NCBI GenBank assembly: GCA_903927025.1
Contig: CAIYLG010000062.1
Location: 1-64,000 of the forward strand
DNA: 64,000 nt
Direction of reading: 5' to 3'
Source of the DNA: an uncultured Armatimonadota bacterium
GTDB taxonomy: Bacteria; Armatimonadota; Fimbriimonadia; Fimbriimonadales; Fimbriimonadaceae
Part shown: piece by piece, positions 1 to 64,000 of the stretch
Layout: the number at the start of each line of letters is the position of its first letter
Position numbering within the stretch: the first letter of the stretch is position 1
The notes under the pieces: model-generated
Told to the model about the DNA's origin: nothing
The model's input: the letters and a program-made list of their open reading frames with translations, nothing else
Database searches by the model: none
Position numbers and translations under genes: made by a program

Positions 1-1
1 C

Positions 2-310
2 GGCATTTTGACCGCGATCGCTCTCCCGTCCTACCTCAGCTCGGTTAACGCCAGCCGACAGGGCGCTGCCAACACCAACGCTCGAGCACTCGCAACAGCA
101 GTCCAGGGCAAGGCCATCACCGCCAACGCCTACGACAGCACACTTGCCGACTACGCAACGGATATGGGCGGTTCCATCCCCCTCAACCCTTGCACAGGCA
201 CCACGACCGGCTACTCGATCACCACGACCGCTACGACGGCAACTGTCGCTGCAACTTCAGGCTCCAACTGCGGAACCTGGACTCCAGCAACCTTCTCGCT
301 GACTCTGTAA
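2..310 (+). CDS. Type IV pilin-like (major pseudopilin/prepilin) protein, 3' part
   Basis: The reading frame is open from the first bases of the window and ends at a TAA at 308-310, so only the C-terminal part is present. The first residues read GILTAIALPSYLSSV, which matches the end of the hydrophobic N-terminal helix of type IV pilins and pseudopilins (the IGILAAIALPxY segment). The processing site and the first part of the helix lie upstream of the window. The remaining ~90 residues are rich in Ala, Thr and Ser and contain two cysteines near the C-terminus (in NPCTG and GSNCG), an arrangement typical of the D-region disulfide of pilins. The product would be a secreted pilus or secretion-system subunit. 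Which pilin subtype it is cannot be told from this fragment. A strong hairpin terminator follows 20 bases after the stop, so this is the last gene of its transcript. Confidence 0.75.
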   Translation, partial: GILTAIALPSYLSSVNASRQGAANTNARALATAVQGKAITANAYDSTLADYATDMGGSIPLNPCTGTTTGYSITTTATTATVAATSGSNCGTWTPATFSLTL

Positions 311-330
311 GATCAAGCGAAAGCAAATAC

Positions 331-366
331 AAAAAGGGTGGATGCCAAACGGCATCCACCCTTTTT
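331..366. terminator. Rho-independent terminator, probably bidirectional
   Basis: A perfect 16-bp inverted repeat (331-346 and 351-366) with a 4-base loop carries A5 at its left end and T5 at its right end. It therefore reads as an intrinsic terminator in both directions: for the pilin gene on the plus strand and for nrdJ, whose minus-strand reading frame ends at 422. Confidence 0.9.
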
Positions 367-421
367 GTATTGGAGCCCTACGAGGTGCGGATTAGCTAGA
401 TGGGTTTTGTGCTCCTAACGA

Positions 422-3400
422 CTAGCTGCAGCCGCTGGTTTCGCCGCAGGAATCGCATTTCAGACAGACTCCATTGCGAACCATCGTGAAAGCGCCACAG
501 TTGGAGCACGGGTCACCTTCATAGCCCTTGAGTCTTGCCTGTCTTATCTTTTCCAGGATCAGTCCAACTTCGCCCTTAGGTGCCGGTGCTTCCACTAACG
601 CCTTCCCGTTGGCACCATGTCCACTCACAAAGCGCTCTTCATACTTCGGTTCAGCAGTCTTCTGTGCCTGCTCGATTGCCCAAGTTGGGCTACCGACGGC
701 TTTTGGATCTGTATCGAACGGAAGCACTTCTTGCCCAGCGTTTGGCTGGAAACCTGCCGCGGTGTGATCCACTTGGGCTCTTCCTGGAACTGGGCCATGA
801 AAGTCGTCGTCTTCAACCGATTCATCCTCAAAGGCGGGAGCCTGGCTGGGGCGTCCCATCGCATCTCCACGAAGGTCCTCAGGTTTGACCTGCACCAAAT
901 CCGTTCGGCCAAGGTAGCTGAGGGCGAGTTCTCGGAAGATGTAGTCGATGACCGAAGTGGACATCTTGATATTGTCGTGACCTTGAACGCTGCCGTTTGG
1001 CTCGAACCGGGTGAACACGAACGCTTCCACAAACTCTTCGAGGGGCACTCCGTATTGAAGGCCCAATGAAATCGCGATCGCGAAGCAGTTCATCAAGCTT
1101 CGGAAAGCGGCTCCCTCTCGGTGCATGTCGACGAAGATTTCTCCAAGGGCACCATCTTCAAACTCACCGGTCCGAAGGTAGACCTTATGACCACCAACTC
1201 GGGCTTTCTGGGTGTATCCCCGTCGTCGGGTAGGAAGCACTCGACGCTTGGAAATGTATCGATAGACCAGCTTTGTCGCTGCTTCCATTACGGGATCGGA
1301 AATCGCTGGTGCGGAAGCAAGTGCCGCCGCAGGCGAGAGCACAACGGGAGCCTCGACTTCCTGGAACTCATCGAAGGAAGCTTCTAGAATCGCGGCGGCT
1401 GAGTCATCTGACGATGAGTTCAACGGCTGAGACAGCTTAGATCCATCTCGATACAGGGCATTCGCCTTGAGGCCAAGGGTCCAAGACAGCCAGTAGGCGT
1501 CGTTAACGTCCTTGATGACCGCTTCGGACGGAAGGTTGATTGTCTTGGAAATGGCTCCAGACAAGAATGGCTGGGCGGCAGCCATCTGACGGATATGACC
1601 CTCGGCACTGATGAATCGCTGCCCCTTCTTGCCGCATCGGTTTGCGCAGTCGAACACTGGCAGATGTTCATCCAGCAAGTGAGGTGCGCCTTCGATCGTC
1701 ATGGTGCCGCACACATACTCGTTGGCGGCATCAATGTCTGCCTTGCTGAATCCAAGGCTACCCAGCATGCTGAAGGTCCAATCGTTGAGCTGCTCTTCCG
1801 TAAAGCCAAGAACCTTGGTGCAAAATTCTTCGCCAAAGGTGAATTTATTAAATGCGAAGCCAATCTCAAATGCGTTCTCTAGTGCGGCCTCGACTTTGCT
1901 CAGAGCATCGGGAGTGAACCCTTTCGCCGCAAGCGTCTCATGATTGATGAAGGGTGCGCCTTTGAGAGTCTTGTGGCCAAGGGTGTAGCTGATGATGTCA
2001 GCAACCTGGGCCTCGGTGTATCCAAGCTTGATAAGAGCAGGCGGGATCGACTGGTTGATGATCTTGAAATAGCCGCCTCCCGCTAGCTTCTTGAACTTCA
2101 CCAGCGCGAAGTCTGGCTCGATGCCCGTCGTATCGCAGTCCATGATGAGGCCGATTGTGCCGGTGGGGGCAAGGACCGTGACCTGGGCGTTCTTGTACCC
2201 ATGCATCACACCAAGCATTTCGGCATCATCCCATGCACAGCGAGCTGCCGAAAGAAATTCGGGTGGGCAGTCCTTATCACTGATACCCACTGGATAGATG
2301 GTGAGTCCCTCATAGTCGTCGCGAGGCGCATTGTAGGCGGCGCGGCGATGATTGCGAATGACTCGAAGCATGTTTGCTGAATTGCGTTCGTACCCAGGGA
2401 AGGTTCCCAGCTGGGAGGCCATCTCTGCGCTTGCGGCGTAGCTTCCGCCACCCAAGATCGACGTCAGAGCACCCGTAATGGCAAACCCTTGCGGACTGTC
2501 GTAGGGAATGCCCATCTGCATCAGCAAAGCGCCAAGGTTGGCGTAGCCGAGGCCGAGCGTTCGGAATTCATAGCTGAGCGTCGCAATATCCTTAGACGGG
2601 AACTGTGCCATGAGGACGGAGACCTCAAGAACAATCGTCCAAATGCGAATCGCGTGCTCGTAGCCCTTGATATCAAAGTGGCCCGTCTCCTTGTCATAGA
2701 AGCGCACCAGGTTGATGCTTGCCAGGTTACAGGCGGTGTCATCCAAGAACATGTACTCAGAGCACGGATTGCTTGCATTGATCCGGCCATCGGCGGGGCA
2801 CGTATGCCACTCGTTGATGGTGGTGTCGTACTGAAGGCCAGGGTCAGCACTGTTCCAAGCAGCTTCACAAATCTGCTCCCAAAGGTCGGTCGCCTCGATG
2901 GTCTTAATAGCCTTGCCCGTCGTTCTTGACGTCAGGGACCAATCCCTTCCCTGTTCTACAGCATAGAAAAAGTCGTTGGTCACGCGAACAGAGTTGTTGC
3001 TGTTCTGGCCGGAAACGGTCAGATAGGCCTCCGACTCATAGCCCGTGTCGTAGGTTGGGAACTTAATCGCCCTAAAACCCTGCTGGGCGAACTGGATGGC
3101 GCGCTGAATGTAGTTGAGGGGGACCTCAAATTTCTTAGCCTCTGCAATCGCTCGCCGCAGATTGTCGTTGGTGCGAGGGTTGAAGTCAGGTGCCTGGTTT
3201 GCATCGCCGATCGGACCGTTTGGCTGCCAGCAGGCTCGCATCACCGCATTGAGGTTACGCTCGTTCAGCTTGGAGCCGGTCACCAGCGAGGCAACCTTCT
3301 GCTCTTCAATGACCTTCCAGTTCACGAAGGTCTCGATATCTGGATGATCAATGTCAAGGCAGACCATCTTGGCAGCACGACGTGTGGTACCGCCGGACTT

Positions 3401-4165
3401 AATCGCACCTGCGCTTCGGTCTCCAACGCGAAGAAAGCTCATGAGACCGCTGGACTTGCCGCCTCCGCTCAACTTTTCGTTTTCGCCACGTACCTTCGAG
3501 AAGTTGGTTCCAACACCGGAGCCGTACTTGAAGATTCGGGCTTCACGGGTCCACAGATCCATGATGCCGCCTTCGTTGACAAGATCATCCTTCACGCTGA
3601 GAATAAAGCAGGCGTGCGGCTGAGGTCGCTGGTAGGCGTTGGTGCTGCGCATCAGGTCGCTCGACTTAGGGTCTACGTAATAGTGCCCCTGAGGAACGCC
3701 GGCGATTCCGTACGCAAAGTGGAGTCCGGTATTGAACCACTGCGGCGAGTTTGGTGCAGCTACCTGCTTGGCCAGCATGTGAACGAGTTCGTCGTAAAAT
3801 GCCTGCGCATCTTCGGTTGTGTCGAAATAGCCGTGCGTCTCTCCCCAATGTCTCCAGCAGCCTGCAAGTCGATGGAATACCTGTCGGCTGTCCGTCTCAT
3901 GGTCCGCGGTGGGGACAAGGAACGCGGCGTTGGGATCTCCCTCTGACACTCCGTGGATCACTCCAGGAGTGAGGCCTGCCTTCCGAAAATACTTCTGGGC
4001 AAGGATATCTGTGGCGACCTGGGACCAGTGAGCTGGCACCATCACGTTTTCCATGAGGAAGACGGTGGATCCATCTGGATTCCGGATCTCGCTCTTGCGC
4101 GGCTCAAATGGAATGCCGGCATAAGGGTCTGCGCCCTGAGTGGTGAAATAGCGGTTGATTTTCAT
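422..4165 (-). CDS. nrdJ: Adenosylcobalamin-dependent (class II) ribonucleotide reductase
   Basis: This 1247-residue protein reduces ribonucleotides to deoxyribonucleotides in the cytoplasm, using adenosylcobalamin to generate the active-site thiyl radical, so it needs no oxygen or separate radical subunit. Visible landmarks are the N-terminal redox cysteine (Cys186 in HACFIL), the finger-loop motif [21 protein letters not shown] at about 466-486 with Cys468 as the likely thiyl residue and Cys479 eleven residues on (the same spacing as in Thermotoga NrdJ), and LAPTGTIG in the second half. The last ~29 residues form a Cys-rich CxxC...CxxCxxC zinc-ribbon tail, typical of the long NrdJ form, which probably delivers reducing equivalents. 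The ATG at 4165 is the first plausible start. The gene lies 49 bases downstream of nrdR on the same strand, so it is probably co-transcribed with and controlled by NrdR. Confidence 0.97.
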
Positions 4166-4214
4166 GAGCTAGTAATGCGGTTGAATTGGGTGAGAATGCA
4201 AAAGAGTCGTAGTG

Positions 4215-4679
4215 TCAGACGGCAATGGGCTGGAGCGACATATCGCCGATGATCCTTTCGAAATCAGCGATCGTCTCAAACTCCTGGTAGACGCTGGCAA
4301 ACCGAATGTAGGCGACAGTGTCAATCTGTTGAAGTTCGTGGAGAACCCGCTGACCGATAGCCGTCGAAGGAACTTCATCATCGAATTCCTGGAAGAGGTC
4401 GCGCTCCACTCGTTCAGAAGCATCTCGCAGCGCTTCGACCTCAATGGGTCGCTTGTGGCAGGCCAACAGCATGGAGCTGAGAACTTTGTCTCTGCTGAAT
4501 TCCTGCCGAGAGCCGCCTCTTTTGACGACAAAAAGTCGCGGCCTTTCCGGTTCTTCGAACGTCGTGAATCTTCGGCCACAACCGATGCATTCGCGTCGAC
4601 GGCGGATAGCCTCGCCATCCCTTGCTGGGCGAGAATCAAGGACCTTCTGGTCAATGTATCCGCAAAATGGGCACTGCAT
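4215..4679 (-). CDS. nrdR: Transcriptional repressor NrdR
   Basis: NrdR is a zinc-ribbon/ATP-cone repressor that senses ATP/dATP and binds paired NrdR boxes in ribonucleotide reductase promoters. From the ATG at 4679 (154 residues, normal for the family) the protein starts MQCPFCG, giving zinc ligands Cys3/Cys6 and Cys31/Cys34. The motif RRRRECxGCxRRFTTFE follows, and then an ATP-cone beginning VVKRGG around residue 50. The frame can be extended upstream to a TTG, but the ATG matches the family N-terminus and is preceded by AGGAAAG at ribosome-binding distance. The gene heads an operon with the class II reductase nrdJ, and its promoter carries two NrdR-box-like palindromes, indicating autoregulation. 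Confidence 0.96.
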   Translation of the reverse strand: MQCPFCGYIDQKVLDSRPARDGEAIRRRRECIGCGRRFTTFEEPERPRLFVVKRGGSRQEFSRDKVLSSMLLACHKRPIEVEALRDASERVERDLFQEFDDEVPSTAIGQRVLHELQQIDTVAYIRFASVYQEFETIADFERIIGDMSLQPIAV

Positions 4680-4694
4680 ATCTTTCCTACGTGA

Positions 4695-4710
4695 CCACAA
4701 GATGTTGTGG
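4695..4710. promoter_or_regulatory. NrdR box 1 (proximal)
   Basis: CCACAAGATGTTGTGG is a 16-base palindrome with 6-bp arms. It matches the known NrdR-box consensus (acaCwAtATaTwGtgt) at 12 of 16 positions, including the CWA...TWG core. It lies at the predicted transcription start, 16 bases upstream of the nrdR start codon. Confidence 0.8.
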
Positions 4711-4717
4711 CTCAGTG

Positions 4718-4747
4718 ATTATCTAACCACTACGGGTAGAAAGTCAA
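4718..4747 (-). promoter_or_regulatory. Predicted sigma70-type promoter of nrdR-nrdJ
   Basis: On the minus strand TTGACT (4747-4742) and GATAAT (4723-4718) are separated by 18 bases. The implied transcription start is near 4711, directly at NrdR box 1, and box 2 lies between the -35 and -10 elements. A bound NrdR pair would thus cover the promoter. A second, perfect TTGACA lies further upstream on the same strand but has no good -10 at the right distance. Confidence 0.6.
4727..4742. promoter_or_regulatory. NrdR box 2 (distal, weaker)
   Basis: This site contains the CTA-N4-TAG core of an NrdR box but matches the full 16-base consensus at only about half the positions. Its support comes from placement: it is separated from box 1 by exactly 16 bases, the spacing known for paired NrdR boxes (15-16 bases), and it sits between the -35 and -10 elements. 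Confidence 0.6.
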
Positions 4748-4931
4748 GGGAAATATTGCTCACAAATTGTCAACACATTAATCACATTTTTTGCATCGTT
4801 TTCCACCGGTTATCCGTCTCGCGCGCGACCAATTTGAGCCGAATTTGAACCTGGGGTCCGGTGAAGCTGTGGACAACTCGCGAATCCTTGCCAGGTCCGG
4901 TTGAAAAGTGCCTGGAAAAGCGGAAACGGAC

Positions 4932-5813
4932 CTATGGCAATACCGAGGCCAGAAATCCCTGTAGTCCCTTGTATTCCAGTGATGCCGGAGACATCGAACG
5001 GACCGCAGAGCAAAGTGCTTCAAAGCTTCCCTGAGCGGCCATGACGTTCACGGGCGGGACAAAGCCAACTCGAATGACGAACAAAGCGGCATTCACCTCA
5101 GGAAGCCCCCAAACCACCTGTCTCTCAAATCGAACGGTCCATCCCTTTTCAAATTGCCGGCCATGCCATTCCGCTGGGTCTTGGCCTGGTGGAGGAACAG
5201 GATGGTGATTGGGGCGATCGTCCGATTCGACTCCCCACACGAAGCGCACGTAGGGTCCGCGACGTACCATCGAATCAACCATCGCACCGGCGGCGGCATT
5301 CACCCTCTCAAATCCAGGAATCGGCACGTGCGTTTTGAAAAAGGAACTTCCAATCTTCGATTCTGCCGCCCAGTGACTGGGGCTACAAAGATTTAGGTAG
5401 GAAATCCAGTCGACACCGTCCTCTACCTGGACGATCGCCACGTCCTCAGAAACTTGGAGGAGCAGATCATCCAGCGTTACGGCGACATTTTCTCCTGTTG
5501 CAGCGCAGTTAAGTAGATCGCCCTCTCGTGTAAACAGCTCCGGCCAGTCCGCACAGAGCGATCTCGCTATACTTTCGGCGGCGGCGGATGCGACAACTGG
5601 ATCAAGCTGACTCTCCACACGATACTTAGAAGCGCGCTCTTGCATGCAAGCAAGCTTGCCGGCACGGAACCGTGGAAACTCAGAGTCCATTTGAAAGAGT
5701 GCCTGATCCAGCCTTCCGTTACCGAAGTCAGTTCCAAATGGCTTTAGCCCCGGCGCCACATCATAAACACCACGTCCCCATGGCTGATATTGAGCAGGAG
5801 ACAACAGGGTCAT
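4932..5813 (-). CDS. Heme-dependent oxidative N-demethylase family protein (DUF3445)
   Basis: This 293-residue protein belongs to the DUF3445/HODM family, whose characterised member uses a PAS-like heme-binding fold to demethylate secondary amines such as dimethylamine. Family landmarks are present in order: an N-terminal GLKPF segment (about 22-26), the signature NLCSPSHWA at 141-149 followed by KIG and a THVPIPG segment (161-167), RFVWG at 190-194, and a C-terminal ERQVVWGLP (230-238) with FVIRVG (245-250). There is no signal peptide, so it is probably cytosolic. It is flanked by nrdR and by a gene on the other strand and looks monocistronic. No electron-transfer partner lies next to it. 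The substrate cannot be inferred from sequence. Confidence 0.85.
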   Translation of the reverse strand: MTLLSPAQYQPWGRGVYDVAPGLKPFGTDFGNGRLDQALFQMDSEFPRFRAGKLACMQERASKYRVESQLDPVVASAAAESIARSLCADWPELFTREGDLLNCAATGENVAVTLDDLLLQVSEDVAIVQVEDGVDWISYLNLCSPSHWAAESKIGSSFFKTHVPIPGFERVNAAAGAMVDSMVRRGPYVRFVWGVESDDRPNHHPVPPPGQDPAEWHGRQFEKGWTVRFERQVVWGLPEVNAALFVIRVGFVPPVNVMAAQGSFEALCSAVRSMSPASLEYKGLQGFLASVLP

Positions 5814-5938
5814 CAGGGATTCCTCAAACCGCTGGAGTTTACTGTCTGCGCACCGTACACGGCGTCCCTAGGCGATGGCAGGAAGTAGACTGATTGGGTA
5901 TGCGAGCATCCCATCAGGAGAAGGAATCCTGGAAGAAA

Positions 5939-6928
5939 ATGGTGCTCAGCTCTATGCCCAAGCCGGCGTGGCTCGGAGAAGATGCTCCACATGGGGATGT
6001 GGTCCTTAGCTCCCGGACACGGCTGATGCGAAATCTTCAGGGCCACCGTTTCCCGAATCGGGCGGACGAAGCAGAGCTTCTCCAAGTCATGCATTCCATT
6101 CTCGACGCCTGCCGAGACTCCCAACTCAATCTGGAGGTGTACAAGGGACTTACGAACGCGGAGCGCGACTACCTGGTTGGATGTCGCCTTGTATCGCCAG
6201 ACTTTGAGTGGACGCTCCCGGGGCGAGCCTTTCTCGTGGATCAAGACCGTTCCATCGGCCTAATGGTCAACGAGGAAGACCATCTAAGAATCCAGGCGCT
6301 CAGTGCGGGGTGGTCAATCGAAAACTGTGACACCTTCGCAACTGCATGCACCAACTCGCTGGAAAGAAGCCTGACGTTTGCCTACTCACCCAGATTTGGC
6401 TATCTAAGCGCGAGTCCGTTCAATAGCGGAATGGGTAGACGCCTTTCGGCGATGCTTCACCTCATCGGAATGGCTCATCAGCGAAGGCTGCCTTCCGTCA
6501 TCAAGGCGTTGGCGGCAAAAGGCATCGCGGTCAGAGGTCTTTTTGGCGAGTCGAGCCGAGCGGTGGGAGCCTACGTCCAAGTCAGCGTGATCTCTGGCTC
6601 TAAGTCAGAGTTCCGGGGTGCCTGCGAGTATTTAATCACCGAAGAACGACAGGCAAGGCGCGAAGTGGGTCGCGATGTCTTGCGTGAGAGAGCGGATCAG
6701 GCCAAGCAGTTTGTGCAGAGTAGCCCTACTGTTGGGCTGGCGGACGCCCTGCGCGTTTTGGCATGGGTCCGCTGGGCGGCCTCCGACGCGATTGAAGGAT
6801 TCCGTTTCTCGCCCCGCGAGGCGGATGCCGCTCTTGCGGCATTGGAGCACCGTCTTCCCGCGGCTGGTGAGCCAGCAGGAAGGCAAACGGCAGATCAGCT
6901 GCGCGCGATGTTGGAAGCTGGCAACTGA
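5939..6928 (+). CDS. mcsB: McsB-like protein-arginine kinase (ATP:guanido phosphotransferase)
   Basis: McsB-type enzymes phosphorylate arginine residues of proteins, marking them for ClpCP degradation in Firmicutes. Numbering from the ATG at 5939, the phosphagen-kinase landmarks are SSRTRL at 24-29, the catalytic-loop motif NEEDHLRIQ at 111-119, and RGLFGE at 199-204. The usual C-P-T-N active-site cysteine motif is replaced by ASPFNSGMG, so the reactive cysteine is Ser159 here. At 329 residues it is slightly shorter than typical McsB. The frame extends upstream to a TTG (5894) and an ATG (5900), but the ATG at 5939 has GGAAG just before it and gives the family-like N-terminus. No mcsA, ctsR or clpC is adjacent, so its partner protease must be elsewhere, or the role differs. 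Confidence 0.88.
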   Translation: MVLSSMPKPAWLGEDAPHGDVVLSSRTRLMRNLQGHRFPNRADEAELLQVMHSILDACRDSQLNLEVYKGLTNAERDYLVGCRLVSPDFEWTLPGRAFLVDQDRSIGLMVNEEDHLRIQALSAGWSIENCDTFATACTNSLERSLTFAYSPRFGYLSASPFNSGMGRRLSAMLHLIGMAHQRRLPSVIKALAAKGIAVRGLFGESSRAVGAYVQVSVISGSKSEFRGACEYLITEERQARREVGRDVLRERADQAKQFVQSSPTVGLADALRVLAWVRWAASDAIEGFRFSPREADAALAALEHRLPAAGEPAGRQTADQLRAMLEAGN

Positions 6929-6930
6929 GA

Positions 6931-8037
6931 CTAGGCCTTCGGTGGGCTGAAGTTTGCTTCTTGAATGTCGCCATTTGGCCGCTTGAACTTCACTTTGTAG
7001 CCGCGCCAGACACGCTCGAACAGCAACTTCAGGTAGTTCATATTCTCTGCAGACCTTCCACGTGCAGCCGCCAGGATTTGGTCCATCGTCTGTCCCATTA
7101 TTTCCAGAACTTCGCTGTTGTAGATTGGAGCGAGCTGCGGGTAGAAATGCGTTTCCGGCATTTCCTTGATCAAAACTTTCCCAGCCTGAACGTCCATCGG
7201 CAGCTGAAACCACTCGGAGAGGAACATCGACAGCTGTTCATCTGACGATAGCTGCTCTGCATAGAGCGTATTGGCCGGCAGGTCAAGCAACACCCTGCGA
7301 CCCAACAGGTTCTCTGTCGTAAATGTCCCTACGATGCTCGGATCGATCTCTTTGCCGGGGTCGTAGCTGACTCCTCGAAAGTACAGAATCCAGGGAAGGT
7401 TTGTAGCCCCGACACCCACATTGGCTTCTATGGCGTGGTTGCCACCGGGTCCGTATTCGACCGGGACTCCCAACGAGGGCTCTTGGCCCTTGGCAAAAGC
7501 GGTACCCTGCTGCCCAATTCGCAACAGAAGCTGGACCTTCTTTCCGTCGATCATCGCATTGATCACGGGAGCGACGTTTGCCTTCCTTTCGATGGGCGCC
7601 GACCAAATTTTGGACTCACTGCCCCACTTCGGCGCTTTTAAAATCCAAGCCTGTGCGGCGTCTGAGGTGAGGTGACCGCCTGGCCAAAACGTGATTTCGT
7701 TTTTGGCGTAGTCAATGCCAACTGCCATGCCGTTTAAAACGGAGAGCCCTATCGCATTCAGGACAGGATGCGCTGAACCGGATGGACTCTCGAGGTTGGC
7801 AGCGCCCAGACTCTTTCCTTGGATCGACAGTTGCCTAGTCTCGCCAGCGTTTGCGGCATCCGTCACGATACAGTGCCGCGTGATCATCGTGAGCCCGAAA
7901 TCCTCGGGGGGCTTCCCATCAACGGAGATCGAAATGACTGGATCTCCATAGAAGAACTTTATTGGCGCAACGATGGGAACTGGCGTCTTTCCCTGTGTGG
8001 TTGGGAGCAGGGCGGTCGCAATCAGGAGCGTCAACAT
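6931..8037 (-). CDS. Secreted protein with two degenerate retropepsin-like lobes
   Basis: The first ~16 residues form a short signal peptide, so the product is exported. Two similar halves each follow the plan of a retropepsin/pepsin lobe: a VDGKPP or IDGKKV strand, the position where the catalytic LDTG would sit, and a closing GLSVLNGMAVGIDY or ENLLGRRVLLDL strand. In the first lobe the catalytic tripeptide is replaced (FGLTMITR). In the second it reads LLLRIGQQGT, with Arg in place of Asp. The protein is therefore probably a non-proteolytic member of the fold. The C-terminal ~100 residues are unrelated. It converges with mcsB (2 bases between the reading frames) and starts 104 bases downstream of recR. 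The function is unknown; the fold assignment is from pattern, not from a search. Confidence 0.55.
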   Translation of the reverse strand: MLTLLIATALLPTTQGKTPVPIVAPIKFFYGDPVISISVDGKPPEDFGLTMITRHCIVTDAANAGETRQLSIQGKSLGAANLESPSGSAHPVLNAIGLSVLNGMAVGIDYAKNEITFWPGGHLTSDAAQAWILKAPKWGSESKIWSAPIERKANVAPVINAMIDGKKVQLLLRIGQQGTAFAKGQEPSLGVPVEYGPGGNHAIEANVGVGATNLPWILYFRGVSYDPGKEIDPSIVGTFTTENLLGRRVLLDLPANTLYAEQLSSDEQLSMFLSEWFQLPMDVQAGKVLIKEMPETHFYPQLAPIYNSEVLEIMGQTMDQILAAARGRSAENMNYLKLLFERVWRGYKVKFKRPNGDIQEANFSPPKA

Positions 8038-8141
8038 TGGATTCCTAGGTCGGAGGCAGGCAAGAAGGCACCTACCAGCTTATACGCCGATGTTTGCTTT
8101 GACCATTCCTTAAATTGCCGGGGATCAAGCTGGTTTCCACC

Positions 8142-8738
8142 CTAAACTTCGCGCCGAAACTCAAGCGCGCTCAGCAAGGTTGCAGAGTCCGCATAGTCAA
8201 GTTCTCCACCGACGGGCATTCCGTGGGCCAGACGAGTGACTTTGATTCCGATCGGTCTAAGTAGACGGGCAAGATAGAGCGCAGTCGCATCTCCCTCAAT
8301 CGTGGGGTTTGTCGCGAGGATAATTTCCGTGATCTCCTCGTTGGACAGGCGATGCAGGAGTTCTTTTACTCGAAGCTGGTCTGGGCCAACTCCGTCCATC
8401 GGATTGAGAAGGCCATGGAGCACGTGATACCGGCCCTTGTATTCCTGAATCCTTTCGAGGGCCGCAATGTCACGAGGCTCTGCAACCACGCAGATCATCG
8501 AAGGGTCGCGACGCGGAGATTGGCATATCTCGCAACGCTCGTTCTCCGAGATGTTTTGGCACTCCTCGCAAAAGCGAAGCTTGACCTTGGCGTTTCGAAT
8601 TGCATCAGCAAGGCGATTTGCCTCATGGTCAGTAACGCGCAGGAGGTGGTAGGCCAGTCGCTGCGCAGACTTCGGTCCCACTCCCGGAAGCTTTTCGAGC
8701 TCGGCTATCAGTTCAGCAAGTGGGCGGGCGAAAAGCAT
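8142..8738 (-). CDS. recR: Recombination mediator RecR
   Basis: RecR acts with RecF/RecO to load RecA at gapped or stalled DNA. The protein shows the helix-hairpin-helix PGVGPKSAQR near the N-terminus, a four-cysteine zinc finger (CEEC...CEIC), a Toprim core starting ICVVAEPRD, and the conserved C-terminal ARLLRPIGIKVTRLAHGMPVGGELDY region (shown here in part). The ATG at 8738 gives 198 residues, the normal size. An upstream in-frame TTG at 8756 is less likely. It is the last gene of the dnaX-ebfC-recR block. Confidence 0.96.
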   Translation of the reverse strand: MLFARPLAELIAELEKLPGVGPKSAQRLAYHLLRVTDHEANRLADAIRNAKVKLRFCEECQNISENERCEICQSPRRDPSMICVVAEPRDIAALERIQEYKGRYHVLHGLLNPMDGVGPDQLRVKELLHRLSNEEITEIILATNPTIEGDATALYLARLLRPIGIKVTRLAHGMPVGGELDYADSATLLSALEFRREV

Positions 8739-8841
8739 CGGATCGGCTTTGTGCAAGTGGCTTGGACGCTAGGCGCACAGCAAGCAAAAGGTGAAGCACC
8801 TCCCATTGCTATGGTCCTAGCATCCAAAAGCCGGGGTGGCT

Positions 8842-9171
8842 CTAGAGGCCGGGAATGTCGGGCAGGTTTGGCATGATGCCCTGGACTCGGGCGTTCCGAA
8901 GCTCAGTGGCTGAGTTAAAGCCATCGCGAACGACACTCACGATAAGATCTTCCAGCGCTTCGACGTCATCCGGATCCACGATGCTTCGATCGATTGAGAT
9001 CTTCATCAGTTCGCCTGTGCCGTTGAACAGTGCCTTGACTGGACCCTTGTCGACAGCAAGTCGCTCGTTCGCCAAATCCTCTTCAAGCGTCTTCGCCTTG
9101 GCCATCGCCTGCTGCATCTGCTGCATCATTCCGCCAAAGCCTTGCGGTCCAAAATTCTTGGGCAATTTCAT
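8842..9171 (-). CDS. ebfC: YbaB/EbfC family nucleoid-associated protein
   Basis: This small (109 residues) DNA-binding protein of the YbaB/EbfC family forms a pincer-shaped dimer and binds DNA as a nucleoid-associated factor. Features are the glycine- and methionine-rich N-terminus (GFGGMMQQMQQAMAKA), the central helix with TLEEDLANERL, a conserved GTGELMKISID strand and a C-terminal MPNLPDIPGL tail. AGGAG lies 13 bases before the ATG. It sits between dnaX and recR, the order found in many bacteria, and is probably co-transcribed with them. Confidence 0.95.
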   Translation of the reverse strand: MKLPKNFGPQGFGGMMQQMQQAMAKAKTLEEDLANERLAVDKGPVKALFNGTGELMKISIDRSIVDPDDVEALEDLIVSVVRDGFNSATELRNARVQGIMPNLPDIPGL

Positions 9172-9238
9172 TTGTTGTTTCTAGCTCCTGGTGGGCAAAT
9201 CGTTTTTGGTAATTCCTCTCACGTAGACACCCGCCGCT

Positions 9239-10837
9239 TTATTTGGGGTCTGCACCGAACACTTGACGCGCAAGCTGTTCCAGCTTCGAACCTTCTGCGG
9301 GCAATTCTACCGCGATTGAATCTTCTTGGCTTGCCTCGCGACGTCTTACCGTATATTCAACGGTGGTTTCCGATCCAAAATGGCGCTGTACATACTCAAG
9401 CACCACTGCCTTCGCTTTCGGCTTCTCGCCCAGCCATTCGTAATAGCTCTGTCCAATTTCGATCGTGAGTTTGTTGCCTTCCTGAGAAACAACCGCATCC
9501 TGGAGTTTTCGGCCCAGACTTGCTGACAATACGGTGATTTCGGACAGAGCGATAGCCCAAGGCGTGCCATGCGCCGCCTGTGCCTGGGGAGCGGGTTCCT
9601 CTGGGGATGGAGCGGCAACTGCAGGCTCTGCGGGCTTCGCAGGTTCGACAGTCTTGGCCGGCTCAGTTACCCTTGGCTGCGAAACAGGGGCGGGGGCAAT
9701 TACAGGCTTGTGAGAGTGAGATTCGTGAGACGTCGACTTGGCTGGAGCGTGCACTGGCTCCTGCGAAATGCGAATGAGTTCCGCCTCTAGCCAAATTCGT
9801 GGGATCGACACGTCTCGAATATCGTGATGCGTCTTCGACAATTCGCCCCTTAATCGCAGAATAGTTTCGCGTCCAACTCGTGAAGCTGTCTCGAACAGAG
9901 ACGCCTCACGCGTCGCTTCAAGACCGCTTTGCGTTGCTATCTGATATGAGGCCCGTGTGAGGTCCGCTAGGCGATACATCATGGAGTCAAGGAGCGCCCT
10001 AGGGTCTCTGCCCAGCCGGGCAACTTCGGAAAGATGTTCCATGATTCCTGGAATATCCTTGGCTGACATCGCCAGTAAGAGCGCGTCGACTAGCTCCTCA
10101 TTGACCAGCCCCAACTGATCGTACACCTGCTGGAGCTTGATGTTGCCATCCGCAGTTAAGATCGCTTGCTCCAGAAGGGTGAGCGCGTCTCGGTAGCCAC
10201 CATCCGCCATTCTGGCGATTGCTGAAAGCGCCGCCGGTTCGGCCTGAATTCCTTCTGACTCCGCAACGTACGAAATTCGCCCGATGAGATCCTCCATCGT
10301 TGCCCGATGAAACTCATACTTTTGGCACCGCGACCGAATCGTAGGAGGAACCTTGTTGTATTCGGTGGTTGCAAGAACAAAGATAACGTGAGCAGGAGGC
10401 TCTTCGATGGTCTTCAACAAGGCATCAAATGCCTTGGAAGACAGGTCGTGGACCTCGTCAATAATGTAGATCTTGTAGCGGCAGATCATCGGCATGTACT
10501 CCGATGCTTCAACTATCTGCTGTCGAATCTCATCGACGCCAGACTCGCTGGCGGCGTCCATTTCGATGACATCCACGCAGTTGCCAGCGGCAATCGCCAT
10601 GCAGGTATCGCACGTGCCGTCCGGTTCAGCTATCGGCCCAGCTTCGCAGCAGAGTGCCTTAGCCAAAAGGCGCGCGGTGGATGTTTTGCCGGTACCCCTC
10701 GGGCCAGTGAAAAGATAACTGTGGGCGATACGACCCGAAGTGATGGCGTTCTGGATCGTTCGTACGACGTGGTCTTGCCCGATAAGGTCAGAAAATGTCT
10801 GGCTTCGATATTTCCGGTAAAGGGAGAGGTAGGCCAC
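9239..10837 (-). CDS. dnaX: DNA polymerase III subunit gamma/tau
   Basis: This is the AAA+ clamp-loader subunit that loads the sliding clamp for chromosomal replication. Residues 1-360 carry the AAA+ core: Walker A GPRGTGKT at 45-52, a cysteine zinc module around 64-87, Walker B IIDEVH at 125-130, and SRC sensor region IRSRCQKYEF. A Pro/Ala-rich linker (about 375-425) joins to a small C-terminal domain of tau type. The start is a GTG giving MAYLSLYRKYRSQTF, the canonical N-terminus. The SRP RNA gene lies 63 bases upstream and ebfC-recR downstream, the same arrangement as scr-dnaX-yaaK-recR of Bacillus. Confidence 0.97.
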   Translation of the reverse strand: MAYLSLYRKYRSQTFSDLIGQDHVVRTIQNAITSGRIAHSYLFTGPRGTGKTSTARLLAKALCCEAGPIAEPDGTCDTCMAIAAGNCVDVIEMDAASESGVDEIRQQIVEASEYMPMICRYKIYIIDEVHDLSSKAFDALLKTIEEPPAHVIFVLATTEYNKVPPTIRSRCQKYEFHRATMEDLIGRISYVAESEGIQAEPAALSAIARMADGGYRDALTLLEQAILTADGNIKLQQVYDQLGLVNEELVDALLLAMSAKDIPGIMEHLSEVARLGRDPRALLDSMMYRLADLTRASYQIATQSGLEATREASLFETASRVGRETILRLRGELSKTHHDIRDVSIPRIWLEAELIRISQEPVHAPAKSTSHESHSHKPVIAPAPVSQPRVTEPAKTVEPAKPAEPAVAAPSPEEPAPQAQAAHGTPWAIALSEITVLSASLGRKLQDAVVSQEGNKLTIEIGQSYYEWLGEKPKAKAVVLEYVQRHFGSETTVEYTVRRREASQEDSIAVELPAEGSKLEQLARQVFGADPK

Positions 10838-10897
10838 GATAACTGGGAACGAACGTTTGGGCTATGAGGCCCCAGACCTAAAAAAGCAAAAGCTCCA

Positions 10898-10998
10898 AGA
10901 CGCCGGGAATGGTGCGTCGCACAGAGAATCGACTTACCGCTGCTACCTTCCGGTCCTGACGGGATTCACCGACCTGCTGCCGCGCAGTTCCCGGCGGT
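10898..10998 (-). ncRNA. ffs: Signal recognition particle RNA (4.5S, small bacterial type)
   Basis: Read on the minus strand, the sequence contains the invariant SRP domain IV core GTCAGGACCGGAAGGTAGCA (10959-10940), including the GGAA tetraloop and the symmetric and asymmetric loops that bind Ffh. The ends pair as CGCCGGGAA (10996-10988) with TTCCCGGCG (10909-10901), giving a hairpin of about 96-100 nt as expected for the small bacterial form. A T-rich tract follows the 3' end (about 10886-10880), serving as a weak terminator. It lies directly upstream of dnaX, a widely conserved position. The ends are approximate. Confidence 0.92.
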
Positions 10999-11023
10999 CT
11001 ACTGAGTTTAGCAGACCGCCGGG
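10990..11023. other. Strong hairpin overlapping the 5' end of the SRP RNA
   Basis: An 11-bp GC-rich inverted repeat (10990-11000 and 11013-11023, 12-base loop) lies between the end of the TPR gene (11049) and the SRP RNA. No T-run follows on either strand, so it is not a classical terminator. Its left arm overlaps the 5' strand of the SRP RNA terminal helix, so in a read-through transcript the two structures would exclude each other. Confidence 0.7.
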
Positions 11024-11048
11024 GGCGACTGGAGCTTTGCGAGAGGAA

Positions 11049-12428
11049 CTACTTTCCGCCTACACCCGATCTCAGCGAAGGCACCTTAAGGATGACATCG
11101 TCATTCGATCCGGAGTCGGAGTTCGATTCATGATAGTTAGCAGTTTTCGCAATCGGCGTCTTGTCTACCCACTCTCCATACCGAAGAATCTGATCCTTCG
11201 TGAGTTCGAGGGTTGCATAGACAACTCGCTGATTTTTGCGAACATCGGTATTGATGAAGTTCTTGTCGGTCATACCCTGTCCACTCCATCCAAACTTGTC
11301 TTGGATGTGAGGAGGAGCGCTTCTAGGATTGTAGTAGAACTCGAGCACGTACTTGTCCTTGGTGAACGGGTACATGGTTGGGTCCTTGCTCATGTCGACC
11401 TTCTTGTTGAAGCGACGGTTCTTTACGAACAGCTGCTCCTGCATAAAGGTCTGATCCTTAGGAGGGTCTAGGTTGACCGAATCTCGGGCATCCCATTCCA
11501 GTTCCGCACCGTGGGCTCCTGGGAAATCCTTGTCGCGAAGCACGGCTCGGATTCTGGTGCCTACAGGGAGAACGTTCCATGTTCCTTCGAAGCGAATCAC
11601 TCGCGGCTCAACGACCGTAGCCTTGACCGAGAATCCAACATCGAATGGAGGATAGACGTCATAACCGTTGAGCGGCCGACCGTCTTTCTCCGCTACATAG
11701 CCTCGCTGAACAGCACGGACAAGCATATTGTCAAGGTTGCCTTCCAGCGTATCACGGTTTTGGTGATTGCTGAACGCGGCTTCGTTGGCAAACTGCTTGA
11801 GCGACTGATCGTAGAGACGGTAGTAGGTATCGATGCTCTTATTGATCTCACCGGTTCGCTGGTAGGCCATACCGAGGAGGTTCTTACGAGCAGGCAACAT
11901 GTCCGGCCTTTCTTGAGCTTTCAGGAACCACTTGACTGCGTTATCGTAGTCGTCGTCAATCTTGTGGTACCACATCCATCCTTCTTCGAAGAACAGCTCA
12001 TAGGTGTCCGGATTGTGAAGCGTTCCCTCTTTACCCAGCGCCAAGGCAGACGGAATGTACCGTCGGTCTGAGCGTTGCTCTTCGTCCGTGAAGTTGTAGC
12101 CGATGTGCCACATACCCGTTGCATAGACGTCAATTTCATTTGGGTCCAGCATGGTCACGAGACGGATAAGGGGAAGAATCGCGTCATAGTTGCCCTGGTC
12201 AAAGAACGAGTCCGCTTTAACCCATAGGATTCCAGCGGTGATCTCTCGGAAACCGCCCAATACAGCCAGGATCTGATCTGGCGACATTGCATTGGACAGC
12301 AGCTTGCCCTTTCCAGGATTGTAGTTCTTGGTCCACAAGTCGAAGATGACCGCGCGCTGAAGGGCCCCTTGGACAATAAATCCAAGAATGAGCGCAATCA
12401 GCAGTTTGGGACTGGTCTTCTGCTTCAT
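11049..12428 (-). CDS. Membrane-anchored TPR-like protein of the ABC exporter operon
   Basis: This 459-residue protein has an N-terminal hydrophobic anchor (about residues 8-27). Tetratricopeptide-like helices follow at about 60-215, including a MAYQRTGEINKSIDTYYRLYD repeat unit (abridged here), so it probably faces the outside of the cytoplasmic membrane. The C-terminal half is rich in beta strand and acidic/aromatic residues and has no family I recognise. Its start is 3 bases downstream of the stop of the ABC permease gene, so it is the third gene of the ATPase-permease-TPR operon. It may be an accessory or substrate-handling subunit. That role is inferred only from position. Confidence 0.75.
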   Translation of the reverse strand: MKQKTSPKLLIALILGFIVQGALQRAVIFDLWTKNYNPGKGKLLSNAMSPDQILAVLGGFREITAGILWVKADSFFDQGNYDAILPLIRLVTMLDPNEIDVYATGMWHIGYNFTDEEQRSDRRYIPSALALGKEGTLHNPDTYELFFEEGWMWYHKIDDDYDNAVKWFLKAQERPDMLPARKNLLGMAYQRTGEINKSIDTYYRLYDQSLKQFANEAAFSNHQNRDTLEGNLDNMLVRAVQRGYVAEKDGRPLNGYDVYPPFDVGFSVKATVVEPRVIRFEGTWNVLPVGTRIRAVLRDKDFPGAHGAELEWDARDSVNLDPPKDQTFMQEQLFVKNRRFNKKVDMSKDPTMYPFTKDKYVLEFYYNPRSAPPHIQDKFGWSGQGMTDKNFINTDVRKNQRVVYATLELTKDQILRYGEWVDKTPIAKTANYHESNSDSGSNDDVILKVPSLRSGVGGK

Positions 12429-12431
12429 GAA

Positions 12432-13223
12432 TTAGACCTCTCTGCGATCAAAGATCAGAATGCCGATGATCAGCAGGATGCTGATATAGACCACGCCGTA
12501 AACGGTGACGCCCAAGAAATAGCGCCCTTCGTTCTGAATCTGCTGGGTCGGGTTGATGATCGGGTTCTGAACGTTGTAGTTGGCAAAGTTCGGAAGGAAC
12601 GTGTTCACGCCCTGGGCAATCAGCTTCACCATCGGAGCCGTGTTCTTGTTCTCTTGAAGAGTTTGGAACAGCGGGTTGAAGAACGTGCCCACGAGGAACA
12701 CGCCAATCGATAGGAAGAAGTTCACCAGAGGTGGGAGGAACGTAGAGAAGAAGATCCCCACAGCGGCCAGCAGGCACATTTGGATGAAATACATCGCCGG
12801 ACCCTTGAGAAGGTCGGCAATTTCACCCGGGTTCTTACTCTGCTGCTGCAGGAAGAACATTACGCCCATGACGGCAGACATCATCGACATCATCAGCAAC
12901 AGTGAGAGCACTGCGCCCAGATACTTCCCGACGAGGAACTGCCAGCGCTGAACCGGTTTGGAGAGAATCGTGTAGATCGTTCTCCGCTCAATTTCGTTCG
13001 GAATCATATAGACCGTCAAAATGACGGCGATGATCATACTCACGCCCTGAATGACACCGAGCATGAACGCTCGAAGAACCGTCGTTTCAGATCGTGCAGA
13101 AAGAATTCCAAGGCCTGGCGCGACAACAATAAAAAGCACGCCGATGAGGAGAATAACCAGCAGAACACGTCTGCGGATAGCCTCACCCACCGTCGTAGCG
13201 GCAATGGAGAGAATCGGTCTCAA
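12432..13223 (-). CDS. ABC-2 type transporter permease
   Basis: This 263-residue integral membrane protein has about six hydrophobic segments (for example around 17-40, 55-72, 100-125, 145-185 and 235-258) and the cytoplasmic EIERRTIYTILSKPVQRWQF motif (shown here in part) typical of ABC-2 permeases of the NatB/GldF/DUF3526 kind. It would form the membrane channel of an exporter. It overlaps the ATPase gene by 4 bases, which indicates translational coupling. The substrate is unknown. Confidence 0.88.
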   Translation of the reverse strand: MRPILSIAATTVGEAIRRRVLLVILLIGVLFIVVAPGLGILSARSETTVLRAFMLGVIQGVSMIIAVILTVYMIPNEIERRTIYTILSKPVQRWQFLVGKYLGAVLSLLLMMSMMSAVMGVMFFLQQQSKNPGEIADLLKGPAMYFIQMCLLAAVGIFFSTFLPPLVNFFLSIGVFLVGTFFNPLFQTLQENKNTAPMVKLIAQGVNTFLPNFANYNVQNPIINPTQQIQNEGRYFLGVTVYGVVYISILLIIGILIFDRREV

Positions 13224-14140
13224 GATTTGACTCCTGGCGTCGAGACTGTCTCAACGAATAGGTCTTCGAGTCTCTTTCGTCGTGGAACGACGCTGATGAC
13301 TCGTCCTTTGTGGGCTCGAATCGCGTCGATAACGCTGTTCGGGTCGTTCTCTTCTGGCATATCCAGAAGCAGTCCGCTCGGCAACGTTCGGATATTCGCA
13401 TCAACGATGTTGAAATCGGAAAGCAACGATGCTGGAACATCCTCGGCAGTGATCTCAATGCGTCCGCCCTTGAGAAGCTCGGTCAGCTTGCCCTGAGCAG
13501 CAATCACGCCTCGATTGATAATGGCAACACGGTCGCAGATCAGTTCAACTTCACTGAGCTCGTGGCTGGAGATGAAAACGGTTCGTCCTTCGTCGCGGAA
13601 ACTGAGGATGAGGTCTCGGATCTCTCGGTGAGCGATTGGGTCAAGACCACCCGTTGGCTCGTCTAGGAATAGAAGCTTTGGATCGTTGAGAAGGCTTTGT
13701 GCCAATCCAACGCGCTGCTGCATACCCTTCGAATAGTTCGAGATGGGCTTGGTCATGTCTCGATGAAGGTTGACCTTCTCGAGGAGCTGAACAAACTTCT
13801 CCTTATCCGTAATTCCGAACAATGAGCCGTAGAACTTCAAAAGTTCCAGACCCGTCATATGCTCGTAATAGTATGGGCGTTCAGGCAGATAGCTGATGAG
13901 GCGATGGACGTCCATGTCCCCGATTTCCTTGCCGAGGACGTAGCCCTCGCCTGAAGTCGGGTAGATGATGCCCAGCAACATCTTGATAGTAGTAGTCTTT
14001 CCTGCTCCGTTAGGACCCAGAAATCCGAAAATCTCACCCTCCTCCACGTGGAGGTCGAGATGATCGACGACGTTGATCGTTCCGGCTTGTCGTGCTTTGT
14101 AGCTCTTCGTTAGCTGTTTGGTTTCGATGGCGGCGGCCAA
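13220..14140 (-). CDS. ABC transporter ATP-binding protein (ABC-2 exporter)
   Basis: This 306-residue nucleotide-binding subunit powers the permease encoded next to it. Walker A GPNGAGKT is at 42-50, the signature YSKGMQQR at about 136-143, Walker B LLFLDEP at about 156-162 and the switch His in ISSHEL. The C-terminal ~80 residues form the extra domain of CcmA/NatA-type exporters. It is the first gene of a three-gene operon. On the minus strand a TATACT (14180-14175) lies 34 bases upstream of the start codon and could be the -10 element, but no clear -35 was seen. Confidence 0.93.
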   Translation of the reverse strand: MAAAIETKQLTKSYKARQAGTINVVDHLDLHVEEGEIFGFLGPNGAGKTTTIKMLLGIIYPTSGEGYVLGKEIGDMDVHRLISYLPERPYYYEHMTGLELLKFYGSLFGITDKEKFVQLLEKVNLHRDMTKPISNYSKGMQQRVGLAQSLLNDPKLLFLDEPTGGLDPIAHREIRDLILSFRDEGRTVFISSHELSEVELICDRVAIINRGVIAAQGKLTELLKGGRIEITAEDVPASLLSDFNIVDANIRTLPSGLLLDMPEENDPNSVIDAIRAHKGRVISVVPRRKRLEDLFVETVSTPGVKS

Positions 14141-14699
14141 GGGCTGCGCACCTCCCTAAGTAGGTTGGATTGGGAGTATACACCTAGGATCGGGTTCAGC
14201 CGAGCCTAAGCTGACTTCAGTGCTGTCTGCGCCACAAGATTCCCTAACTGGGCCATCTCTTAACACGATCGCAATAATGACAGGGAAAACGCCCCGACCA
14301 GGTATTTGCGGCAACATAAGCAACATCAATCATCGCGGTCTCCCACTGGAATCCGCCTATACTGCAACCACGGGCAAGCTCCAAAAGTTCTCACAGTTCA
14401 AAGAAATTTGAACAATTGGAAGAACGAGGTCTTGTTCTCTTACTCGCGGGGACGTGCTTTGCTCTCCTTTCAACGTCCCCGCGCTTTTTCCTTCTGGTCA
14501 ATGGAGACCGGAATGCGCCTTAGCAATCTATCTGCTCGGCCAAAATTAGATGTCCAAAATCTAGAATTCAGGTTCAGTTGAACCTGTATGCCGCAACATG
14601 TCCTTCCGCGCACCAGAAAACAATGGCTGTGCCGCCTAGGGCTTCTCAGACTTCAGGCGTGCCTGAGAAGGATTCAAAATTCAAAGCTTTCCAGACGTC
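14141..14699. other. 559-base intergenic region with several inverted repeats
   Basis: No convincing protein-coding frame was seen here. A 63-codon frame at 14220-14411 has no family resemblance and no ribosome-binding site. The region contains: a 7-bp hairpin (14396-14402/14407-14413), a strong plus-strand intrinsic terminator (14445-14483), an 18-base perfect inverted repeat CAGGTTCAGTTGAACCTG (14569-14586), and an 8-bp inverted repeat (14642-14649/14663-14670) just past the 3' end of the amidohydrolase gene. The flanking genes are both on the minus strand, so the plus-strand terminator has no annotated gene to serve. Confidence 0.7.
14445..14490 (+). terminator. Plus-strand Rho-independent terminator without an annotated upstream gene
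   Basis: A perfect 11-bp stem CGCGGGGACGT/ACGTCCCCGCG (14445-14455 and 14473-14483) is followed by CTTTTTCCTT. This is the form of a strong intrinsic terminator on the plus strand. Upstream plus-strand sequence contains two smaller hairpins but no clear gene, which makes a small RNA transcribed from roughly 14.2-14.4 kb the simplest explanation. Confidence 0.7.
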
Positions 14700-15890
14700 C
14701 TATTTGCTCTGCGCAAGCTCACACATCAGTCGCACGCCAGTTGGGATTGCATGATCATTGAAATCGAATTCCGGGGAGTGAAGATTGGGATAGCTTTCAC
14801 GACCATCCGGAAGGAGCCCGAGAAAGAAAAATGAAGCGGGCACTTCTCGGCCGTAAAAGCTGAAGTCTTCGCCACCCATGGTCGGATGAGCCTCTTCGTG
14901 CACGAAGTCGCTGCCGAGCACCCGGGAGGCAACTTGACGAAACTCATCGGTAAGGGTTGGATCATTGAAGGTCACTGGATATGCTCCAATCCACTCCACG
15001 GAGGCAGATCCACCGAACGCGGCGGCAACATTCTCAGATATCTCACCAATCTTTCGCTTACCCAACTCGTTGGTCGCGTCATTAAGTGCGCGTAGGGTTC
15101 CGCTGAGCTTCGCAGAATCCGGAATAACGTTGTGGGCGACTCCGGCGATAACCTGACCGACCGTTACCACCACTGAGTCCACGGGGTTTACAGACCTTGA
15201 GGCAATGGTTTGGAGAGCGGTGATAATGTGCGCCGCAATGACAATTGGGTCTATACCTGCATTCGGTTGGGCGGCATGCGCGCCTTTACCCTTGATGTGC
15301 ACCACGAACTGGCTTGCCGCGGCCAGCAGCGGCCCGTTTCGAGTCGTCACGTGGCCAACTTTGATATTGGGAAACCCGTGCAGCCCAAAGATCGCATCTG
15401 CTGGTCGCCCAATGAGAGCGCCGCGAAGAGCCCCTTCAATACACATCTTCTCTCCACCTGCTCCACCCTCTTCGGCAGGCTGAAAAACGAGAAGAACATT
15501 GTTGCGACGCTCAGGCAGCTTCTTCAGCAGGCTGGCCGTGGTCATCAAGATGGTTGTATGGCCATCGTGTCCGCAGGCGTGCATCACACCCGGAGTCGTC
15601 GACTGGTACTCCACCCCTGTATTCTCAAGAATGGGGAGAGCGTCCATGTCCGCCCGAAGTGCCACCGTGCGCGCCGAACCGGCGTCAGTGGTGGCTGGGA
15701 TCCACCCCAAAACTCCAGTTCCCCCCGCAACTCCCAACTTGAATTCAATTCCAAGCGCAGAAAGATGTCGCTGAACGACCTCACTGGTCCGAGTTTCCTT
15801 GTAGCCCAATTCAGGATGGGCATGCAAATCGTGGCGCGTGGCAACAGCCGCCGGCAGTTCGTCTTGCACAAGGTTGCTAAGGGGGGACAT
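14700..15890 (-). CDS. M20 family amidohydrolase (N-acyl amino acid / hippurate hydrolase type)
   Basis: This 396-residue cytosolic zinc hydrolase of the M20D family cleaves amide bonds of N-acylated amino acids or related conjugates. Motifs visible are RADMDALP at 79-86, the metal-binding HACGHDGH at 104-111, QPAEEGGAG at 137-145, HGFPN around 171, and the late MGGEDFSFY metal site near the C-terminus. The start ATG is at 15890. It stands alone between the non-coding region and atpC. The exact acyl substrate cannot be predicted from the sequence. Confidence 0.92.
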   Translation of the reverse strand: MSPLSNLVQDELPAAVATRHDLHAHPELGYKETRTSEVVQRHLSALGIEFKLGVAGGTGVLGWIPATTDAGSARTVALRADMDALPILENTGVEYQSTTPGVMHACGHDGHTTILMTTASLLKKLPERRNNVLLVFQPAEEGGAGGEKMCIEGALRGALIGRPADAIFGLHGFPNIKVGHVTTRNGPLLAAASQFVVHIKGKGAHAAQPNAGIDPIVIAAHIITALQTIASRSVNPVDSVVVTVGQVIAGVAHNVIPDSAKLSGTLRALNDATNELGKRKIGEISENVAAAFGGSASVEWIGAYPVTFNDPTLTDEFRQVASRVLGSDFVHEEAHPTMGGEDFSFYGREVPASFFFLGLLPDGRESYPNLHSPEFDFNDHAIPTGVRLMCELAQSK

Positions 15891-16011
15891 GGCGATATCC
15901 TACCACCGGAATATCCATTCTTGGGTTGTTGGTGCGGGCCTCCTATCACGTATCGAATCCAGCCCAAAGGTGGAGACTGATTCGATGGCTGTACTTTCGG
16001 ATGCGAGCCTC

Positions 16012-16045
16012 AAAAAAAAGTGCCCGGGCAAATCGCCCGGGCACT
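16012..16045 (-). terminator. Rho-independent terminator of atpD-atpC
   Basis: An 11-bp stem AGTGCCCGGGC/GCCCGGGCACT (16019-16029 and 16035-16045, 5-base loop) is followed on the minus strand by a run of eight T residues (A-run 16012-16019 on the plus strand). It lies 16 bases after the atpC stop codon. Confidence 0.92.
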
Positions 16046-16061
16046 CCGTGAATTTTTCGTC

Positions 16062-16469
16062 TTAGCGAACTACGCGTGCAGCCTTGATTCGGCTGACAGC
16101 TCGCTCAACTTCCATGACGGCATCCGAGCTATCAACCTTACTGTCTTCCCCGCGAAGAGCCTTGCGCGCTTCCTCGAGGTGAGCTTCTGCTTGCGAAAGA
16201 TCAACGTCAACAGCCTTTTCGGCTTCATCGGCGAGGATCGTAACACGATCCGCCTTGACCTCAATAAACCCGCCGCCAACATAAATGTAGTGACGGTTGG
16301 TTGTTGAGTCGGCGTATTCCACCAAGCCTGGCTTCAATGCGGCAATGATCGGTTCGTGACCGGCCATCACTCCAAAGTAGCCTTCCGTACCGGGGGCGAT
16401 CAGAGAGGCAACGCTCTCCTCAACCACCAGCTTGTCCGGTGCGACAACCGACAGCAAGAACTGAGCCAT
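16062..16469 (-). CDS. atpC: ATP synthase F1 epsilon subunit
   Basis: This 135-residue subunit couples rotation of the central stalk and can inhibit ATP hydrolysis. It has the N-terminal beta-sandwich with VVAPDKLVVEESVASLIAPGTEG, GYFGVMAGHEP and YVGGGFIEVKADRVTILADEAE segments (each abridged) and a two-helix C-terminal domain. It starts 4 bases after the atpD stop codon and is followed by a terminator, so atpD-atpC is a complete two-gene unit. Confidence 0.95.
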   Translation of the reverse strand: MAQFLLSVVAPDKLVVEESVASLIAPGTEGYFGVMAGHEPIIAALKPGLVEYADSTTNRHYIYVGGGFIEVKADRVTILADEAEKAVDVDLSQAEAHLEEARKALRGEDSKVDSSDAVMEVERAVSRIKAARVVR

Positions 16470-16473
16470 TTGC

Positions 16474-18289
<1,816 letters not shown>

Positions 18290-19093
18290 ATGAATCGCTT
18301 TTTCAACTGGATCAAGGCTCTCTTCAACCGCACGATGGACAAGGTAGAGAGTCCAGACATCATGCTCGACCAAGCACGTCGAGACATGCAGAACGCTCTT
18401 ATCGCGAACAGGGAAAAGGCCGTTCAGGCGATCACCCAGAAAAACCGCCTTCAAGGCATGCTGGACGAAGCAAAAAAGAAGTCTGCCGAGCTTGAAGCGC
18501 GCGCAACGATGGCGCTGAAGCAGGGAGACCGCGAGCTCGCCACCCAGTTCATGCGCGAGAAGATGAACAACGACGCCTCGGTCACCACCCTCCAGCAGTC
18601 CTATGACAGCGCGGCGGCAACTGTGGACCAGGTTAAAGTTGCGATTAAACGCCAGGAAGAGGAAGTCCGAAAGAAGACTGGTGAAGCGCTTGCACTCAAA
18701 GCTCAGTGGAAGCAGGCTCAAATTCAGAACTCCATCTCCAAGGCACTCGATGGACTGACCTTTGAGAATCAGTTCGAGGGATTTGGAGCGGCTCAGGAAA
18801 AAATTCGAGAAGCTCAAAGCGAAGCAAGCGCTCGTCAAGAGATGTTTGGATCTTCCCTTCAGGGCAAGATCCTAACCATGGACGACAAGGCTCGAGACAT
18901 GGAAGCGGAAAGCGAGTTGGACAAGCTCGAAGAGCGACTTGGACTCAAGGCTGCTCCAGCGCCAGCCGTTCAGGAAACCCAATCAGTTGGTGTGGGTGGT
19001 GCTCCTGCCGCAGCCGCGGCAAATGGCGTAACTGCCAGCGAAGCCGAGAAGCAGCTCGAAGAGCTAGAGAAGCGACTCAACTCTAACCAATAG
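18290..19093 (+). CDS. pspA: PspA/IM30 family membrane-stress protein
   Basis: This 267-residue protein belongs to the PspA/Vipp1 (ESCRT-III-like) family, which polymerises on the inner face of the cytoplasmic membrane to maintain its integrity. It shows the family start MNRFFNWIKALFNRTMDKVE (amphipathic helix), then long coiled-coil helices from about 25 to 190 with a heptad-like Lys/Glu/Gln/Ala pattern. An Ala/Pro-rich linker (about 222-245) and a short C-terminal helix of Glu/Lys repeats follow. It is transcribed alone, divergently from atpD, and converges with the glycosyltransferase gene. Confidence 0.93.
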   Translation: MNRFFNWIKALFNRTMDKVESPDIMLDQARRDMQNALIANREKAVQAITQKNRLQGMLDEAKKKSAELEARATMALKQGDRELATQFMREKMNNDASVTTLQQSYDSAAATVDQVKVAIKRQEEEVRKKTGEALALKAQWKQAQIQNSISKALDGLTFENQFEGFGAAQEKIREAQSEASARQEMFGSSLQGKILTMDDKARDMEAESELDKLEERLGLKAAPAPAVQETQSVGVGGAPAAAAANGVTASEAEKQLEELEKRLNSNQ

Positions 19094-19095
19094 AA

Positions 19096-20154
19096 CTAAG
19101 TGCGCGACTTGATCAGGTTTCGATAAACCTGGTCGGTCGCTAGCCGCATCGCCTCCACACCGAAGACAGTCTCTGCACGGTGCTTGGCGGCAGCCTCCAT
19201 TGCTTCACGCATATCTTTGTCGTGCAGCAAGGCAGAGATTGCTTTTGCCAAATCAGTTTGAGACTGCGGAGGAACCAAGATTCCACAGTCAGGCGTGATC
19301 ACTTCAGGAATTCCGCCAACCTTGGTTGCGACTGTCGCCAGCCCATTCGCCATAGCTTCAACCAGCGCAATCCCCATCCCCTCTTTGAGCGATGGAAAGA
19401 CAAATAGGTCCATCTGAGCCAAATAGGTCTCAATGTCCTTCCGGTACCCGACAAATTTGACTCGGTCTGCGATTTCCAATTCCGCGGCCAGGGCTTTGCA
19501 TGCCTCAAGGCCGTTGCCATCACCGACAACACAGTAGGTAACGTTCGGAAAATCTTCCTTCAGGATCGCAACAGCCCGGATCGCATCTTCGATGCCCTTG
19601 AGCGGCGTTACCCGTGCCACGGTCCCTAAGACAGGGAAAGACTCCGGTTTCCGCGCCTGCTGTGCAGCTTTCGCGCCGTATGCGTTGTACACAACCGAAA
19701 TTCGCTCAGGCTTTATCCCTTGAGCGACCAGGTGGTTTTTGATCTCCTTCGACACCGCAATCATGTGGTGGGCAGCCAAGAATGACAGCTTCCCGCTCAT
19801 ACCGTGGACTGTCGCCACAGATGGGACACCGGCTGCGCGGGCAGCTAGGCAGCCATTCACGCTGCTCGTGGAAAGATGGGTATGAACCACATCGAATTTC
19901 CCTGCCCGAATCACACTGCGCATCTTAAGGATCGACACGAGGTCAACTTTGAGGCGGGCAGGAATCTCGTGGACGGTAAAGCCTTCATCTCGCACCTCAC
20001 TCCCAAACCGTTTGCCTTGGCGGGTGATAAATTCAACGGAATGACCGGCTTCTCGCTGTGCCCTAGCCAAAACCATAAGGCTTTGCACCGCGCCGTAGAT
20101 CATGTCGCTGGCGCTGCAGACCTGCAAAATCCGGAGCGGAGGCTCAGACGTCAT
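19096..20154 (-). CDS. Family 4 glycosyltransferase
   Basis: This 352-residue GT-B fold enzyme of the GT4 type transfers a sugar from a nucleotide-sugar donor. The N-terminal domain has the glycine loop MIYGAVQSLMVLARAQREAG (shown in part) and DVVHTHLS. The C-terminal domain has LGTVARVTPLKGIEDAIRA and the E-x7-E donor motif EGMGIALVE in FPSLKEGMGIALVEAMANG (shown in part). The start overlaps the upstream polysaccharide deacetylase by 11 bases, so the two enzymes are probably co-translated. They likely act in exopolysaccharide, lipopolysaccharide or other surface-glycan synthesis. Confidence 0.9.
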   Translation of the reverse strand: MTSEPPLRILQVCSASDMIYGAVQSLMVLARAQREAGHSVEFITRQGKRFGSEVRDEGFTVHEIPARLKVDLVSILKMRSVIRAGKFDVVHTHLSTSSVNGCLAARAAGVPSVATVHGMSGKLSFLAAHHMIAVSKEIKNHLVAQGIKPERISVVYNAYGAKAAQQARKPESFPVLGTVARVTPLKGIEDAIRAVAILKEDFPNVTYCVVGDGNGLEACKALAAELEIADRVKFVGYRKDIETYLAQMDLFVFPSLKEGMGIALVEAMANGLATVATKVGGIPEVITPDCGILVPPQSQTDLAKAISALLHDKDMREAMEAAAKHRAETVFGVEAMRLATDQVYRNLIKSRT

Positions 20155-20866
20155 GCTTGTCTCCCCTCAGCAGCTTGAGCGCAAGAACGGGTGCCCACGT
20201 ATCCCGGCGCACATTGATCCGCTTCAGGGCAAATCGATCCGTTTGGGCCGTATTTTGGCCGCGTTCTGTTGAGCAGGCAAGCCGGTAGCCAGCCTGCTCA
20301 ACCATCTTCTGGACATCGAGGTTTTTTCGACCATAGGGGTAGCAAAACGTTTCGATAGGGAATCCCAAGTCTGCTTCCAGCTTTGATTTCGAATCGGCAA
20401 TTTGCTTCCACGCCTCATCCGTTGACACGGCGGCAAGGTCTGCGTGGTCGAGAGTATGAGATCCAAACTCCGTTCCTTGGCGGTGTGCTTCCAGCACCTG
20501 GTCCACCGACATAAGCCTTTCTTCGACATCCCCTCGGCTGGTATCCCAAGCGTTGGTTCCACCTAACTGATTGGCCACTAGGTAAACGGTGGCGCTATAA
20601 CCGACGGACTTGAGGGCGGGCAGCGCATTTTGGAGAAAGTTGACGTAACCGTCGTCAAAGGTAATGACCACCGGCTTCTTAGGAAGCTTCGCGTTCTCTC
20701 GATAGAGAGAGCTCAAAGGTATTGCCGTGTAGCCCATCAATTTAAGTAGCGAAAGGTGCTTCTTAAAGAGGTTTGGACTGACGTAGTGACCCTTGACTGT
20801 CGACGCCTTGTTGAGGCGCTCAATCTTGTGATACATCAAGATGGGGACGCGTACGGTGTGCGACAT
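20144..20866 (-). CDS. Polysaccharide deacetylase (NodB/CE4 family)
   Basis: This 240-residue CE4 esterase removes N- or O-acetyl groups from a glycan. It has the catalytic motif 1 TFDDGY (around residues 69-74), the HTLDH metal motif (around 117-121) and the CYPYGR motif 3 (around 156-161). No signal peptide is visible, so it would act in the cytoplasm unless the export signal is non-classical. It overlaps the downstream GT4 gene by 11 bases, suggesting a shared pathway for a surface glycan. Confidence 0.88.
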   Translation of the reverse strand: MSHTVRVPILMYHKIERLNKASTVKGHYVSPNLFKKHLSLLKLMGYTAIPLSSLYRENAKLPKKPVVITFDDGYVNFLQNALPALKSVGYSATVYLVANQLGGTNAWDTSRGDVEERLMSVDQVLEAHRQGTEFGSHTLDHADLAAVSTDEAWKQIADSKSKLEADLGFPIETFCYPYGRKNLDVQKMVEQAGYRLACSTERGQNTAQTDRFALKRINVRRDTWAPVLALKLLRGDKHDV

Positions 20867-20937
20867 GCCTTCCTAGCCAGCCGTCCAACTTATACCAGCT
20901 TCCAAGCCGCATGAATACCCCCACAATTGCGGGCGCA

Positions 20938-21114
20938 CTACTGCTTGTGGTTTTGGGCGTCCCGCATCGCCTCCCGTACAGCCTTCTCTCTTGCCATAGC
21001 GGCCTTAACCATGACGGCTCCAAACATGATCAATCCCGTAATCATGAGGAGTCCAACGCACACCATGGCAACGCCAAAGGGAGAGTGAAGTCCATCGAAG
21101 CCAGCATGTTCCAT
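20938..21114 (-). CDS. Small single-pass membrane protein (58 residues), unannotated type
   Basis: On the minus strand an ATG at 21114 opens a 58-codon frame ending in TAG at 20940-20938. The peptide has a short polar N-terminus (starting MEHAGFDGLH), a strongly hydrophobic segment rich in Met, Val, Gly and Leu at about residues 13-36, and a charged amphipathic C-terminal tail (for example AREKAVREAMRDAQNHKQ). This is a convincing single-pass topology with the tail probably cytosolic. It begins 30 bases after the stop of the ornithine cyclodeaminase gene and ends 71 bases before the deacetylase gene, all on the same strand. I do not recognise a family. It fits exactly in a gap and has a coding-like composition, but the ribosome-binding site is weak. 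Confidence 0.65.
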   Translation of the reverse strand: MEHAGFDGLHSPFGVAMVCVGLLMITGLIMFGAVMVKAAMAREKAVREAMRDAQNHKQ

Positions 21115-21144
21115 GGTCTGGTGATGTTACCTGCGACAAGTTGG

Positions 21145-22374
21145 CTAAACCGGAGCGGATCCAAGGTTGCCAGCAAGCTCAGTCAGGAAGAATTCACAGT
21201 CGGTCACTAGGCCAACGGCTTGATGGGTGCCGCGATCCGTCAGCTTGATCACCGTATCAGAGTCGCTATCAACGCAGTAGGTCTTAGCGGAAGCTGGGAG
21301 GATATTCCCCACCGCAACGCTATGAAGAGTCGTTGCGACCATGAGACACACTCCTACGCCGCCGATGTGCTCTCTCATGGTGTCTTGCGCCCTTACATTG
21401 TCGGTGATCACGTCCGGAAGGGGGCCGTCATCTCGAATGGAGCCGCACAACACGAACGGAACCTGCTGTTTGACGCATGTGTACATTACGCCTCCGGTGA
21501 TGAGGCCAGACGCCACAGCTTTGGCGATTGAGCCAGCTCGGCGCACCCGATTGATTGCACGCAGATGGTGAGTGTGCCCGTGGGGCCCACTGCTTCCAGT
21601 GCTTAAATCCACTCCCAGCGATGTCCCAAGCATATTCGCCTCGATATCGTGAGTCGCCAGAGCGTTGCCAGCGAAGAGTACGTCGACCCAGCCTTCTGCA
21701 ATCAACTGAGCGAGCAGCGGTGCGGAACCGCTGTGGATGATGGCGGGACCGCCAACAAGCAGAACCTTCTTTCCTTCTTGTTTTGCCCGCCGAATCGCAT
21801 CCGCGGCGTGGGCAATCATGCGCTTCTTTGGGCGCTCGCTGCTCACGTCGCTGCTCATGAACCGAAATTCTTGATCGTCCCGTTGCTCGTCTTCCAGCGG
21901 CGTGATCTTGACCCCGCCAAAGCCGACAACGAGGCGGTCTCCCTTCTTAACCTTGTGCATCGGGCACGTTTCTGCCCGCCAACCAGAGTCCTCTTTCCAG
22001 GCTCGAATGCCACAGTCCATCTCAATGTGTTCCACCTCGACGAGGGCGTCCTCCACAAGAATATGAGTGGTGAAGTTGGTTGTGCTGTAGAAGCCCTCAG
22101 GCAACACCCCATCCATATCGGCGGTGGCCAATTCAACCTCGCTGATATCGAACGTCGCACCGTGGCTGCGGCAGTCTGCAAGTGCTCGGCGCATCGTTGC
22201 CAGGTCGGGGGCGCTCAGATAGAGGTCAACGAACGAAGGCTGAGACGAAAATTCTCCGATCCGAAACCGTCGAGTTTGAAAGCTGACGCCGTGGTGGTTC
22301 AGCAGATCCAAGACCTTGCTTAGGGAATTCGCATCAAGTAGGTCTCCGCTGAGCGTCAACCGTTCGGTAACCAT
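21145..22374 (-). CDS. Ornithine cyclodeaminase of the TIGR00300 / AgrE-ArgZ C-terminal type
   Basis: This 409-residue protein matches the TIGR00300 (formerly LOR/SDH-like) family. Archaeal and cyanobacterial members of it convert L-ornithine to L-proline and ammonia with bound NAD. The N-terminal ~110 residues form the small alpha-beta domain containing RRALADCRSHGA. A central segment with FYSTTNF and a two-Cys region (CGIRAW...CPMHKVKKGD) follows. The C-terminal Rossmann-like domain starts KVLLVGGPAIIHSG around residue 200 and includes GNALATHDIEANMLGTSLG. The protein stands alone here; it is not fused to the arginine dihydrolase domain seen in cyanobacterial AgrE. It would link arginine/ornithine breakdown to proline. 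Confidence 0.85.
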   Translation of the reverse strand: MVTERLTLSGDLLDANSLSKVLDLLNHHGVSFQTRRFRIGEFSSQPSFVDLYLSAPDLATMRRALADCRSHGATFDISEVELATADMDGVLPEGFYSTTNFTTHILVEDALVEVEHIEMDCGIRAWKEDSGWRAETCPMHKVKKGDRLVVGFGGVKITPLEDEQRDDQEFRFMSSDVSSERPKKRMIAHAADAIRRAKQEGKKVLLVGGPAIIHSGSAPLLAQLIAEGWVDVLFAGNALATHDIEANMLGTSLGVDLSTGSSGPHGHTHHLRAINRVRRAGSIAKAVASGLITGGVMYTCVKQQVPFVLCGSIRDDGPLPDVITDNVRAQDTMREHIGGVGVCLMVATTLHSVAVGNILPASAKTYCVDSDSDTVIKLTDRGTHQAVGLVTDCEFFLTELAGNLGSAPV

Positions 22375-22400
22375 GTCCTGAGTCTACCGGCGGGGCTGAC

Positions 22401-22739
22401 TCAGCTTGCAAAAGCAACGAATTTCGATTCAGTCCGAAGCGCCGATTCTACGTCAGAGATCCTAAAAACGGCTCTCGATGTCGTAGTGTCGTCCTTGCCT
22501 CGGAACTCGACGTGTAGTACGTCCGACTGCCCTCGAAGGAGGAAATATCCGGTTTCCAAGGTGATCTGAACCGCTCCATGATCGAGCGCGGAAGCTAAAT
22601 AGGCGTTAGGACACTGCACCGTCGACAGGCTGCTTACTTTTCCAGGCTGACAGGCATCGGACAGCACAATGTGACAGACCTCAGAAAGTCTGTTTTCCAG
22701 AGAGATCCATCGAGATGGATCTTCTTCCGTTCCATTCAA
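22401..22739 (-). CDS. Hypothetical protein, 112 residues
   Basis: This open frame on the minus strand lies 26 bases upstream of the ornithine cyclodeaminase gene and in the same direction, so it would be the first gene of that operon. The product is soluble, acidic and without signal peptide or membrane segments. It contains a mixed strand/helix pattern (for example ITLETGYFLLRGQ, VLHVEFRGKDD, AVFRISDVESAL). I recognise no family. No good ribosome-binding site precedes the ATG. The steady amino-acid composition and position make it plausible but not certain. Confidence 0.5.
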   Translation of the reverse strand: MNGTEEDPSRWISLENRLSEVCHIVLSDACQPGKVSSLSTVQCPNAYLASALDHGAVQITLETGYFLLRGQSDVLHVEFRGKDDTTTSRAVFRISDVESALRTESKFVAFAS

Positions 22740-22962
22740 GGCGTGAACTTTAGTGATGTGCTCCAGCGCTCCGCAGCCAAATGAGCAAAGCGCGCCACTC
22801 TTCAGAAGAGAGACCGGCGCTGTTGGAATCGGCTTAGCAAGACTGTAACACCTACGTACAGCGCGTCATCCCACCTTTATCTCCCTTGCGCCAAATTCAG
22901 CAGGTCTGCACCGAAGAGGGTCCTTGCAATCTGAGGCCGCAGTAGGCCACAACTAGGATCGC

Positions 22963-23979
22963 ATGCAAAAGCCCGAAGAGCTTCAGCTGGAAGCAGTCTG
23001 TGCAATAGACGCCGCCACCAGCACAACCGACCTCCGAGAAATCGAGCTCCGATTTCTTGGTAAGAACGGTTCCATCCTTGGGCTGATGAAGCTGCTTGGC
23101 GGTCTGTCAAAGGAAGAGCGCCCAGCGTTTGGCCAGGCGGTTAATTCAGCGAAAGCCTCCGTTGAGGCAAAGCTTGCCGACCGAGTCGCAGAACTGAAGC
23201 AGGTTGAGCAGGCTCAGCAGTTTGAAGCTGAGCGAATCGATGTGACGATGCCGGGCCACAGCCCACGCGTGGGTCAGGCTCATATTCTTCAGCAGACGAC
23301 GCAAAAGATAAAGCGGGTTCTGGGTGGCATGGGATTCCGATACATGGAGTCACCCGAGCTTGAGCAGTTCAAATACAACTTTGACGCCCTCAACTATCCT
23401 CCTGACCATCCTGCTATGGACGATCAGGACACGTTCTATATTGACGATACGCACCTTTTGAGGACCCAGTGCACGGCGCTTCAAGGGCGAGTCTTTGAGA
23501 CCATCAAGCCACCCCTGCGTGTCTTCACGGTAGGAAGAACCTATCGAAATGAAGCTGTGGATAGAACCCACGGCCACACCTTCCACCAGGTGGACTGCTT
23601 CATGATCGATGAGGGAATCTCGATGGCGCATCTCAAGGGAACGCTGGGGGTGTTCGCACGATCCATGTTCGGAGATGAAGTCTCCGTGAGGTTCCGCCCC
23701 GACTTCTTCCCCTTCGTGGAGCCCGGAGTCGACTACGCGATCTCAACCCCTAAGCTGTTCAATGGCCGATGGGTGGAACTCGGTGGGGCGGGTCTAATCC
23801 ACCCCAACATCCTGGAGCGGTACGGCATCGACACCGAGCGGTACAGCGGTTTCGCGTTTGGCCTTGGAGTGGAGCGAATCCCGATGATGGCGTACGGCAT
23901 TGACGACCTCCGTCAGTTCCTGGAAAACGACTTCCGTTTCCTGGATCAGTTCAAGTTTGAGCCGTTGACTTCGGCCTAA
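22963..23979 (+). CDS. pheS: Phenylalanine-tRNA ligase alpha subunit
   Basis: This catalytic subunit of the class II phenylalanyl-tRNA synthetase charges tRNA-Phe as an alpha2-beta2 tetramer. The 338-residue protein has the N-terminal coiled-coil (about 1-85), then motif 2 in VGRTYRNEAVDRTHGHTFHQ (around 188-206), the SVRFRPDFFPFVEPG segment, and motif 3 in FGLGVERIPMMAYGI (around 304-318). The beta-subunit gene pheT, which normally follows, is absent. The next gene downstream is ppx, 40 bases away. Confidence 0.96.
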   Translation: MQKPEELQLEAVCAIDAATSTTDLREIELRFLGKNGSILGLMKLLGGLSKEERPAFGQAVNSAKASVEAKLADRVAELKQVEQAQQFEAERIDVTMPGHSPRVGQAHILQQTTQKIKRVLGGMGFRYMESPELEQFKYNFDALNYPPDHPAMDDQDTFYIDDTHLLRTQCTALQGRVFETIKPPLRVFTVGRTYRNEAVDRTHGHTFHQVDCFMIDEGISMAHLKGTLGVFARSMFGDEVSVRFRPDFFPFVEPGVDYAISTPKLFNGRWVELGGAGLIHPNILERYGIDTERYSGFAFGLGVERIPMMAYGIDDLRQFLENDFRFLDQFKFEPLTSA

Positions 23980-24019
23980 TTCGAACGAGAACAGTCTGTC
24001 TGAGACATACTTTGCGGTA

Positions 24020-24928
24020 ATGACGCGTATCCTGGCCGCTGCGGACATCGGCAGCAACACCGCCCACCTTCTTGTCGCGGCGACTGATGGCAACCTCGTA
24101 ATGAGGATTGACAACTTCAACGAATGGATACCGCTAGGCGAAGTGGTCGCCCGTACCGGTGAAATCCCAAAGGAGATGGTCACCCAACTTGTAGCCGCCG
24201 TTAAAGAATTTAAGCGGATTTCCAGCGCCAAACAGGCTGATGCGCTCTATGTTTTTGCCACTGAGGGAATGCGGGCGGCGATTAACCACAAGGCAGTGCT
24301 CAAGAAGATCAACGACGAGACTGGAGTTAAGGTCGATATCATTCCGCCCAAGCGGGAAGCCGAACTCAGCATGCGAGGCGTGTCGCTCGATACCAAGAAC
24401 TACGGCGCGGAAGTGATGTTCGAAGTCGGTGGTGGCAGCGCGCAGATCGGACTCATCAGTAAGAACTCGCTTAAAGAGGAAGAGTCCCTTCCCCTTGGCA
24501 CCGGAAGGATCATCGCCGAATCTGGCCTTCGAAATCCTTGCCCAGACTATGCTCTGACTGCCGCAATCAACTACATTGATTCAATTCTGTCGGCAGGGCA
24601 GCTCACTGGTCGTGCTTCAACTGGTGTCGCCAGCGGCGGCGTTGCACGAGGGCTTTGGCGTGCGCTGCATCCGGACAGTGAAAAGGTGTTGGCCCTTGAT
24701 GAGCTGAAATATATCATCTGGTCGTGCTCCCGGCTACCGACCGATCGAATCGTTTCGAGATTTGGTGTCAAACAGAAGCGAGCAGGAACCCTGTTGCCAG
24801 GAGCACTGGTTTACAGCGCTCTGATGGAAAAGTTTGGCGTGCGAGACTTGGCAGTAAGTGAATTTGGAATTCGAGAAGGAGCCGTGCTTGAAATGAGCTC
24901 CGGGAAGATGAAGTCGTGGCTCGTCTGA
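24020..24928 (+). CDS. ppx: Exopolyphosphatase (Ppx/GppA family)
   Basis: This 302-residue member of the ASKHA fold hydrolyses terminal phosphates from inorganic polyphosphate or pppGpp. It has the phosphate-1 loop ADIGSNTAHLLVA at the N-terminus, FATEGMRAAINHKAVL around 82-97, and the second phosphate loop FEVGGGSAQIGLI around 134-146. It is the short (two-domain) form, lacking the C-terminal HD domain of E. coli Ppx. Its end overlaps the ppk start by 13 bases, so synthesis and breakdown of polyphosphate are encoded as a coupled pair. Confidence 0.92.
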   Translation: MTRILAAADIGSNTAHLLVAATDGNLVMRIDNFNEWIPLGEVVARTGEIPKEMVTQLVAAVKEFKRISSAKQADALYVFATEGMRAAINHKAVLKKINDETGVKVDIIPPKREAELSMRGVSLDTKNYGAEVMFEVGGGSAQIGLISKNSLKEEESLPLGTGRIIAESGLRNPCPDYALTAAINYIDSILSAGQLTGRASTGVASGGVARGLWRALHPDSEKVLALDELKYIIWSCSRLPTDRIVSRFGVKQKRAGTLLPGALVYSALMEKFGVRDLAVSEFGIREGAVLEMSSGKMKSWLV

Positions 24929-27000
24929 AACAAACCGAGACTCCGGTATCTCGGTATCTCAACCGAGAGCTAAGCTGGCTCCAGTTCAACCGCCGAGTTC
25001 TGGAAGAAGCTGCCAATCCTCTCAATCCGGTATTGGAGCGACTTAAGTTTCTGGCGATCTTTGAATCTAACCTCGATGAGTTCTACATGGTTCGCGTAAG
25101 CGGCCTGATTGAGCAATTCGAGAGCGGCGTCATGGAGATGTCTCCGGACGGGCTAAGCCCTAACGAGCAACTTCACGTGATCTTTGAGGCGGCTGCGCCC
25201 TTGCGCAGAAGGTGCGCCTCAGTCTTTCAGGAGCAGATCAAGCCGCTCCTTGAGAAGAGTTCCGTATACGTCCGGCGATATGAGGAGCTTACAGATAAAC
25301 AGCTCAAGGAGATGAGGCAGTATTTTGAGCACGAGGTCTTCCCTCTCTGCACGCCCCTCATCCTGCACCCTGCTCCCTCGGTTCCGTTCATTTCCAACCG
25401 GAGCCTCAACCTGGCCGTGGAACTATCCGATGGCGGCCCCGACACCAAACTGGCAAGGGTCAAGATTCCGACCGTCATCCCCAGACTCGTGCGGCTGGGC
25501 AAGCGAAAGAACGAGTTCGTACTGCTTGAGGATGTTATTGCTCACAACATCCAGGCTCTGTTCCCTGGAGTGGAGATCCTTGGTGCTCATTGCTTCCGAG
25601 TTATTCGGGACGCTGATGTTGAAATTCGCGAGTTGGAGGCCGCCGACCTCATCACAACGATTGAGGAGACACTAAGACTTCGTCGCTTTGGGGATCCGGT
25701 CATGCTGCAGCACAACACGACGATGTCGGCAACTGTCCGGAAGCAGCTTATGACCATGCTGAAACTGGACGACGAAGACGTCTTCAGCCTCCAGGGGATC
25801 CTTGGCATGGAGGTCTTCCTTGAGCTTGCGAAGATCGACAAGCCTGGACTTCGATTCCCTCCCCATTTGCCGTACGTTGCGGAACAGGTTGCGACATCCT
25901 CCAACCTCTTTGAATCTATCGCCCAAAGCGACATCCTTGTGCACCACCCATTTGACGGATTCCGGTCTGTCGAAGCATTCGTCGGCTCCGCCGCCTCGGA
26001 CCCGGATGTGGTCGGGATCAAGCAGACACTCTACAGGATGGGCACTGAGTCTCCCATCGTTGAGAGTCTGCGGAATGCGGCCGAGTCCGGCAAGCAGGTC
26101 GCGGCGATGGTGGAACTGAAGGCTCGATTTGACGAGAGCAACAACCTGGTGTGGTCTCGATCAATGGAGCGGGCAGGAGTCCATGTCACCTATGGATTCC
26201 CTGAGATGAAAACCCACTGCAAGCTGTGCCTTGTCGTGCGCCGCAATGGGCGGGGGATGCGTCAGTACGCCCATGTTGGCACCGGGAACTACAATCCCGG
26301 CACCGCCCGTGGCTATACCGACTTAGGTCTGTTCACCTCCGATGAAGCGATCACCCAGGATATTAGCGAGCTTTTCAACTACCTAACCGGCTACAGCAAG
26401 CAAACGAAATATCGCAAGTTGCTGGTGGCACCCGTCAACCTGCGCGAAGGCATTCTCCAGCGGATTCGGGCGGAGGTGGCTCACCATCGAAAAGACAAGA
26501 GCGGTCGCATCATCTGGAAGCTAAATGCCCTCGTGGACCCAGAGGTCATTGAGGCGCTGTATGAAGCCAGTTGTGCTGGCGTTAAGGTGGATCTGATCAT
26601 TCGTGGTGTCTGTTGCCTCCGCCCGGGCGTGCCAGGGATGAGTGAGCACATCCGTGTGATGAGCATCGTTGGCAGATTCCTGGAGCACAGCCGGATCTAT
26701 TTCTTCGGCCGTGGAGGAAATCCAGACGTTCTCATAGGCAGCGCGGATGCAATGCGCAGAAACCTCGACCGAAGAATCGAAGTGCTGGTGCCGGTTGAGA
26801 ATCCAGGACTCGTTGCTCACATTCGCGATGGAATTCTGGCAACGTGCCTGCGAGACACGGCCCAGAGTTGGGATATGGACTCGGCTGGAAACTACGTTCG
26901 GCGCATCCCCGCGAAAGGTCAAAAGTCTTTTGACTCTCAAAAATGGTTCTTAAGCCATCCAGCCTCGAAAGAAATGTTCGGGCGCTCTAACGCAAATTAG
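24916..27000 (+). CDS. ppk: Polyphosphate kinase 1
   Basis: Ppk1 makes inorganic polyphosphate reversibly from ATP. The 694-residue protein begins with the N domain motif YLNRELSWLQFNRRVLEEA. It has the H-domain and two phospholipase-D-like catalytic domains: the first contains MKTHCKL...YAHVGTGNYNPGTARGYTDLGLFT (phosphorylated-His region, abridged), and the second has LEHSRIYFF and IGSADAMRRNLDRRIE. The start is a GTG at 24916 inside the end of ppx. The length matches the family (about 690). Confidence 0.97.
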   Translation: MARLKQTETPVSRYLNRELSWLQFNRRVLEEAANPLNPVLERLKFLAIFESNLDEFYMVRVSGLIEQFESGVMEMSPDGLSPNEQLHVIFEAAAPLRRRCASVFQEQIKPLLEKSSVYVRRYEELTDKQLKEMRQYFEHEVFPLCTPLILHPAPSVPFISNRSLNLAVELSDGGPDTKLARVKIPTVIPRLVRLGKRKNEFVLLEDVIAHNIQALFPGVEILGAHCFRVIRDADVEIRELEAADLITTIEETLRLRRFGDPVMLQHNTTMSATVRKQLMTMLKLDDEDVFSLQGILGMEVFLELAKIDKPGLRFPPHLPYVAEQVATSSNLFESIAQSDILVHHPFDGFRSVEAFVGSAASDPDVVGIKQTLYRMGTESPIVESLRNAAESGKQVAAMVELKARFDESNNLVWSRSMERAGVHVTYGFPEMKTHCKLCLVVRRNGRGMRQYAHVGTGNYNPGTARGYTDLGLFTSDEAITQDISELFNYLTGYSKQTKYRKLLVAPVNLREGILQRIRAEVAHHRKDKSGRIIWKLNALVDPEVIEALYEASCAGVKVDLIIRGVCCLRPGVPGMSEHIRVMSIVGRFLEHSRIYFFGRGGNPDVLIGSADAMRRNLDRRIEVLVPVENPGLVAHIRDGILATCLRDTAQSWDMDSAGNYVRRIPAKGQKSFDSQKWFLSHPASKEMFGRSNAN

Positions 27001-27207
27001 GAAGTTTCAATGTGGCGTCCCGATTCATCGGGAACGCTCCGACGATGAGTGCTTTAGCACGCCAGACGATTTGTGCAGATTAGAGGTTCCTGAACGGGGG
27101 TGAGGGATCACACTGCAAACCGGCTCGGGCCACTGCTCCGACGGGGGGCTTTTGGAGCAAAGTTGTTTGCAGGAACCGTTACACTTTTTGTCGAACATCT
27201 CTGTGAG

Positions 27208-28275
27208 ATGAATTGCACTTCTTTTCGTAGCGTTCTGCTGATCGGCATCGTGGCCATCACAGGTTTTCGGGCGGCGTCTGCCCAGGTTCCTCAGGACTTG
27301 GCTAACAAGAAGGATTTTCGAGCGTTCCGTGCTTCCAGCACGGACCCGAACCTGAAGAATGGCGATGCTCGGCACATGAACCCCGGCGAAACCTTGACGG
27401 TTGCCGACATCAAGGGCAGCGGAAGACTAACGCACCTATGGTTCACGATTGCCGCAAAGGACGAGGATCACCTTCGCGAGATGGTGCTTCGAATCACTTG
27501 GGACGATGCCAAGCGACCGGCTGTGGAATGCCCAATTGGGGACTTCTTTGCTCAGGGTCCTGGCAAGTATGTGGAGTACCACAGCGCCCCAGTTTCCGTA
27601 GGCGGCAGCATGGCGCTGAACTGCTACTGGCCCATGCCATTCAAGAAGCACGCTGTAGTCACAGTCACGAATGAGGGGGCCGGAGAGGTTTACGCTCTTT
27701 ACTACAACCTCGACTATCGGCTGGACAATCACCAAGAGAAGGATCTTCGCTACTTCCACACCCAATATCGAAATTTCTTCCCTGCACCGAAGGGTGTCCC
27801 CCTGACCATCTGTGAGGCGGCAGGAAGCGGGCAGTTTGTTGGCACCGTCGTCACCGTTATGGCGAACAGCGATGGCTGGTGGGGAGAGGGCAACGACAAC
27901 TGGTATGTGGACGGCTCAAAGCTTCCCACGATTAGCGGCACTGGAAGTGAAGACTACTTCTGCGGCGCTTGGGACTTCGGACACACGTTCCAGACTCCTT
28001 ATTTCGGCGTGACCTACTACGACAACGACAAATTCGGCGGAGAGAAGCGCGGCATCCAAAACACGGTCTATCGATGGCACATTCAGGATCCTGTTCCGTT
28101 CACAAAGTCGCTTCTGTTCACTTTGGAGCACGGACGTGGAGGCTGGGATGAGGACCGCAAGCCATTCCGCAATCACTACACCACCGTTGGGCTCTATTAC
28201 TCTGATCTTGCAGAAGGTGAAGGTGCCACTCTGCTTCCATACGCACAGCGAGTTCCGCATCTTATTGAAAAGTAG
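27208..28275 (+). CDS. Secreted DUF2961 (GH172-like) glycoside hydrolase
   Basis: From the ATG at 27208 the 355-residue product has a typical signal peptide ending near AASAQ (residues 1-25). The frame's upstream extension to 27100 lacks support. The body matches the DUF2961 family, which includes the GH172 enzymes acting on difructose dianhydride and D-arabinofuranose glycans. Landmarks are GSGRLTHLWFT near the N-terminus, CPIGDFFAQGPG, NCYWPMPFKK, and the central ISGTGSEDYFCGAWDFG with its acidic residues, followed by YRWHIQDPVPF. It is the first of three co-directional carbohydrate-active genes. The substrate is inferred only from family and neighbours. Confidence 0.85.
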   Translation: MNCTSFRSVLLIGIVAITGFRAASAQVPQDLANKKDFRAFRASSTDPNLKNGDARHMNPGETLTVADIKGSGRLTHLWFTIAAKDEDHLREMVLRITWDDAKRPAVECPIGDFFAQGPGKYVEYHSAPVSVGGSMALNCYWPMPFKKHAVVTVTNEGAGEVYALYYNLDYRLDNHQEKDLRYFHTQYRNFFPAPKGVPLTICEAAGSGQFVGTVVTVMANSDGWWGEGNDNWYVDGSKLPTISGTGSEDYFCGAWDFGHTFQTPYFGVTYYDNDKFGGEKRGIQNTVYRWHIQDPVPFTKSLLFTLEHGRGGWDEDRKPFRNHYTTVGLYYSDLAEGEGATLLPYAQRVPHLIEK

Positions 28276-28287
28276 GTCTATCTAGAT

Positions 28288-28324
28288 CCTCGGCCACTGC
28301 AATCTTCTCCGCGGCTGGCCGAGG
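28288..28324. other. Hairpin between the DUF2961 and GH2 genes
   Basis: CCTCGGCCA (28288-28296) and TGGCCGAGG (28316-28324) form a 9-bp stem 13 bases after the DUF2961 stop codon. No T-run follows, so it may be a transcript-stabilising or attenuating hairpin within the glycosidase operon rather than a full terminator. Confidence 0.45.
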
Positions 28325-28412
28325 GCTAAGACATCGAGAATAGGGTCCAAGGTAGCCTGTAAAGGTTGCTATGGCGTGCCATTGCGCCAGATTCGGCCAA
28401 CGATTTTTCACC

Positions 28413-30143
28413 ATGTCCACCGAAGCTCCGACCCCCCATCATCTTTCAACGCCTTGGACTGGAAAGGTCTCGAAGACCCTTCCCCACCCTGAGTATCCGC
28501 GACCACAGTTCGTGAGAAGCGAGTGGGTCAACCTTAATGGAACGTGGGAATTTTCGCAGTGCCGTGAGTCGAGGCTAAGCGCAGTCATATTTGATCAGAA
28601 GATCTTGGTGCCGTTTCCGGTCGAGTCGGCTCTGTCTGGAGTGACGTCCCATGTCACAGAAGAGGACCACCTGTGGTATCGACGCACATTCAATCGCCCT
28701 GCCGGTGAGCGTGTCCTCCTTCACTTTGGAGCAGTGGACTTTTCGACGACTGTTTTCGTAAACGGTGTCGAAGTGGGGCATCACAAAGGCGGTTTCGATC
28801 CGTTTTCATTCGACATCACGGAAGCCCTTATTTCTCAAGCTGACCAGGAGCTGGTCGTCTACGCAACCGACCCAGTAGATGCTGGCGCCCAACCGAGAGG
28901 CAAGCAGGTTCGGAGCCCAGAGGGAATTTTTTACACGTCTACGTCTGGCATCTGGCAGACGGTGTGGCTAGAGCCTGTACCGGCAATCTCTATCGAGAAG
29001 GCTGTGATCCATGCTGACCCGAACACTGGTGAGATCCTTGTAAATTTCAGCGTTCGCGGTTCCGGCGTGGAAACCAAGTTTGAGGTCCAGGTTCTGAATG
29101 GCGATGTCGTGCTAGCCACGGCTCAGTCTGACTCCGCTACCGTCTCGGTCAAAATAACGGACCCTAAGGTTTGGTCGCCAGAATCGCCATTTCTGTATGA
29201 CCTCAAGCTGAAGCTCCTCGATGAATCAGGAGCCCACCTCGACACTGTTGAGAGCTACACGGCATTCCGCGAGATCAAGATTGCTACCGATTCCCAGGGG
29301 ATCCGAAGGATCTTCCTCAACGGCGAACCCTGCTTCATGTTTGGTCCGCTTGACCAAGGATTCTGGCCAGATGGGCTGTTCACGCCGCCTACCGACGAGG
29401 CACTGAAATACGACATCGAAGTCACCAAGCGGCTGGGCTTCAACATGATTCGCAAGCACGTTAAGGTAGAGCCAGATCGCTGGTACACCTGGTGTGATCG
29501 CTTGGGAATTCTGGTCTGGCAGGATATGCCCAGCGGCGACAAATCGATTCGGCCCGAAGAACCGGATATCGAGCGCACCCCTGAATCTGCCGCTCAGTTC
29601 GAATTGGAGCTGAAAGCAATGATGGATGCGTTAAGAAACCACCCTTCGATTGTTTGCTGGATTCCGTTCAATGAAGGATGGGGACAGTTTGATACGGCCC
29701 GAATCACGGACTTGACCCGCGCCTACGATCCGACTCGGATCCTCGACAGCACGACAGGCTGGAGCGACCGAGGAGTCGGTGACATGATGGATATTCACGA
29801 CTATCCTGGACCCAGCTCTCCCCAGCCTGAGGAGCACCGAGTTGCGGTGCTTGGCGAGTTTGGCGGATTAGGGCTGCCTGTTCCAGGACATATGTGGCAG
29901 GCAGAGAATTGGGGCTATCAATCCTACAAGACCGAAGCTGAGCTGACTCAAGCAGTCATCGACATGTTTGCGAAGCTCGCCAAGCTGGTTGATGAGCCAG
30001 GTCTCGCCGCGGCGGTGTACACCCAGACCACTGACGTTGAGACTGAAGCAAATGGACTGATGACTTACGATCGGGCCGTCCTCAAGATGGATGAGGCGAA
30101 GCTTCGTGAGGCCATTCTGGCTGTATACGGTTCCCACAAGTAG
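28413..30143 (+). CDS. Glycoside hydrolase family 2 enzyme
   Basis: This GH2 enzyme (beta-galactosidase/glucuronidase/mannosidase clan) has the expected order: sugar-binding jelly roll (about 25-190, with WVNLNGTWEF and LHFGAVDFSTTVFVNG), an Ig-like domain (about 190-290), and a TIM barrel. The likely acid/base Glu421 lies in PFNEGWGQFD and the nucleophile Glu482 in VLGEFGGLG. The ATG at 28413 (576 residues) is preferred because the upstream extension to 28371 adds residues without family likeness. Unlike its neighbours it shows no signal peptide, so it probably acts in the cytoplasm on imported oligosaccharides. The GH127 gene follows after 7 bases. Confidence 0.9.
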   Translation: MSTEAPTPHHLSTPWTGKVSKTLPHPEYPRPQFVRSEWVNLNGTWEFSQCRESRLSAVIFDQKILVPFPVESALSGVTSHVTEEDHLWYRRTFNRPAGERVLLHFGAVDFSTTVFVNGVEVGHHKGGFDPFSFDITEALISQADQELVVYATDPVDAGAQPRGKQVRSPEGIFYTSTSGIWQTVWLEPVPAISIEKAVIHADPNTGEILVNFSVRGSGVETKFEVQVLNGDVVLATAQSDSATVSVKITDPKVWSPESPFLYDLKLKLLDESGAHLDTVESYTAFREIKIATDSQGIRRIFLNGEPCFMFGPLDQGFWPDGLFTPPTDEALKYDIEVTKRLGFNMIRKHVKVEPDRWYTWCDRLGILVWQDMPSGDKSIRPEEPDIERTPESAAQFELELKAMMDALRNHPSIVCWIPFNEGWGQFDTARITDLTRAYDPTRILDSTTGWSDRGVGDMMDIHDYPGPSSPQPEEHRVAVLGEFGGLGLPVPGHMWQAENWGYQSYKTEAELTQAVIDMFAKLAKLVDEPGLAAAVYTQTTDVETEANGLMTYDRAVLKMDEAKLREAILAVYGSHK

Positions 30144-30150
30144 GATAGAA

Positions 30151-32601
30151 ATGTTCCAGACACACTATCGATCCACCCTGACCGCCACCGCGCTGTGCGC
30201 ATTTGCCGCCGTCTCAGCCGCTCAATCTGCCCAGGTTGGGTTTTCCGAGAAGCCGCCTACTGGCTCCAACACCTTCACTGTTGGAAATCGCGCCCCTTTG
30301 CTCCCCAGTGCCTTCCGTAAGCTGCCGTTAGGTGCCATCACCCCTGAAGGGTGGATTCGCAAACAGCTACTGTTGGAAACAGAAGGATTCACCGGTCGGC
30401 TAGGCGAGATCAGTCCTTGGCTGGAAAAAAAGGACAATGCCTGGATCAGCCCCACTGGGGCGGGCAAAAACGGCTGGGAGGAAGTCCCCTATTGGCTGAA
30501 GGGGTTTGGAGACCTCGGTTATGTTCTTAACAATAAGAGAATCATAGATGACACCAAGGTGTGGATCGAAGGTGTCCTATCATCAAGTCGCCCGAACGGC
30601 TACTTTGGACCCGAATCAAACTTAACCGCGAATAATGGCAAGCCAGATGTGTGGCCAAACATGGTCATGCTGAACGCCCTCCAGAGCTACTACGAGTATT
30701 CGCACGATAGTCGAGTGCTGAAGTTGATGAGTGGCTACTTCAAGTGGATGCTTACGATTCCGGACCCAGATTTCCTGCTTTCCTATTGGGAGCCACAACG
30801 GGTGGGCGACAATATCGCTTCGATCTACTGGCTGTACAACCGAACAGGAGATAAGTCGCTGTTCGATGCCGTCGAAAAGCTCCATCGGCGCGGCGCTAAG
30901 TGGTCCCAGGGAGTTCCAGACTGGCACGGGGTGAACATGGCACAAGGATTCCGTGAACCCGCGGAATATTACGTCCTGAACCACGACGCCAAGTTTGAGA
31001 ACGCAACAGAATCGGACTACGAAACGATTAGGCGCATGTACGGACAGGTTCCGGGTGGGCTTTACGGAGCCGACGAAAACGCTCGAAAGGGTTTCTCAGA
31101 TCCTAGGCAGGCGGCCGAGACTTGCACCATGGTGGAGATGATGTGGTCGGACGAAATGCTTCTAACCATGACCGGAAATCCCGTCTGGGCTGAGCGGTGC
31201 GAAGATGTGGCCTTTAATTCACTTCCAGCTTCCATGACGCCAGATTTGAAGGCGCTCCACTACCTGACTTCACCCAACATGATCCTAGTGGATAAAGGGA
31301 GCAAGGCGCCTGGTCTCCAAAACAGCGGCCCCATGTTGCTGTTCAATGCCTACGACCACCGCTGCTGTCAGCACAATGCGTCCCACGGATGGCCGTACTA
31401 CGCGGAGCACCTATGGCTCGCAACCGCTGATAATGGTCTCGCTGCCGTTCTTTACGGTCCATCTAAGGTGACCATGAAGGCAGGAAACGGAACTCCAGTG
31501 ACTATCACTGAGGACACTCAATATCCATTCGATGAGACGGTTAGATTTAAGTTTTCGACTTCAAAGCCTAACAAATTCGCTTTCACTCTACGCTGGCCCT
31601 CTTGGTGCAAGAAGCCACAGCTTCTTATCAACCACCGTCCATTGTCAATTACAGGAGAGCCGGGCGGGTACCTGAGCGTGAACCGAACGTGGAAGACCGG
31701 GGACGCTCTCGAACTCAAACTTCCGATGACGGTTCGTCTCAAACCCGAGTTTCATGGATCAGAATCAGTGGAGCGTGGCCCACTCACCTATTCTCTCAAG
31801 ATTGGCGAAAAGTACGTCCGCATGGGCGGCACCAGCAAGTTCCCTGCCTATGAAGTCCACCCGACAACGGCGTGGAACTACGGATTGGTAGCCCATCCAA
31901 CGTTCGCAGTGGTCAAGAAAGCCTTCCCCGCGAGCGGACAGCCATTCACCCCCGATTCAACTCCCATTGAGATTAGGACTCAGGCAAAGCGAATTCCAGG
32001 TTGGAAGAGCGACCGGCTCGGGCTGGTTGGCCTTCTGCAGGATATGCCAGCTAAGTCGTCTGAACCTACTGAAACTGTGACGCTTGTGCCGATGGGCGCA
32101 GCAAGACTCAGAATCACCGCATTTCCTACTGTGAGTGAAGCTACCGACGCGCACACTTGGGCACCTCCGGCCAAACCCAAACCTGCAGTTCCAGCTTCGG
32201 CATCGCATGTCTTCGGCGGAGATACGGTAGACGCTCCCAGCCAAGGATATCTGCCAAAGAGCAGCGGGGATGAGTCCAATCCGCGTTTCACCTGGTGGGA
32301 TCGAAAGGGGAGCCTCGAGTGGTTTGAGTACGATTTCAAGTCAACGAAGACGGTCTCCAGGTCCTCAATCTACTGGTTTGATGACCGTGGCAACGGCGGA
32401 TGCCGAGTCCCAGCATCCTGGCGTCTGCTAGCTGAGGTGAATGGCGAATGGAAGGAGGTCTCAGCAACCGATCCGTACGGAGTGGAGATGGACAAATTCA
32501 ATATGGTTGGATTCACGCCTGTCGCCTCCAAAAAATTCCGGGTTGAAGTTCAGCTGCAGGAAGGCTTTTCAGGCGGCATCCTCGCTTGGAATCTTAAGTA
32601 G
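30151..32601 (+). CDS. Secreted GH127-family (DUF1680) beta-L-arabinofuranosidase-like enzyme
   Basis: The ATG at 30151 gives an 816-residue product with a signal peptide (about 1-28). The (alpha/alpha)6 catalytic domain spans roughly 60-560 and matches DUF1680/GH127. The zinc-thiolate site known from Bifidobacterium HypBA1 can be traced: Glu323-x-Cys325 in AETCTM and the adjacent Cys405-Cys406 in HRCCQHN, one of which serves as nucleophile in the family. A beta-sandwich follows, and the C-terminal ~130 residues form a discoidin-like domain (SSIYWFDDRGNGGCRVPASW). It is the third gene of the glycosidase cluster and its end overlaps the convergent tsaE by 8 bases. The precise sugar specificity is not proven. 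Confidence 0.87.
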   Translation: MFQTHYRSTLTATALCAFAAVSAAQSAQVGFSEKPPTGSNTFTVGNRAPLLPSAFRKLPLGAITPEGWIRKQLLLETEGFTGRLGEISPWLEKKDNAWISPTGAGKNGWEEVPYWLKGFGDLGYVLNNKRIIDDTKVWIEGVLSSSRPNGYFGPESNLTANNGKPDVWPNMVMLNALQSYYEYSHDSRVLKLMSGYFKWMLTIPDPDFLLSYWEPQRVGDNIASIYWLYNRTGDKSLFDAVEKLHRRGAKWSQGVPDWHGVNMAQGFREPAEYYVLNHDAKFENATESDYETIRRMYGQVPGGLYGADENARKGFSDPRQAAETCTMVEMMWSDEMLLTMTGNPVWAERCEDVAFNSLPASMTPDLKALHYLTSPNMILVDKGSKAPGLQNSGPMLLFNAYDHRCCQHNASHGWPYYAEHLWLATADNGLAAVLYGPSKVTMKAGNGTPVTITEDTQYPFDETVRFKFSTSKPNKFAFTLRWPSWCKKPQLLINHRPLSITGEPGGYLSVNRTWKTGDALELKLPMTVRLKPEFHGSESVERGPLTYSLKIGEKYVRMGGTSKFPAYEVHPTTAWNYGLVAHPTFAVVKKAFPASGQPFTPDSTPIEIRTQAKRIPGWKSDRLGLVGLLQDMPAKSSEPTETVTLVPMGAARLRITAFPTVSEATDAHTWAPPAKPKPAVPASASHVFGGDTVDAPSQGYLPKSSGDESNPRFTWWDRKGSLEWFEYDFKSTKTVSRSSIYWFDDRGNGGCRVPASWRLLAEVNGEWKEVSATDPYGVEMDKFNMVGFTPVASKKFRVEVQLQEGFSGGILAWNLK

Positions 32602-33016
32602 GTTCAGTCGGGGGGAAAAGCTGCGCTTTTCGCCCCGTTTCATCGAATTCAAGGGTCAATCGCCAACACAGATCTGGGGAGAGCATCCCCTCAGCACGAT
32701 CTGGCCACTCAATGAGGCAAAGGTGCGTGTCGAGATAGTCCTCTAGACCAATCCCCTCATATCCACCCACCCTATACAGATCCGCATGCATGATAGGCGG
32801 AACGGTGTTGAAGGTCTGAATTAGATTGAATGTTGGGGAACGGACCGACTTATCGTGTCCCAAAGCGGCAACAAGTCCGCGAACCCAAGTTGTCTTCCCA
32901 GCGCCCAGTGGACCTGTTAATAGAACAACATCACCAGCCTTGAATGTTGGCGCCAATGAGGCTGCCCACTGACGAGTCGCCTCATCGCTTTCTAGGTGAA
33001 TCTCGACGCAAGTCAA
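32594..33016 (-). CDS. tsaE: tRNA threonylcarbamoyladenosine biosynthesis ATPase TsaE
   Basis: TsaE is the small P-loop ATPase that works with TsaB, TsaD and TsaC to make the t6A modification at position 37 of ANN-decoding tRNAs. The 140-residue protein has Walker A GPLGAGKTTWVRGL, the switch region VRSPTFNLIQTF, the HADLYR motif and LIEWPDRAE. It overlaps the upstream VOC gene by 4 bases. The tsaB gene that often follows is not adjacent. Confidence 0.94.
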   Translation of the reverse strand: MTCVEIHLESDEATRQWAASLAPTFKAGDVVLLTGPLGAGKTTWVRGLVAALGHDKSVRSPTFNLIQTFNTVPPIMHADLYRVGGYEGIGLEDYLDTHLCLIEWPDRAEGMLSPDLCWRLTLEFDETGRKAQLFPPTEPT

Positions 33017-33381
33017 AGCCCGCTGAGGGCTACACCCGTTTGGATCGCCTGGATCGAGTTTCCGTCAAGGTCTGTAAAGTCCATGACGACGCCACCGGGA
33101 ACATCATGGTAGCCACCGACTTTGTGCCCAGCGGTCTCAAGCTGTCCGCGAAGGGAAACCACACTGTCGACCTCTATCCCAAGAATCCAGCCCGAACCAT
33201 TGGCCGTATGACCTTCTCCAAACGGCGAGTGTAGTCCAATTCTCGAGCCATCGGGAAGCGTGAAGTCAGCCCAATGGGGAGACACGTATCCTGGCGTCAA
33301 TCCAAGGATGTCTCGGTAAAACACGACAGCGGCTTCAACCGAAGCAACTTGACACATCATAGTGCTGAGACCCTTAACCAT
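33013..33381 (-). CDS. VOC (glyoxalase/bleomycin-resistance) superfamily protein
   Basis: This small metalloenzyme-fold protein of about 122 residues has two betaalphabetabetabeta modules: VEAAVVFYRDILGLTP at the start and MDFTDLDGNSIQAIQ at the end. It has HSPFGEG and a typical metal-ligand Glu/His pattern, but the specific reaction cannot be assigned. Translation may begin at ATG 33381 or at an in-frame GTG 9 bases earlier (33390). It overlaps tsaE by 4 bases and starts just after the TMEM175-like gene, so the three are probably one transcript. Confidence 0.8.
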   Translation of the reverse strand: MVKGLSTMMCQVASVEAAVVFYRDILGLTPGYVSPHWADFTLPDGSRIGLHSPFGEGHTANGSGWILGIEVDSVVSLRGQLETAGHKVGGYHDVPGGVVMDFTDLDGNSIQAIQTGVALSGL

Positions 33382-33396
33382 TGGGATCACGATACT

Positions 33397-34032
33397 TCAA
33401 GCGGCCTTGTTTTGAAACTCTGGAAGCGCAAAATAGGCGGCGAAAAGGAAGCAAAGAACCACACATCCAACTGGGTAGACGAACCCGAGCAGGAACGCCG
33501 TCATGTAGAGCACAAAAACGAGTCTCACTTTATTCGTCTGGCGATGTAGCCGAACCTCATCCTCCTCGACGCCTAGGCGCTTATTCAGACGGGTGATGTG
33601 CATCCAAACCAAGTTGTACATCCCGGCAATCATTACGTAGCTGCCCGCGAAAAGGCCAGCGGCGTATCGCGCCTGAGGATGGGAGAGAAACACGGCGAGC
33701 AGCGACGTCGGAAACGGAACCAGCGTAATCGGAAGCAACATGAGCCCGTTCAGAATCAACAGGGTGTGATCTACTTTCTTCACTCGCTCAAACATGACAT
33801 GGTGGTTGATCCACATCAAAAGAATCGTGACGAAGCTGATCACACAGGTAATGAACGAGGGCCATTCCTTGCGAAGCTGGTCGATCAGATAGCCGGGTTG
33901 GTCTCCATCTGGGATTGTGGGCACCTTAAGGGTGAGCACGAGGAGAGTGAGTGCGATTCCAAACACATTATCGCTAAAGGCCTCAACTCGGGAGCTCTCG
34001 CGATCTTCGGAGGGTTCGCGTCTTAGCTTCAC
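33397..34032 (-). CDS. TMEM175-like (DUF1211) potassium channel family protein
   Basis: This 211-residue membrane protein has six predicted transmembrane helices and begins with the hallmark RVEAFSDNVFGIALTLLVL (R...FSDxVFxIAxTLLVL), the selectivity motif on TM1 of bacterial TMEM175 channels. The later WINHHVMF motif on TM3 also fits. Bacterial members conduct K+. It begins at a GTG 29 bases downstream of the SBBP gene and precedes the VOC and tsaE genes. Confidence 0.88.
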   Translation of the reverse strand: MKLRREPSEDRESSRVEAFSDNVFGIALTLLVLTLKVPTIPDGDQPGYLIDQLRKEWPSFITCVISFVTILLMWINHHVMFERVKKVDHTLLILNGLMLLPITLVPFPTSLLAVFLSHPQARYAAGLFAGSYVMIAGMYNLVWMHITRLNKRLGVEEDEVRLHRQTNKVRLVFVLYMTAFLLGFVYPVGCVVLCFLFAAYFALPEFQNKAA

Positions 34033-34061
34033 GCCAAGATTTTACAGGAAGAAGCGGTTCA

Positions 34062-35456
34062 TTACTTCGTCACACCTTTGCCATCGAACCGCTTTGTCCA
34101 CAGTTGGCGGCCATCAGGTGCATATTTGAGAGTCACAAAGTCGAAACCGCTCGCCTTTCCGCCCCAGGAGCTTCCCAGCACGACGATGTTGCCGTTCTTG
34201 TCAGTCGAAACCGCCACCGGCTTGTCAACATCGTTCGCTTCGCCATTAAACTTGGCCCGCCAAACTTCTTTGCCTTGGGCGCTGAGCTTGACAGTCAGAA
34301 TATCGCTTCCTGACTGAACTCCAATTGACTTTCCAATCATCGCTATCCCTCCGGTGGAATCAGATGCCATTCCGGTCGCCGCGTCGGAGAGTCCTGAACC
34401 GTCGATTGCTGTTTGCCAGAGAAGCTCGCCTGAGGGCGAGTATTTTGCGGCAAGCATATCCGTGCCGGCTGCAACACTTGAGTACGTTTCCCCACAGATC
34501 AAAAAGTTGCCAGCAGAATCCATTGCGATCGCCGCCGGCTTGTCATCTCCATGGCCGGGGCCGTCCAGACGCTTGGCCCATAGTGCTTTTCCATCTGGAG
34601 AATATCGAATTGTGACGCAGTCCAAGGACGCATGACTTCCCTGCGCAAAGCCCGTCACACAGACTCCTCCAACATTGTCTGCAGCCAAAGAGGTGGCCCG
34701 AGCAGTTTGAGTCGATCCAATCGCAAAATTCCGCACCCAAACTCCGTGGCCGGATGAATCGAACTTGATGGTCAGATAGGATGCTCCATCGCGTTTTGTC
34801 TTAGAGTAGCCAGTGACAAAGCAGCTTCCAGTTGCGTCCACCGCAACGGCAGATCCAAAGTCGTCCTCCCCATCTCCTCCATCGTAATCGCTCATCCATC
34901 GCTGAGTTCCAGCGGAGTCGTACGAAACGGTTAGACAGTTGTAGCCCTTGTCTTTAGTGAGTGAGTAACCCGTGATGTAGACGTTGCCAGAGCCATCGAT
35001 CACCATACTCTCAGGTGCGTCGAAGCCGTTGCCCGTTCCGTTGACGCGTCGTTCCCATACGAGGGCTCCATTCGTGTCGTATTTCACCGTGAGATAATCG
35101 GAATCACCAGAACCACCCCCAGAGGATCCCGTAACGTACGCGTTTCCAACCGAATCCACACATACTGCAACCGGTTTGTCGTCTCCCTTGCTTCCTCCGT
35201 CCAGGCGCTTAGCCCAAAGTTCGGTCCCTTCAGGGCTGTACTTCACAGTTAGGAAGTCGTACCCAGAACCGGCTGACTTCGAGTAGCCAGTGACATAGAT
35301 GGCTCCATCTGCACCGATGGCTTCTGCAGTTGCAACGTCGTTAGCCCGCTCGGCTTGGGCGGCAGACTTACCATGGCGCTGACCATCCTCCGCTCGTTCG
35401 GCGACACCACCCGATGAAGCGGCAAGTACTGCGGTGAGAATTAGCGAAAGGATCAT
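34062..35456 (-). CDS. Secreted SBBP-repeat beta-propeller protein
   Basis: A signal peptide (about 1-19) is followed by roughly seven repeats of about 58-60 residues, each with the pattern G(N/D)xYVTGxS...YLTVKYDxxGxxxWxxRxxG. These are SBBP repeats, forming a beta-propeller. The protein (464 residues) has no catalytic signature and is probably a structural or binding protein of the envelope. It lies 9 bases downstream of the beta-barrel gene and is probably part of the same transcript as the RND efflux genes. Confidence 0.85.
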   Translation of the reverse strand: MILSLILTAVLAASSGGVAERAEDGQRHGKSAAQAERANDVATAEAIGADGAIYVTGYSKSAGSGYDFLTVKYSPEGTELWAKRLDGGSKGDDKPVAVCVDSVGNAYVTGSSGGGSGDSDYLTVKYDTNGALVWERRVNGTGNGFDAPESMVIDGSGNVYITGYSLTKDKGYNCLTVSYDSAGTQRWMSDYDGGDGEDDFGSAVAVDATGSCFVTGYSKTKRDGASYLTIKFDSSGHGVWVRNFAIGSTQTARATSLAADNVGGVCVTGFAQGSHASLDCVTIRYSPDGKALWAKRLDGPGHGDDKPAAIAMDSAGNFLICGETYSSVAAGTDMLAAKYSPSGELLWQTAIDGSGLSDAATGMASDSTGGIAMIGKSIGVQSGSDILTVKLSAQGKEVWRAKFNGEANDVDKPVAVSTDKNGNIVVLGSSWGGKASGFDFVTLKYAPDGRQLWTKRFDGKGVTK

Positions 35457-35465
35457 AACTTTGCC

Positions 35466-36269
35466 CTAAAGGTGTCCGAGGTTAAATGAGGCGGCAAGGA
35501 GCAACTGGTATTTGGGGATATCACCGTGGATCGCCATCTGGATTGCGGCACTGTAAGTGGCATACCGATGCGCCGCATAAGATAGCCCGTGCATCGTTGT
35601 AAATTGAAAATCCTGCCCCGGCAAAGGTGAGAAATAGACTAGCTCGTTGGTGTACTGCCAACGACCTCCCGTGATTGGTGAAGTCGTCGAACCAGACACC
35701 ATGTATTGGTTATCGTAGCCCGGATCTCCCTGACGGCTCAGGGCTGAAACTCCGACATTGAAGTCTCCGTGGAATCCCCACTTCGTGAAATCTCTGCTTG
35801 CCAGGAGATAACCGTTGTAGTCGTAACGGGCAGTGCCTCCCAAATCCGTTCGAGCGGTTGGAACCTTGAGAACGAATTTGCCAGCAACATCAAATCCATG
35901 TTTGTCCTGCGTGAGGAACAGGTAATGCACCCCAGGAAACGTATCACCAATTCCCCGAGTGCGACTATCGCGTTGGACAAAACCATCGGACCCCAGCAGG
36001 TACTGCACCCGATTATTCGTCGAAGTGAACTTGAGAGTGTACGGGGTGCCAAGAAACGCATCCCGCTCAAGGTCTTTCAGCACACCGGGATCAAGTTCAA
36101 TCCAGCCTGGTGTAGACATCTCTGCGGCATCGGTCACGGTGGGAGTACCACCAGACACGGCTGGCGGATGGGTGTCTGGTGGGTCCCCAGCCGGCGGCTT
36201 TCCGCTTCCAGTCTGAGCAGCCTGCTGACTAACACACAGGACCGCTGACAGCAATGTGGGAACAATCAT
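35466..36269 (-). CDS. Probable outer-membrane beta-barrel protein
   Basis: The ATG at 36269 (an in-frame GTG precedes it) starts a 267-residue product with a signal peptide, a Pro/Gly-rich linker (about 20-50) and then alternating amphipathic strands rich in Tyr, Phe, Gly and Thr ending in FNLGHL. This resembles transporter-like barrels of the phenol-degradation MetA family (PF13557). It overlaps the end of the TPR gene and precedes the SBBP gene by 9 bases. No specific function can be assigned. A barrel next to an RND efflux operon may serve the same envelope process. Confidence 0.6.
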   Translation of the reverse strand: MIVPTLLSAVLCVSQQAAQTGSGKPPAGDPPDTHPPAVSGGTPTVTDAAEMSTPGWIELDPGVLKDLERDAFLGTPYTLKFTSTNNRVQYLLGSDGFVQRDSRTRGIGDTFPGVHYLFLTQDKHGFDVAGKFVLKVPTARTDLGGTARYDYNGYLLASRDFTKWGFHGDFNVGVSALSRQGDPGYDNQYMVSGSTTSPITGGRWQYTNELVYFSPLPGQDFQFTTMHGLSYAAHRYATYSAAIQMAIHGDIPKYQLLLAASFNLGHL

Positions 36270-37144
36270 CACTGGCTTCCCCCTCTCGCCTTTGACTCTG
36301 CTGAAATGGCATTGGCCAAAGCAAGTTCAGTCTTTGCGGAGGCATGATCTCCTGACGATTCTAGGGCTTCGCTCAATTTGAGGTGCGGTTCCGACTCTTC
36401 GGGCGCAACACGTACCCATTGTCGGTAGGCGCGAACCGCACCCCCGTAGTCCTTCCTGATTACATAAAGTTTGCCAAGGGCATCAAGCGAATCGTCGTCC
36501 GTGTTGTCGTGCCGAATGGCAGTTTCAAGGAATCGAAATGCTGCGTCCAGGTCACCTGCCTTGAGAGCTACTTGACCAAGCACTCCCCACGCGTGCCATT
36601 GACTGGAGTCCAGGCGAATCGCCAATTCAGCCTGAGCCTTGGCTTCTGGAGTCCGGTCTCGCTCCAGAAGCTCTTCCGCATAGGTGGTGTGGATATCCGC
36701 ATTCTTTGGCTCTTTAGGCACCAGAAGTTCAAGTTCTTGAAATGCCTCCTGCTCTTCACCATCGGATCTGCATTCGTGAATTCCGCGCTCAGCCTCGGCG
36801 GAGTGAGGAGAAAACTTGAGAGCAATGGCGAACTGCTCGCGAGCCTTCACGGAACGTGAAGTCCGCAGATAGACGTTGCCAAGGCCGATATGAGCCCCAA
36901 CACCCGATGCGTTGTACTGGAGTGCGTTTCGAAAATAGGACGCTGCGGCTGAGTATTGCTTTCGCGCAAGAGCCCGCTCGCCTAGATTGACTTGAGGGGT
37001 GTAGCCAAACGTCCCTCGTTGGCTCCAGGCTGTTGCTCCAACAACAGAAAGGGCGACTACGAGAGCCAACCGTGCATCAGATATTTGGAATCTGCTGGTT
37101 CTATTAAGCCGGGGGATATTCAGCACTGAGCTCCTCGCCACCAC
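36269..37144 (-). CDS. TPR-repeat protein with N-terminal signal anchor
   Basis: This 291-residue protein has a basic N-terminus and a hydrophobic segment (about residues 25-42), followed by about six tetratricopeptide repeats (for example QYSAASYFRNALQYN, GLGNVYLRTSRSVKA, GDLDAAFRFLETAIRH). It would be periplasmic or membrane-tethered and mediate protein contacts. The start is a GTG at 37144, inside the last 41 bases of the RND pump gene; a later start is possible. The overlap points to co-expression with the efflux system. Confidence 0.8.
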   Translation of the reverse strand: MVARSSVLNIPRLNRTSRFQISDARLALVVALSVVGATAWSQRGTFGYTPQVNLGERALARKQYSAAASYFRNALQYNASGVGAHIGLGNVYLRTSRSVKAREQFAIALKFSPHSAEAERGIHECRSDGEEQEAFQELELLVPKEPKNADIHTTYAEELLERDRTPEAKAQAELAIRLDSSQWHAWGVLGQVALKAGDLDAAFRFLETAIRHDNTDDDSLDALGKLYVIRKDYGGAVRAYRQWVRVAPEESEPHLKLSEALESSGDHASAKTELALANAISAESKARGGSQ

Positions 37145-40100
37145 GTGATGGCAGCTCCTGCTTACCAGAAACTATCTCGTAAAGTACAGGAAGTGCTAGC
37201 AAAGTCAATACAGTGGAGGTTGCAAGGCCACCTATGATGACGATTGCAAGCGGTTTTTGGGTGTCTGAACCAATCCCTGTGGATACGGCCGCCGGAACAA
37301 GGCCAATGCTTGCCAAGATCGCCGTCATCAATACGGGCCTGAGCCGCGTCAGGGCCCCTTGCAACACTGCATCTTTCAGAGTTGCGCCTCCGGCTCGAAG
37401 GTGATCGATATAGGAAACCATAATGACGCCGTTTTGCACAGCGACACCGGATAGGGCAATGAAGCCAACTGCGGCGGAAACGCTCAGGTGGAAATGCGTT
37501 GCATAAAGAGCAAATACAGCCCCACTCAACGACAGCGGAACGTTCATCATCACCACGAGCGCAAGTGAGATCTTTTTGAACAAGAAATAGAGCACCACGA
37601 AGATCAGCAGCAGCGTGATTGGGATAATGATCGCTAAGCGCGCTTGTGCCCGCTGCATATTTTCAAACTCACCACCCCAGACGGTGAAATACCCTTCCGG
37701 CAATTTGACCTGAGCCTTGACCTTTTCCTGCGCTTCTTTGACCGCACTTCCGATATCACGATTTCTAACACCGAATTTGATCGCGATGAAGCGCTTGTTG
37801 GACTCTCGATAGATAAAAGCGGCCCCACGCTCCAGCTTGATGGTGGCGAGCTGTGATAACGGTATACGGTAGCCATCTGGTGTACTCACCGCAATATTTC
37901 GAATCTCATCAATGTCGCGCCGATGCTCTCGATCGAGGCGAGCAACTACATCAAACCTCTTTTCACCGTCCAGCATTTGAGTGAACGCCTGACCACCGAT
38001 CGCGGTTGCAACCACATCCTGCACATCCTGCACATTGCAGTTGTAGCGGGCAACCTTGGCGCGGTCAATCTTGACCTGAATCTGCGGCTCACCCGTCTCA
38101 TCAAAGGTGTCTAGGTCGACTACCCCTTGGATTCCCGACATGACACTTTGGATTTCAGCGGCCTTCTTGGTAAGCGTGTCTAGATCTGCCCCGAAGAGCT
38201 TGACAGCCAACTCGCCTTTCACTCCGGTAACGGCTTCTTCGACGTTGTCTTCGATGTTCTGGGAGAAATTGAAACCCACTCCGGGAATCTTTACCAACTC
38301 GGCGTTCATCCTCTCAACAAGCTGCTCCTTCGTTCCGTAGTCCCGCCAAGTATCGTAATTCTTGAGATTCACCAAGAACTCGGCATTGTAAAAGCCGGTC
38401 GCATCCGTTCCGTCGTCCGGCCTGCCCAGTTGAGAGACTACGTTTTGAACGGGTGGATACTTCTCCATAATTACCCGGACCTTAGGCACAATTGACGCCG
38501 CCTCGGTGTATGAGATGGTGCTTGGCATCGTCGCTCTAATCCAGAGATTGCCCTCATCCAGGTGCGGAAGGAACTCAGAACCAAGCTGAGGCATCAAAAA
38601 GACGCTGAGGAAGAATGTCCCTCCTGCCGCGAACAAAACCGGAAGCGGATTCGCGAGAGCCCATGAGATGACTGGCCGATAAAGGTTCAACATTATCGTC
38701 GTCGACTTATTTGAACCGGCACGGAGCTTGCCGTTTAGGAGCATTGCGCAAAGAGCTGGAGCCAGCGTCAGTGCCATGATCAGAGAACCTATCAGGGCGA
38801 GGCTGATGGTGTATGCCATCGGGGCAAACATCTTCTTCTCAACGCTCTGCATGGTGAAGAGAGGCAGGTAGGCCATGATGATGATCACCGTCGTGAAGAA
38901 GATCTCGCTCTGAACTTCAGCGGCCGCATGAAGAATGCAGGATGCCACGGTTTGGTCATTCTTTCGCAGGCACAGTTGCCGATACAGGTTCTCGACCATG
39001 ATCACGGAGCCGTTGACGATCACGCCAAAGTCGATGGCGCCCAGTGAAAGCAAGTTCGCCGGAACATGAATCATGTTCATGCAGGAAAATGCAAACAGGA
39101 GCCCAAATGGAATCGTGAGAGCAACGATGACTGCAGCCCTTATATTTCCTAGGAACAGGAACAGGATGATGCTGACAAGCAACACGCCCTCAATCAAGTT
39201 GTGCTCTACGGTGTGGGAGGTTGTGTGAACCAAGTCCGTCCGATCGATGATCGGTATGATCCGAACTCCCTTAGGAAGCACTCCATTGTTGAGCTCTTCA
39301 ACCTTCCTGTGAAGCTTTTCGAGCACGGGGTCTGGCGTCTCCCCTCGCCGCAGGAGAACAATTCCTTCAACGGCATCATCCACATCCCGGTGCCCTGTCC
39401 CAAGCCAAACTCCCACCTTGCCCAGTCGCGGTACATAACCGATTCGAACCGTGCCGATATCCTTCACGAACAGCGGAGTGCCTCCGTTGCTTGCGACGAC
39501 CACGTTCTCAATATCGTGTTCATCGTGAAAGAGCCCGAGGCCCCGAACGATGTACTCTTCGCTTCCCCGCTCGATAAAGCTTCCACCCGCATTCGAGTTT
39601 GAGTTGGTGATTGCCGTCTCAACATTGCCAACCGTGACGTTGTATTGCCTAAGCTTAGCCGGATCAATCAGCACCTGAAACTGCTTGGTGGTTCCACCAA
39701 AACTGTTGACATCGGCAACGCCAGGAACGCTCTTGAACTCCTTTTCAAGCGTCCAATCCTCGATTTCCTTGAGCTTCATCACTGAAGCACCCGTAATCGT
39801 GTAGCGGTAGATTTCGCCCGTTGCACTTGCCATCGGCGACATCTGCGCCTGGACATTGGTTGGCAGGGTGACCTGAGAGATCGCCTGATTCACCTGACTC
39901 CTTGCGAAGTAGTCGTCTATATCGTCCTCAAACGTGAGATACACGACGGAAAGTCCAAAGAGAGACCGACTTCGCAGCGCCTTGACATGAGGCACTCCGT
40001 TACAGGCTGTCTCCAGGGGAACTGAGATAAGCTGCTCAACTTCTTCTGCCGCATGCCCTGGCCATTGAGCAATGACCTGCACCTGGGTGTTCATCACATC

Positions 40101-40220
40101 CGGATAGGCATCGATGGGAAGTTCTGTAAAGCTGTATGCCCCCCATGCAAGGATCAAAAGACCGCAGATAAGAATCAGCACTCGCTGGTTCAGGGAGAAA
40201 TTGATAATGCGGCTAATCAT
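37104..40220 (-). CDS. Heavy-metal efflux RND transporter (CzcA/CusA family)
   Basis: This 1038-residue proton-driven inner-membrane pump of the HME-RND family has 12 transmembrane helices and two large periplasmic loops. The TM4 proton-relay motif reads AIDFGVIVNGSVIMVEN, with Asp397 and Glu410 present but Asn403 where the CzcA-type second Asp is usual. Family segments such as IDAYPDVMNTQVQV near the N-terminus and ALSGVAVQNGVIMVSYI in the second half support the assignment. The metal is not deducible with confidence. The gene follows the adaptor (48 bases) and the TolC-like gene, giving the order C-B-A. Confidence 0.93.
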   Translation of the reverse strand: MISRIINFSLNQRVLILICGLLILAWGAYSFTELPIDAYPDVMNTQVQVIAQWPGHAAEEVEQLISVPLETACNGVPHVKALRSRSLFGLSVVYLTFEDDIDDYFARSQVNQAISQVTLPTNVQAQMSPMASATGEIYRYTITGASVMKLKEIEDWTLEKEFKSVPGVADVNSFGGTTKQFQVLIDPAKLRQYNVTVGNVETAITNSNSNAGGSFIERGSEEYIVRGLGLFHDEHDIENVVVASNGGTPLFVKDIGTVRIGYVPRLGKVGVWLGTGHRDVDDAVEGIVLLRRGETPDPVLEKLHRKVEELNNGVLPKGVRIIPIIDRTDLVHTTSHTVEHNLIEGVLLVSIILFLFLGNIRAAVIVALTIPFGLLFAFSCMNMIHVPANLLSLGAIDFGVIVNGSVIMVENLYRQLCLRKNDQTVASCILHAAAEVQSEIFFTTVIIIMAYLPLFTMQSVEKKMFAPMAYTISLALIGSLIMALTLAPALCAMLLNGKLRAGSNKSTTIMLNLYRPVISWALANPLPVLFAAGGTFFLSVFLMPQLGSEFLPHLDEGNLWIRATMPSTISYTEAASIVPKVRVIMEKYPPVQNVVSQLGRPDDGTDATGFYNAEFLVNLKNYDTWRDYGTKEQLVERMNAELVKIPGVGFNFSQNIEDNVEEAVTGVKGELAVKLFGADLDTLTKKAAEIQSVMSGIQGVVDLDTFDETGEPQIQVKIDRAKVARYNCNVQDVQDVVATAIGGQAFTQMLDGEKRFDVVARLDREHRRDIDEIRNIAVSTPDGYRIPLSQLATIKLERGAAFIYRESNKRFIAIKFGVRNRDIGSAVKEAQEKVKAQVKLPEGYFTVWGGEFENMQRAQARLAIIIPITLLLIFVVLYFLFKKISLALVVMMNVPLSLSGAVFALYATHFHLSVSAAVGFIALSGVAVQNGVIMVSYIDHLRAGGATLKDAVLQGALTRLRPVLMTAILASIGLVPAAVSTGIGSDTQKPLAIVIIGGLATSTVLTLLALPVLYEIVSGKQELPSRGGEELSAEYPPA

Positions 40221-40268
40221 GAAGGATCAATCCAAAGCTTTCATGAGTGGGAGAACTCTGCTCCGTCA

Positions 40269-41888
40269 TCAGTCGCCGCTGGCCTGGTGACCTAAGAACA
40301 GTGCACCGTGCGTGACAATCTTCTCACCGACTCCGAGACCGCCGGTGACAACGGCCTTGCCGTCGTGCTGAGGTCCAAGTCGAACGACACGCTTGACGTA
40401 TTTGCCACCTTGGGCCACGTAGACTGCATCGAAATCTTGATCGTGATTGATCGCGGAAAGAGGAATCGTAATCTGTGGCCTTCCTTGCGGCAACAGGATC
40501 GTGACGTCGGCGAACATTCCATCCTTAAGCTTCCCGGCCGCATTGTCAATCTCTGCGCGTACTTTAAGAGCCCTAGAGTTGCGGTCGATTGCGGGAGAGA
40601 TATGGAGGATGCGACCGTTGAACTCTTTCCCGGGTACCCCCGCCACGTAAATGTGAACGGCGTCTCCTTGGGAAACGGCACTCAGATCTGCCTCGTACAC
40701 CGACGCTTCGACCCACACCTTGGAAGGGTCCGCGAGGGTGAACATCTGCCAGGGCGTCATCTGCGATTGGTCCACGACCTGACCAGGCGCAACAAATCGC
40801 TCGGTAATAACTCCAGAGATCGGGGCGGTGACAGCAAAGGTGCCATCAGGTCCTGGTTGACCTAAGAGGCTCAGCTGCTGACGTGAATTCTGAGCAGCGA
40901 ACAGCGCAGCCTGAAAATCACTTTTTGCCTGCTCCAGCGTGGACCGAATTGCCGCCTGTGAAAGCAGCAGCGCTCTTTCCGCGGCCCGCTCCTGCAGCGC
41001 TGCCTGCTGGTAAGCGCTTGTAGCCTGATTGACCTGTTGATCGGAGTAGAGATTTGACCGAAATGCCTTGTGCTCTCGCTCAACTGCCTGGGACGCAAGC
41101 TTCACGGTCCCGCGAGCGGCTTCCAGACTGGCGCTCGACTTTTCGAACGTATCCTGGGAGAACTCAAGGTCACTCCTTGAGCACACACCCAAATCAAACA
41201 ACTGTCTTTTTCGATTAAAGTCCTTTTGAGCTAGGTCATAGTCTGATTGGGACTGAGAGAGAGTCGACTTAGCGGTGATCAACGAGTTCTCTGCATCTTC
41301 AACGGGCTTCTCAGTGAAACCGCCAATTTTTGATTGCACGTGGACTTTTTCAAGCGCGTCTTTGGCCCAGAATCGTGCGGTTTTTGCCTGATCGAGCGAA
41401 GCCTGTGCCTGAGTGACTTCGGGGGTCCCTAGTTCAAATTGTCGCTTCGCACGGTCGAGATTCTTTTGCGCCAACCTCAATAGATTTTCGTTCTGGCTCG
41501 CTGAAGTTTTCGCCGACGCAGCATCCACGCTATCCAAAACGGCTAGGGTTTGCCCAACCGTGACATGGTCTCCAACCTTGGCGAGCACGGCCTTAACACG
41601 GCCAGCCAACCTTGGACTTATCTTCACAGTTGCATCAGGCGGATACAGCACTTGTCCAGTCACTCGGATATCCTGCTGAACGGCCTCTTGAGTCACGGTC
41701 GCCACCTCGATATCGGTAGCTTTCTCACCCTCAGGGGAGACGGAAACTGAGTCGGTGGATGCAGCAGGCTTTGGCTTCTGTTCAGCGACGGAAGACTTAT
41801 TCCCAAACACGACAAATGCGATGACAAACAGTGCGAGGATAGGCGCACTGTAGACAAGCTGTTTTGTGAGTGGTGTTTTGTCGGTCAT
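40269..41888 (-). CDS. RND efflux periplasmic adaptor (membrane fusion protein)
   Basis: This 539-residue adaptor links the RND pump to its TolC-like channel. It has one N-terminal transmembrane anchor (about 10-27), a lipoyl-like barrel-sandwich segment (ARVKAVLAKVGDHVTVGQTLA), an unusually long coiled-coil alpha-hairpin rich in Gln, Ala, Lys and Glu (roughly 120-330), and beta-barrel and membrane-proximal domains (SGVITERFVAPGQVV, VWVEASVYEADLSAV). It starts 4 bases inside the TolC-like gene's end (ATGA overlap), indicating translational coupling. No metal-binding His/Met-rich extension is visible. Confidence 0.9.
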   Translation of the reverse strand: MTDKTPLTKQLVYSAPILALFVIAFVVFGNKSSVAEQKPKPAASTDSVSVSPEGEKATDIEVATVTQEAVQQDIRVTGQVLYPPDATVKISPRLAGRVKAVLAKVGDHVTVGQTLAVLDSVDAASAKTSASQNENLLRLAQKNLDRAKRQFELGTPEVTQAQASLDQAKTARFWAKDALEKVHVQSKIGGFTEKPVEDAENSLITAKSTLSQSQSDYDLAQKDFNRKRQLFDLGVCSRSDLEFSQDTFEKSSASLEAARGTVKLASQAVEREHKAFRSNLYSDQQVNQATSAYQQAALQERAAERALLLSQAAIRSTLEQAKSDFQAALFAAQNSRQQLSLLGQPGPDGTFAVTAPISGVITERFVAPGQVVDQSQMTPWQMFTLADPSKVWVEASVYEADLSAVSQGDAVHIYVAGVPGKEFNGRILHISPAIDRNSRALKVRAEIDNAAGKLKDGMFADVTILLPQGRPQITIPLSAINHDQDFDAVYVAQGGKYVKRVVRLGPQHDGKAVVTGGLGVGEKIVTHGALFLGHQASGD

Positions 41889-43219
41889 GGTCGCTTCCCT
41901 TCGGTTGATGCTGCATGTGAAGATGAAGAATTCAGCGCGGAGATCGGAGCACCGACAGCCCTTTCAAGTTGAGCTAGGGCCTGCCTGTACGCTCCAATAG
42001 ATCCGTAGTAGGCTATTCGTGCCGTTCGCAGTGTGCCTTGGGCGTCAAGCAGGTCGAGGATGGTATTGCCCCCCAATGTGTAGCCCTTTTCAACTCGCTG
42101 CTCCAGCGCCTCAGCTTGGGGAACCATCCCGTTCTGAAAGGCCTCAACGGTTCCTTTTGCCACCGTAAATGCTTCGAAGGCTGACTCAACGTCCAGACGC
42201 ACCTGCTGTTCCACAAGCGTTACCTGCGCCTCCTGGGCCTGCGCAAGCTTTTCTGCCTGTCGAACGGACCCTTTGATACCGCCAAAATCGAATAACGGCA
42301 TTGCCAGGCCAATTTCAAAGATTCCGGACTTAACCTGTCGCAAATCAGAAGCCACATACAGGTTTGGAAAATATTGAGAACGCTGGAGGCCAACGGCGGA
42401 ATGGAGCGCTTTGAGGTTGAACTGGGCTGATTTCACCTCGGGGCGTCTGTTAATCGCCTCTCTTTGGAGCTGTGTCGCTTCGAACTCGATCGAAGTGAAT
42501 TGCAAAGGCTCTGAAACGTCTACCGGAATTTCCGGGCTTCTCCCTAGGGCAATATTGAGAGAAGCTCGCGCCGCCTTTACCGAGTTGATCTGATTCAGAA
42601 GATTGCCCAACTCTTGAGTCAATGCAATATCGGCTCGAATGGCATTGGTCTGCGGCGCGGCCCCTGCTTCAAACTGCGCATGTGTCAGATCGCGAATTCT
42701 TTTTGCATCTGCGTAAGCAGCCCGCTCGTCCAGGAGGCTTCGATTTGCGATTTGAAGCCCAACATAGGCAGCTTCCGCCGCTTGACGAATATTGAGCAAC
42801 GCAGACGCCGAATCCTGCTTGGCCTGGTTCAGCTGATTGCTGGCCTGACTCGTCCGCCACTGGTTTGCGCCGTTTGTTTCGACGGTGAAGAGCAAACCAT
42901 AGTTGCTCGGTTCATTGATGTTCAAAGTCGGTGCTGGGGCGACAGTATTATTGAGGCCAGCGTAAGTAAAGGTCGGATTCAGCGGAGACCGTTGACCGCT
43001 CAGATTCGCCGCGGCAGCTTCAACCTGAAAGTGAGCGGCCCTTGCCTGAGCATTGAACTTCGTTGCGACTTCGATAGCGTCGCTTAGTGAAATCATTTTC
43101 TCTAAGGGAACTTCTGCCAACTTGGGGACCGGTGAATCTTCCGGATGGGAAGATCCCATTTGGCCAAGGACGATGCGCGCAAAGGAGAGGCTTAACAGCG
43201 ATAGTGCTTGAATGACCAT
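41885..43219 (-). CDS. TolC-family outer-membrane efflux protein (CusC/CzcC type)
   Basis: This 444-residue outer-membrane factor forms the exit duct of the efflux system. It has a signal peptide (about 1-18), two OEP repeats of long amphipathic helices (SLSDAIEVATKFNAQARAA; and AFEAFTVAKGTVEAFQNGM), and the conserved GGNTILDLLDAQGTL region near the C-terminus. AGGAG lies 10 bases before the ATG. It is the first gene of the C-B-A operon, directly downstream of a LytS/LytTR two-component system on the same strand. Confidence 0.9.
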   Translation of the reverse strand: MVIQALSLLSLSFARIVLGQMGSSHPEDSPVPKLAEVPLEKMISLSDAIEVATKFNAQARAAHFQVEAAAANLSGQRSPLNPTFTYAGLNNTVAPAPTLNINEPSNYGLLFTVETNGANQWRTSQASNQLNQAKQDSASALLNIRQAAEAAYVGLQIANRSLLDERAAYADAKRIRDLTHAQFEAGAAPQTNAIRADIALTQELGNLLNQINSVKAARASLNIALGRSPEIPVDVSEPLQFTSIEFEATQLQREAINRRPEVKSAQFNLKALHSAVGLQRSQYFPNLYVASDLRQVKSGIFEIGLAMPLFDFGGIKGSVRQAEKLAQAQEAQVTLVEQQVRLDVESAFEAFTVAKGTVEAFQNGMVPQAEALEQRVEKGYTLGGNTILDLLDAQGTLRTARIAYYGSIGAYRQALAQLERAVGAPISALNSSSSHAASTEGKRP

Positions 43220-43351
43220 CGGACGAAACTCCTGACAACTGCGAGCAACTTTGCCGCGTCAATGAAGTCAAGATGACCGATTGGAATCATCAAAATTGGC
43301 CCCGATCGCTGGACAGCACTTTTCACGCGACAATCAGCACTTCTGAGCAGA

Positions 43352-44116
43352 TCAGGAGATGCCGAGGCGAACTTGAAGGTCGGGGTAAATCGTCCTCCCG
43401 ACAGGCAAGACCATCCCTCCGGCAAGAGTCACAGAATACGTGTGGTTCCCCAAGAAGTTGACCGACTCAATGAGTTCAAGTCGAACCAACGCCGAAGCAT
43501 GTATGCGCATGAACTCAGCTTTCGGCAACAGCGTTTCAAGCTGGGTCAGGGTGTAGTACGTTCTGTGCTCTACCCCTGCACTTCGAACATAAACCTTCCT
43601 TTCTCTCGAAACCGCGCACTCAATCTGCTCAATCTTCAGCAGGCGAATCGAGTAGTCAGATCGAACAGGCAACCTTTGCAATGGAGTCAGGTCCGAGGCT
43701 TGTTGCTCCTCAGGCGCTGACTGCGACTCTGCCCGTTCTTGACTCTGGGACAACCGATTGAGCGTCAGACGAAGCCGTTCTGGCTCAGCAGGCTTAATCA
43801 GGTAGTCAAACGCTTCCCTATCAAACGCCTCTACGGCGTATTTTGAGTAGCCAGTGACGAACACGATTTTGGGGGCTTTGTCTAGATTTTGCAGCGCAGC
43901 TGCCGCCTGCATTCCAGTCATATCGGGCATTTGGATGTCTAAAAAGAGAACATCAGGTTGAAACCGTTCCGCGAGGTCAATTGCATTGATCCCAGTTTCA
44001 CCTTCCGCGACAACTTCCAATCCATTGTCTACAAGCATCATTCTGAGGTGAGCTCGAGCAAGCTCTTCATCATCGATAATCACGCTTCGAAAAGGCATCG
44101 GAAATTTGCTCTCCAT
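43352..44116 (-). CDS. LytTR-family response regulator
   Basis: This 254-residue regulator has a receiver domain (about 8-125; acidic pair Asp15-Asp16, phospho-acceptor Asp60 in LFLDIQMPD, Lys in LIKPAEPERL) and a C-terminal LytTR DNA-binding domain (about 150-254; KVYVRSAG, MRIHASALVRLELIE, MVLPVGRTIYPDLQ). A later ATG at 44098 has a GGAG upstream and is an alternative start. It begins 3 bases after the histidine-kinase gene. It would respond to the kinase and bind direct repeats near target promoters; the nearest downstream target on the same strand is the RND efflux operon, 132 bases away. Confidence 0.93.
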   Translation of the reverse strand: MESKFPMPFRSVIIDDEELARAHLRMMLVDNGLEVVAEGETGINAIDLAERFQPDVLFLDIQMPDMTGMQAAAALQNLDKAPKIVFVTGYSKYAVEAFDREAFDYLIKPAEPERLRLTLNRLSQSQERAESQSAPEEQQASDLTPLQRLPVRSDYSIRLLKIEQIECAVSRERKVYVRSAGVEHRTYYTLTQLETLLPKAEFMRIHASALVRLELIESVNFLGNHTYSVTLAGGMVLPVGRTIYPDLQVRLGIS

Positions 44117-44119
44117 GAA

Positions 44120-45349
44120 TTAAGCCTTTGGAACACGAAACGCGACGCATGTCCCCACACCTTGCTCCGAAAAAACCCTTAGACGTCCTGTTCGACCGAA
44201 TAGAGACTGAAGCTCCGTGTTCACAATAACGAGCCCGTGCTTCGGATTTTTTTCTTCTGGCACGCAAGTTCCAAGCTCTTCAAGCGTCATGCCGGCGCCG
44301 TCATCTATAACCGCACACCAGAAGTAATTTGGACGATCACGAATGACAATTCTGACTGTTCCTTGACCTGACTTCTTCTCTATGCCGTGCTGGAAAGCAT
44401 TCTCCACCAAAGTTTGAATGCTGAACGCAGGAAGCCTTAGTTCTCCATTTATGGTTGGCACCTCGTACAACACTTGGGCTTTGCTTCCAAAGCGCATTAG
44501 CTGGATCTCGGAGTAGGTCCGCACGTAGTCCAACTCGCTCTCAGCAAGGATCAGTGAAGTTTCTTCCACATCAATATGCCTTCGCATCAGATGACTCACC
44601 CTCACCACGGCAGATTGCGCCTTTCGGGGGTCGATATCGCAAAGAGCTGCAATCGCTGTTAAAGTGTTGAACAGAAAGTGCGGTCGAATTCTTGCCCTAA
44701 GAGCCGCGAGTTCTGCGGCAACGACAAGAGTTCGAACATGCTCTGCATCAAGTCGATTCTGTTCACTTTTAAGCCTGGTCTGTGCGTCGCCCCAAACGAT
44801 CATGGCTATAAACAATCCGAACATGTTGGCCAGCACACTCACAGAGTGGTACGGTTCGAGCCGAACACCACCGAGCGCTGGAAATATCCAGTTCCGCATA
44901 GCAATTGCCACGCCTTGGGCAATTGCGCCGGTAGCGCAGACGAGCATTGTGGTTGGTGACCGTTTCCACCAACGGGTGACCAAGGCAACGATCCCTGCAG
45001 TCACAACGAGTGCCGTTAGCGTCTGCAAAGCCTCGCTTGGGCTCCGCAGCACAAGCCCGGCTGCAAAGACGGTCAGGATCGCAGGTAGAGACACCTCGAC
45101 ACCCCCTGCAAATTGGGCAAGGCAAATGATGAGAATATGAAAAACATAAGGTGACCGCGCGCCAGGAAAAATCACCTCAGTTGACGCCAAGACACCAAAG
45201 ATGAGGCCGAGTAAGGTGCGCCGTTCAGGAGTCGATCCCTCGAAGAAGGCACCTAGCGCCTTGGTTCGAGTCAAACCGTAGGCCACTGTACCGACAACGC
45301 AGGTGTCCTCGATGAACGCGTTAAATGTTCCTAACCAATCTGCCGCCAC
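44120..45349 (-). CDS. LytS-type membrane sensor histidine kinase
   Basis: This 409-residue kinase has about six N-terminal transmembrane helices (to residue ~190). A coiled segment leads to the His_kinase (PF06580) domain with phospho-acceptor His224 in IRPHFLFNTLTAI, and then to an HATPase domain with N-box LVENAFQHG (~315-323) and DDGAGM (349-354). The membrane portion lacks an extracytoplasmic loop of any size, so it probably senses a membrane-soluble or membrane-state signal. The start is a GTG. It is directly upstream of its LytTR response regulator. Confidence 0.92.
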   Translation of the reverse strand: MAADWLGTFNAFIEDTCVVGTVAYGLTRTKALGAFFEGSTPERRTLLGLIFGVLASTEVIFPGARSPYVFHILIICLAQFAGGVEVSLPAILTVFAAGLVLRSPSEALQTLTALVVTAGIVALVTRWWKRSPTTMLVCATGAIAQGVAIAMRNWIFPALGGVRLEPYHSVSVLANMFGLFIAMIVWGDAQTRLKSEQNRLDAEHVRTLVVAAELAALRARIRPHFLFNTLTAIAALCDIDPRKAQSAVVRVSHLMRRHIDVEETSLILAESELDYVRTYSEIQLMRFGSKAQVLYEVPTINGELRLPAFSIQTLVENAFQHGIEKKSGQGTVRIVIRDRPNYFWCAVIDDGAGMTLEELGTCVPEEKNPKHGLVIVNTELQSLFGRTGRLRVFSEQGVGTCVAFRVPKA

Positions 45350-45408
45350 TAAACGCTAGCCTACACGTACCGGAAGTCCGCGGTTAAGAGACTAGGCAAT
45401 TTTTCAGG

Positions 45409-45915
45409 TTAGTGGCCCTTGCGAATCGTAAAGACGTGCTGAACAAGTGGGATCGATGGCTTTGTCTCCAATAGGTCTCCCGTTACGGAAGTCTGAATGT
45501 AGCCCTTGTCACGAGTTGTCCAAAGCACCTGTACAAGTCCAAGCTCCGGCGCAGATTTGGGGATGTTGGCAACTGCTAGATATTCACCGTCGGCAGTGGT
45601 GCGGATGATATCAAGCCGAATCAAACGCCCATTCACCATGGCTTGAACAATCTGTGGGCCCTCACCTGGAGGCGGCCTCAATGTCACTGAAAATGGATCG
45701 GTTGGCCCTTGGGCACCAAAATCAGGTGCGGCCCCACCGCTGATGATGATCACCGTGGTTACAGGAATAGAGACCGGTACGCGGTCTGTGATCACCACTG
45801 TTCGAATATCTGTAGCCGCATAGGTGAATGTCCGCTGTGCTGAGGCAACATACGGAACGAATATTGCCAGGACTGTCCCTAGAAGTCTTACAAATCCAAA
45901 TGTTCCATGCCTCAT
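45409..45915 (-). CDS. Secreted hypothetical protein, 168 residues
   Basis: A signal peptide (residues 1-26, ending VASAQ) is followed by about 140 residues of mainly beta-strand character (IPVTTVIIISGG, PFSVTLRPPPGEG, VQVLWTTRDKGYI). No cysteine pair, lipobox or known motif is visible, and I recognise no family. It lies between the large hybrid kinase and the LytS kinase, all on the minus strand, so it may be a periplasmic partner of either. This is inference from position alone. Confidence 0.65.
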   Translation of the reverse strand: MRHGTFGFVRLLGTVLAIFVPYVASAQRTFTYAATDIRTVVITDRVPVSIPVTTVIIISGGAAPDFGAQGPTDPFSVTLRPPPGEGPQIVQAMVNGRLIRLDIIRTTADGEYLAVANIPKSAPELGLVQVLWTTRDKGYIQTSVTGDLLETKPSIPLVQHVFTIRKGH

Positions 45916-45970
45916 ACTTCCTTATCGGAAAGTATTTGGCGGGCATTAACTAGAAATCTCGCAATTGTGA

Positions 45971-48823
45971 CTAGATGCTTTGCGATGCAGACAGAAGCAA
46001 CGGCACAGCTCTTTGGAATTCTATTTCAAGAGAACTCATCCTGTCAGCCGCCCCATTGACGTCCCCTTCTCTGCCCAGCATCTCTATGTCGGCTGCAACA
46101 CTCGCAAGCTTCACGGCGCCCATTGTCGCGCTAGCGCCCTTCAGCTGGTGAGCGGCTCGATACACAGCATCAGGGTCGCCACTGTCTAGGGCGTCCTTAA
46201 CCTGTGAAACCATTCCAGGTCCTGTCTCGGCAAACTTCTGTGCGATCTTATGTACGAGATCTTTGCTGCCACCGCAGCGCTCCAGAAGGCCTTCAAGGTC
46301 GATTGTTCCTTCGGTGCTCATCTTTTTCTCAACCTGTTGTGATTTTGCCTGAGAGCACAGCTTTAAAACCGTGCCAAGCAGAATCTTTGCGTCAATTGGC
46401 TTGGATACGTACCCGTCCATGCCTGCATCCAAGCAGCGTTGCCGGTCTCCTTCCATAGCGTTGGCCGTAAGCGCCACGATGATGGTGTGCCCTTCCGTAC
46501 CAACTTCCATCTGGCGAATCGCTGCGGTTGCTTCAAATCCATCCATGATGGGCATCTGACAATCCATTAGGACAAAGTCAAAATCCGTCTGCCGAATTTC
46601 ATCGACCGCCTCGATGCCATTCTCCGCCTGGACGACCAAGCAGCCCCAGCGCTCCAGCATTGATGCGGCAACGGCGCGGTTTATGATGTTGTCCTCAGCG
46701 ATGAGGGCTCTCATTCCCGTCATCTGCTTTTCAGTAACGTCGACTTCCTCAACCTTCTCAGGCTCATTGGAGGTGTAAACGGCGTCGTGGATCAGTCTAC
46801 GCAGATCGGTACTCGGGACTGGTTTTACCAGAGCTCCGACAAATCCAACATCCTGAAGCTCTTCCAGTGATGCAAATGAACCGTGCGATGACAGCAGAAT
46901 CATCGGGATCTTGCTAATGCGAGGATCAGCAGAGACTCTTCGAGCGACAGCGACCCCGTCCATTTCTGGCATTTGGTGGTCGATGATCATCAGGTCAATC
47001 TTGCCTTCAGCCCCTTCGGTTGTCATCAACTGGAGCGCCTGAGATCCGGAAACGGCCTCGACGACGACCATGCCCCAAGACTTTAGAAGCTCACGGAGCA
47101 CCCACAGGTTGGTTGGGTTGTCATCCACAGCAAGGACCCGGAGTCCCGGAAAGTCTGCGGGAACGCCTTCATCGCTTGGCAATCCCTTGTCGAACGTTAG
47201 ATCAAACCAAAAGGTGCTGCCCTTTCCGATCTCACTGGTAACCCCCATTTGGCCACCCATGATCTCGACGAGGTTCTTTGTGATGGAGAGTCCAAGGCCG
47301 GTTCCGCCAAATCTTCTCGTGGAAGTTCCATCCACCTGGGTAAAGCTCTCAAAGATGGTTTGAAGCTGATCTTCTGGGATACCCACTCCGGTATCTGCCA
47401 CTTCGAAATGGGCGACGATACGATCATTATCGATTCCGGCGAGTTTAACTCGAGTGATGACCTCGCCCTTCTCCGTAAACTTGACAGCATTTCCAACGAG
47501 GTTCGTAAGAATTTGCCGCAGTCGAACTGGATCGGCGTGAACGTCTAAGGGGAGACTTGGATCAATTGACAGGCTCAGTTCAAGCCCTTTCTCATGGGCG
47601 CGAGGAGCCAGGAGCCGTGCGACTTCCTCGATCAAGGACCGCAAATTAACATCAACTGGCGAGACGGTCATCTTGCCAGCTTCGATCTTGCTGAAGTCAA
47701 GAATATCGTTGATGATCGTTAGGAGCGCATCAGCGCTTCTCTGAATGGTGCCGGCATAGGCCCTCTGCTCCAGAGTTAGCGGCGTGCCCAGCAAGAGTTC
47801 GGTCATTCCGATCACGCCATTCATCGGCGTACGAATTTCATGGCTCATATTCGCCAAGAATTCGGATTTGGTTCGGCTTGCCTCCTCGGCACGCTCAAAC
47901 GCATCCCGAAGGTTGACCGTGAGCTGCTCCTGTTCCTTGACTGCCCGTCGTCTCTGCTCATCGGTGCGATTCAAGAAACCTGCTGCCGAGCCGATAAGCA
48001 CTGTCATCAGGACCACGTTTAAGACCACGAAGAGTGCTGTTCCCGCATCCGGGGTGATAATGAGCGTCCGATCTCCGATCACGTGCAGAGCGCCTAGGCC
48101 GAGCGGGAAAGCAACTGCAAGCGGAAGAACGCGACGAGCCAAGATACTGCCCGTCCCCTCTCCTGTGAACAGGAGCATCACTCCAACATCAGCGCGTGCC
48201 CCTAAGAGTCCAACCGACAACATCGCAGCGCATAGGGCCGCCTCAAGCGTCATCGGTGGCTGGCCCACGGGCACATACATCGAAATTGCACCGTAAGCAA
48301 AAATGGCGAGTGAAACCACTGCGATCAGGAGCATCACAAGTGCGGCAGATTGGTAGGTTCGGATGCCACTCACGGTTCGCGAGTTCTGTAGCATCACGCT
48401 CAGCCCGGCGGCAGCAAAGCAAATTGCTGCCATCGGCTCCATCAGGTGGTTCTTATAGGGGTTGGAATCTGCAAACCTCTCTGGATAGAGAAGCGTGTCC
48501 ACGCCTATATTTGCCCCTGTAGCCCAACCACAAATCTTTATCGCAGCAATCGACGTGACGGTGATCGCCAGGAAATTTGCAAATCCGTCAAATCTGCTTC
48601 TTGAAGGACTTGCCTTGACCCAAAAAGCCCCTGCCAGCATGAGCAGCGACAGAGCTACTGTCGGATTCATCTGAACTAACAGAGGCGTCTTTTCAAACGC
48701 GTCGGAAAACATGAACTGGTGGATTGCTAAGACACCAGCACAAAACGTAGCGACCAGAAGGGCTACCGAATTAGAGATGAATACGGATATTTGCTGTCCA
48801 CGTTTAGCCGATTGATTCGCCAT
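45971..48823 (-). CDS. Hybrid sensor histidine kinase with two receivers and an Hpt domain
   Basis: This 950-residue multi-domain phosphorelay protein has about eight N-terminal transmembrane helices (to ~285) and a short coiled coil. HisKA carries His328 in [15 protein letters not shown], and the HATPase has N-box Asn446 (NLVGNAVKF) and the GTGLGLSI loop (~507-514). Two receivers follow: one degenerate-looking but with Asp615 ([11 protein letters not shown]), the other with Asp754 ([11 protein letters not shown]). The C-terminal Hpt has His892 in AAHQLKGAS. Phosphoryl flow His-Asp-His within one protein is likely, with a separate output regulator not located here. It is preceded by the HAD gene and followed by the small secreted protein. 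Confidence 0.95.
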
Positions 48824-48915
48824 TCAAATTCATTCTCATACGCCGTCGGTGGTTCCATCTACGCTTCTCAGGTCATCCATGAAGGAGAAGCAGATCGCCG
48901 CCGACAACAAATTAT

Positions 48916-49524
48916 TTAAGCTGAGAGCCCCCGCTTGGCTAGCTCAACTCGTGTTGTCTCCAAATCTCGGTGCCAAATGGCGTCCAATCCAAACTCAGAA
49001 GCTCCCTGAGCAAGCATTTGCCTGTCGTCCAAGTAAACAACTTCATCTTTGCGCGCGTTCGAAATCTCCAGCGCCAATCGGTAGATGTCCTCGTACGGCT
49101 TGCGACGCCCAACAAATGCAGAGACGACGAAAACATCGATAAAGCTGCTTAGGTCGTAAGTGTCAATTCGATATTGCGCCAATTCTCTGCCCTCGTTGCT
49201 GACTGCAACGACCTTGAGGCCATGGGCTTCCTTAAGGCGCTTCACGAAGTCGATCATTTCAGGGAAGGGCTGTGAGTGCGACTTCATGAACTCCACAAAT
49301 TCAGGGCATGTGAAGGACCGTGACTCATGGAACACCGCGAATTCGAGATATTCCTCAATCGTGTTGAAGCCCTGCTCGTAGTTTGGAAACACTGCCTCAT
49401 GACGACGCTGAAGCTCCACCGGGTCAAGGTTGAACTTCTTTGTAGCCGCTTCTCTGGCGTGATGGTCCCACCCGTTTGTGAGGAGCACACCGCCCAGGTC
49501 AGTGAAAAGAAACTTTGCAGGCAT
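48916..49524 (-). CDS. HAD superfamily hydrolase
   Basis: This 202-residue haloacid-dehalogenase-like phosphatase of the HAD-IA type has motif I FTDLGGVLL at the N-terminus, with Gly in place of the second catalytic Asp, as in several HAD-IA subfamilies. It has a helical cap (about 15-95), motif II VVAVSNEG, motif III Lys in GRRKPYEDIY, and motif IV VYLDDR. It is probably a small-molecule phosphatase. The substrate is unknown. It lies 92 bases upstream of the hybrid kinase gene on the same strand. Confidence 0.85.
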   Translation of the reverse strand: MPAKFLFTDLGGVLLTNGWDHHAREAATKKFNLDPVELQRRHEAVFPNYEQGFNTIEEYLEFAVFHESRSFTCPEFVEFMKSHSQPFPEMIDFVKRLKEAHGLKVVAVSNEGRELAQYRIDTYDLSSFIDVFVVSAFVGRRKPYEDIYRLALEISNARKDEVVYLDDRQMLAQGASEFGLDAIWHRDLETTRVELAKRGLSA

Positions 49525-49655
49525 ATTTCTGATTCAGAGATTTCCAGCCTTATAGTGCGCGAATGCGGCCGCGCAACTGACTCACATTTTTACGTGACAG
49601 CATTTGATGCCCTCGGCTTAGTCCTGTTGCTGAACCTAAACCAAAGGCTTCCAAA

Positions 49656-52592
49656 TTACTTTGTGATCTTCCAGGCTTGGTCAACTGAGTGGGTCCCAAT
49701 GGTGAGAACCAGCTTGTATTCGCCAATCGGAACGTAAGCAGCACGCTCGGATCCGTAGGGATCATTGAGTGCATCTGCTCCTGTCTTCACTGTGACCTTG
49801 CGCTGGATGATTCGCTTCTGCGGAGTCAGCTCAAGCTCGAGAACAGCCGAATTGAACCCTCGCACCGCTTCCACGGCTTTCTCCTTCACAACCTTTCCAG
49901 CTTTATCGACGATCTTGATCGAGCCCTTGCCCGGTTCCTTGGTCCAAAAGTTGAAAGTAAGTTTTGGTGCGCGGGGGTCGGAAGTGTCCCATCGCTCCTT
50001 TCGATCAAATCCCCAAGATGACGGATCGGATTCATTATCGATCGTCTCAAGCTTGAGATCGGTCTTTCTGAGTTCTGGCGTAATGGAGAGCACCTTGCTG
50101 AGGGGCATGATCCAAACGCTTCGCGCGTGAGTCGCAATGACTAGATCGTTCGCAGACGGCTGAACGACCAAATCGTGGACGGGAGTGTTGGGGAGGTTGC
50201 CCTTGATAATGTCCCAATTGGTTCCGCCGTCAAACGAAATGTAGACTCCCATGTCCGTGCCCACGTAAAGCACGTCATTGCGATTAGGATCTTCTCGAAC
50301 AACGTTGATCGTCTCTTTCGGGAGGTTCCCAACAATCGATTTCCAAGTCTTGCCGTAGTCGGTCGACTTCCACAGATACGGAGAAAAGTCGTCTTCTCGG
50401 TAACCGCTCTGCGAGAGATAAACCGTCTTCTCATCCCACTTGCTTGCCACGACGCGAGATACCCACTTGTCAGGAGCGGGGGTTGGGACACTAATCCACT
50501 GGAAACCACCATCTGGAGTCATCTGGACATTTCCATCATCGCATCCGACATAAATCAGTCCGAATCGAAGGGGACTCTCAGAGATGTCCTTTATCGTTGA
50601 GAATGGGACGTTGCCCTCTGGATGATTCTTGGTCAAGTCAGGTGAGATTGGCTTGTAGTGCCGTCCCATGTCGAACGATCGGTATAGCCTTTGCGCACCA
50701 AGATAGATGATATCAGGGTCATGGCTGGAAATGACGATCGGCGAAATCCAGTTATAGCGAGCCGCTGGGTCTCCCTTCGGAGGAGTTGCCCGAGCATTCC
50801 ATGAACTCCCTGTCAACTGATTGATAGCAGAGTGCTCACCGAACTGATATGCCACATAGACAGTGTCGCCGTCCCCTCTAGGGTCTACTGCGATGGCGCT
50901 TCCATCACCGCCAAAAATATCCTTCCATTGCTCAATATCGCTGATGCCAGGGCGATAGCTGCTCGGCCCCTTCATGGTGCCGTTGTCCTGAAGGCCAGTG
51001 TAGATGTTGTATGGAGTTTTGTTGTCAACCGCAAGGGTCGTTGTTTGACCCACCGCTAAGTTATTGAGGTGTCGAATCGTTGAACCACCATCATAGGATA
51101 GGTAGAGGCCACCGTCGTTGCCAACCCACACCTTGCGGGGATCCCTGGGGTCATTCCAAACTGCGTGGAAGTCCACATGCGCTCTTGTGAACACCGAGGT
51201 CCACGTCTTGCCACCGTCTTTCGACCGCACCAGCGGAAGCGCCGTTACGTAAACGTCGTTTGGATCGGATGGATTGACCCAGACTTTGCCCCAGTAGTAA
51301 CCGCCGAACGGACCGAACTGGCCTCGATCCGTGCGGTGCCAGGTTTTGCCGCCGTCATCCGTTCGATAGAGTTCGGCACCCGTCTGCCCGCCAAATGCGT
51401 TAGGACTCTTCTGTTTGAGCTTGTCACTCAACTGAGCAAAGGTGAGCTTCTTGTCCTTAATCTGCTTCAGAACGTCATCGACGTTCATGTCCTTGTCATA
51501 CGTATGCAGGAAATTTGTGAGCTTCTGCTTATCAACCTGCTGAATGGTTTCCTCGGACAGGTGGAGGAATCTCCTAGGTGTCAGCCGGCCAGATGGCACA
51601 GCCTCGTCGTGATCAGCCCAATCCTCATCCTCTGCCTGGTTGTCGACAAACGCATACACAGTGTCTGGGTGACTAAGACACAAGGAGAGACCGATTCTTC
51701 CAGCGGCGTAGCCAGATGGAACAGCAGTCACTTTCTTCCAGCTCTTACCTGCATCAGCACTTCGATAGAGCGCGCTTCCGGGGCCACTCTCAAGGAAATC
51801 CCACGCGCGCCGGTCTCGTTGCCACATACTGGCGTAAAGCACGCTCGGATTCCTCGGATCCATCGCCATATCTACCGCTCCGGTGTATTCGTCGACCTTG
51901 AGGACTTGAGACCAAGTCTTGCCACCGTCGACGGTTTTGAAGACGCCCCGCTCCGGGTTCTGAGAGTACAAATGCCCGAGTGCAGCCACATATACGACAT
52001 TCGGATTCTTGGGATCAATCAGGATTTTGCCAATGTGGTGGCTCTCAGGAAGTCCCATCCATTGCCAAGTCTTTCCAGAATCTTGACTCCTGAAAACACC
52101 AGTGCCTGCGTAGCTGGTCCTCTGGCTGTTTTCCTCGCCTGAACCGACCCAAATTGTCTTCCCATCCGCACTCAGAGCGATTGCGCCGATCGAGAAAGCG
52201 CTTTGGTTGTCAAACAGGGACGTCCATGTTGCCCCGTCGTCGTCAGTTCTCCACAGTCCTCCCGTTGCAAAGCCGACGTACACCTTGCCGGGATCGCCAG
52301 ATGGCGCCGCGATGACGTTGACTCGACCACTTTGCTTTTCTGGGCCGACACTGCGCCAGTTGAGTCCCGCAAAAGGACTTGACGCCTCTAGAGCTTGATG
52401 GGCTTTATATCCGTCCAGCCACTCTTTTGCGGACATCCCAATGACGGGCGTGGGATGAAATTTCTTCTTTTGCTCATCTTTAGACACCCGCCTAGAAGGC
52501 CCATCCTGTGCTTCATCGGGATCAACTTGGGCGGTGGAGATGCAGCAGCTTCCTAGAATGAGGAGAGAAAGAAGCCAATGGTAAGAACGCAT
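49656..52592 (-). CDS. Large secreted sortilin/BNR-type beta-propeller protein
   Basis: The ATG at 52592 gives a 978-residue product with a signal peptide (about 1-21, ending STAQ). The much longer upstream extension to 53150 runs antisense through a lipoprotein gene and is rejected. The body contains many copies of Asp-box/BNR units of the form (S/T)xDGGKTW (for example YRTDDGGKTWHRT, FKTVDGGKTWSQV, RSKDGGKTWTSV), making two sortilin/VPS10-like propellers. A C-terminal beta-sandwich (about 880-978) resembles the tail seen in FlgD-like or exo-sialidase-related proteins. A glycosidase or binding role is possible, but no catalytic set is evident. It is probably extracellular or in the outer envelope. 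Confidence 0.85.
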   Translation of the reverse strand: MRSYHWLLSLLILGSCCISTAQVDPDEAQDGPSRRVSKDEQKKKFHPTPVIGMSAKEWLDGYKAHQALEASSPFAGLNWRSVGPEKQSGRVNVIAAPSGDPGKVYVGFATGGLWRTDDDGATWTSLFDNQSAFSIGAIALSADGKTIWVGSGEENSQRTSYAGTGVFRSQDSGKTWQWMGLPESHHIGKILIDPKNPNVVYVAALGHLYSQNPERGVFKTVDGGKTWSQVLKVDEYTGAVDMAMDPRNPSVLYASMWQRDRRAWDFLESGPGSALYRSADAGKSWKKVTAVPSGYAAGRIGLSLCLSHPDTVYAFVDNQAEDEDWADHDEAVPSGRLTPRRFLHLSEETIQQVDKQKLTNFLHTYDKDMNVDDVLKQIKDKKLTFAQLSDKLKQKSPNAFGGQTGAELYRTDDGGKTWHRTDRGQFGPFGGYYWGKVWVNPSDPNDVYVTALPLVRSKDGGKTWTSVFTRAHVDFHAVWNDPRDPRKVWVGNDGGLYLSYDGGSTIRHLNNLAVGQTTTLAVDNKTPYNIYTGLQDNGTMKGPSSYRPGISDIEQWKDIFGGDGSAIAVDPRGDGDTVYVAYQFGEHSAINQLTGSSWNARATPPKGDPAARYNWISPIVISSHDPDIIYLGAQRLYRSFDMGRHYKPISPDLTKNHPEGNVPFSTIKDISESPLRFGLIYVGCDDGNVQMTPDGGFQWISVPTPAPDKWVSRVVASKWDEKTVYLSQSGYREDDFSPYLWKSTDYGKTWKSIVGNLPKETINVVREDPNRNDVLYVGTDMGVYISFDGGTNWDIIKGNLPNTPVHDLVVQPSANDLVIATHARSVWIMPLSKVLSITPELRKTDLKLETIDNESDPSSWGFDRKERWDTSDPRAPKLTFNFWTKEPGKGSIKIVDKAGKVVKEKAVEAVRGFNSAVLELELTPQKRIIQRKVTVKTGADALNDPYGSERAAYVPIGEYKLVLTIGTHSVDQAWKITK

Positions 52593-52605
52593 TAAGATGC
52601 GTTCT
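52584..52605. repeat. 22-base inverted repeat containing the start codon of the BNR gene
   Basis: AGAACGCAT and ATGCGTTCT form perfect 9-bp arms (52584-52592 and 52597-52605) around a 4-base loop. On the minus strand the ATG start codon (52592-52590) is the first three bases of the second arm, so it would be base-paired in the mRNA hairpin. Confidence 0.7.
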
Positions 52606-52745
52606 ACCTGCAAGCCCCCCAACCATTTGCTAAAAATTTCTGATAATAAGATGACGAGCGCCATAAAGCTCCTGAACACAGCCATAACTCTGCCTGCCAA
52701 GGATGCTGATCCCTGCCAGTAGCGCCACCCTCCTTCAAAAACGCG

Positions 52746-54008
52746 ATGAAACTCCTTTTGCCTCTGGCAGCAATTACCGCCGCACTGCTTTGCGGCTGCA
52801 AGAAGCCTGTTGATCCTAAATTGCTGGAGAACGATCCCGCTTTCCAGATTGATGTGCTCCATCAAGAGTCGGCGGTCCCTGGTCATATCGTGCGGGCGAC
52901 GAAGGCGGGGCAAGATCTCCTTCAATACACTTGCAAGCCCGATGATGCGGCAGTGGTCATGTTCACCATGCGCAACTTGGCCAACGGAGCCAACGTCAGC
53001 ACAAAGGTTCTGAGCGCAAAGGATGAGAAAGGGCGCGACTACCTTGCGGAAGTTCCATCGCAGTCCGACGTTAAGGTCCTTGTCATCAAGCGTGGCTTCG
53101 CGGAAAAGCCAAGATCGATTGCAGTCGAGCTTGGAAATGGAAATCCGCAAAGCCTGATCAAATCGGCGATCAAAGTGACGGATATCACAGAGCCGAAGCG
53201 TGAAGTTTCACCAGCCAGCCCGGAAAAGGTGGCAGCAGCAGAAAAGAGAATCGCAGCGTTCGCGGATGACAGCAGTGGCCAAATTGAGCTGAGGAGTACT
53301 CTTCGGTTGGGAAAGGATATGTACGACCGTGGGGTTTTCCTGGGTCTCGCCTTCAGTCCTTGGGATCACGGAGAGCGCGCTGAGCGCGGGACTCTTCGAT
53401 CCCTGCCGGTGCTCTATGAGATGTGCACCGATTGGGTCAAGGTCCGAACCGATCGCTACAAAATCACCCATCAGGATTTTACGCTCACCTGTCAAAATGT
53501 CGAGCTCGTTCAGACAGGAAGTGTTACCACCATTCGCGTACCCAGCCGGCAAGTAGTCGGCAAAATTGGAGATCAGGAGGTTACTCTGGACCCAACGGAC
53601 GTTCACCCTGGTGGACAGAACGCAAAGAATTCGGAAGTGCCAACTCAAACACTTACCTTTCGATGCAAAGTTGACGACGCCGTCAAAGAGGGTTCAGCCC
53701 CAGGAGCAAGACGAGCCATGACTCTTCCGATCTCTGTGACTTCTGTCTCGCCAACTCTGGGTTCGCTCGGCATTCGCAGACTGCGCGTTATCGTTGTGGA
53801 CGAGCATCCCCATCGGCCCAACTCACCTGAGTTGGCCTGGATTTTTGCATCGAATCCACGCGCAAATGCCTCCCAAATCTCCAAATTAAAGGAACTGACA
53901 ATTTCGGGTACGACGTCGACAACAGTCAAGGTCGGTTCAGATACCTATATCCTGCCGGTTCACCACTTCGACACCTTTGGTCAACGCCCCCATGCCATGG
54001 GCGCTTAG
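52746..54008 (+). CDS. Putative lipoprotein, 420 residues
   Basis: The N-terminus (MKLLLPLAAITAALLCGCKK) has a hydrophobic signal segment ending in LCGC, a plausible though unusual lipobox with Cys18 as lipidation site (Cys also at position 16). The rest is soluble and Lys/Val/Thr-rich, with DPTDVHPGGQNAKNSEVPTQ in the middle and a C-terminal segment near KVGSDTYILPVHHFDTFGQ. I recognise no family. The gene is divergent from the large BNR protein, sharing a 153-base intergenic region, and is 56 bases upstream of modA. Confidence 0.75.
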   Translation: MKLLLPLAAITAALLCGCKKPVDPKLLENDPAFQIDVLHQESAVPGHIVRATKAGQDLLQYTCKPDDAAVVMFTMRNLANGANVSTKVLSAKDEKGRDYLAEVPSQSDVKVLVIKRGFAEKPRSIAVELGNGNPQSLIKSAIKVTDITEPKREVSPASPEKVAAAEKRIAAFADDSSGQIELRSTLRLGKDMYDRGVFLGLAFSPWDHGERAERGTLRSLPVLYEMCTDWVKVRTDRYKITHQDFTLTCQNVELVQTGSVTTIRVPSRQVVGKIGDQEVTLDPTDVHPGGQNAKNSEVPTQTLTFRCKVDDAVKEGSAPGARRAMTLPISVTSVSPTLGSLGIRRLRVIVVDEHPHRPNSPELAWIFASNPRANASQISKLKELTISGTTSTTVKVGSDTYILPVHHFDTFGQRPHAMGA

Positions 54009-54064
54009 TATTCACAATCCGCTTTTTGCTCCTTGACCGGCAGAATTTCTAGTAGAGTTCTACC

Positions 54065-55165
54065 ATGCAGGGAAGGAGATGGTTTGCCGCAGCCGGGCTC
54101 TTTGTATCGCTATGTACGGCTAAGGGGCAGACGTTCAATATCTATGCCGCAGCCTCACTTAAAGAGTCCATAAAGGAGATATCGAAAGACTTCGAAAAGC
54201 GATACCCAAACTTTCATGTGGCCGTCACGCTTGGAGGATCACAGCAGCTCGCCGCTCAAATAAGACAAGGGGCACCTGCAGATGTTCTCCTCAGCGCTGG
54301 AATGGAGCAGTTGAAGGGTCTTCCCTACGATCCTGCTTCCCTGAGAATTTTCGCCTACAACACTCTTGCTATCGTCGTGCCGGCGCAGTCAACGGAAGTG
54401 CAATCTTTGCAAGACCTGGCAAAGACACACCTTCTGATCGTGGCGGATAAGGCAGTTCCGGTCGGAAGTTACACGCTTCAGATGCTCTCCAAGGCAGAGC
54501 GAAAGCTCGGCCAAAGCTGGCGGGCACGCGTAGAGAGCCGCATCATTTCACGGGAACATGACGTGCGTTCGGTGCTTGCTAAGGTTGCCCTCGGAGAGGC
54601 GGATGCTGGGATTGTCTACACAACGGACGTGTCGACGGCAGGTCAAAGGGTCAGAATGATCTCCATCCCTGACGATCAGAACATTGAAGCAGCCTATCCG
54701 GCGGTCAGATTCACCACATCTCCCAATGCCGATTTGGCAAAAGACTTTATGCGCTTTCTCTTCGAGAAGCAAGCCCAAAAGGCTCTCGTCAACCACGGAT
54801 TCAGTTCCCCGATCATCCCCGGAGGCTCAATTCAGCTTTCAGATCACGGCAAATCCAGCCTGCTGACCGCAAGGCGAATCCGCAGTCTTCCCATCAAAAA
54901 CTTCACGGCAAATGAACATGGCATCGTCCGATCTTTCAGGGGCTATGACCTCGGTTTTCTGCTCACGGGAACCGAGAAGCGATTTAGAAAAACGATGGTG
55001 GAGATCTCCGCAGGGGATGGCTACAAGCAGTTCCTTGAGCTGCAAGACATCGTAAAAGGCGGGGGTTACCTAGTGGATAGCGCACACGATAACTTCCAAT
55101 TGATTCTTCCATCCAAGCCTCCAAAGTTTTGGGTTCATTGGGTCAGAGAAATCGTGATCAGATAG
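54065..55165 (+). CDS. modA: ModA-type molybdate-binding protein fused to a molybdopterin-domain-like C-terminus
   Basis: Residues 20-251 form a periplasmic substrate-binding protein of the ModA type, behind a signal peptide (1-21). It starts FNIYAAASLKESIKEI, has the oxyanion-binding GGSQQLAAQIRQGAPADV, and later VGSYTLQML and LGEADAGIVYTTD. This part would bind molybdate or tungstate for the ABC permease encoded next. Residues about 255-366 are not part of a normal ModA. They follow the pattern of the small sulfite-oxidase-type domain (PF00174-like): EHGIVRSFRGYDLGFLL, then VEISAGDGYKQFLEL, and a final FQLILPS...WVHWVREIVI. This resemblance is by eye. The conserved cofactor Cys is not evident. 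Confidence 0.85.
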   Translation: MQGRRWFAAAGLFVSLCTAKGQTFNIYAAASLKESIKEISKDFEKRYPNFHVAVTLGGSQQLAAQIRQGAPADVLLSAGMEQLKGLPYDPASLRIFAYNTLAIVVPAQSTEVQSLQDLAKTHLLIVADKAVPVGSYTLQMLSKAERKLGQSWRARVESRIISREHDVRSVLAKVALGEADAGIVYTTDVSTAGQRVRMISIPDDQNIEAAYPAVRFTTSPNADLAKDFMRFLFEKQAQKALVNHGFSSPIIPGGSIQLSDHGKSSLLTARRIRSLPIKNFTANEHGIVRSFRGYDLGFLLTGTEKRFRKTMVEISAGDGYKQFLELQDIVKGGGYLVDSAHDNFQLILPSKPPKFWVHWVREIVIR

Positions 55166-55168
55166 CCT

Positions 55169-55942
55169 ATGAACCTGAGGCGAGGAAGACTTTATGGGTG
55201 GCTGGCAGCAAGTCTGCCCCTCGCTGGTTTCCTGGCCATCCCTCTGCTGGCGCTCGCATTGAGCAGCTACCGAAACCGGGTTCCGATTTCCGCAGACTTC
55301 CTGCAGGCCATCTTCCTTAGTTTCAAAACTTCGCTCCTCAGCCTCGCTGTCACTGTTATTTGCGGTACTCCACTCGCCCTCGTGCTGGCACGAGGCAGGT
55401 TTCGAACACGACCGTTGCTTTCCGCTCTCGTTGACCTTCCAATTGCTTTGCCCCCAGCTGCGGCTGGAATCGCACTCCTGCTTGCGTTCGGCAGAAATGG
55501 TCTCGTTTCCACATCTCTGGGATTCACAACAGGTGCTGTTGTCGCTGCCCAGACGTTTGTTTCGTGTCCCTTCTTCATCCGGGCAGCGACCTCGGCATTT
55601 GAGTCAGCCGACCAGCATGCAGAGGAATCTGCGGAACTGGATGGGGCAGGGCCCCTTACTGTATTCTTTCGAATCTTAGTCTCCCAAACATCGCCTCAAC
55701 TCATCAGCGGTGCGGTCACTTCTTGGGCCAGAGCCCTTGGAGAATTTGGCGCCACGATCCTCTTTGCAGGCAACCTGGTTGGCAAAACTCAGACAATGCC
55801 GCTGGCCATTTACCTAGGGTTCGAGTCTGATTTCGACCAGGCCGTGATGCTTTCAGTGGTTTTACTCGGTATTGCGTTCTTCACGATTTTGGCGGTTCGC
55901 CTGCTCACCTTCCAAGGTCGCGCCTCCAAAATCGGCGAATAA
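55169..55942 (+). CDS. modB: Molybdate ABC transporter permease
   Basis: This 257-residue inner-membrane permease has about five to six transmembrane helices, the helical core SFKTSLLSLAVTVICGTPLA, PIALPPAAAGIALLLAFG (a typical ModB/CysT loop), and the EAA motif EESAELDGAGPLTVFFRIL that docks the ATPase. WARALGEFGATILFAG is also characteristic of ModB. It begins 3 bases after modA. The ATPase gene modC that usually follows is missing; uvrB lies downstream instead. Confidence 0.93.
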   Translation: MNLRRGRLYGWLAASLPLAGFLAIPLLALALSSYRNRVPISADFLQAIFLSFKTSLLSLAVTVICGTPLALVLARGRFRTRPLLSALVDLPIALPPAAAGIALLLAFGRNGLVSTSLGFTTGAVVAAQTFVSCPFFIRAATSAFESADQHAEESAELDGAGPLTVFFRILVSQTSPQLISGAVTSWARALGEFGATILFAGNLVGKTQTMPLAIYLGFESDFDQAVMLSVVLLGIAFFTILAVRLLTFQGRASKIGE

Positions 55943-55981
55943 CTGCGAACAGTTTTTGCGCCGACTCCAATTGCGAAGTCG

Positions 55982-55987
55982 TATAAT
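55982..55987 (+). promoter_or_regulatory. Predicted -10 element of uvrB, implying a very short leader
   Basis: A perfect TATAAT ends 11 bases before the uvrB ATG. A start about 6-7 bases downstream of it leaves a leader of roughly 5 bases, with no Shine-Dalgarno sequence between. A convincing -35 was not found. Confidence 0.5.
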
Positions 55988-55998
55988 TACGTAGAACT

Positions 55999-58074
55999 AT
56001 GTCTATCGACCAGTACAATCAGCCGCTTAAACTGTCGAAGGACTTTGAGCCGAAGGGCGATCAGGCGACAGCAATCGCGGGACTCGTTGATGGACTCGGC
56101 TCTGGCTATCGATTCCAAACCCTGTTGGGTGCGACCGGTACTGGAAAGACGTTTACGATGGCCAGCGTCATCGCTGAGACCCAGCGCCCTGCCCTAATCC
56201 TGGCTCACAACAAAACCCTAGCTGCCCAGCTTTGTCAGGAGTTCAGGGCGTTTTTCCCTGAGAACTCAGTTCAGTACTTCATCAGCTACTACGATTACTA
56301 CCAACCAGAAGCCTACGTCCCCGGCTCAGATCTGTACATTGAAAAGGACTCTTCAACCAATGAAGAGATTGAGCGACTTCGGCACGCGGCGACTCATGCC
56401 CTTCTAGAACGTCGGGACGTCATTGTGATCGCCTCGGTGTCCTGTATCTACGGCCTCGGCTCCCCAAGCGAATATGCGGAAGCAGTCCTCACCTTTGAAA
56501 CCGGTGCCCAGTTCGACCTTGACGAGGCACTTAAAAAGCTGGTCGGCATGCAGTTTGCGCGCAATGAAATGGTTCTGGAGCGTGGCACCTTCCGCGTTCG
56601 CGGTGACACTCTCGAAATTCAACCCAAAGACGAGGAGATCGTCACCCGAATTGAGTTCTTTGGTGACACCGTGGAACGAATTCGCCTCTTCGATCCTTTG
56701 ACCGCAGAGGTCCTAGACGAGCCAGTGAAGATCTCCGTGTTCCCCGCTACCCACTACGTAACGCCGTGGGAACGAATGGACGATGTCATCGAGCTGATTA
56801 AAGCGGAGATGGAGGCCCAGTGCGCCATGTTTGCTGCCCAGGGAAGGCTCCTGGAGGCACAGCGGCTCCGCCAAAGGACTGAGTTCGACATTGAAATGAT
56901 GAAGGAGGTCGGTTACTGTAGCGGCATTGAGAACTACTCCAGGTATTTCGATGGTCGTGCACCTGGCACGGCACCTTACACACTCCTAGACTTCCTTCCG
57001 AGCGACTCGATTGTCTTCATCGATGAGAGCCACCAAACGTTGCCGCAGGTGCGGGCGATGTACAACGGAGACAAACAGAGGAAATCGGTGCTAGTTGACT
57101 ACGGATTTCGGCTCCCGAGTGCGCTCGACAATCGCCCACTGAAATTCGAAGAGTTCCTAGAGCGAGTTCCGCAGGTCGTCTACGTCAGTGCCACGCCCGG
57201 TCCTTTCGAGAAGGAGACCGAGAGCCAAGTGGTCGAGCAGATTATCCGTCCCACTTATGTGATCGATCCAGAGATCGACATTCGGCCAACGAAGGGCCAG
57301 ATCGATGACTTGATCAAAGAGATTCAGGACCGAGTCGCTCTAAACCAGAGAAGTCTAGTCACGACACTGACCAAAAAGATGTCGGAGGATTTGACGGGAT
57401 ATCTACAAGATATCGGAGTCAAAGTTCAATACATTCACTCGAATGTCCACTCCTTGGAAAGACCAGAGATCCTACGTGATCTCCGGCTGGGTGTCTATGA
57501 CGTCATCGTCGGCGTCAACCTTCTCAGGGAAGGTCTTGACCTTCCCGAGGTCACCCTCGTCGCCATTCTAGATGCTGACAAAGAGGGTTTTTTAAGATCC
57601 GAGACGTCTCTGATCCAAACGATTGGTCGTGCCGCGAGAAACGTCAACGGGCGAGTGATCATGTATGCGGACCACATCACCGGTTCTATGCAGCGAGCTA
57701 TTGAAGAGACCAATCGCCGGCGCGAGGTTCAACGACGCTACAACGAGGAGCACGGCACATCGCCGACGACCGTTCTCAAGGTCATTCGCGAGACGGTGAG
57801 GAGCCAAGAGGCTGTAGCCGAAGTCATGTCTCAGTACAGTACCGAAACTCGGGCCAAGCTTGGCCAAGACGGGGCTCCGATCCGAGTTGAAGACATTCCG
57901 ATCCTCATTGATGGCCTTGAAAAGGACATGAAGGATCTGGCAAGAGCGATGGAGTTCGAAAAGGCCGCCACCGTGCGAGACGAAATTCAGTCTCTGCGTG
58001 CGCTGTTGGGAACAAGCGACGGTAGGTTGGGTTCTGGAAAGCGGAAGCTAAAGCGATATGCTGGAGGCCGCTGA
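55999..58074 (+). CDS. uvrB: UvrABC system protein B
   Basis: UvrB is the damage-verifying helicase-like subunit of nucleotide excision repair. The 691-residue protein has the P-loop GATGTGKT at 44-51, the beta-hairpin YYDYYQPEAY (~95-104) that inserts between DNA strands, DESHQTLPQVR (motif II), LVTTLTKKMSE, and the helicase motifs VGVNLLREGLDLPEV and IQTIGRAARN. The C-terminal UVR domain (about 632-668) binds UvrC. It is the full normal length. The stop codon lies in a GGCCGCT/AGCGGCC hairpin (58066-58081) shared with the 3' end of the convergent helicase gene. Confidence 0.98.
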   Translation: MSIDQYNQPLKLSKDFEPKGDQATAIAGLVDGLGSGYRFQTLLGATGTGKTFTMASVIAETQRPALILAHNKTLAAQLCQEFRAFFPENSVQYFISYYDYYQPEAYVPGSDLYIEKDSSTNEEIERLRHAATHALLERRDVIVIASVSCIYGLGSPSEYAEAVLTFETGAQFDLDEALKKLVGMQFARNEMVLERGTFRVRGDTLEIQPKDEEIVTRIEFFGDTVERIRLFDPLTAEVLDEPVKISVFPATHYVTPWERMDDVIELIKAEMEAQCAMFAAQGRLLEAQRLRQRTEFDIEMMKEVGYCSGIENYSRYFDGRAPGTAPYTLLDFLPSDSIVFIDESHQTLPQVRAMYNGDKQRKSVLVDYGFRLPSALDNRPLKFEEFLERVPQVVYVSATPGPFEKETESQVVEQIIRPTYVIDPEIDIRPTKGQIDDLIKEIQDRVALNQRSLVTTLTKKMSEDLTGYLQDIGVKVQYIHSNVHSLERPEILRDLRLGVYDVIVGVNLLREGLDLPEVTLVAILDADKEGFLRSETSLIQTIGRAARNVNGRVIMYADHITGSMQRAIEETNRRREVQRRYNEEHGTSPTTVLKVIRETVRSQEAVAEVMSQYSTETRAKLGQDGAPIRVEDIPILIDGLEKDMKDLARAMEFEKAATVRDEIQSLRALLGTSDGRLGSGKRKLKRYAGGR

Positions 58075-58092
58075 AGCGGCCCCCAAACTATC

Positions 58093-59367
58093 TTATCGGT
58101 GAACCTTAGCCGGACGTCGAGGCCCTCTCTGAGGACCTGAGCCCATCGGCCGCGAATGTTGTGGTCGCGACGAATGCCGCGCCGTTCCGTGATTCGGGGA
58201 GAATCCGTTTCGCATCTGCTGCTGAGGTCGCTCAAGCTGAAGTTCGCTGTTTGGAGAAACAGGGATTTCCTGCTTGATCAGGCGCTCGATGTCTCGAACG
58301 TCTTTGCTCTGGTCAGGAGTCGCCATCGTGATGGCATGCCCTGTCTGACCCGCTCGACCGGTTCGGCCAATCCGGTGGACATAGTCCTCGGGATTGTCTG
58401 GCAGGTCGTAGTTGATAACCAGTGAGATCATCTTGACGTCGATGCCGCGAGCGGCGATATCGGTTGCGACAAGGACGCGGTGGTCACCGCGCTTGAATCC
58501 ATCAAGTGCCGCCCTTCTCTGCGCCAAAGTTCGATCCGCATGAAGCTCAGCTGAGGTGTGTCCCATCTGGTGCACATGTCGAGCGACCTTGCGGGCGCCG
58601 TGCCGAGTTCGTGAGAATACAAGAACTGTTCCTGGGTTGTCGCTCAGCAGCTTGGTAAGCAGCTGACCCTTGTCCTCGTGGCGAACAACATAGAGTTCCT
58701 GCGAAACCAGGTCCGCAGCAGCGCCAGCCCTAGCGGCTTCTACTCGGATTGGATTGTTCATTGCTGAATTGGCAATCTCTTCGATTTCTTTAGGCATCGT
58801 CGCAGAGAACAGAAGGGTCTGTCGCTCCTTGGGAACATGCCTGAGGATTTCTTTGATCACGGGAGCAAATCCCATGTCAAGCATTCGATCAGCTTCATCG
58901 AGAACCACGATAGTGACTTCGCCGAGATTGACGGTTCGCTGGCTCAGGTGGTCTTTGAGACGTCCTGGGGTGGCGATGATTGCGTGAGGCCCTTGGCGAA
59001 GCTGGCTGATCTGACGTCCCATTGGGGCGCCTCCGATCAGGACTGCGGTTCGAAATCCGAGTTGACGGCCCACTTTCTGGAACGTCTCATCAATTTGCAG
59101 CGCGAGTTCGCGAGTTGGTGCGAGAATGAGCGCTACGCCTGGATTGTTGCGAAGCCTCTCAAGGATAGGCAGACCGAAAGCGAGCGTTTTGCCCGTGCCA
59201 GTCTGAGCGATTCCGGTGACATCTCTGCCTTCTAGGGCATGTGGGATGGCAAGATGTTGGATCGGAGTCGGTTCGGTGTATTGAAGTCGGTCTAGGACAG
59301 ACAGCAGCTGAGGTGAAAGTGACAGCGCCTTGAAGCCTGCCTGTGAATTGTTCTGGGTATCGGACAT
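58093..59367 (-). CDS. DEAD-box RNA helicase (RhlE-like)
   Basis: This 424-residue ATP-dependent RNA helicase starts with the Q-motif region FKALSLSPQLL...PTPIQ, followed by motif I AQTGTGKT (54-61), PTRELA, TPGRL, DEAD (in VLDEADRMLDMGF), SAT, and in the second RecA domain FSRTRHGARKV, ATDIAARGID and HRIGRTGRAG. The C-terminal ~50 residues are basic and rich in Arg, Pro, Gln and His, typical of RNA-binding tails in RhlE-type proteins. It probably acts in rRNA maturation or mRNA turnover. It is convergent with uvrB. Confidence 0.96.
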   Translation of the reverse strand: MSDTQNNSQAGFKALSLSPQLLSVLDRLQYTEPTPIQHLAIPHALEGRDVTGIAQTGTGKTLAFGLPILERLRNNPGVALILAPTRELALQIDETFQKVGRQLGFRTAVLIGGAPMGRQISQLRQGPHAIIATPGRLKDHLSQRTVNLGEVTIVVLDEADRMLDMGFAPVIKEILRHVPKERQTLLFSATMPKEIEEIANSAMNNPIRVEAARAGAAADLVSQELYVVRHEDKGQLLTKLLSDNPGTVLVFSRTRHGARKVARHVHQMGHTSAELHADRTLAQRRAALDGFKRGDHRVLVATDIAARGIDVKMISLVINYDLPDNPEDYVHRIGRTGRAGQTGHAITMATPDQSKDVRDIERLIKQEIPVSPNSELQLERPQQQMRNGFSPNHGTARHSSRPQHSRPMGSGPQRGPRRPAKVHR

Positions 59368-59484
59368 AAATAAACTCGGGTCTCAGAAATAAAACCAGAG
59401 GCCAACTATTATGACTCCTTTTGCGGAGCCAAAGTTAGCTTTTGAATGATCTTTACGCACTTAAAAGACTTGAGTCTCTAAGGC

Positions 59485-60396
59485 TCAATGTCGTTTTGGG
59501 TGCTCCAAAAAAAACTCTAGGATGAGTCTTGTGGCATTCACGCCGGTCTCTATTTCGGGGCCAGACAGGGAAATTCCACCGGGCCAATCATGCTTTCCAT
59601 TTGCAATCGTGACCAGGCGCACTTCGGTTCCTGCCTTTCCATTTGAATATATATCAGTGACGACATTCCCATTGCCAGTCACGATTTTCTGCGGAGTCGA
59701 GGCGCAGCCATCACGTTTAGCCCACCACCGTGCGGAATCCGCGGCTGAAACGCCGTGAAGCAGAGCAGGAGCATTCGGCGTGTAGGACACCATCCGGTCC
59801 TGTTTGCCATGCACGAGAATCGCAGAAACCGGACCTAGTGTTTCTGGGATCGTTTTGATCGCGCCATCCTTCTGAGGAATCCCAATCGTTCCAGCAACGG
59901 CGGCAAAGGCGGCGATTCGCTGTGACAGCCTGGCACCGAGCAGGTGTGCCAAGAAGGCGCCGTTGGAATGCCCGGCGATGAAGATTCGATCCGGATCGAT
60001 TTTGACCTCCGCCTCCACGTGGTCGATCAATTGGTCAATAAACTTCACTTCGTCCGCGCGCTTACCCGACAGGTCGATAAAGCCTGCATTCCAGCCTTGA
60101 GGGCTACCTAAGCCATTAGGCGCAACCAAGACGAACCCTTCCCTCTCGCAAGCCGCATCCATCCGAAAACCGGATTCTGCAGTCTTTGCATTCGAGGTCC
60201 AGCCGTGCAAAACGATCACCATCGGGAGTGGCTTAGACCCATCACACGACCGTGGAACCTTGAGAAGATAGGAGCGCTCTACGCCATCTATGCTCATCCT
60301 CTCGAAGTACTGCCCCGGAGATTTGTCGGCACCAAGCGCCTGCGCGGAAATCGCAGTCAGCATCAAAGCCAAAAAGCTTAGTTTCTGAAAATTCAC
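59485..60396 (-). CDS. Secreted alpha/beta hydrolase, LpqC/PHB-depolymerase-like esterase
   Basis: This 303-residue protein has a signal peptide (about 1-22). The alpha/beta hydrolase core is of the LpqC/feruloyl-esterase type: PMVIVLHGWTSNAKTAESG (oxyanion region), the nucleophile elbow GHSNG, ILVHGKQDRMVSY (acid Asp), and the His in ANGKHDWPGG. Related enzymes include poly(3-hydroxybutyrate) depolymerases and feruloyl or acetyl-xylan esterases, so it may act on polyester or plant-wall ester bonds. The start is a GTG at 60396. The gene is divergent from rplK. Confidence 0.88.
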   Translation of the reverse strand: MNFQKLSFLALMLTAISAQALGADKSPGQYFERMSIDGVERSYLLKVPRSCDGSKPLPMVIVLHGWTSNAKTAESGFRMDAACEREGFVLVAPNGLGSPQGWNAGFIDLSGKRADEVKFIDQLIDHVEAEVKIDPDRIFIAGHSNGAFLAHLLGARLSQRIAAFAAVAGTIGIPQKDGAIKTIPETLGPVSAILVHGKQDRMVSYTPNAPALLHGVSAADSARWWAKRDGCASTPQKIVTGNGNVVTDIYSNGKAGTEVRLVTIANGKHDWPGGISLSGPEIETGVNATRLILEFFLEHPKRH

Positions 60397-60527
60397 GCAT
60401 GTATCCTACGCCGTACCAGCCCCTTTACGCCACGATCCGACTGAACTGCGCCAAGTTGGGTACAATTTCTGCTCGCGTGTCCAGTGAAGCTTCCCTCTCG
60501 CGTGGACGCAACCAATAGAGAGTTTCC

Positions 60528-60953
60528 ATGGCAAAGAGAATTACCCACAACATCAAGTTGAACATCCCCGCGGGCAAGGGAACCCCAGCTCCTCCCGTCG
60601 GTCCCGCCCTTGGTCAGGCAGGCATCAACATGATGGAGTTCCTGAAGAAGTTTAACGAGCAGACCGCTCCACAGATGGGCTTTGTAATGCCCGTCGAAAT
60701 CACCGTTTTTGAAGATCGCTCCTACACCTTTAAGATCAAGCAGCCGTTGACCACGGACCTGATCAAGAGGGCGGCAGGTATTCAGCGAGGAGCAGCCAAC
60801 GCTAAGACCGACAAGGCAGGCGTGCTTAACCATGTCCAGCTGCGAGAAGTCGCCAAGCTGAAAATGGCTGACCTCAACACTACCGACGAAGAGATGGCGA
60901 TGCGAATTGTCGCAGGAGCCGCTCGTTCGATGGGCGTTCGCGTCGAAGGCTAA
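60528..60953 (+). CDS. rplK: 50S ribosomal protein L11
   Basis: This 141-residue protein of the ribosomal stalk base binds the GTPase-associated region of 23S rRNA. It has the characteristic N-terminus with the Pro-rich GKGTPAPPVGPALGQAGINM and the C-terminal rRNA-binding domain ending MGVRVEG. It stands alone: rplA (L1), nusG and secE, its usual neighbours, are not adjacent, and it is followed by a strong terminator, so it forms a monocistronic unit. A TACAAT at 60461-60466 could be its -10 element. The 60-base leader contains an imperfect hairpin (about 60474-60510). Confidence 0.98.
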   Translation: MAKRITHNIKLNIPAGKGTPAPPVGPALGQAGINMMEFLKKFNEQTAPQMGFVMPVEITVFEDRSYTFKIKQPLTTDLIKRAAGIQRGAANAKTDKAGVLNHVQLREVAKLKMADLNTTDEEMAMRIVAGAARSMGVRVEG

Positions 60954-60970
60954 ACCTTCCAAGAAATCAA

Positions 60971-61010
60971 CAAAGCGGGCCTGCTCCCATCCGGGAGCAG
61001 GCCCGCTTTG
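60971..61010 (+). terminator. Rho-independent terminator of rplK
   Basis: An 18-bp perfect stem (60971-60988 and 60993-61010) with a 4-base ATCC loop ends in CTTTGTTA on the plus strand, 17 bases after the rplK stop. It also has an A-rich left flank and may function in both directions. Confidence 0.9.
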
Positions 61011-61131
61011 TTATAGGTCCAGGCTCAAGGATGTTGCGATGGTTTGAGCAACTTCAACCTAATCCCTGGATTGATTGAACAAGCAGAGTGCGACCTCGTC
61101 TTGCAAGACTGCATCCTAACAACTTCTGCAA

Positions 61132-62661
61132 ATGTCCATGTCGACAAACCCAACGGATTCCGTATGCCTTGAACCCACAGAAGGAAACCCCTTCCTGCTG
61201 GTTCCCGGCGTGCTGTACTGTGTTGTCGACTCGCGCGGCAGTCTCATTGAGGCAAGTCCGGCATGGCGCAAGATTCTTGGATACAACCATGAAGATCTGA
61301 TGGCGATGAACCTGCTTGACCTTGTTCATCCGGAGGATCTTGAACGAACGCTTGGCGATGAGCCTTGGCTTGACCGCCCATCTGCGGTGGATGGCTATAC
61401 CAACCGGTGCCGACACAAGGATGGTTCTTATCGGTGGGTGCTGTGGCACACGCAGCACCGCCCTGACCTCCAATCGACCTATGTCGTCGGAGTGGACATT
61501 ACGAATTCCACCGATGCGGGTGGCCGAAAGCCAAGCGTGATTCCTCGGGGTGCCACGAAGTCCAGCGACAATATTCTCTTCGAGGCAAACCCAAATCCGA
61601 TGTGGGTTTATGACCGCTCGACCCTTCGATTTCTTGAGGTCAACGACGCTGCGATCGAAAGATACGGATACTCCCGCACCGAATTTCTGATGATGACGCT
61701 GCTTGAGATTCGTCCATCCGAAGATCGAGAGGCGGTTCTGGAATCTGTTCGCAACCACAATCCGTATGGCGGTCCGATGGTATGGACCCATTTGACCAAG
61801 GCGGGGGACCCCATCCGAGTTGAAGTTCTGGTTCGGAATATTGAGTTCCAGGGGTATCAGGCGCGCTTAGCTTCGATAAAGGACATCACTGAGCAGGAGA
61901 ACTCCCGCAGACTGCTCGAAGAGACAAACGAAGTCCTCGAGCAAAGAGTTGCGGAACGCACTCATCAGCTTGTCGCGGCAAACACCGAACTGGAAGCATT
62001 TTGCTTCTCCGTTTCCCATGACCTCAGGGGACCGCTTCGAGCGATCGATGGATTCAGCCACTCCATTCTGAAAAGCTTCGGAGATGAAATTGGGCCAGAC
62101 GCTCGCCATGATCTTCAGCGGGTCCGATTGGCCAGCAAACGCATGTCGGAGCTAATCGATGCACTTCTCAGCCTCGCGCGACTGACGCGCCAGGAGCTTC
62201 ATTGCCAAGAACTAGATCTCTCTTCAATCGCCCGCGCTATTGCAAGTGAGATGGAGATGGAATGGCCCACCAGGAAGGTCCACGTTAGGATTCAGCCGGG
62301 GATGACAGCGTATGCCGACCCGAGGCTTGCTCAGATCCTGATTCAAAACCTTTTCAGCAATGCATGGAAGTTCACATCCAAACAGCCAATGGCGGAAATT
62401 GTATTTGAAGCTCGCCAGTCCGCAGGAGAACTCGTGTACTCAATACGTGACAACGGTGCTGGCTTTGACATGTCATATGGGGACAAACTTTTCCAGCCCT
62501 TCCAACGTCTTCACCATGAGTCTGAATTTCCCGGCAATGGCGTCGGGCTGGCTACAGTCAATCGGATCGTGACTCGACATGGTGGTCGAGCATTCGCGCA
62601 GGGTCTCGTTCATCACGGAGCAACGATTTACTTTACGCTTCCAGGGTCGAAGTTAGGCTAG
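61132..62661 (+). CDS. PAS-domain sensor histidine kinase
   Basis: This soluble 509-residue kinase has no membrane segments. Two PAS domains (about 25-125, ending GVDIT; and about 145-253, ending IKDIT) are followed by a coiled coil (about 255-288), HisKA with His296 in FSVSHDLRGPLRAIDG, and an HATPase with NLFSNAWKF (~408-416), DNGAGFD and GNGVGLATV. This architecture resembles phytochrome-like and Cph1-family kinases without a GAF/PHY module. The partner response regulator is not adjacent. It sits after the rplK terminator and before the 5'-nucleotidase-like gene. Confidence 0.93.
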   Translation: MSMSTNPTDSVCLEPTEGNPFLLVPGVLYCVVDSRGSLIEASPAWRKILGYNHEDLMAMNLLDLVHPEDLERTLGDEPWLDRPSAVDGYTNRCRHKDGSYRWVLWHTQHRPDLQSTYVVGVDITNSTDAGGRKPSVIPRGATKSSDNILFEANPNPMWVYDRSTLRFLEVNDAAIERYGYSRTEFLMMTLLEIRPSEDREAVLESVRNHNPYGGPMVWTHLTKAGDPIRVEVLVRNIEFQGYQARLASIKDITEQENSRRLLEETNEVLEQRVAERTHQLVAANTELEAFCFSVSHDLRGPLRAIDGFSHSILKSFGDEIGPDARHDLQRVRLASKRMSELIDALLSLARLTRQELHCQELDLSSIARAIASEMEMEWPTRKVHVRIQPGMTAYADPRLAQILIQNLFSNAWKFTSKQPMAEIVFEARQSAGELVYSIRDNGAGFDMSYGDKLFQPFQRLHHESEFPGNGVGLATVNRIVTRHGGRAFAQGLVHHGATIYFTLPGSKLG

Positions 62662-62754
62662 TTGGCTGCTTCAGTGTAAAGGATCGCGTAAGAAATCTCA
62701 TAAGGCCCAGTTCGGTCCCCTATCCCAGGTTAGAATAGGAAGTTCCACACCAAA

Positions 62755-63345
62755 ATGAATCGGCTTATCAGCCTCTCGATATTAGCAGCCGCGCTAGCGG
62801 CACCCGCCTTCGGAAAATTGCCGGAGGATGGTCCTGATTTGGGTGCCCATTCCGCATCACAATTGGCTGCTGACCTGATTCGGGATGCTGCGGGCTCAGA
62901 TGGTGCATTCTTAGCCGCTGGGATCCTGAAGCCTAAGAGCCTGCAAAAGGACAACCTGGCGTCGATCCTCCAGTACCCCACCAACACTATCATTGTGCTG
63001 TCCCTTACTGGGACCCAGATTCGTGAGGCATTTGAGCGGTCTGTGTCGATGTATCCACAGCCAAATGAGGGGTTCCTTCAAATTTCCGGTTTTGAAGTAA
63101 CTTTCAAGAAAACAGGAGCACCTGAGCATCGCGTCGTTTCAATCAATGCCGGAACCGCGAAGCTAGATGACTCTAAGACCTACAACATCGCGATGCCGTC
63201 GACGCTCGCGCATGGAGGATTGGGTTACTTCAAGATATGGCAAAACGCCAAGACCGTAAAGGTACTGGACAAAACGACAGTCGAAGAAGTACTTCGAGGC
63301 AAGCGCGTTTCCGATACTGCGCCTCGCTGGTCGGTTGTTTCTTAG
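62755..63345 (+). CDS. Secreted stand-alone 5'-nucleotidase C-terminal domain protein
   Basis: A signal peptide (1-20) is followed by about 170 residues that match only the C-terminal substrate-binding domain of UshA/5'-nucleotidases: LASILQYPTNTIIVLSLTGTQIREAFE (abridged), the EGFLQISGFEVTF strand, YNIAMPSTLAHGGLGYF and a closing VEEVLRGKR. The metallophosphatase domain that supplies catalysis in the family is absent, and the frame is complete, so this is not a truncated gene at its 5' end. It may bind nucleotides or serve as a partner for a separate catalytic protein. The M28-like gene begins at its 3' end. Confidence 0.75.
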   Translation: MNRLISLSILAAALAAPAFGKLPEDGPDLGAHSASQLAADLIRDAAGSDGAFLAAGILKPKSLQKDNLASILQYPTNTIIVLSLTGTQIREAFERSVSMYPQPNEGFLQISGFEVTFKKTGAPEHRVVSINAGTAKLDDSKTYNIAMPSTLAHGGLGYFKIWQNAKTVKVLDKTTVEEVLRGKRVSDTAPRWSVVS

Positions 63346-64000
63346 GGCTTACCACTCTTTACGGAACCACTCCCCTCAACGACGAGAAGTTCGATGCCGC
63401 CAAGGCACTTAAAGTTGTAAGTGAACTTGTCCAAAAGGGTCCGAGAAAGCCTGGTACTGAGTTTCACATCACTTGCCGAGACTATCTCCGCGACCTTCTC
63501 AAGGCCAACTGTGCTGAAACAAGGCTTCAGGAGTTCACCCACCGATGGTCGGTGACCGGGCAGGACTTGACGATGTGGAACATCATCGGGGATCAGAATT
63601 GGAAAGATGCGACGGTACGGGTGGCAGTCGTCGCACACTGGGATACCCATCCAACATCGGATCGCGATCCAGACCCAGCCAAGCAGGCGTTGTCCACACC
63701 CGGTGCCAATGCCAATGCGAGTGGAGTAGCCGTGATTGCCGAACTGGCGCGGGTTCTTAATGGCCACCTGCCAACCGGTTTGGGCGTCGAGTACGTCCTC
63801 ACGGATGGGGGCGATCTCGGACCGAAAACGGATGAAATGGGACTCGGTGCCGCCGCTTTCGTACGCGATCTCAAAGAAAGACCCAAGCCAGATTACGCAA
63901 TTGTCGTCGATATGATCGGTCAGAAAAACCTGAAGGTTCGGATGGAACTGAACAGCCTAAAGACCGCGAAGCAGCTCGAATACGCACTTTATCGGCAAGC
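63237..64000 (+). CDS. Secreted M28-family peptidase-like protein lacking key active-site residues, 5' part
   Basis: The reading frame is open to the right edge of the window. It follows the M28/glutaminyl-cyclase-like plan: SELVQKGPRKPGTEFH, WNIIGDQ, VAVVAHWDTHP (zinc His and Asp region), PGANANASGVAVIAELARVL, VEYVLTDGGDLG and AIVVDMIGQKNLKV. In active members GAND and DGE(D/E) supply the bridging zinc ligand and the catalytic Glu. Here they read GANA and DGGD, so the protein is probably inactive or altered. The start is uncertain: the only ATG upstream (63237) overlaps the preceding gene by 109 bases. A hydrophobic segment just before residue Thr-Leu-Tyr suggests a signal peptide beginning near 63327 at a non-ATG codon. 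Confidence 0.65.
   Translation, partial: MAKRQDRKGTGQNDSRRSTSRQARFRYCASLVGCFLGLTTLYGTTPLNDEKFDAAKALKVVSELVQKGPRKPGTEFHITCRDYLRDLLKANCAETRLQEFTHRWSVTGQDLTMWNIIGDQNWKDATVRVAVVAHWDTHPTSDRDPDPAKQALSTPGANANASGVAVIAELARVLNGHLPTGLGVEYVLTDGGDLGPKTDEMGLGAAAFVRDLKERPKPDYAIVVDMIGQKNLKVRMELNSLKTAKQLEYALYRQ

Follow-up and report, generated by a model that had tools for sequence, protein, structure and literature searches.

A ModA molybdate-binding protein of the Fimbriimonadaceae fused to a cysteine-less SUOX-fold domain with a possible likeness to the pterin receptor PruR

The SUOX fold (PF00174) is shared by sulfite oxidase, SoxC and MsrP/YedY, enzymes that bind the molybdenum cofactor (Moco), which is ligated by a cysteine. 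A variant of this fold without the cysteine has been described in PruR, a periplasmic receptor whose site for reduced pterins includes Tyr104 and Trp160; PruR signals to DcpA, it acts through contact with a partner protein, and its pocket is thought to be too small for Moco (PMC13259868). PruR is a stand-alone protein of about 170 aa whose gene neighbours dcpA or a gene for a kinase. The molybdate-binding protein ModA (TIGR01256), in turn, ordinarily stops near residue 250. ModA and the SUOX fold are therefore both known kinds, and it is their combination in one polypeptide that is new: no published ModA-SUOX fusion was found in the open-access literature, in a search that covered few subscription journals, in agreement with a first-pass annotation of this DNA that knew of no described protein of such design.

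The stretch analysed here (the window) comprises 64,000 nucleotides from an uncultured bacterium of the family Fimbriimonadaceae, phylum Armatimonadota. It contains an open reading frame of 366 codons that runs from ATG to TAG without interruption, in which a complete ModA is followed by a tail. The features of this locus, all on the forward strand, are the following:

54065 to 55165, +, modA-SUOX fusion gene, 366 aa in a single open frame, kept at full length in five other genomes
54065 to 54130, +, Sec-type signal peptide, residues 1 to about 22, without a convincing lipobox, as judged by reading the sequence
54149 to 54799, +, ModA molybdate-binding domain, residues 29 to 245, TIGR01256 E 4.7e-40
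54827 to 55162, +, SUOX-fold mini-domain, residues 255 to 366, without cysteine, assigned by model, Foldseek, VIA-align and hhalign to PF00174 proteins
55016 to 55024, +, D318-x-Y320, both invariant in six tails, aligned to N102-D-Y104 of PruR and to DGY of Moco enzymes
55091 to 55093, +, N343, invariant in six tails, aligned to N of DGNY in PruR 7KOS
55130 to 55147, +, W356-V-H-W359-V-R361, with W356, W359 and R361 invariant, counterpart of MWVKWVRRL in a sulfite dehydrogenase
55169 to 55942, +, modB, ABC permease subunit, TIGR02141 183.5 bits (cut-off 182.6) and PF00528, 3 nt past the fusion stop

The N-terminal part of the protein does not depart from ordinary ModA: it has the ligand-site motifs, and modB adjoins its gene. 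Its match to TIGR01256 over residues 29 to 245 reaches 137.8 bits, against an equivalog cut-off of 62.5, and it is the single ModA detected in the genome of the window. The oxyanion ligands, which we take to be S31, S59, V133, V167 and Y185 from alignments and from general knowledge of E. coli ModA, include four residues (S31, S59, V167 and Y185) that are invariant in the alignment of the six fused proteins. ModA proteins are the nearest solved chains to this part, which in the full-length model gave Z values of about 17 to ModA structures; the ModA part filled this full-length structure search, so that the search did not cover the tail. The end of ModA falls near residue 246-248 and, in contrast with ordinary ModA, the window protein continues for about 115 residues (residues 249 to 366, approximately), close to the 110 or so extra residues placed there by the first-pass annotation. 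The sole cysteine of the whole protein is C17, within the signal peptide; the earlier remark that the tail has no cofactor cysteine was thus correct.

The three strings from which a sulfite-oxidase-type mini-domain had been proposed (HGIVRSFRGYDLGFLL, ISAGDGYKQF and LILPSKPPKFWVHWVREIVI) all lie in frame in the fusion ORF. When the tail of the window protein alone was used in single-sequence searches against Pfam, NCBIfam and PDB, no match was obtained. The best-scoring of the six known tails, that of genome G022, has PF00174 as its best Pfam family, with an E value of 0.002 and 18.2 bits, under the curated cut-off of 24. Searching with a profile of the six tails brought up a true member of PF00174 (L015) in a distant Armatimonadota genome with an E value of 1.2e-4, one genome among 291, and the same stretch of L015 scores 80.9 bits with PF00174. 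Likewise, hhalign aligned the six tails to 24 PF00174 proteins of the phylum over 96 columns, with a probability of 96.3% and a score of 62.2; in the controls, 200 column shuffles gave a maximum score of 21.9 and a probability of 3.5% at best, and the reversed profile scored 18.2. The window tail alone reached only 1.6% in this comparison, therefore the argument from sequence depends on the family as a whole and not on a single member. The top PDB sequence matches of the tail profile were PruR 7KOS/7KOU (E 0.021) and 7KOM (E 0.11), each weak alone and all of one family. The L015 gene itself (1238-1836, +, in G251) is split over two frames in a draft genome, by sequencing error or as a pseudogene. 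Weak PF00174 matches were also seen in G246, G187, G185, G179 and G272, covering only profile positions 8 to 86 approximately, inside proteins of about 370 to 1300 aa; these five partial matches could be due to chance, or the N-terminal half of the fold may have been put to a further divergent use in them.

An AlphaFold2 model of the window tail, built from an input of three sequences only, has a mean pLDDT of 85.0 and a pTM of 0.79. In a Foldseek search of this model against the PDB the first match was PruR 7KOM (E 6.6e-6, TM 0.74); ten matches had an E value of 0.001 or lower, all of them PruR or SUOX-family enzymes, and 7 of these 10 were chains of the PruR pterin-binding protein. With VIA-align, chicken sulfite oxidase matched at a Z of 14.4 (117 residues, rmsd 2.6) and PruR 7KOM at 12.9; PruR as a whole lay at 12-13 and most SUOX-family enzymes at 9-14, and the first unrelated fold appeared at a Z of 5.2. 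From the concurrence of hhalign, the model, Foldseek and VIA-align, the assignment of the tail to the SUOX fold is firm. Structure prediction had been named in the first-pass annotation as a means to check its proposal, and the ModA fused to a SUOX-type domain that it described is borne out by TIGR01256 for one half and by the predicted fold, which is the SUOX fold and not an unrelated one, for the other.

With the PF00174 enzymes the tail shares a homologous fold over the 96 aligned columns, as well as the D-x-Y and P-x(n)-W-V-x-W-x-R motifs. It differs from them in that it has no cysteine, including the Moco-ligating one, and in that the tails show gaps in the hhalign alignment where the PF00174 proteins have the stretch bearing this cysteine and the GEPL-x-HG stretch; in addition, the window tail is under Pfam detection. 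Since the cysteine is absent and the two loops are deleted, it is very unlikely that the tail is a Moco enzyme, and Moco catalysis by the tail was rejected for this reason. Nine positions are invariant across the six tails; the invariant D318, Y320, N343, W356, W359 and R361 fall within motifs whose aligned counterparts in PruR and the SUOX enzymes are pterin-site stretches. The D-x-Y motif is present in Moco enzymes too, therefore by itself it is no proof of pterin binding.

Among solved proteins of comparable size, PruR (PDB 7KOS, 7KOM, 7KP2 and 7RKB) is the nearest to the tail: both are small, exported and of SUOX fold without the Moco cysteine, and PruR is the best match of the tail in sequence and in Foldseek. 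The equivalents of the pterin-site residues Asn/Asp102 and Tyr104 are kept in the tail as D318 and Y320. On the other hand, Trp160 is not conserved at the aligned position of the tail; assuming a gap-free last strand, it aligns to H358, a position occupied by H, R, Q, N, M and M across the six tails, flanked by the invariant W356 and W359. The tail is also some 20-25 residues shorter than PruR, so its pocket may be further reduced, and it is fused to ModA and encoded beside modB, instead of standing alone beside dcpA or a kinase gene.

In the window the neighbours of the fused modA are modB and uvrB, and among the ORFs listed beside it no gene for a DcpA/DTB-type sensor or a kinase was found at this locus. 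The modAB genes of the window have no ModC neighbour. No ABC ATPase above the ModC cut-off was detected in any of the seven family genomes examined (best scores of 152-185 bits versus 285); therefore the ATPase partner is presumably shared, and may be a general ATPase that the importer borrows. Upstream of the fused modA there is an exported hypothetical protein (52746-54008, +), present as a single copy in the window; in G020, four tandem paralogues of this protein (L052, 6438-11755, -) are 24-33% identical to the window gene. In G022 the fused modA (L060, 5684-6778, +) is followed not by modB, but by an O-acetylhomoserine sulfhydrylase-like gene.

The same architecture is present in five other genomes of the family, four of the same genus (G007, G018, G021 and G022) and one of another genus (G032), a result that speaks against the frameshift contemplated in the first-pass annotation, which had also proposed to search for the fusion elsewhere. 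The tails of these relatives show 27-44% identity, they contain no stops and they always follow a ModA; in G007 the fusion lies within a single contig of 5.23 Mb. Across 291 genomes of the phylum, the profile of the six tails revealed no further tails of the same kind. One candidate relative, L008 in G147 (E 0.006), was rejected as an unrelated larger protein, and the weak profile matches L016, L018 and L019 were discarded as unrelated ORFs. ModA is present in 21 of 85 family genomes, and in 15 of those 21 it is tail-less. At the same locus of G020 (uvrB, modB and modA) the tail is cleanly absent and the modA stop overlaps the modB start. Neither a separate tail gene nor a convincing tail remnant was found near the unfused modA genes. 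When 84,980 genomes of named species were scanned, the first query confirmed nothing, and the second, made of two exact peptide patterns, returned only two of these fusions, both from MAGs of Armatimonadota (L021 and L022); sensitivity was low and G007 was missed, hence the scan is too insensitive to establish absence from other phyla, and the spread of the fusion outside Armatimonadota is weakly tested. In plasmid records there were 212 ModA matches, none of which covered 80% of the query, and among the matches listed the alignments ended by residue 262.

Trees of the ModA part and of the tails give the same split, with the fused protein of the window's genome (G000) grouped with those of G018 and G021, and G022, G007 and G032 on the other side; the supports are moderate. 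In the ModA tree unfused proteins are interspersed, and the fused ones are not monophyletic. Given the homology of the tails and a tail tree that repeats this split, the simplest account would be one old fusion followed by later losses, within the limits of these moderate supports. The rate of divergence of the tail is roughly threefold that of the ModA part, with a median end branch of 1.29 versus approximately 0.43 for the fused ModA parts. Both this divergence and the relatives without a tail agree better with an accessory module than with one on which uptake depends.

The fused protein is in all likelihood not an enzyme. As a tentative reading, in which we place somewhat less than even confidence, it is a ModA molybdate receptor with a non-catalytic SUOX-fold module that works like PruR and holds a pterin-type ligand. 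The ModA part would capture periplasmic molybdate and deliver it to ModB, the tail would hold a small pterin-type ligand at a putative site formed by D318, Y320 and W356-W359, and the ligand-bound tail would adjust molybdate delivery or report the pterin or Moco status to a partner protein. The sensing role suggested by the first-pass annotation is compatible with the example of PruR. This PruR-like reading has against it the variable residue at the Trp160 position, the shorter length of the tail, the absence of a DcpA- or kinase-type gene beside it, the fast evolution of the tail and the tail-less relatives. That the receptor reads two halves of the cofactor, molybdate in the ModA cleft and pterin in the tail, and would in this way link molybdenum uptake, outside the cytoplasm, to the status of pterin or Moco, is a more doubtful proposal. 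Almost as credible as the PruR-like reading, if short of probable, is that the SUOX-fold tail holds no small ligand and serves for docking or stabilisation; it would then touch ModB, the cell envelope or a Moco enzyme of the periplasm and so help to localise or time delivery. The deletion of the two cofactor loops and the long end branches of the tail argue for such a role, as does the fact that PruR itself works by touching a partner protein (PMC13259868); however, the most conserved residues cluster in the ancestral pterin-site motifs and are not spread evenly along the domain.

The storage or handover of Moco in the periplasm, which the first-pass annotation had put forward, is disfavoured. 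According to this proposal the tail would bind Moco or molybdopterin and couple molybdate capture to the cofactor status; it has the fold and the D-x-Y and W-x-x-W-x-R motifs of Moco-binding enzymes, and one PF00174 enzyme with the cysteine is encoded in the genome as a potential recipient. Nevertheless, Moco insertion is normally cytoplasmic, ahead of Tat export. The proposal is further made improbable by the missing cysteine, by the deletion of the two loops which in the enzymes surround Moco, and by the view that PruR, although longer, is already too small for this cofactor (PMC13259868). We give similarly little credence to the tail being the decaying remains of an ancient fusion, with no present function: the fast divergence, the several apparent losses and the cleanly tail-less modA of G020, overlapping modB, would agree with decay, but six tails remain intact and open at this level of identity, with their nine invariant positions and a confident fold, and a neutral tail would probably have gained stops over such divergence. 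Lastly, the joining of two genes by a frameshift, an assembly error or gene calling is refuted, since six separate assemblies, including one that consists of a single contig, show the architecture and the frame is continuous; no point in its support was found.

In this protein a half predicted to capture molybdate is joined to one folded like the domain that holds the pterin of the molybdenum cofactor. The tail-less protein encoded at the same locus of G020 provides a natural comparison. The precedent of PruR, together with the fusion of the tail to a molybdate receptor, makes this protein a testable case in which the uptake of a metal may sense the organic half of its cofactor.
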